A stretch of 43,827 bases of DNA. Origin: Microcystis wesenbergii FACHB-1317. GTDB taxonomy: Bacteria; Cyanobacteriota; Cyanobacteriia; Cyanobacteriales; Microcystaceae. The stretch spans positions 1 to 43,827 of the forward strand of contig NZ_JACJQV010000107.1 of NCBI RefSeq assembly GCF_014696875.1, in the 5' to 3' direction. The notes under the pieces were generated by a model that made no database searches, had not been told where the DNA came from, and saw only the letters and a program-made list of their open reading frames with translations. This document shows, piece after piece, positions 1 to 43,827 of this stretch (positions are counted from its first letter, which is position 1; each line of letters starts with the position of its first letter). Position numbers and translations under genes: made by a program.

Positions 1-2
1 TT

Positions 3-431
3 CCTACCATCGTCCTAGAGTTTATCTCGGAAACCGAAGGGGGTGAATATTCCATCAACCCTCACTATCCCTATGGAAAATGGTATTTTTACGAGCAAAT
101 CTTACAAGTACCTGTCTATGGAATATTTCAACCAAAAATAGGAGAATTAGATGTTTATCGATTAAATCAAGGAAGGTATGAACAACAAAAACCTGATGAA
201 AACAATCGTTATTGGATAGCAGAGATTAACTTATTTTTGGGAGTCTGGCAGGGAAAAAAAGCTGAAGTGAAAGCCTATTGGTTACGTTGGTGGGATCTGT
301 CGGGCAATCTGTTATTATGGGGGAGTGAACGAGTCGCACAAACTGAATATCAACTCAAACAGGAGCAAATGTTACGACAAAAATTAGCTAAAAAATTAAG
401 AGAATTAGGCGTTGAACCAGAAACCTTGTAG
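3..431 (+). CDS. Uma2-family (DUF820) protein, 5' end outside window
   Basis: An open frame enters from the left edge and stops at 429-431, leaving about 142 residues. The visible part starts with PTIVLEFISETEGGE, continues through a KWYFYEQIL segment and an IFQP-x-LDVYRL segment, and ends in a charged helix (QLKQEQMLRQKLAKKLRELG). This arrangement is typical of the C-terminal half of cyanobacterial Uma2/DUF820 proteins, a PD-(D/E)XK nuclease-like family present in many copies per genome and often near mobile DNA. The biological role of the family is poorly defined. The start and the N-terminal catalytic part are not in the window. Family assignment is fairly secure; any nuclease activity is inferred from the fold. 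Confidence 0.75.
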   Translation, partial: PTIVLEFISETEGGEYSINPHYPYGKWYFYEQILQVPVYGIFQPKIGELDVYRLNQGRYEQQKPDENNRYWIAEINLFLGVWQGKKAEVKAYWLRWWDLSGNLLLWGSERVAQTEYQLKQEQMLRQKLAKKLRELGVEPETL

Positions 432-703
432 CATACTTGTCAAATGCTGATAAAATCATAGAATGTATCTTCTGGATTGGGGTATTTCTAGGATTAACGG
501 AGAAGATGTTAGAGTAGGTAAATTTGCATTGTTGGCATTTTTGGGAACATTTTTATTTTTTTGGATGTTTTTTACGATTAGACAATATAATGGACTTGTT
601 TGTTATCTCTTTTTTGAGTTACCCTTTTCTTATCCCATTGGATAAAGTGAATGTAAAAATCTATTGCTTTTGATTTTTGTGTGGATTTGTCTTTTTCTAT
701 GAA

Positions 704-1759
704 ATGGATTGGCTAAAGATGCAACCTAACCTAACAGATGACTTAAATCACATTCTAGCCCACACTAAAGACCTGTGGGAAGAACTGCGGGGACAGCGGA
801 TATTTATTACCGGAGGTACAGGCTTTTTTGGCTGTTGGTTATTAGAAAGTTTTATCTGGGTCAATGATCAGCTAGACTTAAAAGCATCGGCAGTGGTTTT
901 AACCAGAAATCCTGATAGTTTTAGGCGAAAAGCTCCTCATTTAGCCAATCATCCCGCTATTCAATTCCATAGCGGTGATGTTAGGTCATTTCAGTTTCCT
1001 GAAGGTGAGTTTTCTTATATTATTCATGGTGCCACTGAAGCGAGTGCCAAGCTTAATCAAGAAGATCCCTTACTAATGTTTGATACGATTATTGAGGGAA
1101 CAAGGCATACTTTAGAATTTGCTAAATTTTGTCAGGCTAAAAAGTTCTTATTAACCAGTTCCGGTGCCGTTTATGGCAAACAACCCCCTGAGATAACCCA
1201 TGTTTCTGAAGACTATTTAGGCTCTCCTGATTTAACTAATCCGGGTTATGCTTATGCAGAAGGAAAACGGGCAGCAGAAATGCTCTGTACCCTCTATGCT
1301 AAACAACAGGGATTAGAAACGAAAATTGCTCGCTGCTTTGCCTTTGTCGGTCCCTATTTGCCACTGGATGTCCATTTTGCTATTGGTAATTTCATTCGAG
1401 ATGGTATGATAGGGGGGCCGATTCTCATCCAGGGGGATGGTACTCCTTATCGTTCTTACCTCTACGCGGCAGATTTGGCGATTTGGCTGTGGACAATTTT
1501 GTTTAAGGGAAAATCATGCTACCCTTACAATGTCGGTTCGGATGAGGATTTGACTATCGCTGAACTAGCGGAAGTTGTTGCTAGTACATTTGCATCAAAA
1601 GTTGAGGTAGTTATAGCTAAAGAACCTATCCCGGGTAAACCTGTTGAACGTTATGTACCCTCAGTAAAACGAGCGTTTTCTGAGTTACAACTTAAACCCT
1701 TGATTCCCTTGAGAGACTCAATTATCCGAACGGCTAGTTATAATTCATCAAAATTTTAG
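704..1759 (+). CDS. NAD-dependent epimerase/dehydratase (extended SDR), surface sugar pathway
   Basis: The protein is about 351 residues, the usual length for extended short-chain dehydrogenases acting on nucleotide sugars (dTDP-glucose 4,6-dehydratase, UDP-glucuronate decarboxylase and relatives). The N-terminal Rossmann motif is ITGGTGFFG. A catalytic TSSGAVYG serine strand and a YAEGK (YxxxK) pair follow in the expected places. The frame stays open upstream to a TTG at 677, but the ATG at 704 (MDWLKMQ) or the one at 719 is more natural; 704 is used here. It precedes the NeuB-like operon by about 290 bases and probably supplies or modifies an NDP-sugar for the same glycan. The exact substrate cannot be told from sequence. 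Confidence 0.85.
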   Translation: MDWLKMQPNLTDDLNHILAHTKDLWEELRGQRIFITGGTGFFGCWLLESFIWVNDQLDLKASAVVLTRNPDSFRRKAPHLANHPAIQFHSGDVRSFQFPEGEFSYIIHGATEASAKLNQEDPLLMFDTIIEGTRHTLEFAKFCQAKKFLLTSSGAVYGKQPPEITHVSEDYLGSPDLTNPGYAYAEGKRAAEMLCTLYAKQQGLETKIARCFAFVGPYLPLDVHFAIGNFIRDGMIGGPILIQGDGTPYRSYLYAADLAIWLWTILFKGKSCYPYNVGSDEDLTIAELAEVVASTFASKVEVVIAKEPIPGKPVERYVPSVKRAFSELQLKPLIPLRDSIIRTASYNSSKF

Positions 1760-1838
1760 AAGTTAAGAAGGAGTTGAAACTTATGGAAAACCTTAAATAA
1801 TAGGAGATTGGAAGAGTAACGAGAAAAAAGAAAAGTTA

Positions 1839-1867
1839 TTGACAAAAATTCAAGGATCGTGTACAAT
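1839..1867 (+). promoter_or_regulatory. Consensus sigma-70-type promoter of the NeuB-like operon
   Basis: TTGACA at 1839-1844, a spacer of exactly 17 bases, and TACAAT at 1862-1867 preceded by TGTG form a near-perfect housekeeping promoter reading toward the NeuB-like gene. Transcription would start around 1873-1876, inside the miniature element that begins at 1871. A partly matching copy of the -10 neighbourhood (AATTCAGGGATTGTGTATAAA) lies after the element near 2006-2026. Confidence 0.7.
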
Positions 1868-1870
1868 GCA

Positions 1871-1994
1871 GGGGAGCATCTCACCTTTGTAACCCCTAAA
1901 TCAGGTTTTTATGTCAAGCTATTTTGAAAGCCTTGCTAGAAACCAGTTTTAGGGATAAGTATAATTACTCACTTGCATAAATGAGATGCTCCCC
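1871..1994. mobile_element. 124-bp MITE with 13-bp terminal inverted repeats and 6-bp target duplication
   Basis: The ends are perfect 13-bp inverted repeats: GGGGAGCATCTCA at 1871-1883 and its complement at 1982-1994. The direct repeat AATGCA flanks the element on both sides (1865-1870 and 1995-2000), which is what a target-site duplication looks like. The interior has no coding potential, so this is a non-autonomous element mobilised by a transposase elsewhere; the IS family cannot be named from these ends alone. It sits between the -10 box of a strong promoter and the NeuB-like gene, so the operon's leader RNA should contain it and can fold its ends together. Confidence 0.8.
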
Positions 1995-2049
1995 AATGCA
2001 GGGAAATTCAGGGATTGTGTATAAACGAGATAAAATCAGAGGTACCAAG

Positions 2050-3564
2050 ATGAACAACCGATTTAACTCTAAGCCAATGTTTGTTTTTGAACTGGCAAAC
2101 AATCACTCTGGTGATGTTGAACATGGGCTAACCATTATCAAAAAAATTCATCACGTCATTCAAAAATTTAGAGACAATTTTGATTTTGGTTTTAAACTAC
2201 AATATCGGCATTTAGATACATTTATTCATCCAGACTTCAAAGATAGACATGATTTAAAATATGTCAAGCGATTTCTAGATACACGCCTCGATGCAGAACA
2301 GTTTAAAAGATTAAAAGATGAAATGAAAGCTCTGGATTTCATTTCCCTTTGTACTCCTTTTGATGAAAAATCGGTTACTCTGGTTGAAGAGCATGATTTT
2401 GATATTATAAAAATTGCCAGCTGTTCGTTCACAGATTGGCCTTTACTGGAAAGAATTGCTAAGTCCAATAAGCCTATTATTGCTTCGACTGCCGGAGTCT
2501 CACTAGAGGATATAGATAAGGTAGTGAGCTTCTTTGAACACCGGGGTAAGCAACTTTCTTTGATGCACTGTGTAGCTGAATATCCGACAGCGAATAGTAA
2601 CCTTCAATTAAATCAAATAGACTTGTTGAAGTTACGGTATCCAAAGATAACAATAGGATTTTCAACTCACGAAAACCCTGGAAATTTTGAGCCAGTTAAG
2701 CTGGCTATAGCCAAAGGAGCAACTATTTTTGAAAAGCACGTTGGGGTACCCACAGAATCAATTAAATTAAACGACTACTCTGCGACTCCAGAACAGGTTG
2801 AGAAATGGTTAGAGTCAGCTTTAGAAGCTTTTGAAATGTGTGGAGTAATCGATCAGAGATTAGAGTTTACGGAGCAAGAAAAAGCGAGCCTACTGTCTTT
2901 ACGCCGAGGTGTTTTCGCAAAACGGAAGATACATAAAGGTGAAAAAATAGACATATCTGACATATTTTTAGCTATACCTACTATCCCCGACCAAGTAACA
3001 GCTAACGATCTGTCAAAATACACTATTTTCCATGCGGCTGCGGAAATAAATGCCAACCAACCGATACTTTTTGAGAACATAAATCGAGCAGAGATCCGAG
3101 AAAAAGTTTACGGTGTTATGGAAAAAATCAAGCTTATCTTAAAAGAGAGCAAAGTAGTAGTACCCCACCAGCTAGACTTTGAAATCTCTCATCACTATGG
3201 TATCGATAAATTTGATGAATTTGGGGCAACAATTATCAATTATCTCAATCGAGAATATTGCAAAAAGTTGATTGTAATCCTCCCAGAACAAGTACATCCA
3301 GAACAGTATCATAAACAAAAAGAGGAGACATTTATCGTTCTGTATGGCGATGTCCAGATAACCCTTGATGGAGTCGAAAAAGAAGGTAAACCGGGAGACA
3401 TTATCACTGTCGAAAGGGGAATCAAACATAGCTTTACAAGTCAGAAAGGAGCCGTAATTGAAGAGATATCCTCAACTCACTTCCGAGATGATTCCTATTA
3501 CACCGATCCAGCTATTATTAACAATACCAATCGCAAAACTTTGTTAACTTACTGGGTGGATTAG
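2050..3564 (+). CDS. NeuB-family synthase with SAF domain and C-terminal cupin
   Basis: NeuB-family enzymes condense phosphoenolpyruvate with an N-acyl aminosugar to make nonulosonic acids such as sialic, legionaminic or pseudaminic acid. Residues 1-275 carry the TIM-barrel synthase (FVFELANNHSGD, KIASCSFTDWPLLE, GFSTHE, FEKHVG). Residues about 285-345 form the antifreeze-like SAF domain (RRGVFAKRKIHKGEKI). Residues about 400-490 look like a cupin (HPEQYHKQKEETFIVLYGDV ... GDIITVERGIKHSF). At 504 residues it is about 150 longer than plain NeuB. The frame extends upstream into the miniature element, but the ATG at 2050 preceded by AGAGG is the likely start. It heads a probable operon with a HAD phosphatase and a ThDP enzyme. 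No CMP-sugar synthetase is present, so the product is uncertain. Confidence 0.85.
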   Translation: MNNRFNSKPMFVFELANNHSGDVEHGLTIIKKIHHVIQKFRDNFDFGFKLQYRHLDTFIHPDFKDRHDLKYVKRFLDTRLDAEQFKRLKDEMKALDFISLCTPFDEKSVTLVEEHDFDIIKIASCSFTDWPLLERIAKSNKPIIASTAGVSLEDIDKVVSFFEHRGKQLSLMHCVAEYPTANSNLQLNQIDLLKLRYPKITIGFSTHENPGNFEPVKLAIAKGATIFEKHVGVPTESIKLNDYSATPEQVEKWLESALEAFEMCGVIDQRLEFTEQEKASLLSLRRGVFAKRKIHKGEKIDISDIFLAIPTIPDQVTANDLSKYTIFHAAAEINANQPILFENINRAEIREKVYGVMEKIKLILKESKVVVPHQLDFEISHHYGIDKFDEFGATIINYLNREYCKKLIVILPEQVHPEQYHKQKEETFIVLYGDVQITLDGVEKEGKPGDIITVERGIKHSFTSQKGAVIEEISSTHFRDDSYYTDPAIINNTNRKTLLTYWVD

Positions 3565-3599
3565 CTAAAGATGTGCTGTTATCCAAGGATGCCAACAAA

Positions 3600-4211
3600 A
3601 TGTCAAAAGTGATGCCAACAATTGTCTGGGATGTTGATGATGTCCTTAATACTCTGATGAAGTCATGGTTTGAGGAGTGCTGGTTAACATTACATCCTGA
3701 ATGCTTGCTGCGGTACGAGGATCTCGTGGAAAATCCCCCCCATCGACTTTTAGGAGTTAATCTGGGTGAGTATTTATCCTCTCTGGACAAGTTTCGTCTG
3801 TCCGGTGGTTTCCAACAGTTAAAACCTGTGGGCGAAACTCTCGAATGGTTTGACAAATTTGGTGGCAGTTTTAGACACATGGCCCTGACAGCAACGCCAA
3901 TGGTTGCCGCACCTATTTCAGCCGCTTGGGTGATGCGCCACTTTGGTCAGTGGATTCGTTGTTTCAGCTTTGTTCCCTCCAAGCGAGAAGGAGAATGTAC
4001 CCCCCAATATGACAATACCAAAGGGGAGTTTCTATCTTGGTGGAATAAGGCGGATATTCTCATGGATGATAACCTAGCTAATTTTGAAGCCGCTAAGTCA
4101 GTGGGAATACAATCCATACTCATGCCCCAGCCTTGGAATAACAGCAAGCTAACCATAGCAGAGAGCTTAGAATTATTGGTAAGTTTAACGCAAGGAGCCG
4201 AATCAGCGTGA
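3600..4211 (+). CDS. HAD-superfamily hydrolase, probable sugar phosphatase
   Basis: About 203 residues with a HAD motif I near the N-terminus (VWDVDDVL, nucleophile Asp followed by DD) and a motif IV region late in the chain (DILMDDNLANFEAAKSVG). The intermediate ALTATP segment fits motif II. This is a compact HAD phosphatase, plausibly removing phosphate from the condensation product of the upstream NeuB-like enzyme, as in the sialic acid 9-phosphate route; this role is inferred only from position. A GTG at 3573 gives a longer frame, but the ATG at 3600 (MSKVMPTIVW) fits the domain start better. Its stop overlaps the GTG start of the next gene by four bases, indicating translational coupling. 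Confidence 0.75.
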   Translation: MSKVMPTIVWDVDDVLNTLMKSWFEECWLTLHPECLLRYEDLVENPPHRLLGVNLGEYLSSLDKFRLSGGFQQLKPVGETLEWFDKFGGSFRHMALTATPMVAAPISAAWVMRHFGQWIRCFSFVPSKREGECTPQYDNTKGEFLSWWNKADILMDDNLANFEAAKSVGIQSILMPQPWNNSKLTIAESLELLVSLTQGAESA

Positions 4212-6013
4212 TTAAATTATCAGATTACGTCATGAAATTTGTTGCCAATTTGGGAGTAAAGCATATCTTTTTACTGCCTGGTGGCGGCTGTATGCACTTA
4301 GTAGATTCCTTAGGTACTTGCCCCGATTTAGACTATATCTGTAATTTACACGAGCAAGCTTGTGCGATCGCAGTTGAAGCCTATGGACAATATACCAATA
4401 ATCTCGGTGTCGCTTTAGTGACCACAGGTCCAGGAGGCACGAATACGCTCACTGGAGTAGCTGGTGCTTGGCTAGATTCTACCCCCTGCCTGTTTTTATC
4501 TGGTCAAGTGAAGCGGGCTGACATTAAGGGCGATCGAGGCGTGCGCCAAATGGGGTTTCAGGAGATAGATATAGTAGAAATGGTAAAATCCATTACTAAG
4601 TATGCAGCAATTGTGACCGATCCCCAAACCATCCGCTATCACCTAGAAAAAGCGGTTTACTTAGCTAAAAATGGCAGACCAGGACCAGTTTGGATTGATA
4701 TTCCCTTGGATGTTCAAGCCGCCCAAATAGAGGAAACTGACTTAGTTGGCTTTGATGAGCAGGAAGTTGAAAAGCCAGTTGATCGCAGATTACTACAACA
4801 ACAGGTGAGCGAGACGATTAGGCTATTCAATCAATCTGAAAGACCCGCAATTCTGGTTGGGAATGGGGTTAGACTGGCTGGGGCAATTGAGGAATTTTTC
4901 AAGCTAGGCGAACTGCTCCAGATTCCCGTGCTGACAACCTGGAAAGCAATTGATTTCCTCCCCGAATCTCACTGGCTTTATACCGGGCGGCCGGGAGCGA
5001 TTGGTCAACGAGGTGCCAATTTTACCCAGCAAAACTCAGACTGGTTTCTGAGCCTGGGCGCACGTCTGGATTTTGGGCAGACAGCTTATGCACATGAAAA
5101 TTTTGCTCGTGGTGCTAAAAAGATTATCGTTGATATCGATCCTAGCGAAATTGGCAAAATGAAAATGCCCATTGATGTGCCTGTCTGTGCTGATGCAGGA
5201 GACTTTATGCGAGAATTTCTGCAACAAAGTGACAAAATTATCCTTCAAGATCGCAGTAGCTGGCTGAATCGCTGTAAAGGTTGGCAAGCTAAATATCCTG
5301 TAGTCATAGAAGAATATTGGCATGAGCCAGATGGGGTTAACAATTATGTCCTAATTGATGTACTATCAGAGGAGATGTCTGAGGAGGATCTGTTAGTTCC
5401 TGGTAGTTCGGGAGCCTGTAGCGAAGTTACCATGCAAGCCTTTAGAGTTAAGTCGGGAATGCGGATCTTCAACACGGAAGGACTAGGATCGATGGGTTTT
5501 GGTATTGCTGCGGCGATCGGAGGATGTGTGGCGAGTGGCGGCAAGCGCACCGTTTGCATTGATGGGGATGGAGGATTTGTGATGAATATTCAGGAACTTG
5601 AAACTGTGAAACGGTTGAATCTACCGATCAAGTTTTTTGTGCTGAATAATAACGGTTATGCTTCCATCAGAAACACTCAGAATAATTATTTTCAAAGGCG
5701 TTTAGTGGCCAGCGATCCGAGCAGTGGATTGACACTTCCCGATCCGTTAAAAGTGGCTGAAGCTTTTGGCATTGCTACGGCTAAAATTGTCAATCACTCC
5801 AACATTAGACAGCAAGTGCGAGATGTGTTAGAGTTAGACGGGGCGGTTGTTTGTGAGGTGATCGTATCACCGAACCAGTTTACCGCACCAAGGGTTACTT
5901 CAATGCAGCGAGCAGACGGCACTATGGTTTCTAAACCTCTAGAAGATATGTGGCCGTTTTTGGATCGAGAGGAGTTCTTAGCTAATATGATAGTTTCACC
6001 ATTAAAGGAATAA
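4208..6013 (+). CDS. Thiamine diphosphate-dependent enzyme, acetolactate synthase-like
   Basis: The 601-residue protein has the three-domain plan of ThDP enzymes of the acetohydroxyacid synthase/pyruvate oxidase group. The catalytic glutamate is Glu49 (CNLHEQACAIAVEAYG), preceded by a PGGG loop. The ThDP-Mg site near residues 451-478 is GDGGFVMN followed by NNNGYAS. No separate regulatory ilvH/ilvN subunit is adjacent, and the gene sits inside a sugar operon, so it is unlikely to be the valine/isoleucine enzyme. Relatives in polysaccharide clusters (for example YerE in yersiniose synthesis) attach two-carbon units to keto-sugars. A similar branching role or decarboxylation of a sugar acid is inferred. 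It starts with GTG, overlapping the HAD gene. Confidence 0.8.
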   Translation: MIKLSDYVMKFVANLGVKHIFLLPGGGCMHLVDSLGTCPDLDYICNLHEQACAIAVEAYGQYTNNLGVALVTTGPGGTNTLTGVAGAWLDSTPCLFLSGQVKRADIKGDRGVRQMGFQEIDIVEMVKSITKYAAIVTDPQTIRYHLEKAVYLAKNGRPGPVWIDIPLDVQAAQIEETDLVGFDEQEVEKPVDRRLLQQQVSETIRLFNQSERPAILVGNGVRLAGAIEEFFKLGELLQIPVLTTWKAIDFLPESHWLYTGRPGAIGQRGANFTQQNSDWFLSLGARLDFGQTAYAHENFARGAKKIIVDIDPSEIGKMKMPIDVPVCADAGDFMREFLQQSDKIILQDRSSWLNRCKGWQAKYPVVIEEYWHEPDGVNNYVLIDVLSEEMSEEDLLVPGSSGACSEVTMQAFRVKSGMRIFNTEGLGSMGFGIAAAIGGCVASGGKRTVCIDGDGGFVMNIQELETVKRLNLPIKFFVLNNNGYASIRNTQNNYFQRRLVASDPSSGLTLPDPLKVAEAFGIATAKIVNHSNIRQQVRDVLELDGAVVCEVIVSPNQFTAPRVTSMQRADGTMVSKPLEDMWPFLDREEFLANMIVSPLKE

Positions 6014-6081
6014 TCTTAAGAGAACTGACTAAATTTTTTCCGAACACAACTAAAAAATTAAATAGCAGGATTCATAAACTA

Positions 6082-7299
6082 ATGAAACAGGCATCGAATT
6101 TTAGCACTGAACGATCTCTATCCGAAGAACTCGAGTTATTGTTGAGCGAAGACCTCGATTCAGTTATCAAACGGGAAAGAGAGGCATTTGATGAATTAGC
6201 TGCTCCTTTTGAAAAATCGATTGTTTTATTTGGCTCTGGGCAATTAGGAAGAAAAGCATTAAAAGGATTACGAGAAATAGGCATCGAACCCTTAGCATTT
6301 TCTGATAATAACTCGAAGCTATGGAATCAGTCTATTGACGGTCTAACTGTATTATCTCCTGAAGATGCGGCTCAAAAATTTGGTAATAAAGCTGTTTTTG
6401 TCGTCACAATTTGGGGAGCTTGTAGTACCCATAGACTCAGACATACACAAGAGCAACTACAACGATTGAACTGCTTAAAAGTGGTTTCCTGTGCTTTTTT
6501 ATTTTGGAAATATCCAGAAATCTTTTTACCTCATTACTGCTTAGACTTACCTCACAAGGTCTATCAACAAGCTGAAGATATCAAAAAAGCTTTTTCTATT
6601 TGGGCAGATCAACAATCTTGCCGCGAATATGTAGATCAGCTTCGCTGGCGAATACTGCTAGATTTTGATGGTTTATCGTCTCCAGTTTCTCAGGAGCAAT
6701 ATTTTCCTCAAGACATTTTTACGGTGTCTTCTACGGATATTTTTGTGGACTGTGGTGCTTATGATGGAGATACCATTAGATGTTTTTTAAAATATCAAAA
6801 CTCATTTTCAGGTAAAATTATCGCACTGGAACCCGATCCCAAGAATTTTGAAGAATTACAAAAATACATTGCTACATTACCCACTTCTCTACAAGATAGG
6901 ATAACTGTATTCCCTTTGGCCGCTACTTCGCAAAGAAAAAAAATTCGCTTTGCTGCTACAGGTACTGTATCGTCAGTTATCACTGATACTGGTATGTTAG
7001 AGATAGCTGGTGTTCCCTTAGATGAATTACTTGACAATACTGCGCCAACGTTTATTAAGATGGATATTGAAGGAGCAGAATTAGATGCTTTATTAGGCAC
7101 TCAAAAAGTGATTCAAAACTCCTTGCCAGTTTTGACAATTTGCCTTTATCATTGCCAAGATCACTTATGGAAGATTCCCTTGCTCATACAGTCTCTCAGC
7201 AGTCAATATCGTCTCTTCTTAAGATCTCATGGAGAGGAATGCTGGGATTTGAATTGTTACGCTGTTCCTGTTAGTCGTTTAAACCCAGAGTTTCAGTAA
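6082..7299 (+). CDS. FkbM-family methyltransferase with N-terminal Rossmann-like domain
   Basis: The C-terminal half is a SAM-dependent methyltransferase of the FkbM type: FVDCGAYDGDTIRCFL (SAM loop, near residue 220), IIALEPDPKNFEEL (acidic strand end) and FIKMDIEGAELDAL, the family hallmark. FkbM enzymes mostly O-methylate sugars or polyketides. The N-terminal 190 residues hold another nucleotide-binding-like unit (IVLFGSGQLGRKAL ... PLAFSDNN ... VLSPEDA), similar in layout to the sugar-acyltransferase-associated PglD N-domain and to the C-terminal domain of the next gene product. Total length is 405 residues. It follows the ThDP gene by 68 bases, probably in the same operon. The acceptor is presumably the cluster's glycan. 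Confidence 0.85.
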   Translation: MKQASNFSTERSLSEELELLLSEDLDSVIKREREAFDELAAPFEKSIVLFGSGQLGRKALKGLREIGIEPLAFSDNNSKLWNQSIDGLTVLSPEDAAQKFGNKAVFVVTIWGACSTHRLRHTQEQLQRLNCLKVVSCAFLFWKYPEIFLPHYCLDLPHKVYQQAEDIKKAFSIWADQQSCREYVDQLRWRILLDFDGLSSPVSQEQYFPQDIFTVSSTDIFVDCGAYDGDTIRCFLKYQNSFSGKIIALEPDPKNFEELQKYIATLPTSLQDRITVFPLAATSQRKKIRFAATGTVSSVITDTGMLEIAGVPLDELLDNTAPTFIKMDIEGAELDALLGTQKVIQNSLPVLTICLYHCQDHLWKIPLLIQSLSSQYRLFLRSHGEECWDLNCYAVPVSRLNPEFQ

Positions 7300-7306
7300 G
7301 GTATCT

Positions 7307-8506
7307 ATGCTCCAAGAATCTAACCGTCAATGTCCGGTCTGTAATAGTAATGATAAAAAGTTGCTTTTTCGGCAAAAATTTTCAACTTTGTCTGATGGTA
7401 GTTTGTTGACAGGGTATGATGTTATGGTATGTCAAGATTGTGGCTTCGCATTTGCTGATAACGTTCCTGAACAATCGGTATTTGACACCTACTATCAGAA
7501 TATGTCAAAGTATGAATACCAAGATAGTGGGGGAAAAGAATCAGAATTCGATCTGATGCGTTTTGAGATTTATGTAAACACAATTAAACCACATCTTCCC
7601 TCAAAAAAAGCATCAATACTCGATGTAGGTTGTGCTACTGGTCGTCTTTTATCTTTGTTTAAAGAAAGTGGGTATGAAAATGTCAAGGGTTTAGATCCTT
7701 CGCCTGTATGTTCTGAAGTAGCGGCAAAATTGTATGGAATTTTTGTGCAAACGGGTAACCTTTGGGATCTAGAAACTTACCAGGATACTTTTGATTGTAT
7801 TATATTAAGCGGTGTCCTCGAACATATTCGAGATTTGAATAGGACATTGTCCAAACTGGCTAGTATGCTATCTGTTGATGGACTGGTTTTCATAGATGTT
7901 CCCGATGCTAGTAGGTTTTCACGCTATACTGACGCTCCATTTCAACAATTTAGTATGGAACACATTAACTACTTTTCACCAGTTTCTCTATCTAATTTAA
8001 TGAAATCTTTTGGTTTTTTTGAGGTGTTTTCAGTACAAAAAACTTATCCTCAAAGTTCTAATACACAATCTACATCTGCTATAGGTATTTATAAGAAAAT
8101 AAAAAGTATAGATACTGATTTTCTTTCTCTGGTTAGAGATGTAGTCACAGAAATTGATCTATTTAAGTATATTAATCAATGTCAGAAAATCGAAGATCGT
8201 ATTCACCAAATTATTAATGAGATAGTTGAGCGAGGACAGCCTATTATTGTTTGGGGAACAGGTACTCATACATTGAGATTGATGGAAACAAGTCGATTGC
8301 CGCAGGCAAAAATCTCGGCTTTTGTTGACTCTAATCATCGATATCAAGGTAAAAAGCTATTTGATATTCCTATTATATCACCGGCTGAACTAGGAAATAA
8401 ACAGGAACCTATTCTGATTTCGTCCCGTGTTTTCCAAAATGAAATTGTTCAACAAATCCGAGATACGCTGAAATGTACTAATCAACTATTTTTACTTTAT
8501 GAATGA
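7307..8506 (+). CDS. Zinc-binding C-methyltransferase-type SAM enzyme
   Basis: 399 residues in the three-part layout of sugar C-methyltransferases. An N-terminal zinc ribbon has CPVCNSN and CQDCGF. A central class I SAM domain has ILDVGCATGRLL near residue 105, GLDPSP, and a CIILSGVLEHI segment. The C-terminal Rossmann-like domain has IIVWGTGTHTLRLM, ISAFVDSN and IPIISPAEL. Family members methylate carbon atoms of keto-deoxysugars (TylC3/NovU type) or act on related polysaccharide precursors. It follows the FkbM gene by seven bases, so the two are co-transcribed. Substrate is not determinable, but a keto-sugar made by the cluster's SDR or ThDP enzyme is a reasonable inference. Confidence 0.85.
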   Translation: MLQESNRQCPVCNSNDKKLLFRQKFSTLSDGSLLTGYDVMVCQDCGFAFADNVPEQSVFDTYYQNMSKYEYQDSGGKESEFDLMRFEIYVNTIKPHLPSKKASILDVGCATGRLLSLFKESGYENVKGLDPSPVCSEVAAKLYGIFVQTGNLWDLETYQDTFDCIILSGVLEHIRDLNRTLSKLASMLSVDGLVFIDVPDASRFSRYTDAPFQQFSMEHINYFSPVSLSNLMKSFGFFEVFSVQKTYPQSSNTQSTSAIGIYKKIKSIDTDFLSLVRDVVTEIDLFKYINQCQKIEDRIHQIINEIVERGQPIIVWGTGTHTLRLMETSRLPQAKISAFVDSNHRYQGKKLFDIPIISPAELGNKQEPILISSRVFQNEIVQQIRDTLKCTNQLFLLYE

Positions 8507-8588
8507 TAGAAAAATGTAAAGCTACGAGCTTTCTTTCCCACCTGTGAATCGGAAAATAGTGCTTAATCTCACCCTACAAAATCTGATG

Positions 8589-8615
8589 ATTGATGGAAGA
8601 TTTACCTGTAAGTAA
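8589..8615 (+). pseudogene. 3' tail remnant of an SDR gene (first duplicate)
   Basis: Nine codons ending in TAA read IDGRFTCK. This matches the C-terminus of the SDR pseudogene further right (IIDGGFTCK, ending at 10074), with nearly identical bases. No upstream body of the gene survives. It is the left-most trace of a duplicated SDR-GtrA unit. The rest of the 8507-8701 spacer shows no gene. Confidence 0.6.
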
Positions 8616-8701
8616 AACTAAACAATTATTCTGGATTCTTGCCCCTTTACATGATAGCTAAATAAATCAATCTAAAATAGCGGAGGATAGAAATTTATCA
8701 A

Positions 8702-8923
8702 ATGTACCTCATTAAGAATAATAGATTTGTTAAACTTCTCAAAAAACACAGGTTTGTCAGATTTTTGTTGGTGGGTGTGCTGAATACCATTTTTGGATAT
8801 TCCCTCTTTGCTGTACTAATCCTCATCGGTCTAAATTATAAATATGCTGTTTTAATTGGTACCATTCTGGGAGTTTTATTTAACTTTCAAACCACGGGAA
8901 GACTGGTTTTTGGGTTGAGTTAA
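8702..8923 (+). pseudogene. Truncated GtrA-family gene (duplicate copy)
   Basis: The 73 residues align from the first methionine with the N-terminal half of the intact GtrA protein at 10134-10559 (both have KKHRFVRFLLVG and LFNFQTTGRLVFG). The frame then stops immediately after GRLVFG with LS and TAA, and the other two membrane segments are absent. Over the last roughly 50 bases before the break the two copies differ at one position, although they are more diverged upstream, hinting at recombination or gene conversion near the break. GtrA proteins are four-helix membrane proteins that help move lipid-linked sugars. This fragment keeps about two helices and is probably not functional. Confidence 0.85.
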
Positions 8924-8926
8924 TCC

Positions 8927-9079
8927 ATGACAAATACCACAAATTATCAAGCACTGATTACAGGAGGTTCTCGCGGCATTGGAGCAGCTATAGCCTCAGC
9001 ACTAGAGAGTCAGGTAATTCAGATTATCGCCCCTAAACGCTCAAAAAAAGTAAAAACTGGAGAACAAACAGCATGGTAA
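8927..9079 (+). pseudogene. 5' fragment of an SDR gene (second duplicate)
   Basis: Starting three bases after the GtrA fragment, 50 codons encode MTNTTNYQALITGGSRGIG (the NAD(P)-binding TGxxxGIG motif of classical SDRs) up to IIAP, then unrelated residues to a TAA at 9077-9079. The first 40 residues closely match the SDR pseudogene starting at 9597. The catalytic tyrosine/lysine and the rest of the fold are missing. The break is followed directly by the toxin-antitoxin pair, whose first start codon overlaps the end of this fragment. Confidence 0.8.
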
Positions 9080-9318
9080 TGGTTAGAATGCAAGTCTCCT
9101 TAGAGTCTTTAATCGAGGCAATTGCCACCCTTGATTTAGGAGTGAAACGAAAACTTATGGAAATTATAGAAGATCAGATTTTTGAATCAGAAGAAGAGTC
9201 CATGGAAAATGATCCAGAGGTGTTAGCTGAAGTAGAGGAAGCACGAAAGGCTTATCAGATAGGCGACTATCAAACTATTCAAGAATATATCACTAATCAA
9301 TCTGAACAAGCTTCATGA
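9073..9318 (+). CDS. Antitoxin partner of RelE/ParE toxin
   Basis: A small acidic protein of up to 81 residues (MVMVRMQVSLESLIEAI ... ARKAYQIGDYQTIQEYI) whose stop overlaps the start of the downstream RelE/ParE-like toxin gene by four bases. This is the standard layout of type II modules, where the antitoxin neutralises the toxin and often represses the operon. ATG codons at 9073, 9079 and 9088 are all possible starts; MQVSLESLIEAI from 9088 matches where similar cyanobacterial antitoxins begin. The module lies inside a broken duplication of sugar genes and may have arrived by insertion there. Confidence 0.75.
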   Translation: MVMVRMQVSLESLIEAIATLDLGVKRKLMEIIEDQIFESEEESMENDPEVLAEVEEARKAYQIGDYQTIQEYITNQSEQAS

Positions 9319-9575
9319 ATTACGAAGTCATCATCCCTAAACCTGTGCAGAAGCAGTTGAAAAGCTTTCCAGATGATGTGCAAACTCGCCTGAACGAAAA
9401 AATCCTTCTACTGACTGACGAACCCCGTCCTTCGGGAGTTAAAAAGTTGAAAGGCTATGCCAATGAATATCGTCCTAGGGTAGGTGATTATCGAGTGCGT
9501 TATGAAATTGATGATCAAGGCTCGGTTGTCATCATTCTGAGTTGTAGGCATCGAAAAGATGCTTACAAAGGATGA
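9315..9575 (+). CDS. RelE/ParE-family toxin
   Basis: 86 residues with the compact RelE/ParE fold signature: an N-terminal YEVIIPKPVQKQLKSFP strand-helix, then KLKGYANEYRPRVGDYRVRYEI, and a final VIILSCRHRKDAY. The arginine-rich R-GDYRV-Y core and the terminal HRKDAY are typical of RelE-type mRNA interferases that cut ribosome-bound mRNA, although ParE gyrase poisons share the fold and cannot be excluded. Start ATG at 9315 overlaps the antitoxin stop. Length and motifs are complete, so the toxin is probably functional and requires its antitoxin. Confidence 0.85.
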   Translation: MNYEVIIPKPVQKQLKSFPDDVQTRLNEKILLLTDEPRPSGVKKLKGYANEYRPRVGDYRVRYEIDDQGSVVIILSCRHRKDAYKG

Positions 9576-9596
9576 CTCACTATGAGAATTTATTTT

Positions 9597-10074
9597 ATGA
9601 CAAATTTAACAAACCATAAAGCTCTAATTACAGGAGCTTCTCGCAGAATTGGAGTAGCTATAGCTTCATTTCTAGAGAATCAAGGGACTGAGATTATCGC
9701 CCCCATGCAATTAATCAAAGGGGTTTCTCCAGCCATGAAAACCGCAGGCTGGGGTAGAATTTTTAACATCAGTTCTATTTTCAGTCTATTCTGTCACCAA
9801 AGCCGGACTGAACGCCCTAACCCGCAGTGCTGCTCTAGAATTCGCCACCTATGGTATTCTAGTTAATGCAGTCTGTCTAGGTTATGTGGGGACGGAGCTA
9901 ACTTTTGCTAACAACTCACCTGAGCAGTTGGCGGGAATTGCTTCTTCCATTCCCCTCCAGCGCCTAGCCCAACCTGATGAAATCGCCAAATTAGTTGTTT
10001 TTCTGTGTTCGCAAGACAATACCTACCTCACCGGACAAAGTATAATTATTGATGGAGGATTTACCTGTAAATAA
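9597..10074 (+). pseudogene. SDR-family oxidoreductase pseudogene (deletion plus frameshift)
   Basis: The start (MTNLTNHKALITGASRRIG) is that of a classical SDR. The sequence then jumps from IIAP directly to MQLIKGVSPAMK, so roughly 80 residues of the usual 250-residue protein are missing. After FNISSIFS the frame shifts. The correct continuation (SVYSVTKAGLNALTRSA, with the YxxxK pair) reads in another frame down to YLTGQSIIIDGGFTCK and a stop at 10074. Both deletion sides contain Ala-Pro codons (GCCCC), suggesting loss by short homology. No intact SDR remains in this segment, so the reductase step has been lost here or is supplied elsewhere. Confidence 0.85.
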
Positions 10075-10133
10075 AATCAAGGTTGTCATAACATATAAAA
10101 AATCGCAACTGTCTATTGGAGATAAATCGTAAA

Positions 10134-10559
10134 ATGTATCTTCTTAAAAAGAATAAATTTGTCGCCATTGTCAAGAAACACAGATTTGTCCGTTTCTTGC
10201 TGGTTGGTGCAATAAATACCCTGTTTGGTTATTTTTCCTTTGCCACTCTCATTCTTATTGGGCTGGATTACAAGTTAGCTGCTTTGCTGGCTACCATTCT
10301 GGGAGTCTTATTTAACTTTCAAACCACGGGAAGACTGGTTTTTGGTAGCAAAAACAACAAATTGATTTTTCGTTTTGTCTTAGTTTATGTGGTGACTTTC
10401 TTGTTGAATGTCGAGGTGCTGAGAATTGTTGATGCTATTGATATTGGCATCGAGCAAAAAACTAAAATGTTAATCGCTGGTGCTATCTTACTGTTACCGA
10501 TGGCCGTTATCTCTTTTATTTTAATGAAACTATTTGTTTTTAGAGAAGGCTCACAATGA
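10134..10559 (+). CDS. GtrA-family membrane protein
   Basis: 141 residues with four hydrophobic segments, as in GtrA/DPMS-like proteins: FVRFLLVGAINTLFGY, a second around AALLATILGVLF, then FVLVYVVTFLLNV and AGAILLLPMAVISFILM. Family members are proposed to flip polyprenyl-phosphate-linked sugars across the inner membrane for glycan decoration. The ATG at 10134 (MYLLKKNKF) is preceded by GGAG and matches the start of the truncated duplicate at 8702; a TTG at 10116 is less likely. Its stop overlaps the ATG of the GT2 gene by four bases, the classic GtrA-GtrB pairing. Confidence 0.9.
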   Translation: MYLLKKNKFVAIVKKHRFVRFLLVGAINTLFGYFSFATLILIGLDYKLAALLATILGVLFNFQTTGRLVFGSKNNKLIFRFVLVYVVTFLLNVEVLRIVDAIDIGIEQKTKMLIAGAILLLPMAVISFILMKLFVFREGSQ

Positions 10560-11488
10560 AAAAAATTACTGTAATGACCCCTTGTTATAATGAAGAAGGA
10601 AATATTGAAGACCTTTACCTGCGGGTTAAAGAAGTCTTTAATCAGTTACCTAACTATGAGTATGAACATATTTTTATCGATAACGCTTCCCAAGATAAAA
10701 CTGTAGATGAATTAAAAAAAATTGCTCAAAAAGACCCCAGGATAAAAGTTATCGTTAATGCTAGAAATTTCGGTCCAGTTCGTTCCAGTTACCATGGTAT
10801 TCTTCAGTGTTACGGAGACGCGGTTATTCCTATTGTAGCAGATCTGCAAGATCCTCCGGGATTAATCCTAGAATTTGTCAAGAAGTGGGAAGAAGGCTAC
10901 AAAGTTGTTAAAGCGGTTAAAGCTCCGATGAAAGAAGGAGCTTTTTTCTATTTTGCTAGACAAATTTTTTATTCTTTAATGGACAATCTTTCAGATATAA
11001 AAATTACTAGAAATTTTACAGGTTTCGGGTTATATGATCGCAAGGTTATTGATGTTCTACGGGAGATTAACGATCCCTATCCCTATTTTAGGGGACTCAT
11101 TGAAGAGTTGGGTTTTGAAAGTTTCTCTTTTGAGTATCAACAACAACGGCGAAAACGGGGTATAAGTAGTTACAACTTCTATCGATACTATAGCGATGCG
11201 ATGTTGGGTATTACCAGTCACTCCCAAGTACCCCTCAGACTGGCCACCATGTTAGGCTTTACTTTGTCCCTCTTGAGTCTGGTAGTGGCGTTAGGTTATT
11301 TAATCGCCAAATTATTGTTCTGGGATTATTTTCCTTTAGGAACCGCACCAATCATGATCGGACTATTTTTACTCGCTTCTGTGCAACTATTTTTCATCGG
11401 TATTATTGGCGAATATATTGGGTTAATGCACATGAGAATTTTAAAAAGGCCTTTAGTTGTCGAACGAGAACGGATTAACTTTGAGTGA
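10556..11488 (+). CDS. GtrB/DPM1-like family 2 glycosyltransferase
   Basis: 310 residues. The N-terminal GT2 catalytic domain shows VMTPCYNEEGNIEDLY, IDNASQDKT, a nucleotide-sugar site VADLQDPPGLI, and RKRGISSYNFYRYY. Two C-terminal membrane helices follow (LSLLSLVVALGYLIAKLL and LFLLASVQLFFIGIIGEYIG). This is the layout of bactoprenol glucosyltransferases (GtrB) and DPM-type enzymes, which load a sugar on polyprenyl phosphate at the cytoplasmic face. Translational coupling with gtrA supports joint function: GT2 makes the lipid-linked sugar, GtrA helps translocate it. The sugar donor is unknown. Confidence 0.9.
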   Translation: MKKITVMTPCYNEEGNIEDLYLRVKEVFNQLPNYEYEHIFIDNASQDKTVDELKKIAQKDPRIKVIVNARNFGPVRSSYHGILQCYGDAVIPIVADLQDPPGLILEFVKKWEEGYKVVKAVKAPMKEGAFFYFARQIFYSLMDNLSDIKITRNFTGFGLYDRKVIDVLREINDPYPYFRGLIEELGFESFSFEYQQQRRKRGISSYNFYRYYSDAMLGITSHSQVPLRLATMLGFTLSLLSLVVALGYLIAKLLFWDYFPLGTAPIMIGLFLLASVQLFFIGIIGEYIGLMHMRILKRPLVVERERINFE

Positions 11489-11833
11489 GTGACTGTATTT
11501 GTTATACTAACTTAATCTTGGAGGACAAATGGTAATGGTTAGGCGTTGGGTTTCATGCTTCAACCCAACCTACTTTCATCTTATATTTAATTCCACCCAC
11601 CTACTTAAATACAATAGAAAACCTATCTGGATTAGCTAATCTATATATAGCGTTTTTCAGTCTAATGAGGTATAGTAAATCCATCGATAGATAGGCGTTT
11701 CAGCGTTTCAATCGGGACTCACCGCTATAGTAAAATGTAGATTCTGTGTACCCCCCCACTTTTCTATACCGATTTAGTCTGATTGACGATTCGATCGTAA
11801 AATAGCAACAGATCAAGAGAGTACAGGTCAAAT
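11489..11833. other. Gene-free spacer with a hairpin and repeat-like sequence
   Basis: No credible ORF. At 11545-11569 GTTGGGTT and AACCCAAC form a perfect 8-bp stem with a nine-base loop, inside GGTTAGGC...CCTAC. This could act as a weak terminator after the GT2 gene, but no T-run follows. The rest (about 11640-11800, with CTATATATAGCG and GCGTTTCAGCGTTTC stretches) looks like worn mobile DNA, but I cannot define ends. Confidence 0.45.
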
Positions 11834-12103
11834 ATGCCGAAATTTGTTGTCTGGGGTAGTTATTGTGAAAATGTGCTGGAAAAACGCGCTCCCTATCGTC
11901 AAGCGCATCTAGAGGGATTAAATCAACAGAAAGAACGGGGAATTCTCATTACTATCGGACCAACGGCAGATTTAAGCCAAGTTTTCGCAATTTATCAGGC
12001 AGTCAGCGAGTCAGAAGTGCGAGAATTAATCGAAGCGGATCCCTATTGGCAAAATGGTATCTGGACAGAATACCAAGTCAAAGAATGGATTCAAGCTATC
12101 TAA
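11834..12103 (+). CDS. YciI-like (YCII domain) protein
   Basis: 89 residues with the YCII fold pattern: an N-terminal strand (MPKFVVWGSYCENVLEKRAPYRQAH, with the His of the proposed active site), a central GILITIGPT segment, and a C-terminal EADPYWQNGIW...KEWIQAI that matches the DPF/W motif of YciI proteins. Family members resemble small ferredoxin-like dehalogenase/muconolactone isomerase folds, but their substrate is generally unknown. The gene is full length and stands alone, with SMC downstream after a palindromic spacer. Confidence 0.85.
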   Translation: MPKFVVWGSYCENVLEKRAPYRQAHLEGLNQQKERGILITIGPTADLSQVFAIYQAVSESEVRELIEADPYWQNGIWTEYQVKEWIQAI

Positions 12104-12107
12104 GGGG

Positions 12108-12219
12108 GCTATCAGCTATATTTTTCTATAAGGGTGTTGTCATCTCCGGTCAAGTCTGAGGATATTTTCAAGGATAAACCGAAGTTATCCCTTATAGATT
12201 AAAGCTGACAGCTGATAGC
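12108..12219. repeat. 112-bp element with nested inverted repeats
   Basis: The outer arms are a perfect 10-bp inverted repeat, GCTATCAGCT at 12108-12117 and AGCTGATAGC at 12210-12219. An inner pair, CTATAAGGG at 12126-12134 and CCCTTATAG at 12189-12197, is perfect over 9 bp. It fills almost the whole gap between the YciI gene and smc. It looks like a small palindromic mobile repeat and could form a long RNA hairpin. No flanking target duplication is evident. Confidence 0.6.
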
Positions 12220-12242
12220 TTGCCTACTTTTTGCTTATCGCC

Positions 12243-15200
12243 ATGGTTTACATCAAAAAGGTCGAACTCTCACACTTCAAATCCTTCGGGGGAACGACTC
12301 CCATCCCCTTTTTACCGGGGTTTACGGTGGTTTCTGGTCCAAATGGTTCGGGAAAGTCGAATATCCTCGACGCATTGCTATTTTGCTTGGGATTAGCTAC
12401 TTCCAAGGGAATGCGGGCCGAAAGATTACCGGATTTAGTCAATCACAGCTATAACAGTCAACGTCATAGTGCGGAAGCGAGTGTTTCGGTGACTTTTGAT
12501 GTTACCGATATTCCCGAGGCAACCGACAGGGATTGGACGGTTTCCCGACGCTTAAAAGTGGCTAAGGGTGGCAGCTATACTTCTACCTACTATATCAATG
12601 GGGAAACCTGTACGGTTAGCGAACTTCACGACCAGTTAAACCGTTTACGCATCTATCCCGAAGGGTACAACGTGGTGTTACAGGGGGACGTAACCCGAAT
12701 TATCAGCATGAATGCTAAGGAAAGACGGGAAATTATCGACGAATTGGCAGGAGTAGCCGAATTTGACCGCAAAATTGAGAAAACTAAGGAGAATATCGAT
12801 TCGGTTAAAGAAAGGGAAGAACGCTGCCAAATAATTGCCACAGAATTGCAAAAATCTCTGGAGAAATTAGCACTCGATCGCATTAAAGCTGAAAAATACC
12901 AAAAACTCAAGGCCCAAGTCCAAGAAAAACAACAATGGGAAATTGTCCTCCATTGGCAAAATCTCCAGCAGCGCTGCCAGCAAGTACAAGGACAAATTCA
13001 AGCTGGGGAAAGGGAAAAACAGGTTTTAACCGAGACTATCGCCAATTTATCCGAACAAATCGCCCAAAATAGTCAAGAATTAGAGAAACTCAATCAACAG
13101 GTCAAAGCTTTTGGGGAAGATGAACACCTGTCCCTAACTTCCCGATTAGCGAGTCAACAGGCCAAACGACAACAACAGCAACAACGACAAAAAGAGTTAG
13201 AAAACCTCGAAAAAGAATCTCAGGCACAGAAAACCAGACTTTTAGAGGAAATTAATCGCTATAATCGCGAATTAAACCAGATTACTGCCCAAAAAAGCCG
13301 TTTAGAAACTGAAATTTTACCCAATCTCCTACGGACAACCCAAACCGCAAGGGAAACCCTAGAAAACCATCGTCTGCAAGCAAGTAGTCTCGCGGAAGCG
13401 TCAGAAGCTTGGGTAAAAGAACAAAGTGACCTTTCCCGCAATATTACCCGTCTTCAGGAACAATTAAACCCCTACCGTAGCCAACGGGCCCAATTGACCG
13501 AAAGATGCGATCGATTGCAAACTAATATAGTAGAAGCTGGTCAACGTCTGCAAGAATTAGAGCAAGTTATTAGCACAAAAACAGAAGAAAGTCAAGAAAT
13601 ATTACAAAAAATTAATCAATCGGAACCAGATATCCAAAATTTAGCCCAAAAACTCACCATTGCCGAACAAAATCGCGTTATCAGTCAGGACACCCAAAAA
13701 CGTCTGCTAAAAGAACAACGGGACAAACAGAGGGAATTAGATAAACTGGAAGCGACCAAGCAAGCGCAACAGGAGGCCCAGGGAACCTATGCCACTCAAA
13801 TATTATTACAGTCAGATTTGCCCGGAATCTGCGGATTAGTGGCACAATTAGGCGAAGTAGAGGAACGTTATCAAATTGCTCTTGAAATCGCCGCCGGAGG
13901 TCGTTTAGGTCATGTAGTCGTCCAAGACGATAGCGTTGCGGCTGCCGGAATTGCCTTGCTAAAACAGCGTCGCATCGGTAGGGCCACTTTTTTACCCCTG
14001 AATAAAATTCGTCCTCCCCGTCCCCAGGATATTTCCTCTCTGCGTCACGCGCGGGGTTATCTGGATTTAGCGGTGAATTTAGTTAAGTTTCAATCCCAGT
14101 ATCGTGAGGTTTTTAACTATATTTTTGGCAGTACCGTGGTTTTCGAGGATATAGATTCTGCCCGTTATTATATCAATCAATATCGCATCGTTACTTTGGA
14201 TGGCGAGTTATTAGAGATGACTGGCGCTATGACCGGAGGCAGCCAACCGACGCGATCGGGGCTGCGTTTTGGTAAAATTTCTCCTAAGGAGTCTAGTGAA
14301 GCGGAATCTCTACGGGAAAGATTAGCAGAAATCGATCGCATTCTTACCCGCAACGAGGAAAAAATCACCCAAGTTAATCATCTTATCAGTCAGTTAACCC
14401 AACAGTTAACCGAAACCCGTCAAAGTCATCGGGAAAATCAATTATCTCTACAACAATTAAGCAAGGATTTACAACGTTTAACCACAGAAAAAGAGGATTT
14501 AACCCGTCAATTATCGGGACAGCAAGAGGAAATTAGTATTTCTAGTCAACGGTTAGAGGTATTAACTAGAGAAATTCCTGAGTTAGAGTTATCTTTACAG
14601 CAAGAACAGGAGAAATTAACTGCTTTAGAGGCCAATCATACCCATAGCGAATGGCAACAGGTACAGGGAATAATTCGCAGTCAAGAATTAGAGTTACAAA
14701 CCCAAGAAAATCACCTCGCTACAGTCCGCGAACAGTTAAAAGATTTACAAAGTCAACAGATCAGACTAGAGGAAAAAAGTCAAGAGTCTGCGGATAGAAT
14801 TATTGAGATTGAGAAAATAATTACCGATGCAGTTAATCAGAGAAATATCGGTAATCTGGAGATAGAAAAACTTGATCACCATATTTTAGAAATCAATCAA
14901 GCTTTACAGCAATTATCCCGACAACTAGGGGAAACCAAGCAAAAAAGAGACCAATTAGAGACAGTTTTGCGACAACAACAAAACCAACAACAACAGGCTA
15001 TCTGGCAATCGGAAAAGTTAGTCAACAATCAAGAGGAAAGACAAGCATTACTAACCACTTTACAGACAGAAATTAGTCAACTAGAAAGCGACTTACCCAA
15101 TCCCTTGCCCGAAATTCCTGAAAGCGAACGAGATTTCGAGAAAATTCAAAGCGATATTCGGCAGTTACAAAAGAAATTAGCAGCTTTAGAACCTGTGAAT

Positions 15201-15773
15201 ATGTTAGCTTTAGAAGAACACCAAAAAACTAAAGAGAGATTAGATGAACTATCAGAAAAACTGCAAACTCTAGAAGGAGAAAGAACCGAACTACTTTTAC
15301 GGATAGAAAACTTTACCACCCTCAGATTTAATGCTTTTCAGGAAGCATTTACTGCCGTTAACGAAAACTTTAAGAATATATTTGCCACCCTGTCCGATGG
15401 TGATGGTTACTTACAACTAGAAGACGAAAATGACCCCTTTAATGGTGGCTTAAATCTGGTGGCACATCCCAAAGGAAAACCAGTACAGCGATTAAGTTCC
15501 ATGTCTGGAGGTGAAAAATCTTTAACCGCTTTAAGCTTTATTTTTTCCCTACAAAGATATCGTCCTTCTCCCTTTTATGCGTTTGATGAAGTGGATATGT
15601 TTTTAGATGGGGCCAATGTAGAGAAATTGGCCAAAATGATTCAAAAACAAGCACAACAAGCGCAATTTATTGTCGTTAGTTTGCGTCGGCCGATGATTGA
15701 AGCATCGGAAAGAACCATCGGTGTCACCCAAGCGCGGGGAACCCATACACAGGTACTAGGAATTAAAGTTTAA
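12243..15773 (+). CDS. smc: Chromosome segregation ATPase SMC
   Basis: 1176 residues with the complete SMC plan. The N-terminal head has Walker A GPNGSGKSN near residue 33. A long coiled coil rich in Q, E, K and L follows. The hinge lies at about residues 525-665 (GICGLVAQLGEVEERYQIAL ... LEMTGAMTGG). The returning coiled coil leads to the C-terminal head with the ABC signature LSSMSGGEKSLTAL near residue 1084 and Walker B FYAFDEVDMFLDGA near 1111. SMC dimers with ScpA/ScpB organise and help segregate the chromosome; scpA/scpB are not in this window. An upstream TTG at 12231 is possible, but the ATG at 12243 (MVYIKKVELSHFKSF) matches the conserved N-terminus. Confidence 0.97.
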   Translation: MVYIKKVELSHFKSFGGTTPIPFLPGFTVVSGPNGSGKSNILDALLFCLGLATSKGMRAERLPDLVNHSYNSQRHSAEASVSVTFDVTDIPEATDRDWTVSRRLKVAKGGSYTSTYYINGETCTVSELHDQLNRLRIYPEGYNVVLQGDVTRIISMNAKERREIIDELAGVAEFDRKIEKTKENIDSVKEREERCQIIATELQKSLEKLALDRIKAEKYQKLKAQVQEKQQWEIVLHWQNLQQRCQQVQGQIQAGEREKQVLTETIANLSEQIAQNSQELEKLNQQVKAFGEDEHLSLTSRLASQQAKRQQQQQRQKELENLEKESQAQKTRLLEEINRYNRELNQITAQKSRLETEILPNLLRTTQTARETLENHRLQASSLAEASEAWVKEQSDLSRNITRLQEQLNPYRSQRAQLTERCDRLQTNIVEAGQRLQELEQVISTKTEESQEILQKINQSEPDIQNLAQKLTIAEQNRVISQDTQKRLLKEQRDKQRELDKLEATKQAQQEAQGTYATQILLQSDLPGICGLVAQLGEVEERYQIALEIAAGGRLGHVVVQDDSVAAAGIALLKQRRIGRATFLPLNKIRPPRPQDISSLRHARGYLDLAVNLVKFQSQYREVFNYIFGSTVVFEDIDSARYYINQYRIVTLDGELLEMTGAMTGGSQPTRSGLRFGKISPKESSEAESLRERLAEIDRILTRNEEKITQVNHLISQLTQQLTETRQSHRENQLSLQQLSKDLQRLTTEKEDLTRQLSGQQEEISISSQRLEVLTREIPELELSLQQEQEKLTALEANHTHSEWQQVQGIIRSQELELQTQENHLATVREQLKDLQSQQIRLEEKSQESADRIIEIEKIITDAVNQRNIGNLEIEKLDHHILEINQALQQLSRQLGETKQKRDQLETVLRQQQNQQQQAIWQSEKLVNNQEERQALLTTLQTEISQLESDLPNPLPEIPESERDFEKIQSDIRQLQKKLAALEPVNMLALEEHQKTKERLDELSEKLQTLEGERTELLLRIENFTTLRFNAFQEAFTAVNENFKNIFATLSDGDGYLQLEDENDPFNGGLNLVAHPKGKPVQRLSSMSGGEKSLTALSFIFSLQRYRPSPFYAFDEVDMFLDGANVEKLAKMIQKQAQQAQFIVVSLRRPMIEASERTIGVTQARGTHTQVLGIKV

Positions 15774-15785
15774 CCTAAGATGCAA

Positions 15786-15848
15786 GTGGGGTGTGGGGTG
15801 TGGGGTGTAGGGTGTAGGGTGTAGGGTGTGGGGTGTGGGGTGTGGGGA
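15786..15848. repeat. Nine-copy heptanucleotide tandem array (GTGGGGT/GTAGGGT)
   Basis: Nine perfect 7-base units run without a gap: three GTGGGGT, three GTAGGGT, two GTGGGGT and a final GTGGGGA. They lie just after the smc stop. Heptanucleotide short tandemly repeated repetitive sequences are known from cyanobacteria. The G-rich strand could form quadruplex structures. A related TCTCCTA-type repeat follows at about 15863-15881. Confidence 0.9.
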
Positions 15849-16055
15849 GAATAAATAAAAAAGTCTCCTATCTCCTATCTCCTGACTTGAAAATAGAAGC
15901 TGAAATAACGCAAATTAGTCAATCATACGGTCATCCGTTCAGTATAGGCTACATATCAGCAGAGACACTCCTGCAAGGGGAGTGACTCTCAAATTATTAC
16001 AGATGCGTCAGCGGCTGCGTGTAAGCATCCCACCGAAAAACTAATGCGCGGGGGG

Positions 16056-16110
16056 TTTGGGGGCGGCGCCACGCCCCCAACGGGGGGTTTGGGGGGTAGA
16101 ACCCCCCAAA
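16056..16110. repeat. Pair of adjacent GC-rich perfect hairpins
   Basis: TTGGGGGCG (16057-16065) pairs with CGCCCCCAA (16072-16080) across a six-base loop. TTTGGGGGGT (16088-16097) pairs with ACCCCCCAAA (16101-16110) across a three-base loop. The two lie eight bases apart in the 15774-16321 spacer, which has no gene. They resemble dispersed palindromic repeats; terminator function is doubtful because no T-run follows. Confidence 0.75.
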
Positions 16111-16218
16111 AGCTTGGATTGAGCGATAAAATCCGAAGTAATACTAAACCCCTTGAGTAACGCACAGAAAGCTTTTCAGTGATCAGTAAACAGTAATCAG
16201 TGAACTGAAAACTCACAT

Positions 16219-16246
16219 CTGATAACTGATAACTGATAACTGATAA
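16219..16246. repeat. Four-copy CTGATAA heptamer array
   Basis: Four perfect CTGATAA units end in CTGC. The same heptamer family makes the larger arrays at 37081-37115 and 40796-40914. Degenerate relatives (CAGTGATCAGTAA...) precede it from about 16179. Confidence 0.85.
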
Positions 16247-16321
16247 CTGCCAGACAAGCCGGACAAAGTTAAGTTATATTAAGATTACTCAGAATGCGTC
16301 CTCGTCCCATTCAGAAATCCC

Positions 16322-17902
16322 ATGACTCAACCGCAAGCGCAACGCATCCTCTACGTTAGACTCCCCTGTAACCCCATTTTCCCCATCGGTGTCGTTTACC
16401 TTTCCGACCACGTTCATAAACTATTCCCCGACATCGAACAAAGGATTTTTGACCTTGGCACCGTCCCCCCCTTAGACTTTAACCAGGCACTCGATCGCTG
16501 TGTTGACGAATTTCGTCCCACCCTGCTAGTATTCTCCTGGCGGGATATTCAAATATATGCCCCCGTCGGTGGTCGCGGTGGCAATCCCCTGCAAAACGCC
16601 TTTGAATTTTACTACGCTAAAAACCCCCTAATCAAGCTGCGAGGTGCTTTAGGCGGTTTGAAGGTGACAACCGCCTACTACGGGGAATTATGGCGCAATC
16701 AGGGACTAATTCGCCGCGGGTTGCAGCGGGCCAGAAAATACCATCCCGAAGCGCGAGTTATCGTCGGGGGTGGTGCCGTCAGTGTTTTCTACGAACAACT
16801 AAAAACCAAACTGCCCACAGGAACAATTGTATCAGTTGGAGAAGGGGAAACCCTGCTAGAAAAATTCCTCTCCGGTCGGGACTTTAGCGATGAACGTTGT
16901 TATGTGGTCGGAGAAACCACACCCCGGCCGCGTTTAATCCACGAATCCCCCACCCCCTTAGAAAAATCCGCTTGTAACTACGACTATATCGCCGGTATTT
17001 GGCCGGAATTTTCCTACTATTTCCAAGAAAACGACTTTTATATCGGGGTACAAACCAAGCGCGGCTGTCCCCATAACTGCTGCTACTGCATCTATACCGT
17101 CGTCGAAGGGAAACAAGTACGCATTAATCCCGCCGATGAAGTAGTTAAGGAAATACGCCAATTATACGACCGCGGCATTCGCAATTTCTGGTTTACCGAT
17201 GCCCAATTTATCCCCGCCAGAAAATTTATCAACGATGTAGAAGAACTATTAGAAAAAATTCTCGCTGCTGGGATGAAAGATATCCATTGGGCTGCCTATA
17301 TTCGTGCCGATAATCTCACCCCGAAACTGTGCGATTTAATGGTAAAAACAGGCATGAACTACTTTGAAATTGGTATCACCAGTGGTTCTCAGGAATTAGT
17401 CCGCAAAATGCGGATGGGCTATAATTTACGGACAGTTCTGCAAAATTGTCGAGACTTAAAAGCGGCGGGTTTTAATGATCTGGTTTCGGTAAATTATTCC
17501 TTTAATGTTATTGATGAAACCCTAGAAACTATTCGTCAAACTATCGCCTATCATCGGGAATTAGAAAATATTTTTGGAGTCGATAAAGTGGAACCAGCCA
17601 TCTTTTTTATCGGACTACAACCCCACACCCATCTAGAAGAATACGCCCTCAAAAAAGAAATTCTTAAACCCGACTATGATCCCATGAGTTTAATGCCCTG
17701 GACAGCCAAAAAACTGCTCTGGAATCCCGAACCTTTGGGGTCATTCTTTGGCGAAGTTTGTCTGCAAGCATGGCGACAAAATCCCGATGATTTTGGACGA
17801 GAAGTGCTGAAAATTTTGGAAGCAAGACTAGGGAAGGCCGATTTAGAATCCGCTTTGACCGCACCGATAGAAACTAAGGAAAAAGTCTTAACTCCTGCTT
17901 AA
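16322..17902 (+). CDS. B12-binding domain-containing radical SAM protein
   Basis: 526 residues. The N-terminal region (ILYVRLPCNPIFPIGVVYLSDHV ... ARVIVGGGAVSVFYEQL ... GTIVSVGEGETLLEKFL) has the layout of a cobalamin-binding Rossmann domain as in BchE-type enzymes. The radical SAM centre follows near residue 250 as KRGCPHNCCYCIY, a canonical CxxxCxxC cluster motif, with later barrel strands NFWFTDAQF, WAAYIRAD and NYFEIGITSGS. Such enzymes perform radical methylations or cyclisations; the substrate of this one is unknown to me. It is preceded by a repeat-rich spacer and has no obvious operon partner, with the WD40 gene 42 bases downstream. Confidence 0.85.
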   Translation: MTQPQAQRILYVRLPCNPIFPIGVVYLSDHVHKLFPDIEQRIFDLGTVPPLDFNQALDRCVDEFRPTLLVFSWRDIQIYAPVGGRGGNPLQNAFEFYYAKNPLIKLRGALGGLKVTTAYYGELWRNQGLIRRGLQRARKYHPEARVIVGGGAVSVFYEQLKTKLPTGTIVSVGEGETLLEKFLSGRDFSDERCYVVGETTPRPRLIHESPTPLEKSACNYDYIAGIWPEFSYYFQENDFYIGVQTKRGCPHNCCYCIYTVVEGKQVRINPADEVVKEIRQLYDRGIRNFWFTDAQFIPARKFINDVEELLEKILAAGMKDIHWAAYIRADNLTPKLCDLMVKTGMNYFEIGITSGSQELVRKMRMGYNLRTVLQNCRDLKAAGFNDLVSVNYSFNVIDETLETIRQTIAYHRELENIFGVDKVEPAIFFIGLQPHTHLEEYALKKEILKPDYDPMSLMPWTAKKLLWNPEPLGSFFGEVCLQAWRQNPDDFGREVLKILEARLGKADLESALTAPIETKEKVLTPA

Positions 17903-17944
17903 AAATTAATTTTAGTCAATCCCAAGGCGGCAATTAGAGTTACC

Positions 17945-19480
17945 ATGAGTCTGAAATCAGGAGATCAACAAAATCCCTTTACTGGTAACTGCAAAATGAC
18001 CGACCATCGCCCCCATTGGCTAGAATTAGCGGAATATATCGCCCTAGGATTAACCCTGCTTACCCTTATGGCCATGGGTGCGGGGTTTTTGCCTTTGTTC
18101 CTCCTAGTCGTAACTTTCGCGTTAAATATTCTCAATCGTCTCCGAGAAAGAACCCTGCAACGTCAACGCTTAACTGAGATGACCGGTCATTTACAGAGTC
18201 AGTGGGAAGAAGAAAAAGAAGCTTTATCGGCCCAAATACAGTCCCTCGATCCCGCGGTGGCCAGGGATAACGAACGTGCGGTCGCAACGCGCTCGCTACG
18301 CGAGATCGCAGAATTAGAGGAGAATATTCTCGTCCTCGAACAGTCCTACAATCAAATTATTCAATATATCAACCGTAACGGGCTGCTCGAACGCATCGAA
18401 CATCTGGAAAAATCCTACGGTCGCTTACACAGAGAGATTGTGCCGATTAACGAAGAATCGGCGGATATTACCGCCACAAAAGCGGAAAATGAGCCACAAA
18501 TCACCCTACCCGCCCTTAATTTAACTCCCGCTTCCCCCCCCGTCCCTATCCCCCATTGGCATTATTATCGCCGTCTGACCGCCCATCGGGAAATGATTAC
18601 AGCGATCGCAATTACCGAGGATCAACGGTTTTTAATTAGCGTTAGTTGGGATCGTACCCTAAAAATCTGGGATTTTGCGAGAGGAACCCTGATTACTACG
18701 GTGGAAGCTCATGATCAGGGCATTTTAGCCCTAGCAGTCACCGGAAACGGCGATTATCATCTAGCGACGGGAGGATTCGATCAAACCGTTAAATTATGGA
18801 CTTTAGCCAGCGATGCCAGTAGTCTGGAATTAAATCAAATTTTCCTCGGTCATCTCGGTTCGATTCACGGCCTAGATTTTGCCCCTCGGTGGCATTTTTT
18901 GGTTAGTGGTAGTTACGATCAAACCCTAAAACAGTGGAATTTAGAGCAGGAAACCGAAGAATTTAGCTCCTATGACAGTCTGGGGGCAATTTATGCCCTA
19001 GCGGTGGCTCCTAATCAAGATTTTATCGCCGCAGCTGGGGGTGATGGCACTGTCACCCTCTGGCAATTGGGATCGGGAGAAAAAATCGCCGTCTTATCAG
19101 GTAACGTTTCTTCGGTAGAGAGTCTTGCGATCGCTGCCGATGGTCAGATTATTGCCGCCGGTTGTGTGGATGGGACAGTGAAAATCTGGCAATACGACCC
19201 CGAGAAAAGCGGTCATTTTGCGCCAATTCGGGTGATTAATGCCCATAATGGTCAGGTGACAAGCTTGGTATTCGCAGAGGAGGGTCAATGGTTATTTACC
19301 GGGGGAACCGACGGAGAGATTAAAATCTGGTTAGCCAATTCTCAACAGGCGATCGCAACTCTCAGCGCCACCAATGAGCGATCATCGCCGATCTCCAGTT
19401 TAGTTCTCAGCCCCGATTATTGTCACCTAGCAGCGGCCGCGGCCGACGGCAGCATCACCATCTGGGAAAATATCACTTAA
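17945..19480 (+). CDS. Membrane-anchored seven-bladed WD40 protein
   Basis: Residues about 30-65 contain two close hydrophobic segments (YIALGLTLLTLMAMGAGFLP and LFLLVVTFALNIL), followed by a coiled-coil stretch to about residue 160. Seven WD40 repeats then run to the C-terminus, each ending in a WD-type dipeptide (IWD, LWT, QWN, LWQ, IWQ, IWL, IWE), enough for a closed beta-propeller. The propeller probably faces the cytoplasm and serves as a protein-binding platform; partners are unknown. The start at 17945 is used, but an ATG at 17996 (MTDHRPHWLEL) is equally plausible. A palindromic 30-base insert lies in frame at 18281-18310. Confidence 0.85.
   Translation: MSLKSGDQQNPFTGNCKMTDHRPHWLELAEYIALGLTLLTLMAMGAGFLPLFLLVVTFALNILNRLRERTLQRQRLTEMTGHLQSQWEEEKEALSAQIQSLDPAVARDNERAVATRSLREIAELEENILVLEQSYNQIIQYINRNGLLERIEHLEKSYGRLHREIVPINEESADITATKAENEPQITLPALNLTPASPPVPIPHWHYYRRLTAHREMITAIAITEDQRFLISVSWDRTLKIWDFARGTLITTVEAHDQGILALAVTGNGDYHLATGGFDQTVKLWTLASDASSLELNQIFLGHLGSIHGLDFAPRWHFLVSGSYDQTLKQWNLEQETEEFSSYDSLGAIYALAVAPNQDFIAAAGGDGTVTLWQLGSGEKIAVLSGNVSSVESLAIAADGQIIAAGCVDGTVKIWQYDPEKSGHFAPIRVINAHNGQVTSLVFAEEGQWLFTGGTDGEIKIWLANSQQAIATLSATNERSSPISSLVLSPDYCHLAAAAADGSITIWENIT
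18281..18310. repeat. Palindromic HIP-like repeat inside the WD40 gene
   Basis: The stretch GTCGCAACGCGCTCGCTACG followed by CGAGATCGCA contains CTCGC-TAC-GCGAG, a perfect 5-bp stem with a three-base loop. It encodes AVATRSLREIA in the coiled-coil linker. It resembles the dispersed palindromes common in cyanobacterial genomes and keeps the reading frame. Confidence 0.5.
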
Positions 19481-19660
19481 TGGTCGATCGAACTAGAAAA
19501 ATTGTATAATGTAATGTCCCGGACTCGGTCGGGCCAGTTTGACCCGAAGAAAAAGTGACTGAGTTAACTGTCGTTTCTGCCTAATAGTTGTCATCGGGGC
19601 ATCGAGAACGCGCGAGCGATCGCTTATCCCAGAATCATTACCCATAGTAAAAAATTCAGA

Positions 19661-21541
19661 ATGAAGACTCCAACAGATCAAAGATTTGATTACGTCAAAA
19701 TCGGTTTAGCGTCCCCCGAAAGAATTCGGCAATGGGGAGAAAGAAACCTGCCTAACGGTCAAGTCGTCGGAGAAGTAACCAAACCAGAAACGATCAACTA
19801 TCGGACTCTTAAACCGGAAATGGATGGGTTATTCTGCGAGAAAATTTTTGGCCCCTCCAAGGACTGGGAATGTTGGTGCGGTAAATACAAACGCGTCCGT
19901 CACCGGGGAATTGTCTGTGAACGTTGCGGGGTGGAAGTCACCGAGTCCCGGGTACGTCGTCATCGCATGGGTTTTATCAAATTAGCCGCCCCCGTCACCC
20001 ACGTTTGGTATCTCAAAGGTATTCCCAGTTATCTCAGTATCCTGCTTGATATGCCCCTGCGGGACGTGGAGCAAATCGTCTATTTTAATGCCTATGTGGT
20101 TCTCGATCCGGGTAACGCGGGCAATCTTAGTTATAAACAACTCCTCAGCGAAGATCAATGGTTAGAGATCGAAGAGGAAATCTACGCGGAGGACTCGGAA
20201 TTAGTCGGCATTGAAGTGGGTATCGGGGCCGAGGCTATCCAAAGACTATTACAGGAAATTAACCTGGAAGAAGAAGCGGAAAGACTGCGGACGGAAATTG
20301 TCGAAAGTAAAGGGCAAAAACGAGCAAAATTAATTAAACGTCTCCGGGTAATCGATAACTTTATCGCCACGGGTTCTCAGGCAGAATGGATGGTTTTAAG
20401 CGTAATTCCCGTGATTCCCCCCGATTTACGCCCGATGGTGCAGTTGGACGGCGGCCGTTTTGCCACCTCTGACCTGAACGATCTCTACCGTCGGGTGATT
20501 AACCGCAATAACCGTTTATCCCGTCTGCAAGAAATTCTCGCCCCCGAAATTATCGTCCGCAACGAAAAACGGATGTTACAGGAGGCCGTCGATGCTTTAA
20601 TTGATAACGGTCGTCGCGGTCGCACGGTGGTGGGGGCCAATAATCGCGCCCTGAAGTCTTTATCGGATATTATCGAGGGTAAACAGGGGCGTTTCCGTCA
20701 AAATCTCCTCGGTAAACGGGTTGACTATTCCGGACGTTCGGTTATCGTTGTCGGCCCGAAGTTGAAGATCTATCAATGCGGTTTACCCCGGGAAATGGCG
20801 ATCGAATTGTTCCAACCCTTCGTTATCCATCGTTTAATTAAATTAGGCATCGTCAATAATATCAAGGCAGCCAAGAAAATGATCCAACGGGGGGATGCTA
20901 ATGTTTGGCACGTCTTGGATGAAGTAATCACGGGACACCCGGTGATGTTAAACCGCGCCCCTACCCTGCACCGTTTGGGCATTCAAGCGTTTGAACCGAT
21001 ACTGGTGGAGGGCAGGGCGATTCAGTTACATCCCCTCGTCTGTCCCGCTTTTAACGCCGACTTTGACGGGGACCAAATGGCCGTACATATTCCCCTCTCC
21101 CTGGAAGCACAATCGGAAGCGCGCTTGTTGATGTTGGCCTGTCATAATATTCTCTCACCGGCGACCGGTCGCCCGATTGTTGCCCCTTCTCAGGATATGG
21201 TTTTGGGTTGTTATTATCTCACGGCCGAAAATCCCAAGGCTCAAAAGGGTGGAGGTCGTTATTTCGCCAGCATGGATGACGCTATTCGCTCTTTCGATCA
21301 GGGATTGGTGGATCTGCACGCTTCTGTGTGGTTGCGTTTACCGGTCGGAGAAAAGGTGAAAACCAATAAACCCGATGAGGAAGTCCTGGAAACGGAAACT
21401 CTCCCCGATGGCAGCATCTGGAAATATTATCGGGAGCGCAAAACCCGCGAGAAGGATGGTGAGATAATTTCTCAGTATGTGCGTACTACTGTAGGGCGAA
21501 TTATCTACAATAAGACGATTCTAGAAGCTTTGGTGGTCTAG
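19661..21541 (+). CDS. rpoC1: DNA-directed RNA polymerase subunit gamma (N-terminal part of beta-prime)
   Basis: 626 residues, the normal size of cyanobacterial RpoC1, which corresponds to the N-terminal part of bacterial beta-prime. The zinc ligands are Cys71, Cys73, Cys86 and Cys89 ([20 protein letters not shown]). The catalytic magnesium motif NADFDGDQM lies near residue 465. The start [20 protein letters not shown] is the conserved N-terminus. The rpoB and rpoC2 partners are not adjacent, so rpoC1 is separate here, as I recall it also being in Synechocystis PCC 6803. A strong hairpin terminator follows 12 bases after the stop. Confidence 0.98.
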
Positions 21542-21553
21542 AGAGAGATTAGG

Positions 21554-21583
21554 TTAGGGTGGGCAATGCCCACCCTAATTTTT
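21554..21583 (+). terminator. Intrinsic terminator of rpoC1
   Basis: TTAGGGTGGGC (21554-21564) pairs perfectly with GCCCACCCTAA (21568-21578) across AAT, followed by TTTTT at 21579-21583. It lies between convergent rpoC1 and ridA. The T-run overlaps the ridA stop codon on the other strand. There is no matching T-run for the - strand, so it is mainly one-directional. Confidence 0.9.
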
Positions 21584-21971
21584 AGGCTAAAGCGGCAATA
21601 CATTCTATTTCCACTAGCACATCTTTGGGAAGACGGGCCACCTCCACACAGGCCCGGGCCGGGGCAGTTTCTGGGGGGAAATAACGGGCATAAACTTGAT
21701 TCATCGCCCCGAAATTGGCTAAATCCGAGAGAAAGACGGTAGTTTTCACCACATTTGACCAATTAGCCCCAGCAGCGGTTAAAATGCCCTCTAGATTGGC
21801 CATAACTTGTTCGGTTTGGGTGCTAATTTCCCCGGAGACGATTTCACCCGTGACGGGATCTAGGGGAATTTGTCCCGCAACAAAGAGAAAAGGACCAGGA
21901 GCGGCGATCGCTTGATTATAGGGACCCACAGGGGCCGGAGCTTTATCAGTACGGATGACCTGATTATTCAT
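21582..21971 (-). CDS. ridA: RidA family (YjgF/YER057c/UK114) enamine/imine deaminase
   Basis: About 129 residues in the standard RidA frame: [20 protein letters not shown], then [36 protein letters not shown], and a C-terminal [22 protein letters not shown] containing the conserved arginine (PARACVEV) that binds the substrate carboxylate. RidA hydrolyses reactive 2-aminoacrylate formed by PLP enzymes. A longer frame starts at 21998, but MNNQVIRTD at 21971 is the usual start. It is convergent with rpoC1. One copy of a 75-bp direct repeat lies just upstream, at 22001-22075. Confidence 0.93.
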
Positions 21972-22000
21972 GGGCAGGATAGTTAAAAAAGATGACATTG

Positions 22001-22075
22001 AATCAATTGAATATTTTCCCAGTTTTTCGATCGCTTGTAGTTAATTTTCGCCGGTTAGGGGATTTAATTTTGACT
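22001..22075. repeat. 75-bp direct repeat, left copy
   Basis: Matches 24182-24256 at 70 of 75 positions by eye, in the same orientation (AATCAATTGAATATTTTCCC ... TTTAATTTTGACT). The two copies bracket the DUF262-HEPN gene pair. Far too long for a normal target duplication, so it more likely marks a segmental duplication or a recombination-mediated insertion upstream of ridA. Confidence 0.85.
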
Positions 22076-22123
22076 GATTGTCTTTGTCGAAGGTGCGCTA
22101 AAAGCGATTGTACGAGAAATAAG

Positions 22124-22627
22124 TCAACACTTATGACGCTGCAATTCTGCATCTAACTCTGTTAACAAAGCATATATTCTATCAAAATCATGTTGAGTTT
22201 TAGAAGGAGCGTCATAGGTTCTCAAAGTACCTTTAGTATGAGTATGAGCCGCTCGATTGCGACTTTTCTTTAGATTACCGAGATCACCTTTTAAAGCACT
22301 AATTTTACCAGTTTTTTCTAACTTTTTTTCGATTTTTTCTAATGTTGCTAAACCAATAACCATAATCAACATTTTTCTAAAAGCTTCATATTGAAAGTTA
22401 GAGTTAGGCTTAATAATCTCGTCTTTGATGAATTTTTGGTTAGCTGGGGACTTTAAGCATCGTTTAGCACATCTTAAAACTATATCATCCATAGTTTCCT
22501 CGATCCAGCCACATAATTCTATAAGAGCTAGTTTAGAATAAAAAATCTTTTGATCATCACTTGTAGAGTCATTATAGAGTTTATCAAGCCTGTTTAACGT
22601 CTTGAGTAAATAACTTTTAGTAATCAT
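22124..22627 (-). CDS. HEPN-domain protein paired with DUF262
   Basis: 167 residues, mostly helical. Near the C-terminus is KSRNRAAHTHTKGT, with an R-x4-H-type motif (R-N-R-A-A-H) that forms the catalytic centre of HEPN ribonucleases. The N-terminal region (ALIELCGWIEETMDDIVLRCAKR) resembles the HEPN family named after Microcystis MAE_28990 in composition; I make this match from memory of the family, not from a search. The gene overlaps the end of the upstream DUF262 gene by 11 bases, so the two are translationally coupled. HEPN proteins of this type act in toxin-antitoxin or abortive-infection systems by cutting RNA. Which partner restrains which is not shown. Confidence 0.75.
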   Translation of the reverse strand: MITKSYLLKTLNRLDKLYNDSTSDDQKIFYSKLALIELCGWIEETMDDIVLRCAKRCLKSPANQKFIKDEIIKPNSNFQYEAFRKMLIMVIGLATLEKIEKKLEKTGKISALKGDLGNLKKSRNRAAHTHTKGTLRTYDAPSKTQHDFDRIYALLTELDAELQRHKC

Positions 22628-23765
22628 TACCAGTAGATGAAAAAATTTTGATAGATGTATTAATTCTCTCTAAAGCCTTATCTTTTTGATAAATACCACT
22701 AGCTAAATTTTTAGTCAAAAATGGTTCAGATTTTATTAATCTAGAATACTTGTCTTGTAATTCATCATTGGAGAGATTGACTAAAGTATCTAAATTCTTG
22801 GCAACTCCTAACAGAATTCCCTCAGCAATAACTTTACTGGTTTTGAGAGGTTCCTCTTTTAAGATTCTATCATAAATCAAGTCAACGGTTTGCTTAAATA
22901 ATTCATCTTTATCTTGAATAAAATCTTCATGAGCAAATCTATGTTTATACATATAATCATTTAAAAATCTGGTCAATTTCCCCTTGTAGTTCTGGTATTC
23001 ATCATAAAAAGCAAAGAAACGAAGCACTAATTCTTCATCTTCAAATCGAGATGCTTTTTTCTGCTTTCGATCCATATCTTCAAATCGAGATGCTTTTTTC
23101 TGCTTTCGATCCATCAGCAAAAGCCAGTTTTCATATTGAGCGCATTCTTTTAAAAAAGTATTAAACTCGCCATTATAGATACAATTTCTGATCTCCTGAT
23201 TATTGAGTTTTACTCCACCGGTATTTAAGCGATGGAAAATGGTAAAAATATAATTATTATGAGCTTTTTTGCTGGAGTCATAGCGAATCATGGTGATGGG
23301 AATAGTCATATTTTCTACGCGTTCATATAATTCTTCATGCTGAGTTTTTATTTCCTCAACTGTTTTTCCAGAAATAGACGAATCTACATCGGGTAATTTT
23401 GATAGCTTCCAATCTTCAGTAGTTAAAAATTTGACGATGGTACTAATTCGTTGTAATCCATCGATGATATAGCGTTTATCTGTCTTATAGTCAAGACTAA
23501 TACACATACTAGGAATCGGTAACTGTTTCATTAAACTATCAATAAAACGAGTTTGTTGTGGATCAGTCCACACCACATCTCTTTGAAAATCTGGATCGAT
23601 AACCAATTGTTTTTTTTGATACATTCTAACTAGATCAGAGCAGGAACGCTGCTCATTGTAAGCAATAATATCTACAGGAGGAAAATCCACATCATCTTCT
23701 TCCTCTAGATACTTTTCTTCTTCGGCTGCTAGTAATTTCTCTTCTTGACTGAGATAATTAACCAT
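22617..23765 (-). CDS. DUF262 (GmrS-like) domain protein
   Basis: About 382 residues. The N-terminal DUF262 fold shows LVIDPDFQRDVVW, PIPSMCISLD and the hallmark DGLQRISTI (usual form DGQQR), then IFTIFHRLNTGGVKLNNQEIRNCIY. DUF262 is a ParB/sulfiredoxin-like domain found in GmrSD-type modification-dependent restriction enzymes and other phage-defence proteins, where it uses nucleotides. The C-terminal HNH half of GmrSD is absent; instead a separate HEPN gene follows. Start chosen at ATG 23765 (MVNYLSQEEK), preceded by AGGACGG, over a longer frame from 23810. A perfect 39-base tandem duplication adds 13 residues mid-protein. Confidence 0.85.
   Translation of the reverse strand: MVNYLSQEEKLLAAEEEKYLEEEDDVDFPPVDIIAYNEQRSCSDLVRMYQKKQLVIDPDFQRDVVWTDPQQTRFIDSLMKQLPIPSMCISLDYKTDKRYIIDGLQRISTIVKFLTTEDWKLSKLPDVDSSISGKTVEEIKTQHEELYERVENMTIPITMIRYDSSKKAHNNYIFTIFHRLNTGGVKLNNQEIRNCIYNGEFNTFLKECAQYENWLLLMDRKQKKASRFEDMDRKQKKASRFEDEELVLRFFAFYDEYQNYKGKLTRFLNDYMYKHRFAHEDFIQDKDELFKQTVDLIYDRILKEEPLKTSKVIAEGILLGVAKNLDTLVNLSNDELQDKYSRLIKSEPFLTKNLASGIYQKDKALERINTSIKIFSSTGNDY
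23037..23114. repeat. Perfect 39-bp tandem duplication within the DUF262 gene
   Basis: Units 23037-23075 and 23076-23114 are identical over all 39 bases. Each encodes MDRKQKKASRFED on the - strand, so the protein carries this 13-residue block twice and stays in frame. Complete identity implies a very recent or actively varying duplication. Confidence 0.95.
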
Positions 23766-23850
23766 AATTTTTATCCGTCCTAATATTGCCAATTCAAAAA
23801 TGAAACGCACGACTCCTTAAGAGTTGACAGAAAAAGGCTCATCAGGTACT

Positions 23851-23878
23851 GTCTGATCAATACAACAACAGATCAGAC
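23851..23878. promoter_or_regulatory. Perfect 8-bp inverted repeat upstream of the DUF262 operon
   Basis: GTCTGATC (23851-23858) and GATCAGAC (23871-23878) are separated by 12 bases, about 90 bases upstream of the DUF262 start codon and close to the divergent small ORF. The spacing gives half-site centres about two helical turns apart, as expected for a dimeric repressor. No repressor gene is obvious nearby, so the role is speculative. Confidence 0.5.
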
Positions 23879-23934
23879 ACAAAAACGAAGCCATCAACAT
23901 CTTAACATAGAACAAAGAAACTTGCTCTACCAAC

Positions 23935-24225
23935 TTGGTCAAGAGGGAAATTTATCTCAACGGCAAATGGCAGCTGGGATGTCATCAAAGCACGACCAAA
24001 GCGAGAATTAAGAAGGAATCAAGGTTCCCTCAGATGCTATCTACTGAAAATTGGTATAAAACCGCAAGTGAAATCAATCGAGTGACCGAAAAACTTTTCC
24101 AAGAGATTCCCGTCGAAAAAAGAAAAACCTTTACTTGTGACAAGGTCAAAGAATTTTGTGGACATCAAGAGTTGAGTCAGAAACCAATTGAATATTCTCC
24201 CAGTTTTTTGATCGCTTGTAGTTAA
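23935..24225 (+). pseudogene. Possible remnant of a small helix-turn-helix gene
   Basis: A TTG-started frame of 96 codons is open here, but it does not look like a normal gene. At 23932-24010 a different frame reads LYQLGQEGNLSQRQMAAGM, which resembles a helix-turn-helix (an LSQRQMA helix), then stops. Further right, the 23935 frame gives TASEINRVTEKLFQEIPVEK. This mix suggests a frame-shifted or decayed regulator-like gene. The 3' end runs into the right copy of the 75-bp direct repeat, which supplies its last codons and stop. I do not recognise the family. Confidence 0.35.
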
Positions 24226-24256
24226 TTTTCGCTGGTTAGGGGGTTTAATTTTGACT
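24182..24256. repeat. 75-bp direct repeat, right copy
   Basis: Second copy of the repeat at 22001-22075, in the same orientation with five differences, mostly transitions. It contains the end of the small decayed ORF and lies just beyond the 3' end of the large ATPase gene. Confidence 0.85.
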
Positions 24257-24288
24257 AAGCGATCGTTTGAGAAAAGTCGATCGATGAC

Positions 24289-26952
24289 TCACTTTGTACC
24301 TGTACGAATCATCTTAAATCCATACACATAAATATCTGCGAATCCATATCTTTTTTCTTTTTCGCGCCATTGAGCAAGACCAATTTCGCTTAAAAGCTCG
24401 GCAAATCTATCGAAATCAGGTATTATTGACCGTGCGGTACGTTCCCACACTTGACGGAGTTCTTCCCTAGAAGGTAAAGCAGAAATTCCTTCTAAAGCTC
24501 GGAAAAAATTCTCTAGGTCAGGATATTCTTGTCTAATAGCCTCACAGCGTTCTTCAGAAGCTTTTTCTAAACCAATTTCTAGAGATTTTGCTCGCAATAA
24601 GCGATCAGTTGGTGACTGAATTGATGACTGTCCTTTGTAGGTTAATTCTTGTGCTTTTGCTCCTTGTAATAGAGCGCTTAAACTGCGAGGAAAAGTAGTA
24701 CCACTAGAATCTGTTAAACGCTCATAAACCCATCGATAAACGTATTTAGCTTTATTGCCACTTCGTCGGCGACTGCCCCAAAGTAATTCTAAGGCACGAT
24801 TTAGAGCTTCTTCCGTTGCTTGATCGATACTTTCCACGGGAGCAAAACGAGCGACTAACTCTTTAAATTTTGGCGAGAGAAAAGCTTGACGGAGAGCTAA
24901 TCTCAAGAAATCTATTCTCGTCCATTGTAGAAGTAAATCTCGTCCATTGAAGTGACTTTTATTATCAAAGTTAAGACGTTTCCAGATATCTTCTCTCAGA
25001 AATATTTTAAAACGAATTGCTGTTAGTGTCCGAGCATCACAAGCTTGAACAAACTGAAATAAACCGGTGAGAGCTTGTTGACGAATATCTTCTCTCTCTG
25101 GGAAATCTTCATCTAAATCATCATAAAGAAACCAGAGAGTCTGCTGCTCTTTTAATTGTTTCTCATTAACTAGATCTAAAGCATCTTTAATCAGGAGAGT
25201 CAAATTTCGATCCGTTGCTAATTGAACTAAAGCTTCAGTATGTTCCGATTGCCAATTTTCCGGGGGTAATTCTAAAATTAGTTTAATCGCCTGAAATTTT
25301 TCCCACTTTTTACCTTTAGGAAAGATACTATTTTGATATTTTCTGTACACATTTATCAGCAAATAAGCTCGCCAAACTGCTTCCCAGGTACCTTTTTTTT
25401 CTAGCAATTCTTGATTTATATACTGGAATTCATCCCGGGATGGACGACTATTATTATAGCTCCCATGACCAGATAATAAAGTCACATGATCTAGACGACT
25501 ATAGGCCAATTTTCGTGCCTCAGACTCCTTCTGCAGTAGTAACAAATAAAGTGCTGTCTTTCCTGTTCCCTTACGACCTCTGATCAGACAAGTTGCTTGA
25601 TCAAGAAATTTATCAAAGTTAGCAGTTTTCTGAAATAAAAGACTAATATCTGAACGGATATCTCCCGCATTTAATGGCATAAAATTAAGACTTTCAATAA
25701 CTTGCCAACGTTGTTTGGAACTGGCCAGAATGTTTTGCAAGCGAATTTCATTGGTATCTTCATCGATTAAGTTAGCAATGCGAGTATAATAATCCAGTAA
25801 TCCAGTGACAGGATAACGGTCTGCTAGAGCGATCGAGGGAATATAAGGTATGATTAAATAGTCTTCTGAATCTATATCTAAATCATGATCGGTAGTTTCA
25901 TCTATATCTATATTTTTGTCAATATCCTTTTGTAAAATTTGCCAAGCATGAGTAACTTTAGTTATTCCTGTATCACTTAAATCGGGAACAGGTGAAAAAA
26001 CAAAATTAAGCGAAAGTCGGCCAAAAGAAGTCAAAGATTGCAAAAGAAGCTCGATTCCTTTTTGATTTTGTTCGTTAGGAAATAAAAAAATAATTGCTTC
26101 GTTGGCTGCCTGTAGTAAAGATAAAGCTCCCCATTCATTGATTCCAGTGCGCGAATCTACTAAGATAAGATCAGGTTTTAACTGATTTTGAATCTCTCGA
26201 CTAAAAGTTGACCAGAGTGTTTCCCCATTATCGAGAATTGTTGTTGCTCGCAGATCATCAACTTTAGTAATGTAATCAAGACTCAAATAACCCGCAGGAA
26301 CAATAAATAGTCTTCCCGTTGCATCGGGAATATTAACTTCTCCAAATATTTCAGTGATATTAATCTTTGCTTTTACACCTTCTGGTAAATAGGATTTTTC
26401 ATAAAAATAGTCCACAATTCCGTATTTCGGTGAGGGATTTAAGGGGAAAGCTGTGCTTAACCCCGGTGCTTCTAAATCCAAGTCAACAGCTACTACTTTA
26501 CGACCTCGCATCGCTAAAATCCAAGCAACATGAATTAAAGCAGTTGTCCTACCTACTCCCCCTTTAAAAGAATAAAAAGTTACGGTTCTAGGAAGACAAA
26601 GTTCGGGAGAAGACGGTGATTGATTTTGTGGATTAGTTGACCACAAAGCTAAATCTTGCCAAGTGTGAATTGATTTTTCGTCCAGAAGTTGTGGAGCTTT
26701 TAGATCGAGAGAGGCTGCCTCCTGAATAGTATATAAAGATATAAAACCTAAAGATTTATGCTGTTGTCCTATGTCATTTTTAACTGCTTCTATTCGCTGA
26801 GTTGTTGATAAATTTTCAAACTTATCACTGACGATAGTTATATTCAAAAGTCCAGCAGTAGATACATTGAGATCAACCCATTCTTGAGCTTCTTTTTGAA
26901 CATATATATCTGTTAATTTTTGTTTCAGTGATCTTAACCAAGTTTCTGACAT
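24289..26952 (-). CDS. Bimodular ATPase: KGGVGR-type ParA/MinD-like domain plus second P-loop module
   Basis: 887 residues. Residues 1-115 form a small N-terminal domain (ITIVSDKFENLSTTQRIEAV) that looks BolA-like. A deviant ParA/MinD-type ATPase starts near residue 125, with YSFKGGVGRTTALIHVAW (130-137 KGGVGRTT) and VDLDLEAPGLS. A second P-loop module starts near residue 455 (LIRGRKGTGKTALYLLLL), with Walker B LWFLYDDLDEDF near 612 and a helical C-terminus, similar to the Sll1717-type P-loop ATPases. KGGVGR proteins are recurrent in bacterial conflict systems. A HEPN-like gene lies ten bases upstream on the same strand, suggesting a two-gene sensor/effector unit. The overall function is unknown; cytoplasmic, with no membrane segment. 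Confidence 0.8.
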   Translation of the reverse strand: MSETWLRSLKQKLTDIYVQKEAQEWVDLNVSTAGLLNITIVSDKFENLSTTQRIEAVKNDIGQQHKSLGFISLYTIQEAASLDLKAPQLLDEKSIHTWQDLALWSTNPQNQSPSSPELCLPRTVTFYSFKGGVGRTTALIHVAWILAMRGRKVVAVDLDLEAPGLSTAFPLNPSPKYGIVDYFYEKSYLPEGVKAKINITEIFGEVNIPDATGRLFIVPAGYLSLDYITKVDDLRATTILDNGETLWSTFSREIQNQLKPDLILVDSRTGINEWGALSLLQAANEAIIFLFPNEQNQKGIELLLQSLTSFGRLSLNFVFSPVPDLSDTGITKVTHAWQILQKDIDKNIDIDETTDHDLDIDSEDYLIIPYIPSIALADRYPVTGLLDYYTRIANLIDEDTNEIRLQNILASSKQRWQVIESLNFMPLNAGDIRSDISLLFQKTANFDKFLDQATCLIRGRKGTGKTALYLLLLQKESEARKLAYSRLDHVTLLSGHGSYNNSRPSRDEFQYINQELLEKKGTWEAVWRAYLLINVYRKYQNSIFPKGKKWEKFQAIKLILELPPENWQSEHTEALVQLATDRNLTLLIKDALDLVNEKQLKEQQTLWFLYDDLDEDFPEREDIRQQALTGLFQFVQACDARTLTAIRFKIFLREDIWKRLNFDNKSHFNGRDLLLQWTRIDFLRLALRQAFLSPKFKELVARFAPVESIDQATEEALNRALELLWGSRRRSGNKAKYVYRWVYERLTDSSGTTFPRSLSALLQGAKAQELTYKGQSSIQSPTDRLLRAKSLEIGLEKASEERCEAIRQEYPDLENFFRALEGISALPSREELRQVWERTARSIIPDFDRFAELLSEIGLAQWREKEKRYGFADIYVYGFKMIRTGTK

Positions 26953-26962
26953 AACTATCTCC

Positions 26963-27385
26963 TTAAAGTTGAGTAGCTTGTTTCTGAAGCCATCTTTTCA
27001 GACCTGTATAAGCTGATAACCACTCTTTGTATTTATCGTCATTCGGTTCACTGCTGGAATAACGCATAGTTATAAAATTTTGACTAGGATTTTCTACTAT
27101 ATTAATCCATTTTATCACCTCTGGAAAATTTTGAACTCTCGAATAGAGACGATTATGACGTTTTAAAGCATCTGTAAAACTGTGACCAGGATTAGTTATG
27201 GTATGTCCGGGGTTATTGGAATCAGTTTTCCATTCTTGACTGGATACCGAAGCTAAGATCATAGATTTCAGCAAACATTCGATCGTAATACCTCCAAAGT
27301 GCATAGCAGCTATTTTCCTATTAGATTTACAAAGTATTTCTGTATCTTGATGACGTTGTAAAAAAGCTGATTGGTAATCTTCCAT
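26963..27385 (-). CDS. HEPN-like small protein, partner of the KGGVGR ATPase
   Basis: 140 residues, predicted helical. The N-terminal half (AAMHFGGITIECLLKSMILAS) has the hydrophobic helix seen in HEPN-fold proteins, and FITMRYSSSEPNDDKYKEWL resembles the late-helix MRYS motif of that group. A clear R-x4-6-H catalytic motif is not visible, so RNase activity is uncertain. The gene ends ten bases before the large ATPase gene, so they very likely form one operon. Context near the DUF262-HEPN pair supports a defence role by association. Confidence 0.6.
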   Translation of the reverse strand: MEDYQSAFLQRHQDTEILCKSNRKIAAMHFGGITIECLLKSMILASVSSQEWKTDSNNPGHTITNPGHSFTDALKRHNRLYSRVQNFPEVIKWINIVENPSQNFITMRYSSSEPNDDKYKEWLSAYTGLKRWLQKQATQL

Positions 27386-27446
27386 CCCTAATTATCTATT
27401 CGCTAGAGTTAATACCTGTGAATAAGTTTTTAGCTGAGGATTAAAC

Positions 27447-27478
27447 AAGGGTACTTTATTCGACAATAAAGCACCCTT
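27447..27478 (-). terminator. Terminator of ileS
   Basis: AAGGGTACTTTATT (27447-27460) and AATAAAGCACCCTT (27465-27478) form a 14-bp stem with one mismatch and a four-base loop. Reading on the - strand, the stem is followed by a T-rich TTGTTTAAT, just after the ileS stop and before the HEPN-like gene. Confidence 0.75.
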
Positions 27479-27488
27479 TTAATTTAGC

Positions 27489-30347
27489 TTAGAACTCTCC
27501 TTTTAAAGCGGCATTACAGCGCTCGCAAATAGTGGGATCATCGGCAAATTTTCCCACTTGAGTGGAATAATTCCAACAGCGATCGCATTTTTCGCCGTCT
27601 GCTTTGACAATTCCCACCGAAACAAAGTCCGATTCTCCTTTATATTCTGCGGTTTGAATCGCGCTAATATCACTGACTAATTCCACTTGAGAAGAGAGAA
27701 ATAGATAACGCAATTCATCGACTTTATTCCCCGTTAAACTATCACAATTGTTGAATAATTCTAACTCCTGTTGTAAGGTTTCATCGGGAACATAAAGTAA
27801 AACTTTTGCCTCTAAAGAAGCACCGATCGCTTTATCATTTCTGGCAGTTTCCATCACCTTATTAACTTCGGTGCGTAGCTGCCGGAATTTGGCCCATTTA
27901 TCGGCCAATTTGCGATTATTCCAAGCAGGATCGATGTTTAGCCATCCTGACTCAAATACCGATAAATAAGGGGTTTTGTAGGGGAGAAATTGCCAGATAT
28001 CTTCCGCTAGATGAGACAGGACAGGAGCGATCGCTTTAGCAAGATTTTCTAAAGCAATAGCATAGACTGTTTGACAACTGCGACGACGGAAAGAATTAGG
28101 ATCAGAAATGTATAAACGATCCTTAGCGATGTCGATATAAAAGTTAGATAAATCGACAACACAAAAATTCTGTACCGTCTGGAAAAAGCGGAAAAATTGG
28201 AAACTTTCAAAAGCTGCCGTAACTTCCGTAAACACTTCCGAGATACGATGTAACATATAGCGATCAATCTCCGGTAGATCATCATAAGCTACCGCATCTT
28301 TAAGGGGATCAAAATCATTTAAACTCCCCAGTAAAAACCTGGCAGTGTTACGGATTTTATTACGGATATCTACCAACTGTTTAAGAATATTTTGACCGAT
28401 ATTCACATCATTGGTATAGTCCACCGAGGACACCCATAACCGAATCACATCTACCCCATAAGCGGGTTCTTTTTTCTGGTCTTTACCACCATTAATGATC
28501 ACATTGGGATCGATGACATTACCCAGAGATTTACTCATTTTTCGTCCCTGTTCATCCAAAACAAAACCGTGAGTTAACACCGTTTTATAGGGAGCAATAC
28601 CATTAGCAGCCACACTGGTTAATAAACTCGATTGAAACCATCCCCGATGCTGATCCGATCCTTCTAGATACATATCCGCAGGATAACTTAATTCTGGTCG
28701 AGCATTAGCCACCGCATTCCAACTAGAACCAGAATCAAACCACACATCCATAGTATCCATTCCCTTGCGATAACTGCGACCATTATCGTGATAACTGGGA
28801 GGTAACAACTCCTCTACCGATAACTCCCACCAAGCATTAGAACCCTTGACTGCGAAGATAGCTTGAACGTGATTAATCGTCTCCTCAGTTAACAGAGGTT
28901 CATTCGTTTCTTCGTCATAAAAAACAGGAATAGGAACCCCCCAACTGCGCTGACGAGAGATACACCAATCGCTTCTTTCACTAACCATAGAAGTGATGCG
29001 ATTCTTACCTGTTGCGGGAATCCAACGCACCGAATCAATTGCTTCTAAAGCTAATTCCCGGAATCCTTCCACGGAAGCAAACCATTGTTCCGTTGCGCGA
29101 AAAATTGTCGGTTTTTTGGTTCTCCAATCGTAGGGATATTTATGCTGATATGCTTCTTCTTTGAGTAAGGCCCCCTTTTCTGTCAGTGCTAAAATTATCG
29201 CTTCATTAGCATCTTTCAGGACATTTAAACCCGCAAATTGTCCCGCTTCTGCGGTGAAATTTCCCTTATCATCCACGGGAGAAAGTATCGGTAAACCGTA
29301 ACGTTGGCCGACGATATAATCCTCCTGACCATGGCCAGGGGCCGTGTGAACTAATCCGGTGCCGGAATCAGTGGTGACATAATCCCCACCGATGAGAATC
29401 GCACTTTCTCTGTCAAACAAAGGATGACGATATTTAGTATGTTCTAATTCCAGACCTTTAACCGTTGCTTTAATCGTCAAAGTTGTGTTAAAAGTGTCGG
29501 CCAATTTTTCGACTAAATCCGTCGCTACGATTAGATAATTAGACTCGCTAGTTTCCACCACTGAATAGTTTAATTCTGGGTTCAATGCGACGGCCAAATT
29601 CCCGGGTAAAGTCCAGGGAGTAGTCGTCCAGATAGCCACGGATAAATTAGGCAAAAATGGCGTTAAAACCGGGGTTGAAACTGACGTAATCGGAAAAGCA
29701 ACATAGACACTCCGGGAAGTGTGACCTTCGGGATATTCTAATTCGGCCTCAGCTAAAGCGGTTTGAGAACTAGGACTCCAGTGAACCGGTTTTAGTCCCC
29801 GATAAATATAACCTTTTAGGGCCATTTTTCCGAATACGGCAATTTGAGCGGCCTCGTATTCAGGTTGTAGGGTTAAATAGGGATTTTCCCAGTCTCCCCA
29901 GACTCCATACCTTTTGAAACCTTCACACTGTTCTTTTTGCGTTTGAAGGGCAAAATCGTGGGCTTTCTGACGTAATTTTAAAGGGGTTAGACCCTCTTTT
30001 TCCGAGCTTTTGAGACTTTGTAAAACCTTTAGTTCGATCGGCAACCCGTGACAATCCCAACCCGGCACATAGCGCACTTTGTAACCTTGCAGCAGTTTAT
30101 ATTTATTGATAATGTCTTTGAGAATTTTATTTAAAGCATGACCGATATGCAGGGACCCGTTAGCGTAGGGTGGACCATCGTGGAGAATAAATAATTCTTT
30201 GGGGTTATTTTGCGCTAATTTCTCGTATATTTGCTCATCTTGCCAGAATTTCTGCATTTCTGGCTCACGTTTGCTGGCATTTGCTCGCATATCAAAGTCA
30301 GTTTGAGGCAAATTAACGGTATCTTTGTAACTTTTAGCGTTGGACAT
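27489..30347 (-). CDS. ileS: Isoleucyl-tRNA synthetase
   Basis: 952 residues, normal for bacterial class Ia IleRS. The HIGH motif lies in PPYANGSLHIGHALNK near residue 65. The CP1 editing domain follows (WTTTPWTLPGNLAVAL, and TDSGTGLVHTAPGHGQEDY). KMSKS lies in GRKMSKSLGNVI near residue 606. A C-terminal zinc site has CDRCWNYS and CERCNAAL. The enzyme charges tRNA-Ile and edits misactivated valine. The start MSNAKSYKDTVNLPQTDF is the conserved N-terminus. It is transcribed alone on the - strand with its own terminator. Confidence 0.98.
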   Translation of the reverse strand: MSNAKSYKDTVNLPQTDFDMRANASKREPEMQKFWQDEQIYEKLAQNNPKELFILHDGPPYANGSLHIGHALNKILKDIINKYKLLQGYKVRYVPGWDCHGLPIELKVLQSLKSSEKEGLTPLKLRQKAHDFALQTQKEQCEGFKRYGVWGDWENPYLTLQPEYEAAQIAVFGKMALKGYIYRGLKPVHWSPSSQTALAEAELEYPEGHTSRSVYVAFPITSVSTPVLTPFLPNLSVAIWTTTPWTLPGNLAVALNPELNYSVVETSESNYLIVATDLVEKLADTFNTTLTIKATVKGLELEHTKYRHPLFDRESAILIGGDYVTTDSGTGLVHTAPGHGQEDYIVGQRYGLPILSPVDDKGNFTAEAGQFAGLNVLKDANEAIILALTEKGALLKEEAYQHKYPYDWRTKKPTIFRATEQWFASVEGFRELALEAIDSVRWIPATGKNRITSMVSERSDWCISRQRSWGVPIPVFYDEETNEPLLTEETINHVQAIFAVKGSNAWWELSVEELLPPSYHDNGRSYRKGMDTMDVWFDSGSSWNAVANARPELSYPADMYLEGSDQHRGWFQSSLLTSVAANGIAPYKTVLTHGFVLDEQGRKMSKSLGNVIDPNVIINGGKDQKKEPAYGVDVIRLWVSSVDYTNDVNIGQNILKQLVDIRNKIRNTARFLLGSLNDFDPLKDAVAYDDLPEIDRYMLHRISEVFTEVTAAFESFQFFRFFQTVQNFCVVDLSNFYIDIAKDRLYISDPNSFRRRSCQTVYAIALENLAKAIAPVLSHLAEDIWQFLPYKTPYLSVFESGWLNIDPAWNNRKLADKWAKFRQLRTEVNKVMETARNDKAIGASLEAKVLLYVPDETLQQELELFNNCDSLTGNKVDELRYLFLSSQVELVSDISAIQTAEYKGESDFVSVGIVKADGEKCDRCWNYSTQVGKFADDPTICERCNAALKGEF

Positions 30348-30547
30348 TCTGGCAAACCTATGGATATCAATCGTTTTCGGTATTCATTCCTAAATAACGT
30401 CCCTTTGAGAGTCGTTATCTCTATTCTGTCACATAACTGTAATACAAATGTTACAAGTGACAATCATTGATCTATAAGTCTAGCGAGATTGAGTCCAAGA
30501 GCGATGATTCCCAAAGGCTATAATTCAGTTATTCGAGAATAGGGAGC

Positions 30548-31129
30548 ATGGGGACGATAGTGACGAATCCTAATTTTTTTTATGTCTCTCCAGAAGTGTA
30601 TCTAGAAGGGGAAAGAGTCAGTCCCATCAAGCACGAGTACCGAAAAGGACGGATTTATGCGATGGTAGGGGCAAAAAAGCCGCATATTGTCTTAAATACA
30701 AATCTAGCCACTTTATTGAGTATCCATCTCGATGATAGTCCCTGTCTTGTTCTCACTTCCGATATCAAAGTCCGGTTAGAGGAGGCAAATTGTTATTATT
30801 ATCCCGATATTGCGGTGGTTTGTGACGAGAGAGAGATTAACAATACCGATGATTTTATTCTTTATCCTGTTCTGATTATTGAAGTATTATCGAAATCTAC
30901 GGAATCCTTTGATAGGGGTGATAAATTTAGCGATTATCAAACCTGTCCCACCTTAAAAGAATACATTCTTATTGATCAAAACCAGATGAAAATTGAATGT
31001 CACCGTCGCGAGGATTCGGGAGTTTGGCAAGAACAGATCTATGAAGCGGGAGATGAGGTAGAATTTACCAGTGTAGGATTCCGGGGATCGATCGCTTCTA
31101 TCTATCGCAAAGTCCCCGGTTTGGTCTGA
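30548..31129 (+). CDS. Uma2-family (DUF820) endonuclease-like protein
   Basis: 193 residues, complete. The usual Uma2 landmarks are all present: YLEGERVSPIKHEYRKGRIYAM at the N-terminus, then VLTSDIKVRL, YYYPDIAVVCD, LIIEVLSKSTESFDRGDKF and a TLKEYILIDQNQ segment. PDIAV and IIEVLS-ST carry the acidic/PD-(D/E)XK-like residues. The ATG at 30548 has GGGAG just upstream, and a TATAAT lies at 30519-30524. The role of these multi-copy cyanobacterial proteins is unclear. It is more complete than the other Uma2 gene, at the left edge of the window. Confidence 0.9.
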   Translation: MGTIVTNPNFFYVSPEVYLEGERVSPIKHEYRKGRIYAMVGAKKPHIVLNTNLATLLSIHLDDSPCLVLTSDIKVRLEEANCYYYPDIAVVCDEREINNTDDFILYPVLIIEVLSKSTESFDRGDKFSDYQTCPTLKEYILIDQNQMKIECHRREDSGVWQEQIYEAGDEVEFTSVGFRGSIASIYRKVPGLV

Positions 31130-31399
31130 TTACAATTATTTTTTGACATCGCACTTTCAGGTTCCTAGGGATAGGGGTAGCTCTGTCTCCCTTTGCCTAA
31201 AAACTGAGATTATCAAGCATTTAATTCTATTTATCAAACCTCTAGGAAGTTTTCCTTTTGGGTAGCTGTTTGTCAATACCAAATTAGGTTATACTTTATG
31301 TTTATGGGAAGCGATCGCTGTTAGTTTCCCACTGTCCTAGGCAACAATAAACATAGCTAAAATCCAGCACTCGATCGTGTAAGGTCAGGTGAGGTAACA

Positions 31400-31789
31400 A
31401 TGGATAATTCAAACCTAAATAAGCAATTAGTAATTAATAATATTCAGGAATTTGCCGAGCTTGTTGGTAATTATGATCAAGCTTGGAAGCTTCTTGTGGG
31501 TAAAAAGGTGAGTCGTATTCGCGAAGAAGTGAAATACAAAGGGAAAAAGACGGGGATAAAAGGCACTAAGAATTATAAATATGGACAAATCATCAACATA
31601 AAATATGAGAATGATACCGTGTATGTGCATATTAAATATCAGCATAATTTTTTTGCTGAATATAAAATCGATAAAATTATTAATCAATTTAGTGATATAT
31701 TTCCCTTTATTACTGTACAAGAAATTTTCCAAAAAGTCCCAGAAATAAAAAACAAAATACTACAAGAAACTTATCAGAAGCTTGAATAG
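31400..31789 (+). CDS. Hypothetical protein
   Basis: 129 residues, lysine- and isoleucine-rich, without membrane segments. I do not recognise a family. The start ATG at 31400 has a good ribosome site (GAGGTAA). A basic stretch (KYKGKKTGIKGTKNYKYGQI) leads into a beta-strand-like region (NIKYENDTVYVHIKYQHNFF), as in a small SH3-like or nucleic-acid-binding barrel, but this is only a shape guess. It directly precedes a decayed helicase gene (next frame begins three bases later), so it may once have belonged with it. Confidence 0.55.
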   Translation: MDNSNLNKQLVINNIQEFAELVGNYDQAWKLLVGKKVSRIREEVKYKGKKTGIKGTKNYKYGQIINIKYENDTVYVHIKYQHNFFAEYKIDKIINQFSDIFPFITVQEIFQKVPEIKNKILQETYQKLE

Positions 31790-31792
31790 GAT

Positions 31793-32221
31793 TTGCTTAA
31801 TGTCAATAAATTTTATCAGGAAAGATTGTATAAATATCTGACTAAGGAAGAATTTTGGCAAGAAAAACATAGATTTGTGCAATCTTGGCTAGAAAAAAAT
31901 CTAGGAAGAAAACCAGATTTAGAGCAGTCTGTAGCCCTTGGAGAAGTCAATAATAATATCCAAGAGTGGCAAAACTAGCACATTAGTCAACAAAGCTTTA
32001 TTTTTGCAAAAACATTGTGGTATTTTACCAAGGGAAATATTAATACTAGCTTTCAACCGCTTTTTTATGTGGCTCTCACCCGTGCGATCAAGCAACTCTA
32101 TATAATTACAGAAAGTCCTAACTATTCGCCCTTTCTTGCCCATTTAAATCTGAATAAAATCAATTGGCAAGAATATCCCATACTAGGAGATAAGTCAAAA
32201 TATATAAGTAGTCGGACATAA
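31793..32221 (+). pseudogene. Wrecked superfamily-1 (UvrD/Rep-like) helicase gene
   Basis: Three frames must be joined to see it. Frame one (to about 31965) reads QSVALGEVNNNIQ, the region just before helicase motif I. From 31968 another frame gives GKTSTLVNKALFLQKH (Walker A) and EILILAFNR (motif Ia). At about 32060 the sequence jumps to LFYVALTRAIKQLYIITE, helicase motif VI, in yet another frame, down to a stop at 32221. So a few codons before Walker A and everything between motif Ia and motif VI have been deleted. It cannot make an active helicase. Confidence 0.8.
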
Positions 32222-32272
32222 ATTCTGTTGTCTATCTTAAGAAATGTAAATTGCCGCAATTCTTACTGACTC

Positions 32273-32512
32273 TTGAATCCTGACGACCGACTCCTTACCC
32301 CACAGTTAACTTTACTTTTGTCCAACTACTTAACTATTGAAATTGGCAATCAAAAAGGGAAAGGTTCTCACCCGACTATTCAGATTAGAGACTTGCTAAA
32401 AGCTCAAGGATATAAGTGGAATTCCCATCAACATCGACAAATTTGGTATCGTCATGATTTAAGGGCTAGTTTCACCACAAGGGAAGGAAACCTCTTTCAT
32501 CTGTGGGGGTGA
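32273..32512 (+). pseudogene. Probable C-terminal remnant, hypothetical
   Basis: An open frame of 79 codons starting at a TTG, without a convincing ribosome site. It contains IQIRDLLKAQGYKWNSHQHRQIWYR, a pattern (LK-x-GYKW...W-R) seen at the C-termini of some helicases and exonucleases. Given the helicase wreck just upstream, this is probably a leftover of the same or a neighbouring gene. I cannot name the family. Confidence 0.35.
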
Positions 32513-32610
32513 AAATTTTTTCATCGGGACTGACTCCCCAGACTCCTAACCCCACCAACAAACTTTTTGCCGCAAACCCTAGTTAACAGCTTATTATTTT
32601 CCCATTGTTT

Positions 32611-33111
32611 CTATTGAGCGATTACTATCACTGAAGTGCCGATTTGTACCTTTTCAAATAAAGCCTTTATATCTCGATCGCGCATCCTGACGCAACCGTG
32701 GCAGACGGCCCGGCCGATGAGATTTTCTGGGGGTGTACCGTGAAAACCGATAAAATTCTCGCCATCGGTCCAAAATCCGATCCAACGCGCCCCTAAAGGG
32801 TTGTTTTTTCCCGATGGCACCAGTTGACCGGTGAAAGGATGTTCCCAGACTGGTTCCCGCACCATCTGAATCACCCTAAATTCTCCCGTCGGGGTTTCCC
32901 AACCGCGACGACCGATCGCCACTGGGTAAGAAGCGATTATTTTCTGTCCTTGGTAAACAAAAACCCGTCTTTTTTTTAAATTCAGCAGCAAACGGGTTTC
33001 CGTTCGGGTTACCGTGGTTGCGGGAAGGGAATTGACGGGACTAATCGGGGGATTGAGCAAAAATTCCCCCATTCCTAGACATAAACAGAGAATCGGCAGC
33101 AAAACTCGCAT
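32611..33111 (-). CDS. L,D-transpeptidase (YkuD family), exported
   Basis: 166 residues. The N-terminus is a secretion signal (MRVLLPILCLCLGMGEFLL). The YkuD catalytic domain follows: FHGTPPENLIGRAVCHGCVRM contains the conserved His and the catalytic Cys of the HxG...CHGCVR motif, preceded by YPVAIGRRGWETPTG. These enzymes make 3-3 cross-links or attach proteins to peptidoglycan in the periplasm. It is a minimal version with no LysM or PG-binding domain. Single gene, divergent from the following ABC ATPase. Confidence 0.93.
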   Translation of the reverse strand: MRVLLPILCLCLGMGEFLLNPPISPVNSLPATTVTRTETRLLLNLKKRRVFVYQGQKIIASYPVAIGRRGWETPTGEFRVIQMVREPVWEHPFTGQLVPSGKNNPLGARWIGFWTDGENFIGFHGTPPENLIGRAVCHGCVRMRDRDIKALFEKVQIGTSVIVIAQ

Positions 33112-33261
33112 CTGATACCAGCAAAGTCAAAATTTTTTATCTGCATTCTAATCTGATTGTGACGATATATGATCACTGCGGGATGCTTCCGATCAAATCG
33201 GAGTCGAGTTAGGCTAATTCGGTTACACTAATCCATAGCTGGAATATTAACTTTTGTAACT

Positions 33262-34137
33262 ATGACCGCCGCTATTGCTCTCGATCGCGTTTCTAAAATC
33301 TATAACAATCTCCCAGTAGTTAACGAGCTTTCCTTTGCTATCGAAAAAGGGGAAATCTTTGGTTTACTCGGTCCCAACGGTGCGGGAAAATCGACGACAA
33401 TCCGCATGATTATCACCCTAACCGAAGCAAGTCAAGGAGAAATCGCAGTGGCCGGGTATGATGTGAAAAAATACCGCGATCAGGTGAAAAAAAATATAGG
33501 GGTAGTCTTGCAACAGATTAGCGTTGATGGGGAATTAACCGTCTGGGAAAATATGGAATTTCACGGCCGGATGCACCATATCCCCAATCCCCAGAGACAG
33601 GAATTAATCGATCGCTATTTAGATTATGTCAGTTTAAGCGATCGAAAATCTGCCCTGGCCAAAACTCTTTCCGGAGGGATGAAACGACGTTTACAGATTG
33701 CTCGCGCCCTTCTTCACGAACCAAAAATCCTCTTTCTCGATGAACCAACAGTCGGTTTAGACCCCCAAAATCGTCGTCGTTTGTGGGAAGTAATTCGCGA
33801 TTTAAACCGGCAAGGAATGACAATTTTGTTAACCACTCACTACATGGAAGAAGTGGAATTTCTCTGTCAGGATAACGCCGCAGGAAAACCGGGCAGAATT
33901 GGCATTATGGATGCGGGCAAATTAATCGAATTAGGAACTATAACAGATTTTCGTACTAAGTATGGCGAGGGTTTAGTTATCAAACAAGTTGGCGATAAAA
34001 TCGATTATAAATTCTTCCCTACCGTGGCCGATGCTAACTCTTATCTGGACAGTTTGAGCAATAAAACTGGAGTAATGTGTCGCCCTTCCAATCTCGAAGA
34101 TATCTTTGTGGAACTGACGGGACATCAATTAGATTAG
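33262..34137 (+). CDS. ABC transporter ATP-binding protein (DrrA-like)
   Basis: 291 residues with Walker A GPNGAGKSTT near residue 37, the signature LSGGMKRRLQIARALL near 138, and Walker B ILFLDEPTVGLDPQ near 158, then an H-loop TTHYMEEVE. The C-terminal extension of about 80 residues is typical of DrrA/NodI-type exporters, which pair with an ABC-2 permease. No such permease follows directly; the next 480 bases are gene-free and the exporter downstream has its own ATPase. The partner is therefore elsewhere in the genome. Substrate unknown. Confidence 0.9.
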   Translation: MTAAIALDRVSKIYNNLPVVNELSFAIEKGEIFGLLGPNGAGKSTTIRMIITLTEASQGEIAVAGYDVKKYRDQVKKNIGVVLQQISVDGELTVWENMEFHGRMHHIPNPQRQELIDRYLDYVSLSDRKSALAKTLSGGMKRRLQIARALLHEPKILFLDEPTVGLDPQNRRRLWEVIRDLNRQGMTILLTTHYMEEVEFLCQDNAAGKPGRIGIMDAGKLIELGTITDFRTKYGEGLVIKQVGDKIDYKFFPTVADANSYLDSLSNKTGVMCRPSNLEDIFVELTGHQLD

Positions 34138-34619
34138 ATTCTTGTTTTGGCTGTTAGGAAGTTGTTTAGGAAGTTGTTCAGTTATCGGTTTTTAACTCCA
34201 GTTTTTCGCAGATTAGCTGTGTTTAAATCGCCATTTCTTGGCTTTCATATGATGTCTATTTTATTGATAAACTTGCTAAGTAGGTAGGTTTTAAAAATTG
34301 TCAGATTCCTCCCCTTATCAAGGGGGGAAGGGGGGGATCAAGGAGGGATCAAAGGCAAAATCTATCTTCTATTTAACCAGAACCACTTACTTAGAGTCTA
34401 GGTCAATTAGCTGAGGATGTCCCTAAAAACCGAATTCAACCCTAAAAAAAGAGGCTTTTAGTGGTTTTTAAGCTTTTTGAGCCAGATAAATGGCCCAAGA
34501 AGGGAACTTTTTCCGGAGAGGGAGAGTCGTCGGGGACTGGATAAAAACTAGAGTCCTCCCTCGATCGATAGACAAAATTGACGGTAATCGTTTAGAATAA
34601 AGCACTGAACACTGACGAG
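34138..34619. other. Gene-free spacer with a G-rich hairpin repeat
   Basis: No credible ORF between the two transporters. At 34311-34325 CCCCTT and AAGGGG form a short hairpin that continues into a purine-rich GGGGGGAAGGGGGGG stretch and GGATCAAGGAGGGATCAAAGG, a composition seen in dispersed cyanobacterial repeats. No terminator with a T-run and no confident promoter were found. Confidence 0.5.
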
Positions 34620-35438
34620 ATGACAATTATCCCTATGACCGATCTCCAGACAAAAACTAGATGGTCAAAAGCGCGGCGATATTACGAATTGCTTAGTGTT
34701 TTAGTGGAACGTAATCTCAAGGGACGCTATCGGGGTTCTTTTCTGGGGGTTTACTGGTCCTTGTTAAATCCCGTGATTATGACTGCACTATACACGGCAA
34801 TTTTCGGCACGGTTTTCGCCTCTTATTTTGATAATTCTATAGTTAACTATGTCCTAGCGGCTTTCACTGGTTTAGTAGTAATAAATTTTTTTAATGCTTC
34901 CACTAACCAAGCTTTACCTAGTATCGTTGGTAATGGCAGTATTTTAAATAAAATTCGTCTGCCAGTGAGCATCTTTCCCGTTTCCATGGTAGTAGCAAAT
35001 ATTTTTCAATTTGCTATTAGTATCTTTCCCCTTTTGGCTATAGTAACTCTCTGGAAATCTCAAAGTTTACTTAATGTAATTGCTCTGATTTTTCCCGTGA
35101 TCGGTCTTTCTCTGGTTTGCACGGGAGTGGGTTTCCTTGTTAGTACCCTCTACGTTTTTTTCAGAGACTTACCCTATTTTTACGAAATTGTTTGTTTTGT
35201 CGCTTGGATTAGCAGCCCGATTTTCTATCCCCCAGAAATTATTCCTCCTTCCGTACAACCATTCCTCCTACTAAACCCATTATTACCGGTAATCGAAAGT
35301 ATTCGCCAATTGTCCCTTTCCCCCGGATTACCGGATTTTAGTTTGATTTTTCAATCTCTAATCGGTGGGATCATCATCCTAGGAATTGGTTGGACTTGCT
35401 TCCGACTCTGGCGACATTTATTTATGGATTTATTATAA
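34620..35438 (+). CDS. Polysaccharide ABC exporter permease (Wzm-like)
   Basis: 272 residues of the ABC-2 permease type with six hydrophobic segments, beginning LVERNLKGRYRGSFLGVYWSLLNP, a highly conserved start of the O-antigen/teichoic-acid exporter permeases (Wzm, TagG). Later segments include FFRDLPYFYEIV and ISSPIFYPPEIIP. The ATPase gene starts at the base after this gene's stop, so the two are coupled. The pair exports undecaprenyl-linked polysaccharide across the inner membrane. It is 23 kb from the sugar genes at the left of the window, so a shared substrate is possible but unproven. ATG 34635 is an alternative start. Confidence 0.93.
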   Translation: MTIIPMTDLQTKTRWSKARRYYELLSVLVERNLKGRYRGSFLGVYWSLLNPVIMTALYTAIFGTVFASYFDNSIVNYVLAAFTGLVVINFFNASTNQALPSIVGNGSILNKIRLPVSIFPVSMVVANIFQFAISIFPLLAIVTLWKSQSLLNVIALIFPVIGLSLVCTGVGFLVSTLYVFFRDLPYFYEIVCFVAWISSPIFYPPEIIPPSVQPFLLLNPLLPVIESIRQLSLSPGLPDFSLIFQSLIGGIIILGIGWTCFRLWRHLFMDLL

Positions 35439-36194
35439 ATGACAGAAGTAATTCGACTCGATCAAGTGTCTCTCCAAAGACGTACTCAAGAAGAATTCTC
35501 CTACGATCTAAAAAGGACAATCTTCTCTATTCTTGAAGGGAAATATCGTCAACCTGCCAAAAAATTAGTTCTAGATGATATAGATTTAGTCATTAATTCT
35601 GGAGCGAAATTAGGTATCATTGGAGCTAATGGCGCAGGAAAATCTACTCTCTTAAAAGTTATTTGTGGTATTCTGGAACCGACAAAAGGACAGGTGAGAG
35701 TCAGGGGACAAATTGCCTCTCTAATTGAATTAGGAGCGGGTTTCGATCCAGATTTACCAGTAAAAGATAATATTATTCTCTATGGGGTAATGCTGGGATT
35801 TTCTCGTCAGGAAATGAAGGAAAAAACCAAAGATATTCTTGACTTTGCTGAGTTAGAAGAATACATGGGAGCGCCGGTGAAATCTCTTTCTTCTGGGATG
35901 GTGGCTCGTTTAGGATTTGCGATCGCAACAGAGGTTCACCCCGATATTCTTATTCTTGATGAAGTCCTTTCCGTCGGGGATGAAAGTTTTAAAAATAAGT
36001 GTAAACGACGTTTAAAAAAATTCTGGAATTCTAACGCTACTATTTTAGTAGTTTCCCACGATTTGACTTTAATTCAAGAGTCCTGTGACCAAGCAATTTG
36101 GCTGAATAAAGGCCAGCTGCAATGTCAGGGTACATCAGAAGATGTCATCAAGTTTTATTTGGATTCCGTGCATCAAAATGAAGTTAATTTTTAA
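35439..36194 (+). CDS. Polysaccharide ABC exporter ATPase (Wzt-like)
   Basis: 251 residues with Walker A IIGANGAGKSTLLKVI near residue 70, the signature SLSSGMVARLGFAIA near 148, Walker B ILILDEVLSVGDESF near 169, and the H-loop VVSHD. The N-terminal VSLQRRTQEEFSYDLKRTIF and the LIELGAGFDPDLPVKDN segment are typical of Wzt/TagH-type exporters. It lacks the C-terminal carbohydrate-binding domain of long Wzt proteins (about 430 residues), so the substrate is not selected by a terminal sugar modification on this subunit. It begins directly after the permease stop. Confidence 0.94.
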   Translation: MTEVIRLDQVSLQRRTQEEFSYDLKRTIFSILEGKYRQPAKKLVLDDIDLVINSGAKLGIIGANGAGKSTLLKVICGILEPTKGQVRVRGQIASLIELGAGFDPDLPVKDNIILYGVMLGFSRQEMKEKTKDILDFAELEEYMGAPVKSLSSGMVARLGFAIATEVHPDILILDEVLSVGDESFKNKCKRRLKKFWNSNATILVVSHDLTLIQESCDQAIWLNKGQLQCQGTSEDVIKFYLDSVHQNEVNF

Positions 36195-36270
36195 TTAAGT
36201 AGGTAATCTCAATTAATTGTTAGATAGGAATAATTTATCTACGTTTTACTTGGTCGAAAACCCTATAACA

Positions 36271-36425
36271 AAATAAAAAACCTCGGTGTCCAGCCGAGGT
36301 AGCGCTAAGTTATGTAGGAGAACTCAAGCAAATCTGTCAATGGGGTAAACCCAAACCCCGAAAACTTTTTTAAGCTAGTAGGCCAAGTTTTTTGCCGTTG
36401 TCTCGGACTCAAGGAATCATCTTCT
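36271..36425 (-). ncRNA. Candidate small RNA (PsrR1-like arrangement)
   Basis: The 457-base spacer has no gene but holds a plausible - strand transcript of about 150 bases. Its 3' end is an intrinsic terminator (36280-36300 stem, then TTTTTTATTTTG). Upstream of the stem is a likely single-stranded GAGTTCTCCTACATAAC, whose CTCCT is complementary to ribosome-binding sites. An HLR1 box precedes it. The high-light sRNA PsrR1 of cyanobacteria is known to be RpaB-controlled, and from memory has a similar layout. The 5' end is not fixed; a weak -10 (TATAGG, 36428-36433) would start it near 36420. A long stem TTGTCTCG/CGAGACAA (36440-36447 with 36404-36411) would straddle this start, so the transcript could begin further upstream. 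Confidence 0.5.
36280..36300 (-). terminator. Intrinsic terminator facing left
   Basis: ACCTCGG (36294-36300 read on the - strand) pairs with CCGAGGT (36280-36286) across a seven-base loop, followed on the - strand by TTTTTTATTTTG. There is no protein gene on the - strand to its right within this spacer, which implies a non-coding transcript. Confidence 0.8.
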
Positions 36426-36492
36426 GTCCTATACTCTTCGAGACAATCTGAACCGGCTTGCTGTCTTGGCTGTTTTGCTTTAACTTTTAGTT

Positions 36493-36510
36493 CATGTAAA
36501 TAAATGTAAC
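36493..36510 (-). promoter_or_regulatory. HLR1 box (RpaB-type direct repeat)
   Basis: Read on the - strand: GTTACATT, TA, TTTACATG. The known HLR1 consensus for the response regulator RpaB is two copies of (G/T)TTACA(T/A)(T/A) separated by two bases; only the final base differs. It lies upstream of the candidate small RNA and between it and the divergent + strand promoter at 36538. Confidence 0.65.
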
Positions 36511-36537
36511 AATATTTTTACGAATTGTAAAGAAGGA

Positions 36538-36567
36538 TTGACACAATAAAACTTATATGAATTATAA
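36538..36567 (+). promoter_or_regulatory. Probable promoter of the KYRGA-repeat protein gene
   Basis: TTGACA at 36538-36543 and TTATAA at 36562-36567 with an 18-base spacer (ATTATA at 17), about 85 bases before the ATG at 36652. Confidence 0.5.
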
Positions 36568-36651
36568 GCTGAGTTAATATTTTTCGCCGATCGAAGCGAG
36601 GGAGGTAATAATAGAGAGATTGGTTCACTAGCGTGACAAGGTGTACCCAGA

Positions 36652-37083
36652 ATGTCCTATTTGTTTTTGTTACCACTATTCACCGCTGCCTTGGCTGCCT
36701 ATTTCTGGCAGAAGTCCAGCGATGAAATCGCTTATCTGGCCAGTGCCGCCACGGTAATTAGTTTATTGTTGAGTCTGGTTTTAGCTCCTTGGCAGATTCA
36801 GCTATTAATTCTCTTGACAGTTGTGATTGTCGTCACCTTTTTATGGCAAGGACGAGAAGAGCAGAAGAATGTCCCCGTCCCCACTCCAGAAACCGCCGGC
36901 GAGAAAAAGTACCGTGGGGCCACCTATATCGAGCCAACAGTCGCCGAGGCTCCTGTCAAGGAGCGAGGGGGTAAATATCGCGGTGCGGAGGTTAAAATCA
37001 CCAATAATCCCACGGTGGCTAACCCAATTCGCTCCTCATCTCTCAAATATCGCGGCGCCAGTTCAGCAAACAAGGACCAGTAA
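36652..37083 (+). CDS. Membrane protein with three KYRGA motifs (DUF4278-like)
   Basis: 143 residues. The N-terminus has two hydrophobic segments (YLFLLPLFTAALAAYF and a long one around VISLLLSLVLAPWQIQLLI-VVIVVTFLW). The C-terminal cytoplasmic-looking tail carries three similar motifs: KKYRGATY, GKYRGAEV and LKYRGASS. YRG motifs of this kind are typical of small cyanobacterial DUF4278 proteins; function unknown. The stop codon TAA is the first three bases of a TAATCAG/TTATCAG heptamer array, so the array defines the end of this protein. Divergent from the candidate small RNA. Confidence 0.7.
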   Translation: MSYLFLLPLFTAALAAYFWQKSSDEIAYLASAATVISLLLSLVLAPWQIQLLILLTVVIVVTFLWQGREEQKNVPVPTPETAGEKKYRGATYIEPTVAEAPVKERGGKYRGAEVKITNNPTVANPIRSSSLKYRGASSANKDQ

Positions 37084-37115
37084 TCAGTTATCAGTTATCA
37101 GTTATCAGTTATCAG
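37081..37115. repeat. Five-copy heptamer array (TAATCAG, then TTATCAG x4)
   Basis: Five perfect 7-base units. The first, TAATCAG, contains the stop codon of the preceding gene. A second 7-base array, (C/G)ACTGTT x4 plus CACTGAA, lies at 37166-37200 before the thymidylate synthase stop. No other gene is present in the spacer. Confidence 0.9.
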
Positions 37116-37212
37116 ATTTGAGTTTTAAGTGAGCAGTATTAAATAGAAGTTTCCTACTGTCTTTTCACTGTTGACTGTTGACTGTTCACTGTTCACTGAA
37201 ACTTCCCACTTC

Positions 37213-38706
37213 CTACTGGTCTTGAATATAAGGTTGATTATTCTTGAGACAATTGTATGCCTTTTGTAGTTCGATTCCCAGATAACCAATATGTTCGGGA
37301 ATAATTGCGGGATTGGTAGCGGCAAGCTCACGGATTAATTTCAGGGGATTTTTGCCTTGATAACAAGCGACAACTTCCCCGCTGCCGGGGGTAGTTTGTT
37401 GGAGAAGAATTTGTTCTTCTTCCACAGAAATCAGAAAGTTACCACTAGGGTCAAAAAAGTCGCGCTGATTGACAATTTTATCGTACTGGGTGGCGATTAA
37501 TCGTTCGACATTTTCCCAAGTATCATCGTATATATGGGCCGATTGACTAATAGTAATCAATGGACCCATTGATAAATTGTAGTCGGAGAGCTTGCTAATC
37601 TCATCCCTAATATGTTGCTGTAAAGCGCGCAATCCCATGGCATTTGCTGGCCAAGCGGCAAACATATCATTACTTCTAAATATTGCGGTGAGAGATAATT
37701 CATTTTCCACCACTCGCACCCAAATATGATTTAAACAGGGACTACCTCCCTTTTCGTGGTCTTTCACATCCCAGAGGGACATAACTGCACTAGCGGCATC
37801 AATTTCTGAGATTAATTTATTGATAACCTGTGCAATTTGGTCTCGGCCAAACCAAGAGCGCAATCTTTGACCGTAGGTGTATTTAACTCCTTGGTGTATA
37901 GGGGAATCATCGAGAATTTGTCCGATATATTCGGTGAGAAAAGGTCTATCTATAGGCAAATAATTAGGTTCAGGAAAATAAAAGTCTGGTGGTTCATCGG
38001 TGACAACGGCCATTAGGTCAATTAATTCTTGCCATTTACCATCATATCCTGTGGGTCTAATTGTGCCGGTGGTTTTAATCTTTTGGAGAATTTTCACCCA
38101 AGTTTCGGCAATAGTTTTTCCTTCAATACGATGACCGTATCTTGTCCCGGGTAGCAGAGAAGGAAGATTTTCTAAGAGGGGAAAGATTAAGGGTTCTCCC
38201 CAAGTTGGTAAGGGAGATTGTTCTGCATAACTTTTGACAGTTTCAATCGCTTCTGGGATGGATTTAACCAGTTGATATTGAATCGATTGACGTAATTTTT
38301 CGAGGGTTTCTCGGTCAATTTCCTTGTCAATGTATCCAGTGATAGAAGAATTAATTAGCCAACATTCTCTACCTGTGTCACTTTTTCCTAACTGAAATCC
38401 TTGACTAAAAAAGTCTAGCAAACATTGACAGCTACCGGAGTTTTTATCTTCCTTAGTAGCGTTGAGAATAACTAAGTATCTAACGTGGGGATTTGCGATT
38501 AAGTTTCTCAGCAGGGGACTAATTCCTCTGGTGGGACTATAAAGATTACCAATCACTGCGTACTGGTCGGGATTTAAATGTTTAGCAAGGGACTGTTTTA
38601 CTGTCCATCCCGTGATAATTGCCGTTTGGCCGTGACCGCAGATTAATTGATTAGGTTTATAGTGGGGTTGGTAGGTAAATTTAGGGGTGGTTTCTATACT
38701 GAGCAT
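37213..38706 (-). CDS. Thymidylate synthase fused to an N-terminal MtrA-like domain
   Basis: 497 residues. The C-terminal half is a thymidylate synthase: GGSPCLNHIWVRVVENELSL holds the catalytic Cys (near residue 324), and FRSNDMFAAWPANAMGLRALQ matches the family's RSxDxFxxxPxN core. The N-terminal 150 residues (QYAVIGNLYSPTRGISPLLR, NPHVRYLVILNA) resemble the DUF4346/MtrA domain of tetrahydromethanopterin methyltransferase A, an archaeal-looking module. ThyA-type enzymes methylate dUMP using methylene-tetrahydrofolate. The gene follows a thymidylate-kinase gene by four bases, strongly supporting a dTMP role. Whether the extra domain changes the cofactor is unknown. Most cyanobacteria use ThyX instead. 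Confidence 0.85.
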   Translation of the reverse strand: MLSIETTPKFTYQPHYKPNQLICGHGQTAIITGWTVKQSLAKHLNPDQYAVIGNLYSPTRGISPLLRNLIANPHVRYLVILNATKEDKNSGSCQCLLDFFSQGFQLGKSDTGRECWLINSSITGYIDKEIDRETLEKLRQSIQYQLVKSIPEAIETVKSYAEQSPLPTWGEPLIFPLLENLPSLLPGTRYGHRIEGKTIAETWVKILQKIKTTGTIRPTGYDGKWQELIDLMAVVTDEPPDFYFPEPNYLPIDRPFLTEYIGQILDDSPIHQGVKYTYGQRLRSWFGRDQIAQVINKLISEIDAASAVMSLWDVKDHEKGGSPCLNHIWVRVVENELSLTAIFRSNDMFAAWPANAMGLRALQQHIRDEISKLSDYNLSMGPLITISQSAHIYDDTWENVERLIATQYDKIVNQRDFFDPSGNFLISVEEEQILLQQTTPGSGEVVACYQGKNPLKLIRELAATNPAIIPEHIGYLGIELQKAYNCLKNNQPYIQDQ

Positions 38707-38710
38707 GGAT

Positions 38711-39334
38711 TTAAATTAATCGGTCAAGATAATTAATAATATTTTGGTGAAGGTGTTCTATTTTATCATTGCCATCCAGTTGTAAACAATTATCTTTATA
38801 TTCTTTAAATATCTGGAGAAACATCTGACGAACTTTTATTAATTTTTCTTGTTTTTCGTACACTTCTGTGATGGCTCGGTTTTTAATTCTTGCCAGAGAA
38901 ATATCGGGAAGAACATCGATATAAATGACTAAATCGGGATTGGGAAAATGTTGATTTAACTGCCGAATAAAAGCCAATTCTTCGGGATTATTGCCATTGT
39001 AGGCCAGGGAAGAAAAATAATAACGCGTCGTGATAACGTGGGTTTGTTCTTGCTGAATAAGTTTAAAAACGCCATCGTGATCATTATATAAGTGATAATG
39101 GCGATCAGCTGCAAATAAATAAGCCATTTGTCGGTCAAATTGATTTTTATCTTCGATAGAAATAAGATTAGTTTGCATTATTTCTCGAATCAAACGACCG
39201 ATAACTCCCTCGGAAGGTTCCGGACTTAAAACTGCTTTTTCCCCGCGCTTGAAAAAATATTCTTGTAGGAGTTTTGCTTGGGTACTTGTTCCCGATCCGT
39301 CAATACCTTCAAAGACAATAAATTTCGGTTTCAT
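38711..39334 (-). CDS. tmk: Thymidylate kinase-like protein with altered P-loop
   Basis: 207 residues, standard size for bacterial dTMP kinase: FEGIDGSGTSTQAKLLQEYF at the N-terminus, then SPEPSEGVIGRLIRE, a DRQMAYLFAADRHYH helix, a TTRYYFSSLAYNG segment (usual DRY/S motif) and a lid region. In place of the P-loop GKT/S the sequence is GTS: the invariant lysine is threonine (codon ACA). Some related kinases tolerate a GT-type loop, but catalysis could be changed. It is co-transcribed with the downstream thymidylate synthase fusion (gap four bases), so it probably phosphorylates dTMP or a related nucleotide. Confidence 0.8.
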   Translation of the reverse strand: MKPKFIVFEGIDGSGTSTQAKLLQEYFFKRGEKAVLSPEPSEGVIGRLIREIMQTNLISIEDKNQFDRQMAYLFAADRHYHLYNDHDGVFKLIQQEQTHVITTRYYFSSLAYNGNNPEELAFIRQLNQHFPNPDLVIYIDVLPDISLARIKNRAITEVYEKQEKLIKVRQMFLQIFKEYKDNCLQLDGNDKIEHLHQNIINYLDRLI

Positions 39335-39364
39335 AATTTAATCTTCTTTTTTTCTATCTAATTA

Positions 39365-40747
39365 TCAGAATAATTGTTTTAGCCAAGTTAACCAAGATTT
39401 TTTCTGGGGGATTAATAGCGTCATTTCTCCGATAATCTCTCCCATACTTCCCCAAGTATAAATATTTTTATTGAGGGATTGTATGGTTAAATTTTCTTGT
39501 AAAGCTAAACTGATGATACTAATCATTTCTGCTGCTTGATTACCGACTATTTGCGCTCCTAGTATTTTACCATCTTGTCGGTAGATTAATTGACAAAATC
39601 CCGTGGTTTCTCCCCAGATTTGCTGTGGGACCATATTTTTGATTGGATAGTTGATCATCTTTACCTCCTCACCATAGTTGTCCTGGGCCGCTTTTCCAGT
39701 TAAACCCACCCAAGCAATAGCCGGATCAAAAGCAATAAATGAGGGAATTTGCTGGGGATTAAAGTTAAATTTTTCTCCCGCGAGCAGATGCTTGACTAAC
39801 CCAAAAGCAGCCCGGTGATTTAAAGTAGGATCGGGATAATTATTTCTGAGCAAATTTAGGGCATAAATGCGGGAATTATCGGTTTGTAATTGCTGATTAA
39901 CCTTAATTAATCCTTGCTCTAGTTTAACTCCCACCCCAGCCAAATTTAATCCCTGTTCATTGACTTGATAATTACCAGCAAAAATGAGATCATCAACTTC
40001 GATAACACGATTACCTAATTGTAGCCATTTTTGACCCTCGATCGCTTTCACTTGACTAGGACAATAGCCGGGTAAAATCTTAATTCCTTCCGCTTCTAAA
40101 ATAGCAGTAACTAAATCGGAGATTTCCCGATCAATATCCGGCAGTAGATAACTATCCTCGATAATTAAGCTAATTTCTTTCCCCAAACGTCGGAGAATTT
40201 GGGCCAAAGTCACAGCCATGCTGCTGTTGCCAATAATCCCTAAATGTTGTCCCAACTTATCTAAATTTGGCTCTTGCCAAAGGGTTTGAGCGGTAAAATA
40301 ATTAACCTCATCTAAGCCGAAAATTTTCGGGACTTGTGGATAAAAACCCGGGACGATAAGATAGTGTTTAGCCAACAATTGCCGACCGTTAACCACGAAT
40401 CCCAAATGGGGCAGCCGGACAAATTCCCCCCCACCCAAGATCACATCTATTCCTTCCGTGGCTAATCTTGCCAAAGAATGATATTTATTAATAGTTTTAT
40501 CCACTTCCTCTAACCATTGCCGCAACCGTTGCCATTGGGGATAAAGGTCCGTTTCTTGCCAATGATTGAGCAGTTTATAGAGATGGATAATTTGGCTGTA
40601 CCCCTTGCTAAAAACGTCCTCAGATGCCTCTAAATTGTCCCTAGAAGGCTGTTGCACTAAAGCCACCCTTTTTTTGAGGTGAACAGCCAACAAAGCCGCT
40701 TCTATCCCCGCAGGACTGGCACCGATAATTACTAAGTCGTAAACCAC
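39365..40747 (-). CDS. FAD-dependent disulfide-reductase homologue lacking redox cysteines
   Basis: 460 residues in the mercuric reductase/dihydrolipoamide dehydrogenase layout: N-terminal FAD motif VIIGASPAGIEAALLA, a central NAD(P)H motif HLGIIGNSSMAVTLAQIL, and a C-terminal dimerisation domain (AFDPAIAWVGLTG ... IYTWGSMGEIIGEM). At the place of the usual CxxxxC disulfide (about residues 40-50) it reads LEASEDVFSKGYSQ, with no cysteines, and the C-terminal His-Glu base pair is not recognisable. It may be a flavin oxidoreductase of another kind, as in cyanobacterial slr0600-type proteins (from memory). It lies upstream of tmk with a 30-base gap. Confidence 0.85.
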   Translation of the reverse strand: MVYDLVIIGASPAGIEAALLAVHLKKRVALVQQPSRDNLEASEDVFSKGYSQIIHLYKLLNHWQETDLYPQWQRLRQWLEEVDKTINKYHSLARLATEGIDVILGGGEFVRLPHLGFVVNGRQLLAKHYLIVPGFYPQVPKIFGLDEVNYFTAQTLWQEPNLDKLGQHLGIIGNSSMAVTLAQILRRLGKEISLIIEDSYLLPDIDREISDLVTAILEAEGIKILPGYCPSQVKAIEGQKWLQLGNRVIEVDDLIFAGNYQVNEQGLNLAGVGVKLEQGLIKVNQQLQTDNSRIYALNLLRNNYPDPTLNHRAAFGLVKHLLAGEKFNFNPQQIPSFIAFDPAIAWVGLTGKAAQDNYGEEVKMINYPIKNMVPQQIWGETTGFCQLIYRQDGKILGAQIVGNQAAEMISIISLALQENLTIQSLNKNIYTWGSMGEIIGEMTLLIPQKKSWLTWLKQLF

Positions 40748-40795
40748 AAATATTCGGTCGTCAGGAATCGGAAACTTAACAATAAAAACTCAAAT

Positions 40796-40914
40796 CTGAT
40801 AACTGAAAACTGATAACTGAAAACTGAAAACTGAAAACTGATAACTGATAACTGATAACTGATAACTGATAACTGATAACTGATTACTGATAACTGATAA
40901 CTGATAACTGATTA
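40796..40914. repeat. 17-copy heptamer array (CTGATAA/CTGAAAA/CTGATTA)
   Basis: Seventeen contiguous 7-base units: eleven CTGATAA, four CTGAAAA and two CTGATTA. The last unit, CTGATTA at 40908-40914, contains the reverse complement of the hisIE stop codon. It fills the gap between hisIE and the flavoprotein gene. Not CRISPR: units are directly adjacent with no spacers. Confidence 0.95.
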
Positions 40915-41547
40915 CCGGCGCCGGTCTTGCAGTTTTTTATAGACATCTCGCAGGGGGACTTGATGATAGGCGAGAGCGACGAGGGTATGATAAAAAAGAT
41001 CGGCCACTTCTGAGGCAATAGCATCGCCATCATTATCTTTGCAGGCCATGACCACTTCTGCCGATTCTTCGCCGATTTTCTTGAGAATTTTGTTATCTCC
41101 CCCGGCCAAAAGTTTACAGGTGTAGGATTCCGGATGAGGATTGTCTCTGCGATCGCAAATTACCTTAAACAATTCCGAGAGGGTGTCGGCCGCTGGCGGT
41201 GATTTTTGCCAATTTACTTGGTGAAAACAGCTTCTTTCGCCAGTATGACAGGCGATATCACCGATTTGCTCAATAGTCAGCAAGATAGCATCACTATCGC
41301 AATCGTAGCGAATTTGACGCACTTTTTGGATATGGCCCGAGGTGGCTCCTTTGTGCCATAATTCTTGACGAGAACGACTCCAATACCACGCTTCCCCGGT
41401 GGTGAGGGTTTTTTCGAGGGATTCCCGATTCATCCAGGCCATCATTAACACTGTAGCATCAAGATAGTCTTGAGCGATCGCTGGTACTAAACCCTGGGGA
41501 TTATAAGCGATCGCGTCGAGGGGAATAGCGGAGAGTAAAGAGGACAT
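40912..41547 (-). CDS. hisIE: Bifunctional phosphoribosyl-AMP cyclohydrolase / phosphoribosyl-ATP pyrophosphatase
   Basis: 211 residues. The N-terminal HisI domain ([60 protein letters not shown]) has the zinc/magnesium ligands of the cyclohydrolase. The C-terminal HisE domain ([29 protein letters not shown]) is an all-alpha NTP pyrophosphatase with the EExxE...ExxD metal motif. It performs the second and third steps of histidine synthesis. The stop codon TAA lies in the first unit (- strand reading) of a TAATCAG/TTATCAG heptamer array, so the C-terminus ends RRR followed by repeat. ATG at 41547 fits; no his operon partners are adjacent. Confidence 0.97.
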
Positions 41548-41603
41548 CAGTTTTTCGCGGTCAAGAATTATGGTGGGACAAATTACCGAAAAATTGGGTT
41601 GAA

Positions 41604-41983
41604 AGCCTCGCCCTTTTAGGGCGACTTGATAGGATGTATGATATTAAGAATAGCGGGCAGGGCAAGCAACCGCTTAAAAAACCCAGTCATCAACCGATGA
41701 ACGCACCTTGAAAACTAGAGTTATGGGGTTCTATAGGGGAATGCTCCTATAGGTAAAAGCTCTAAGCGTCAAGTACCAGAGAAACCAATGATTTTAGAGG
41801 TTTTGAACTGTATCGTAGGGGCCTCCGAGAACAGGCTTCTGTAAGGTCGCGAAAGTCTGAGGAGAGAACCACCTCTGGGTGGGATTTCGCCAGGAATCTA
41901 ATTCAAGTGGACTCGTTGAGCCAGAAATTCTCAGCCGTGATGCGAGAAGAATCCACGTCCGTTTACGGCGTGGGGTATGTCAA
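41604..41983 (+). ncRNA. Structured non-coding element, possible HEARO/omega RNA (IS605-like) remnant
   Basis: The 41548-42182 spacer has no gene but is rich in hairpins: CGCCC/GGGCG (41609-41623), CTATAGG/CCTATAG (41731-41752), CCACC/GGTGG (41869-41882), and near the end CCACG-CCG/CGG-CGTGG (41953-41973), followed by GGGTATGTCAA. A terminal hairpin just before GTATGTCAA resembles transposon ends of the IS200/IS605 group. The roughly 330-base structured core fits HEARO-type RNAs (omega RNAs of IsrB), which occur in cyanobacteria often without a linked ORF. No IsrB/TnpB gene is present. Identification is from memory of these patterns; boundaries are approximate. Confidence 0.45.
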
Positions 41984-42182
41984 CCAAAGCTTAATTACAT
42001 AGCCTTGACATCGCCAGGGCTTCATTATCCCTGTCTAAAACCCAAAACCCGCTAACGACCCTTAAAAACAAAAGTTAGGTCTTGGCTCGCGTTAGAATCA
42101 ATAATTAAGAAAAAGCTAAAAGTCAGAAACCTTCAGAGGGCATCTAACCTTTAGCTGTTAATGTCTTGCCCATTGGCAACTA

Positions 42183-42842
42183 TTATTTTTGCTTCTTGAA
42201 GCGGGAAACTAATCCTAGACCACCAACGGTGAGCAGTCCCAGAATAGTACCCGGTTCGGGTACTTGTATTGTAGCTTGTGTGAATTTATTCGACGAAGAC
42301 ATCAGACCTGCACCGGCGAGGACGGGGTTAAGTGTATTCGTGACCGTGAGCAGGGTGAGAGCACCAGGAACAGGGGCGAAAGAACCAAGAGCAGTCGGGT
42401 CAGGCCAGCCGTTTGTTGATGTTAAGGTGATACCGGCTGGCGCAAAATCTGTTACTACATCCCCGTAGCCTGGAGTTACGTCTGAATCGACTTGAACCCC
42501 TGTAAAGGGGATTAGGGTCTCGATTTCGTACGTCCAAGCCCCAGGCACAGTGATCATGCCCGTTGTCATTAATGTAACTGTGTACTCTTCGCCAAGCATG
42601 TTAAGGGTAACGAAGCTAAGGTCGGGTATAGCACCAGCAGCAAATGTATCACTGACGTAGGTGACTGTTTTGTCGCCGTTTTGGAGGAAATTGCCAGCCG
42701 TGATGAAGTCAGTCCAAGTAAGAACATTTACTGCACTGGCACTGGTAGCGGTAAGCACTGATCCAGCGAGAACGCCGAGGGCGGCGGCTCCCGTGGCGAT
42801 GGGAAAAGCAAGAGTTTTGGTTAATTTGTTTGTTTTCATCAT
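42183..42842 (-). CDS. PEP-CTERM sorting domain protein
   Basis: About 219 residues. The N-terminal signal peptide (KTLAFPIATGAAALGVLAGS ... ATSASA) is followed by a beta-rich, low-cysteine body. The C-terminus is VPEPGTILGLLTVGGLGLV then RFKKQK: a PEP motif, membrane helix and basic tail, the classic PEP-CTERM signal cut by exosortase. Such proteins are exported and linked to extracellular polysaccharide formation. No homologue of the body is recognised. Start at one of the adjacent ATGs, 42842 or 42839; the upstream TTG at 42857 is unlikely. Confidence 0.9.
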   Translation of the reverse strand: MMKTNKLTKTLAFPIATGAAALGVLAGSVLTATSASAVNVLTWTDFITAGNFLQNGDKTVTYVSDTFAAGAIPDLSFVTLNMLGEEYTVTLMTTGMITVPGAWTYEIETLIPFTGVQVDSDVTPGYGDVVTDFAPAGITLTSTNGWPDPTALGSFAPVPGALTLLTVTNTLNPVLAGAGLMSSSNKFTQATIQVPEPGTILGLLTVGGLGLVSRFKKQK

Positions 42843-42857
42843 AACTGAATTGTCCAA

Positions 42858-43490
42858 CGTTAGTTTTGTGTACTATGGTGAGGTCAAAAGAAAGCTTAAA
42901 AAAACCTTAAGATTTTTCATAACTTTTCGTTTGTCCTGATAGGAGTATAGCTAAGTTAAAAAAAAAAAACAAGTGTTTACAAAAGTTGATATTTTCTTAA
43001 TTTTTCAGGTTCTTCGTTACTTGGTCTGGTTCGATAGGGGGGCATAAATCGACTAAATCCTTATCTGGCAAGAGACTTAATTGATTAGTTCGCTCTAGAG
43101 CAAAAACAATTGACAAAAATCGCCAAATGCCTTTCTATATAAGGGTTCCATCCCTTATAACCCCCGTCCATTGCATAAGACAAACCGAAGAACCATTTTT
43201 CATCAAGACAATTTGACGCTCCCATCGCACTAAGCGCTTCGGGATTCCCTGTTCATCCACTGACGGCCGCTGGGAACTCCATGCTAGAGGCAAAATATAC
43301 CTTGTGTCGGTATGTATAAACCAAAATTAAATTAGTCGCCGTCGGGCATAGGTTCGACTTTAACCGGACGTGGAGAAAGTGTCAGACTTAAGCAACCAAG
43401 CGTTTTTCGCTATCTGCGTCAACCGTCCAGACCTTGGCGTGATACCATTTTTCTTTATTCTTGGCAGGTATCTTGCCCCCCCTTGCCCCT
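42858..43490. other. Gene-free spacer with decayed DNA
   Basis: Contains an A-run near 42957-42970 and a perfect inverted repeat TATAAGGG/CCCTTATA at 43138-43159 (six-base loop; the same arms as the inner repeat at 12126-12197). Otherwise there is no intact ORF. The right third holds a decayed - strand coding remnant, listed separately. Confidence 0.5.
43332..43470 (-). pseudogene. Unidentified frame-shifted gene tail next to an IS
   Basis: On the - strand one frame reads KWYHAKVWTVDADSEKRLVA and then stops; a second frame continues LTLSPRPVKVEPMPDGD and a stop. Joined with one frameshift they look like the C-terminus of a real protein of about 45 remaining residues. The rest appears to have been removed by, or to lie beyond, the insertion sequence that starts at about 43491. 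I do not recognise the family. Confidence 0.35.
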
Positions 43491-43827
43491 AGTAGGGCTG
43501 TTTCATTCTCCCATGAGAATATCAAAAGTAAAAGCGATCACTGTCAGGTAAAATGAGAAGTGAACGCGAACTTTTCAAACATATGTTGAGCTTAATAGAA
43601 AAACTGAAACAAGTCAAGGACTTTCGGAAAGATCAAGGAAAAAGACACCCTTTATGGATAGTATTAGTAGTAATAATACTGGGAACAATGCTAGGATACT
43701 CAGGTTATAGAGAACTAGGAGAGTTTGCTAAAAATAATCGGCACAGGCTGAGTAAAGAATTTAACATAATTCCAGAAAGAGTCCCATCCTCTTCAACAAT
43801 TAGAAGGGTGATGATGGGAGTTGATGG
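43491..43827 (+). mobile_element. Left part of an ISAs1-family insertion sequence (continues past window)
   Basis: A probable left terminal repeat begins near 43493 (TAGGGCTGTTTCATTCTC), about 90 bases before a transposase start. ATTCTC and GAGAAT flank CCAT at 43505-43520. The right end is outside the window, so the terminal repeat and target duplication cannot be checked. Confidence 0.65.
43583..43827 (+). CDS. ISAs1-family transposase, N-terminal part
   Basis: 81 codons are visible before the window ends. MLSLIEKLKQVKDFRKDQGK, RHPLWIVLVVIILGTMLGYSGYREL, an EFAKNNRHRLSKEF stretch and PSSSTIRRVM form the DDE_Tnp_1-associated (H-repeat) N-terminal domain of ISAs1/H-repeat transposases (usual form DFR-x-RG-RHPL ... 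P-S-x-STFRRV). The DDE catalytic residues lie beyond the edge. No disruption is seen in the visible part. Confidence 0.85.
   Translation, partial: MLSLIEKLKQVKDFRKDQGKRHPLWIVLVVIILGTMLGYSGYRELGEFAKNNRHRLSKEFNIIPERVPSSSTIRRVMMGVD

Follow-up and report, generated by a model that had tools for sequence, protein, structure and literature searches.

The window, by which we mean the whole 43,827-nucleotide stretch of DNA from the bloom-forming cyanobacterium Microcystis wesenbergii analyzed here, carries two neighbouring HEPN-containing systems between ileS and ridA (Table 1). The original prediction described a HEPN-like protein beside an 887-residue protein, and we confirm both open reading frames; they lie on the minus strand with the HEPN gene 10 bp upstream of the 887-aa gene. 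The second HEPN system that it placed next to them is PD-T4-2, which adjoins the cassette and likewise has a HEPN protein, but whose partner is a DUF262/GmrSD_N protein, whereas the partner in the cassette is made of KGGVGR and Sll1717 modules. Promoter and terminator scans gave no excess over shuffled sequence (15 sites against a shuffle mean of 17.8, and 2 against 4.3, respectively).

Table 1. Features of the locus, in window coordinates
Feature	Position	Strand	Remark
HEPN-family protein (PDC-M28A), 140 aa	26963..27385	-	signature E36-x3-K40, H68, R108-Y109
Fused BolA-like / KGGVGR ATPase / Sll1717-family P-loop protein (PDC-M28B + PDC-M28C), 887 aa	24289..26952	-	
BolA-like N-terminal domain (putative), residues ~5-85	26698..26940	-	
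KGGVGR deviant ParA/MinD-type ATPase domain, residues 121-307	26032..26592	-	motif residues 130-135 = 26548-26565
Sll1717-family P-loop module, residues 433-869	24346..25656	-	NF047389
Segment missing from five other Microcystis genomes, ~1.69 kb	24057..25750	.	8-bp overlap at junction
IS30-family transposase remnant, between PD-T4-2 and the fused gene's system	23935..24225	+	30 bits, model cut-off 80
75-bp direct repeat, copy beside fused gene	24182..24256	+	93% to other copy
75-bp direct repeat, copy beside ridA	22001..22075	+	repeat pair flanks PD-T4-2
PD-T4-2 A (GmrSD_N / DUF262-type)	22617..23810	-	3.3e-156
PD-T4-2 B (HEPN_RiboL-PSP)	22124..22627	-	4.5e-97
ileS, conserved border of variable site	27489..30347	-	
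ridA, conserved border of variable site	21582..21998	-	

The HEPN protein and the fused ATPase protein

The 140-aa protein matches the PADLOC model PDC-M28A (E 8.7e-9). Taken alone it has no convincing Pfam match, PF05168 included, and a sequence search of the PDB with the profile of its family recovered no HEPN chain; 12 of 19 family members do match the Pfam HEPN model PF05168 at E <= 1 (best 2.3e-9), and with the PADLOC match this upholds the HEPN identity first proposed for it. Residues E36, K40, and R108 are each kept in 47/47 HEPNs and H68 in 43/47, while the RX4-6H histidine is found at the expected spacing in one and is absent from 46. The signature Ex3[KR], N-terminal H, and conserved R (47/47, 43/47, and 47/47) points to an active site of the alternative type rather than RX4-6H. 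In the same way, HEPN-T and AbiV of the alternative-site type keep the R, have lost the classical H, and have an alternative N-terminal H and an Ex3K motif; in the available part of the survey that describes them, an ATPase partner is not part of these families, unlike the cassette (Anantharaman et al. 2013, PMC3710099).

By its model matches the cassette is apparently a fusion variant, rather than an ordinary member, of PDC-M28, a phage defence candidate in PADLOC-DB in which the HEPN protein corresponds to A, the KGGVGR half to B, and the Sll1717 half to C. PDC-M28 consists of three separate genes, whereas here, and in the 16 relatives with which we aligned it, B and C form one protein, in this case with a BolA-like N-terminus. 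The system is thus not undescribed, as had been supposed: its three components are already catalogued, and dyads of HEPN and ParA/Soj ATPase genes have been predicted to be toxin-antitoxin modules, as the available part of the 2013 survey records (Anantharaman et al. 2013, PMC3710099). A literature search for the name PDC-M28 returned 0 papers, and so no published test. One HEPN family bears the name MAE_18760, the prefix of which is presumably a Microcystis locus tag. Its HEPN gene adjoins a ParA-type ATPase gene, as here, but by description, on which this comparison is based, it retains the Rx4-6H motif that the cassette HEPN lacks; the available part of the source mentions no Sll1717 or BolA module for the ParA/Soj dyad (Anantharaman et al. 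2013, PMC3710099).

The KGGVGR module of the fused protein belongs to NCBIfam NF047398 (E 1.3e-50), and residues 118-364 match PDC-M28B (E 3e-41), a model so unspecific that it has matches in 125/292 cyanobacterial genomes and 4/14 control genomes, which counts against the reading we prefer below. ParA/MinD (SIMIBI) ATPases have the deviant Walker A consensus KGGxGK. This consensus is lacking in the 17 aligned fused proteins, where the usual Walker lysine is replaced by an invariant arginine (R135, 17/17) and the first lysine of the motif, K130, is arginine in 8/17; the predicted KGGVGR ATPase is present, but its lysine is not the Walker residue it was taken for. KGGVGR domains are elsewhere fused to TIR and to NACHT, a point in favour of the preferred reading. 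The second P-loop module, also correctly anticipated, belongs to the Sll1717 family (NF047389, E 5.5e-43) and matches PDC-M28C over residues 448-885 (E 3.9e-31); its Walker A and B residues G459, K461, K465, D611, and D614 are invariant in 17/17.

The assignment of the N-terminus to the BolA-like domains is borne out by sequence profiles and is weak by Pfam. The N-terminus of the 887-aa protein alone did not match Pfam BolA, which is matched by four of the 17 aligned proteins (best E 0.051). The profile of all 17 N-termini matched 20 PDB chains at E <= 1, 11 of them named BolA; the best were 4pui (named SufE-like, 1.8e-5), which we take to carry a BolA domain, and 1v9j (BolA-like, 3.6e-5), and two CpxP chains (0.0016 and 0.0069), which are not BolA, were also among them. 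Comparison with 23 cyanobacterial BolA proteins by hhalign gave 93.5% (E 2.3e-7, 50 columns) against a maximum of 1.0% in 20 column shuffles. One conserved BolA histidine binds iron-sulphur. The histidine directly after R53, in the RH/QH stretch of cyanobacterial BolA, is absent from 17/17 N-termini, and that of the IHAL stretch of the cyanobacterial BolA reference is present in one (L021). Three split-form B proteins that we compared, one from the same genome as the window, have no BolA signal, and the literature searched by title and abstract start yielded, among the matches listed, no case of a HEPN or anti-phage module linked to a BolA-type domain.

Linkage with HEPN and mobility

Homologues without HEPN partners had been named as one observation that would tell against the prediction, which comes through this check. 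Among 292 cyanobacterial genomes there are 31 strong C-module loci (PDC-M28C > 70 bits), and a HEPN gene or piece lies upstream at 30 of them: PDC-M28A (PADLOC model) is within 4 kb at 27, and a purpose-built HMM finds HEPN at three more, one a 77-aa piece (G170:4436981). The 31st locus ends at a contig edge, and a different contig of the same genome carries HEPN and the beginning of B. At G170:4964336, within the 31, HEPN is kept, but B and part of C are gone. Twelve lower-scoring rows were removed before this count, namely a second piece (G007), a fragment (G239:C673), G037 and G081 (L123 and L124, both loci with HEPN), two of G256 (L236 holds its broken copy, which has HEPN), and six distant proteins with open frames of 923-955 aa (G178:C16, G200, G161, G310, G241, and G250). 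Overall the C module is patchy (32/292 genomes). Distances between HEPNs and between the big proteins correlate (r 0.96, n = 15, 0/5000 permutations as high), shared host descent being included in this value.

Neighbours of 20 other cyanobacterial loci, one of which is in the window's own genome, matched 107 PADLOC models against 30 for controls at a cut-off of 1e-15, although several models may share one protein, and the difference therefore speaks neither for nor against defence-gene enrichment outside Microcystis. The sample comprised up to seven nearest ORFs per locus, fewer on short contigs and none above 1100 aa (130 proteins); the control was 137 ORFs at chosen positions on long-enough contigs, not random loci. 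Among the matches listed (25 of the 107 and 25 of the 30 models) no model matches more than two proteins. Most of the test models listed are methyltransferase models. Some copies adjoin housekeeping genes such as groEL, recognized by eye, and this is a point against the preferred reading.

On three prophage-type contigs the system lies no more than ~3.5 kb from integrase, tail, or terminase genes. Three viral contigs carry a HEPN relative beside a fused protein, although none was confirmed when viral contigs were searched with the HEPN profile. Neither the fused protein nor the prophage-type protein matched any of 50,697 phage records, and the prophage-type DNA matched no E. coli genome. Plasmid records matched in 56 cases, and of seven examined five, from as many genera, have a HEPN-like gene upstream. 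An Aeromicrobium plasmid has a gene annotated as an AbiEi-type antitoxin upstream of a C-like gene, and the Sinorhizobium match is a TIR fusion.

The ileS-ridA site in Microcystis

In all 12 Microcystis genomes the ileS-ridA gap holds PDC-M28, PD-T4-2, or a type II restriction-modification system, as the expectation of defence-gene neighbours would have it, for Microcystis at least. PDC-M28 is there in 8/12 and missing in 4/12; this is a site of strain-to-strain exchange of anti-virus systems. Linkage, mobility, and this hotspot favour the predicted HEPN and multi-NTPase conflict module, the novelty claimed for it aside. Five of the eight carriers have no second ATPase, owing to one shared deletion (Table 1) that takes out the Sll1717 module, so that the remaining protein stops at residue 403, and they keep HEPN and the KGGVGR half open. 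Because these five genomes manage without it, the Sll1717 gate is perhaps not essential, which is a further point against the preferred reading. Pairwise dN/dS of the short alleles L070, L071, L072, and L016 (four of the five; G365 left out) is 0.26 to 0.61, and recombination with intact alleles is possible.

Proposed mechanism and alternatives

From the architecture, conserved motifs, linkage, mobility, and hotspot described above we infer both a defence phenotype and each step of a mechanism. We give about an even chance to the cassette being a fused, BolA-headed PDC-M28, an anti-phage module in which a HEPN toxin is restrained and let go by the NTPases. HEPN would be the effector, cutting or binding RNA through the alternative site E36/K40/H68/R108, and the big protein would sense infection and switch it. 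The N-terminal domain, which varies, being BolA-like here and different in split and prophage-type relatives, may read an infection cue; the KGGVGR domain would be an ATP-dependent switch with arginine where the Walker lysine is usual, and the Sll1717 module a STAND/Orc-like ATPase gating HEPN release. Upon infection the freed HEPN would stop translation or kill the cell. The sources searched hold no phenotype for the cassette, which weighs against this reading, as does the loss of the RX4-6H histidine from 46/47 HEPNs.

A modest chance goes to an addiction module of the toxin-antitoxin type, or one that maintains a mobile element, in which the ATPase protein serves HEPN as antitoxin and no specific anti-phage trigger exists. 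The comparable HEPN and ParA/Soj dyad was so proposed, as far as the available part of the survey goes (Anantharaman et al. 2013, PMC3710099), the system is found on plasmids and prophage-type contigs, and each of five HEPN relatives examined that have neither B nor C is paired with a second small gene, which it overlaps. On the other hand, 887 aa, two P-loop modules, and a variable N-terminus seem more than an antitoxin needs, and in Microcystis the cassette occupies a chromosomal site common to other defence systems. The residence on plasmids and prophage-type contigs, together with the tie to a HEPN gene, the patchy distribution, and the absence from 4/12 ileS-ridA sites, makes a housekeeping partition or positioning factor hardly credible in spite of the ParA/MinD-like KGGVGR domain, and we already disfavour it.

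HEPN could instead act as an adaptor without catalysis, binding RNA or a nucleotide while the NTPases kill, for example by ATP depletion or by Sll1717 engaging DNA; we think the chance of this small. The missing classical histidine and the invariant Sll1717 Walker residues suit it, and the available part of the 2013 survey allows for HEPN toxins without catalysis (Anantharaman et al. 2013, PMC3710099), but the invariant E36, K40, and R108 and near-invariant H68 fit an alternative active site better than a scaffold, and five Microcystis genomes keep HEPN and the KGGVGR half open despite the loss of Sll1717. More of a long shot is an extension of the HEPN suicide reading, in which the BolA-fold domain without the conserved histidines is an interchangeable infection sensor and the Sll1717 ATPase a phage battleground: a 245-aa piece of this ATPase would serve Microcystis phages as a decoy or dominant-negative blocker, and hosts would have deleted the module while keeping HEPN and KGGVGR working.

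A catalogued defence candidate thereby gains a concrete anatomy, with HEPN residues to mutate and a domain that varies as a sensor might, and a natural deletion series within one genus shows which part can go missing. New here are the BolA-like domain indicated by profiles, the apparent alternative HEPN site, the HEPN linkage, the content of the ileS-ridA site, the shared deletion, and the viral piece.

That piece of the Sll1717 module is carried by two viral contigs (L073 and L074), probably Microcystis phages judging by 86-87% identity. The two copies differ by 9 synonymous and 20 non-synonymous changes (dN/dS 0.60), and L073 has decayed homology past the stop. A counter-defence role was considered and set aside, since this dN/dS is too weak to claim selection and the homology in L073 is decayed past the stop; it is no less probable that the fragment was captured and is decaying.

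Identity of the two-gene cassette

Genes of the cassette in the window
Gene	Position	Strand	Product	Remark
Small HEPN-family gene (PDC-M28A)	26963-27385	-	140 aa	
Large fused ATPase gene (PDC-M28B + PDC-M28C)	24289-26952	-	887 aa	starts 10 bp after the 140-aa gene

In PADLOC-DB the 140-aa protein matches PDC-M28A and the 887-aa protein matches both PDC-M28B and PDC-M28C, and because A lies in the small protein and B and C in the large one, the cassette is, by these profile matches, the fused form of the catalogued candidate defense system PDC-M28 (PDC stands for phage defense candidate in PMC11514479). The original prediction of an undescribed system is thus not borne out, as PADLOC-DB already lists all three components; a literature search by the names PDC-M28, KGGVGR, and sll1717 found no paper on such systems, the sole match (for KGGVGR) being a review of mushroom lectins. 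NCBIfam recognizes two ATPase parts in the large protein: a KGGVGR-motif variant in the middle and, over the second half, a P-loop member of the Sll1717 family. The nearest named relatives are five Microcystis loci with 93-98% identity. Besides the cassette, the window's genome has a split PDC-M28 (B and C in separate genes) and, in an open frame of 932 aa, a distant KGGVGR protein as its third (G000:C15:69287-72587, G000:C152; L004, L005). Another genome, G049, has fused and split forms on one contig, ~2.2 kb apart (L111:6716-15347).

The HEPN gene and its linkage to the ATPase modules

The PADLOC B model is unspecific, with matches in 125 of 292 cyanobacterial genomes and 4 of 14 controls, and linkage was therefore counted from A and C, which occur in 29 and 32 of the 292, respectively. 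Among 31 C loci, each scoring >70 bits, the PADLOC model finds A within 4 kb (<=4 kb) at 27, one of which lacks B and part of C; our own HMM adds A at three more (one just a 77-aa piece), and the last sits at a contig end in a genome where a different contig bears A and the beginning of B. In 20 opened loci, comprising 21 systems (15 fused, 6 split), HEPN lies directly upstream in 14 of the 15 fused systems (once as a 95-aa ORF with a reported stop), the remaining one having a 55-aa remnant, and in 5 of the 6 split systems, the sixth being the contig-end locus. Nine A hits are without C: two Microcystis alleles lacking Sll1717, one contig end, and six others. The five of these six that were opened (L045, L056, L060, L062, and L066), which also lack B, each overlap a 129-141-aa gene; the two overlapping genes scanned have no NCBIfam family match, and such pairs are possibly a separate two-gene toxin-antitoxin module.

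Pfam HEPN (PF05168) is matched by 12 of 19 family members, the window's 140-aa protein alone giving no match, and leave-one-clade-out profiles regain all members of the omitted clade at 4.3e-8 or better. All 47 distinct HEPN proteins have E36, K40, and R108, and 43 have H68; in one of them R108 is followed by a histidine at the classical spacing. The 2013 HEPN survey (PMC3710099) reports an Ex3[KR] motif in many HEPN families and, for AF0298-like HEPN-T and AbiV, a retained R, a lost H, and an extra, more N-terminal H as a possible alternative active site, which is the pattern of the PDC-M28 HEPN proteins. One orphan HEPN relative matches AbiV_defense at 7.5e-5 and 23.1 bits, below the 27-bit cut-off.

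Domains of the large protein and a proposed mechanism

In the KGGVGR module R135 replaces the Walker lysine in 17 of 17 proteins, and position 130 (K130) is lysine in nine and arginine in eight. The Sll1717 module, whose invariant residues in the 17 aligned proteins are G459, K461, K465, D611, and D614, lies near the AAA_16, ORC-CDC6-like, and nSTAND families in Pfam, most matches being weak.

The BolA-like N-terminal domain proposed earlier was confirmed, but its signal is visible only with profiles (PDB profile search, hhalign); of the 17 sequences taken singly, just four match Pfam BolA, the best at E 0.051. A profile of the 17 N-termini finds 20 PDB chains at E <=1, 11 of them named BolA, headed by 4pui (1.8e-5; named SufE-like, a protein with a BolA domain) and 1v9j (3.6e-5), and including two CpxP chains that are not BolA (0.0016 and 0.0069). 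Against 23 cyanobacterial BolA proteins hhalign gives 93.5% (E 2.3e-7, 50 columns), with a maximum of 1.0% in 20 column shuffles; three sub-clades run singly reach 83.6%, 10.0% (from just two sequences), and 90.7%. The ordinary BolA histidines are absent, none following R53 in 17 of 17 and the IHAL stretch having one in 1 of 17. Since the BolA signal is missing from three B proteins of split systems (0.8%) and from three relatives of the prophage type (0.2%), the N-terminus is, on this comparison, the variable part of the large protein. Literature matches listed for BolA with HEPN or with anti-phage held nothing on topic, judged by title and, for HEPN, also by abstract start.

The candidate system probably works with the HEPN protein as toxin, the KGGVGR domain as ATP switch, the Sll1717 module as gate, and the N-terminal domain as sensor, a scheme drawn from sequence. 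The main rival is that a ParA-type ATPase next to HEPN would be its antitoxin, a role already proposed in the 2013 survey (PMC3710099). Elsewhere KGGVGR domains are fused to TIR and to NACHT, which fits a general signaling role for this domain.

The ileS-ridA site and mobile carriers

The site is bordered by ileS and ridA in each of the 12 Microcystis genomes, and the gap between them is empty in none. The window holds fused PDC-M28 and PD-T4-2, a second HEPN-carrying defense system; two genomes (G006 and G007) have fused PDC-M28 alone, two (G003 and G010) PD-T4-2 alone, and five (G001, G004, G008, G009, and G365) a HEPN gene, a KGGVGR protein whose last residue is 403, and PD-T4-2. The remaining two carry a type II restriction-modification pair, enzyme plus methylase (G002 by scan; G005 with the same ORFs by sequence start). 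PD-T4-2 beyond the window was recognized by DNA similarity to the window copy, and its B frame in G004 is 82 aa only.

The five short alleles have a common junction with an 8-bp overlap, lack about window 24057-25750, and keep open reading frames. Because a relative from another family retains the full fused protein (71% identity), the loss of the Sll1717 module is, from this comparison, derived. Residues 431-676 of the large protein have a counterpart at 86-87% identity in a 245-aa ORF of two viral contigs (L073:5998-6735 and L074:5998-6735), which may represent either captured debris or a blocker; a scan of L073 found genes for anti-repressor, RNA ligase, and methyltransferase.

HEPN and a fused protein also occur on three prophage-type contigs (L076, L077, and L079), where integrase, tail, or terminase genes lie no more than about 3.5 kb away, and the cassette with an upstream HEPN-like gene is found on plasmids of Nostoc, Enterobacter, Burkholderia, Agrobacterium, and Paraburkholderia. 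These plasmid HEPN-like genes match the A profile at E 7.7e-36 to 2.7e-4 (best unrelated of 253 ORFs examined, 0.75), and in three of the five plasmids the next annotated gene upstream is an integrase.

PD-T4-2 in the window is flanked on both sides by 75-bp direct repeats (93% alike), of which the other gaps have one copy and G003 and G008 none. In these two genomes, the PD-T4-2 HEPN gene and ridA form one in-frame 294-aa fusion (L103:105-989 and L107:49-933; window equivalent 21582-22627), and the spacer with the repeat is missing. A Ribo L-PSP fusion is recorded for this HEPN family in the 2013 survey (PMC3710099), and we infer that this fusion may go back to an accident of that kind at the site. 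Window 23037-23114, within PD-T4-2 A, is a perfect 39-bp tandem duplication that adds 13 residues in frame; the unit is single in seven other aligned Microcystis copies.
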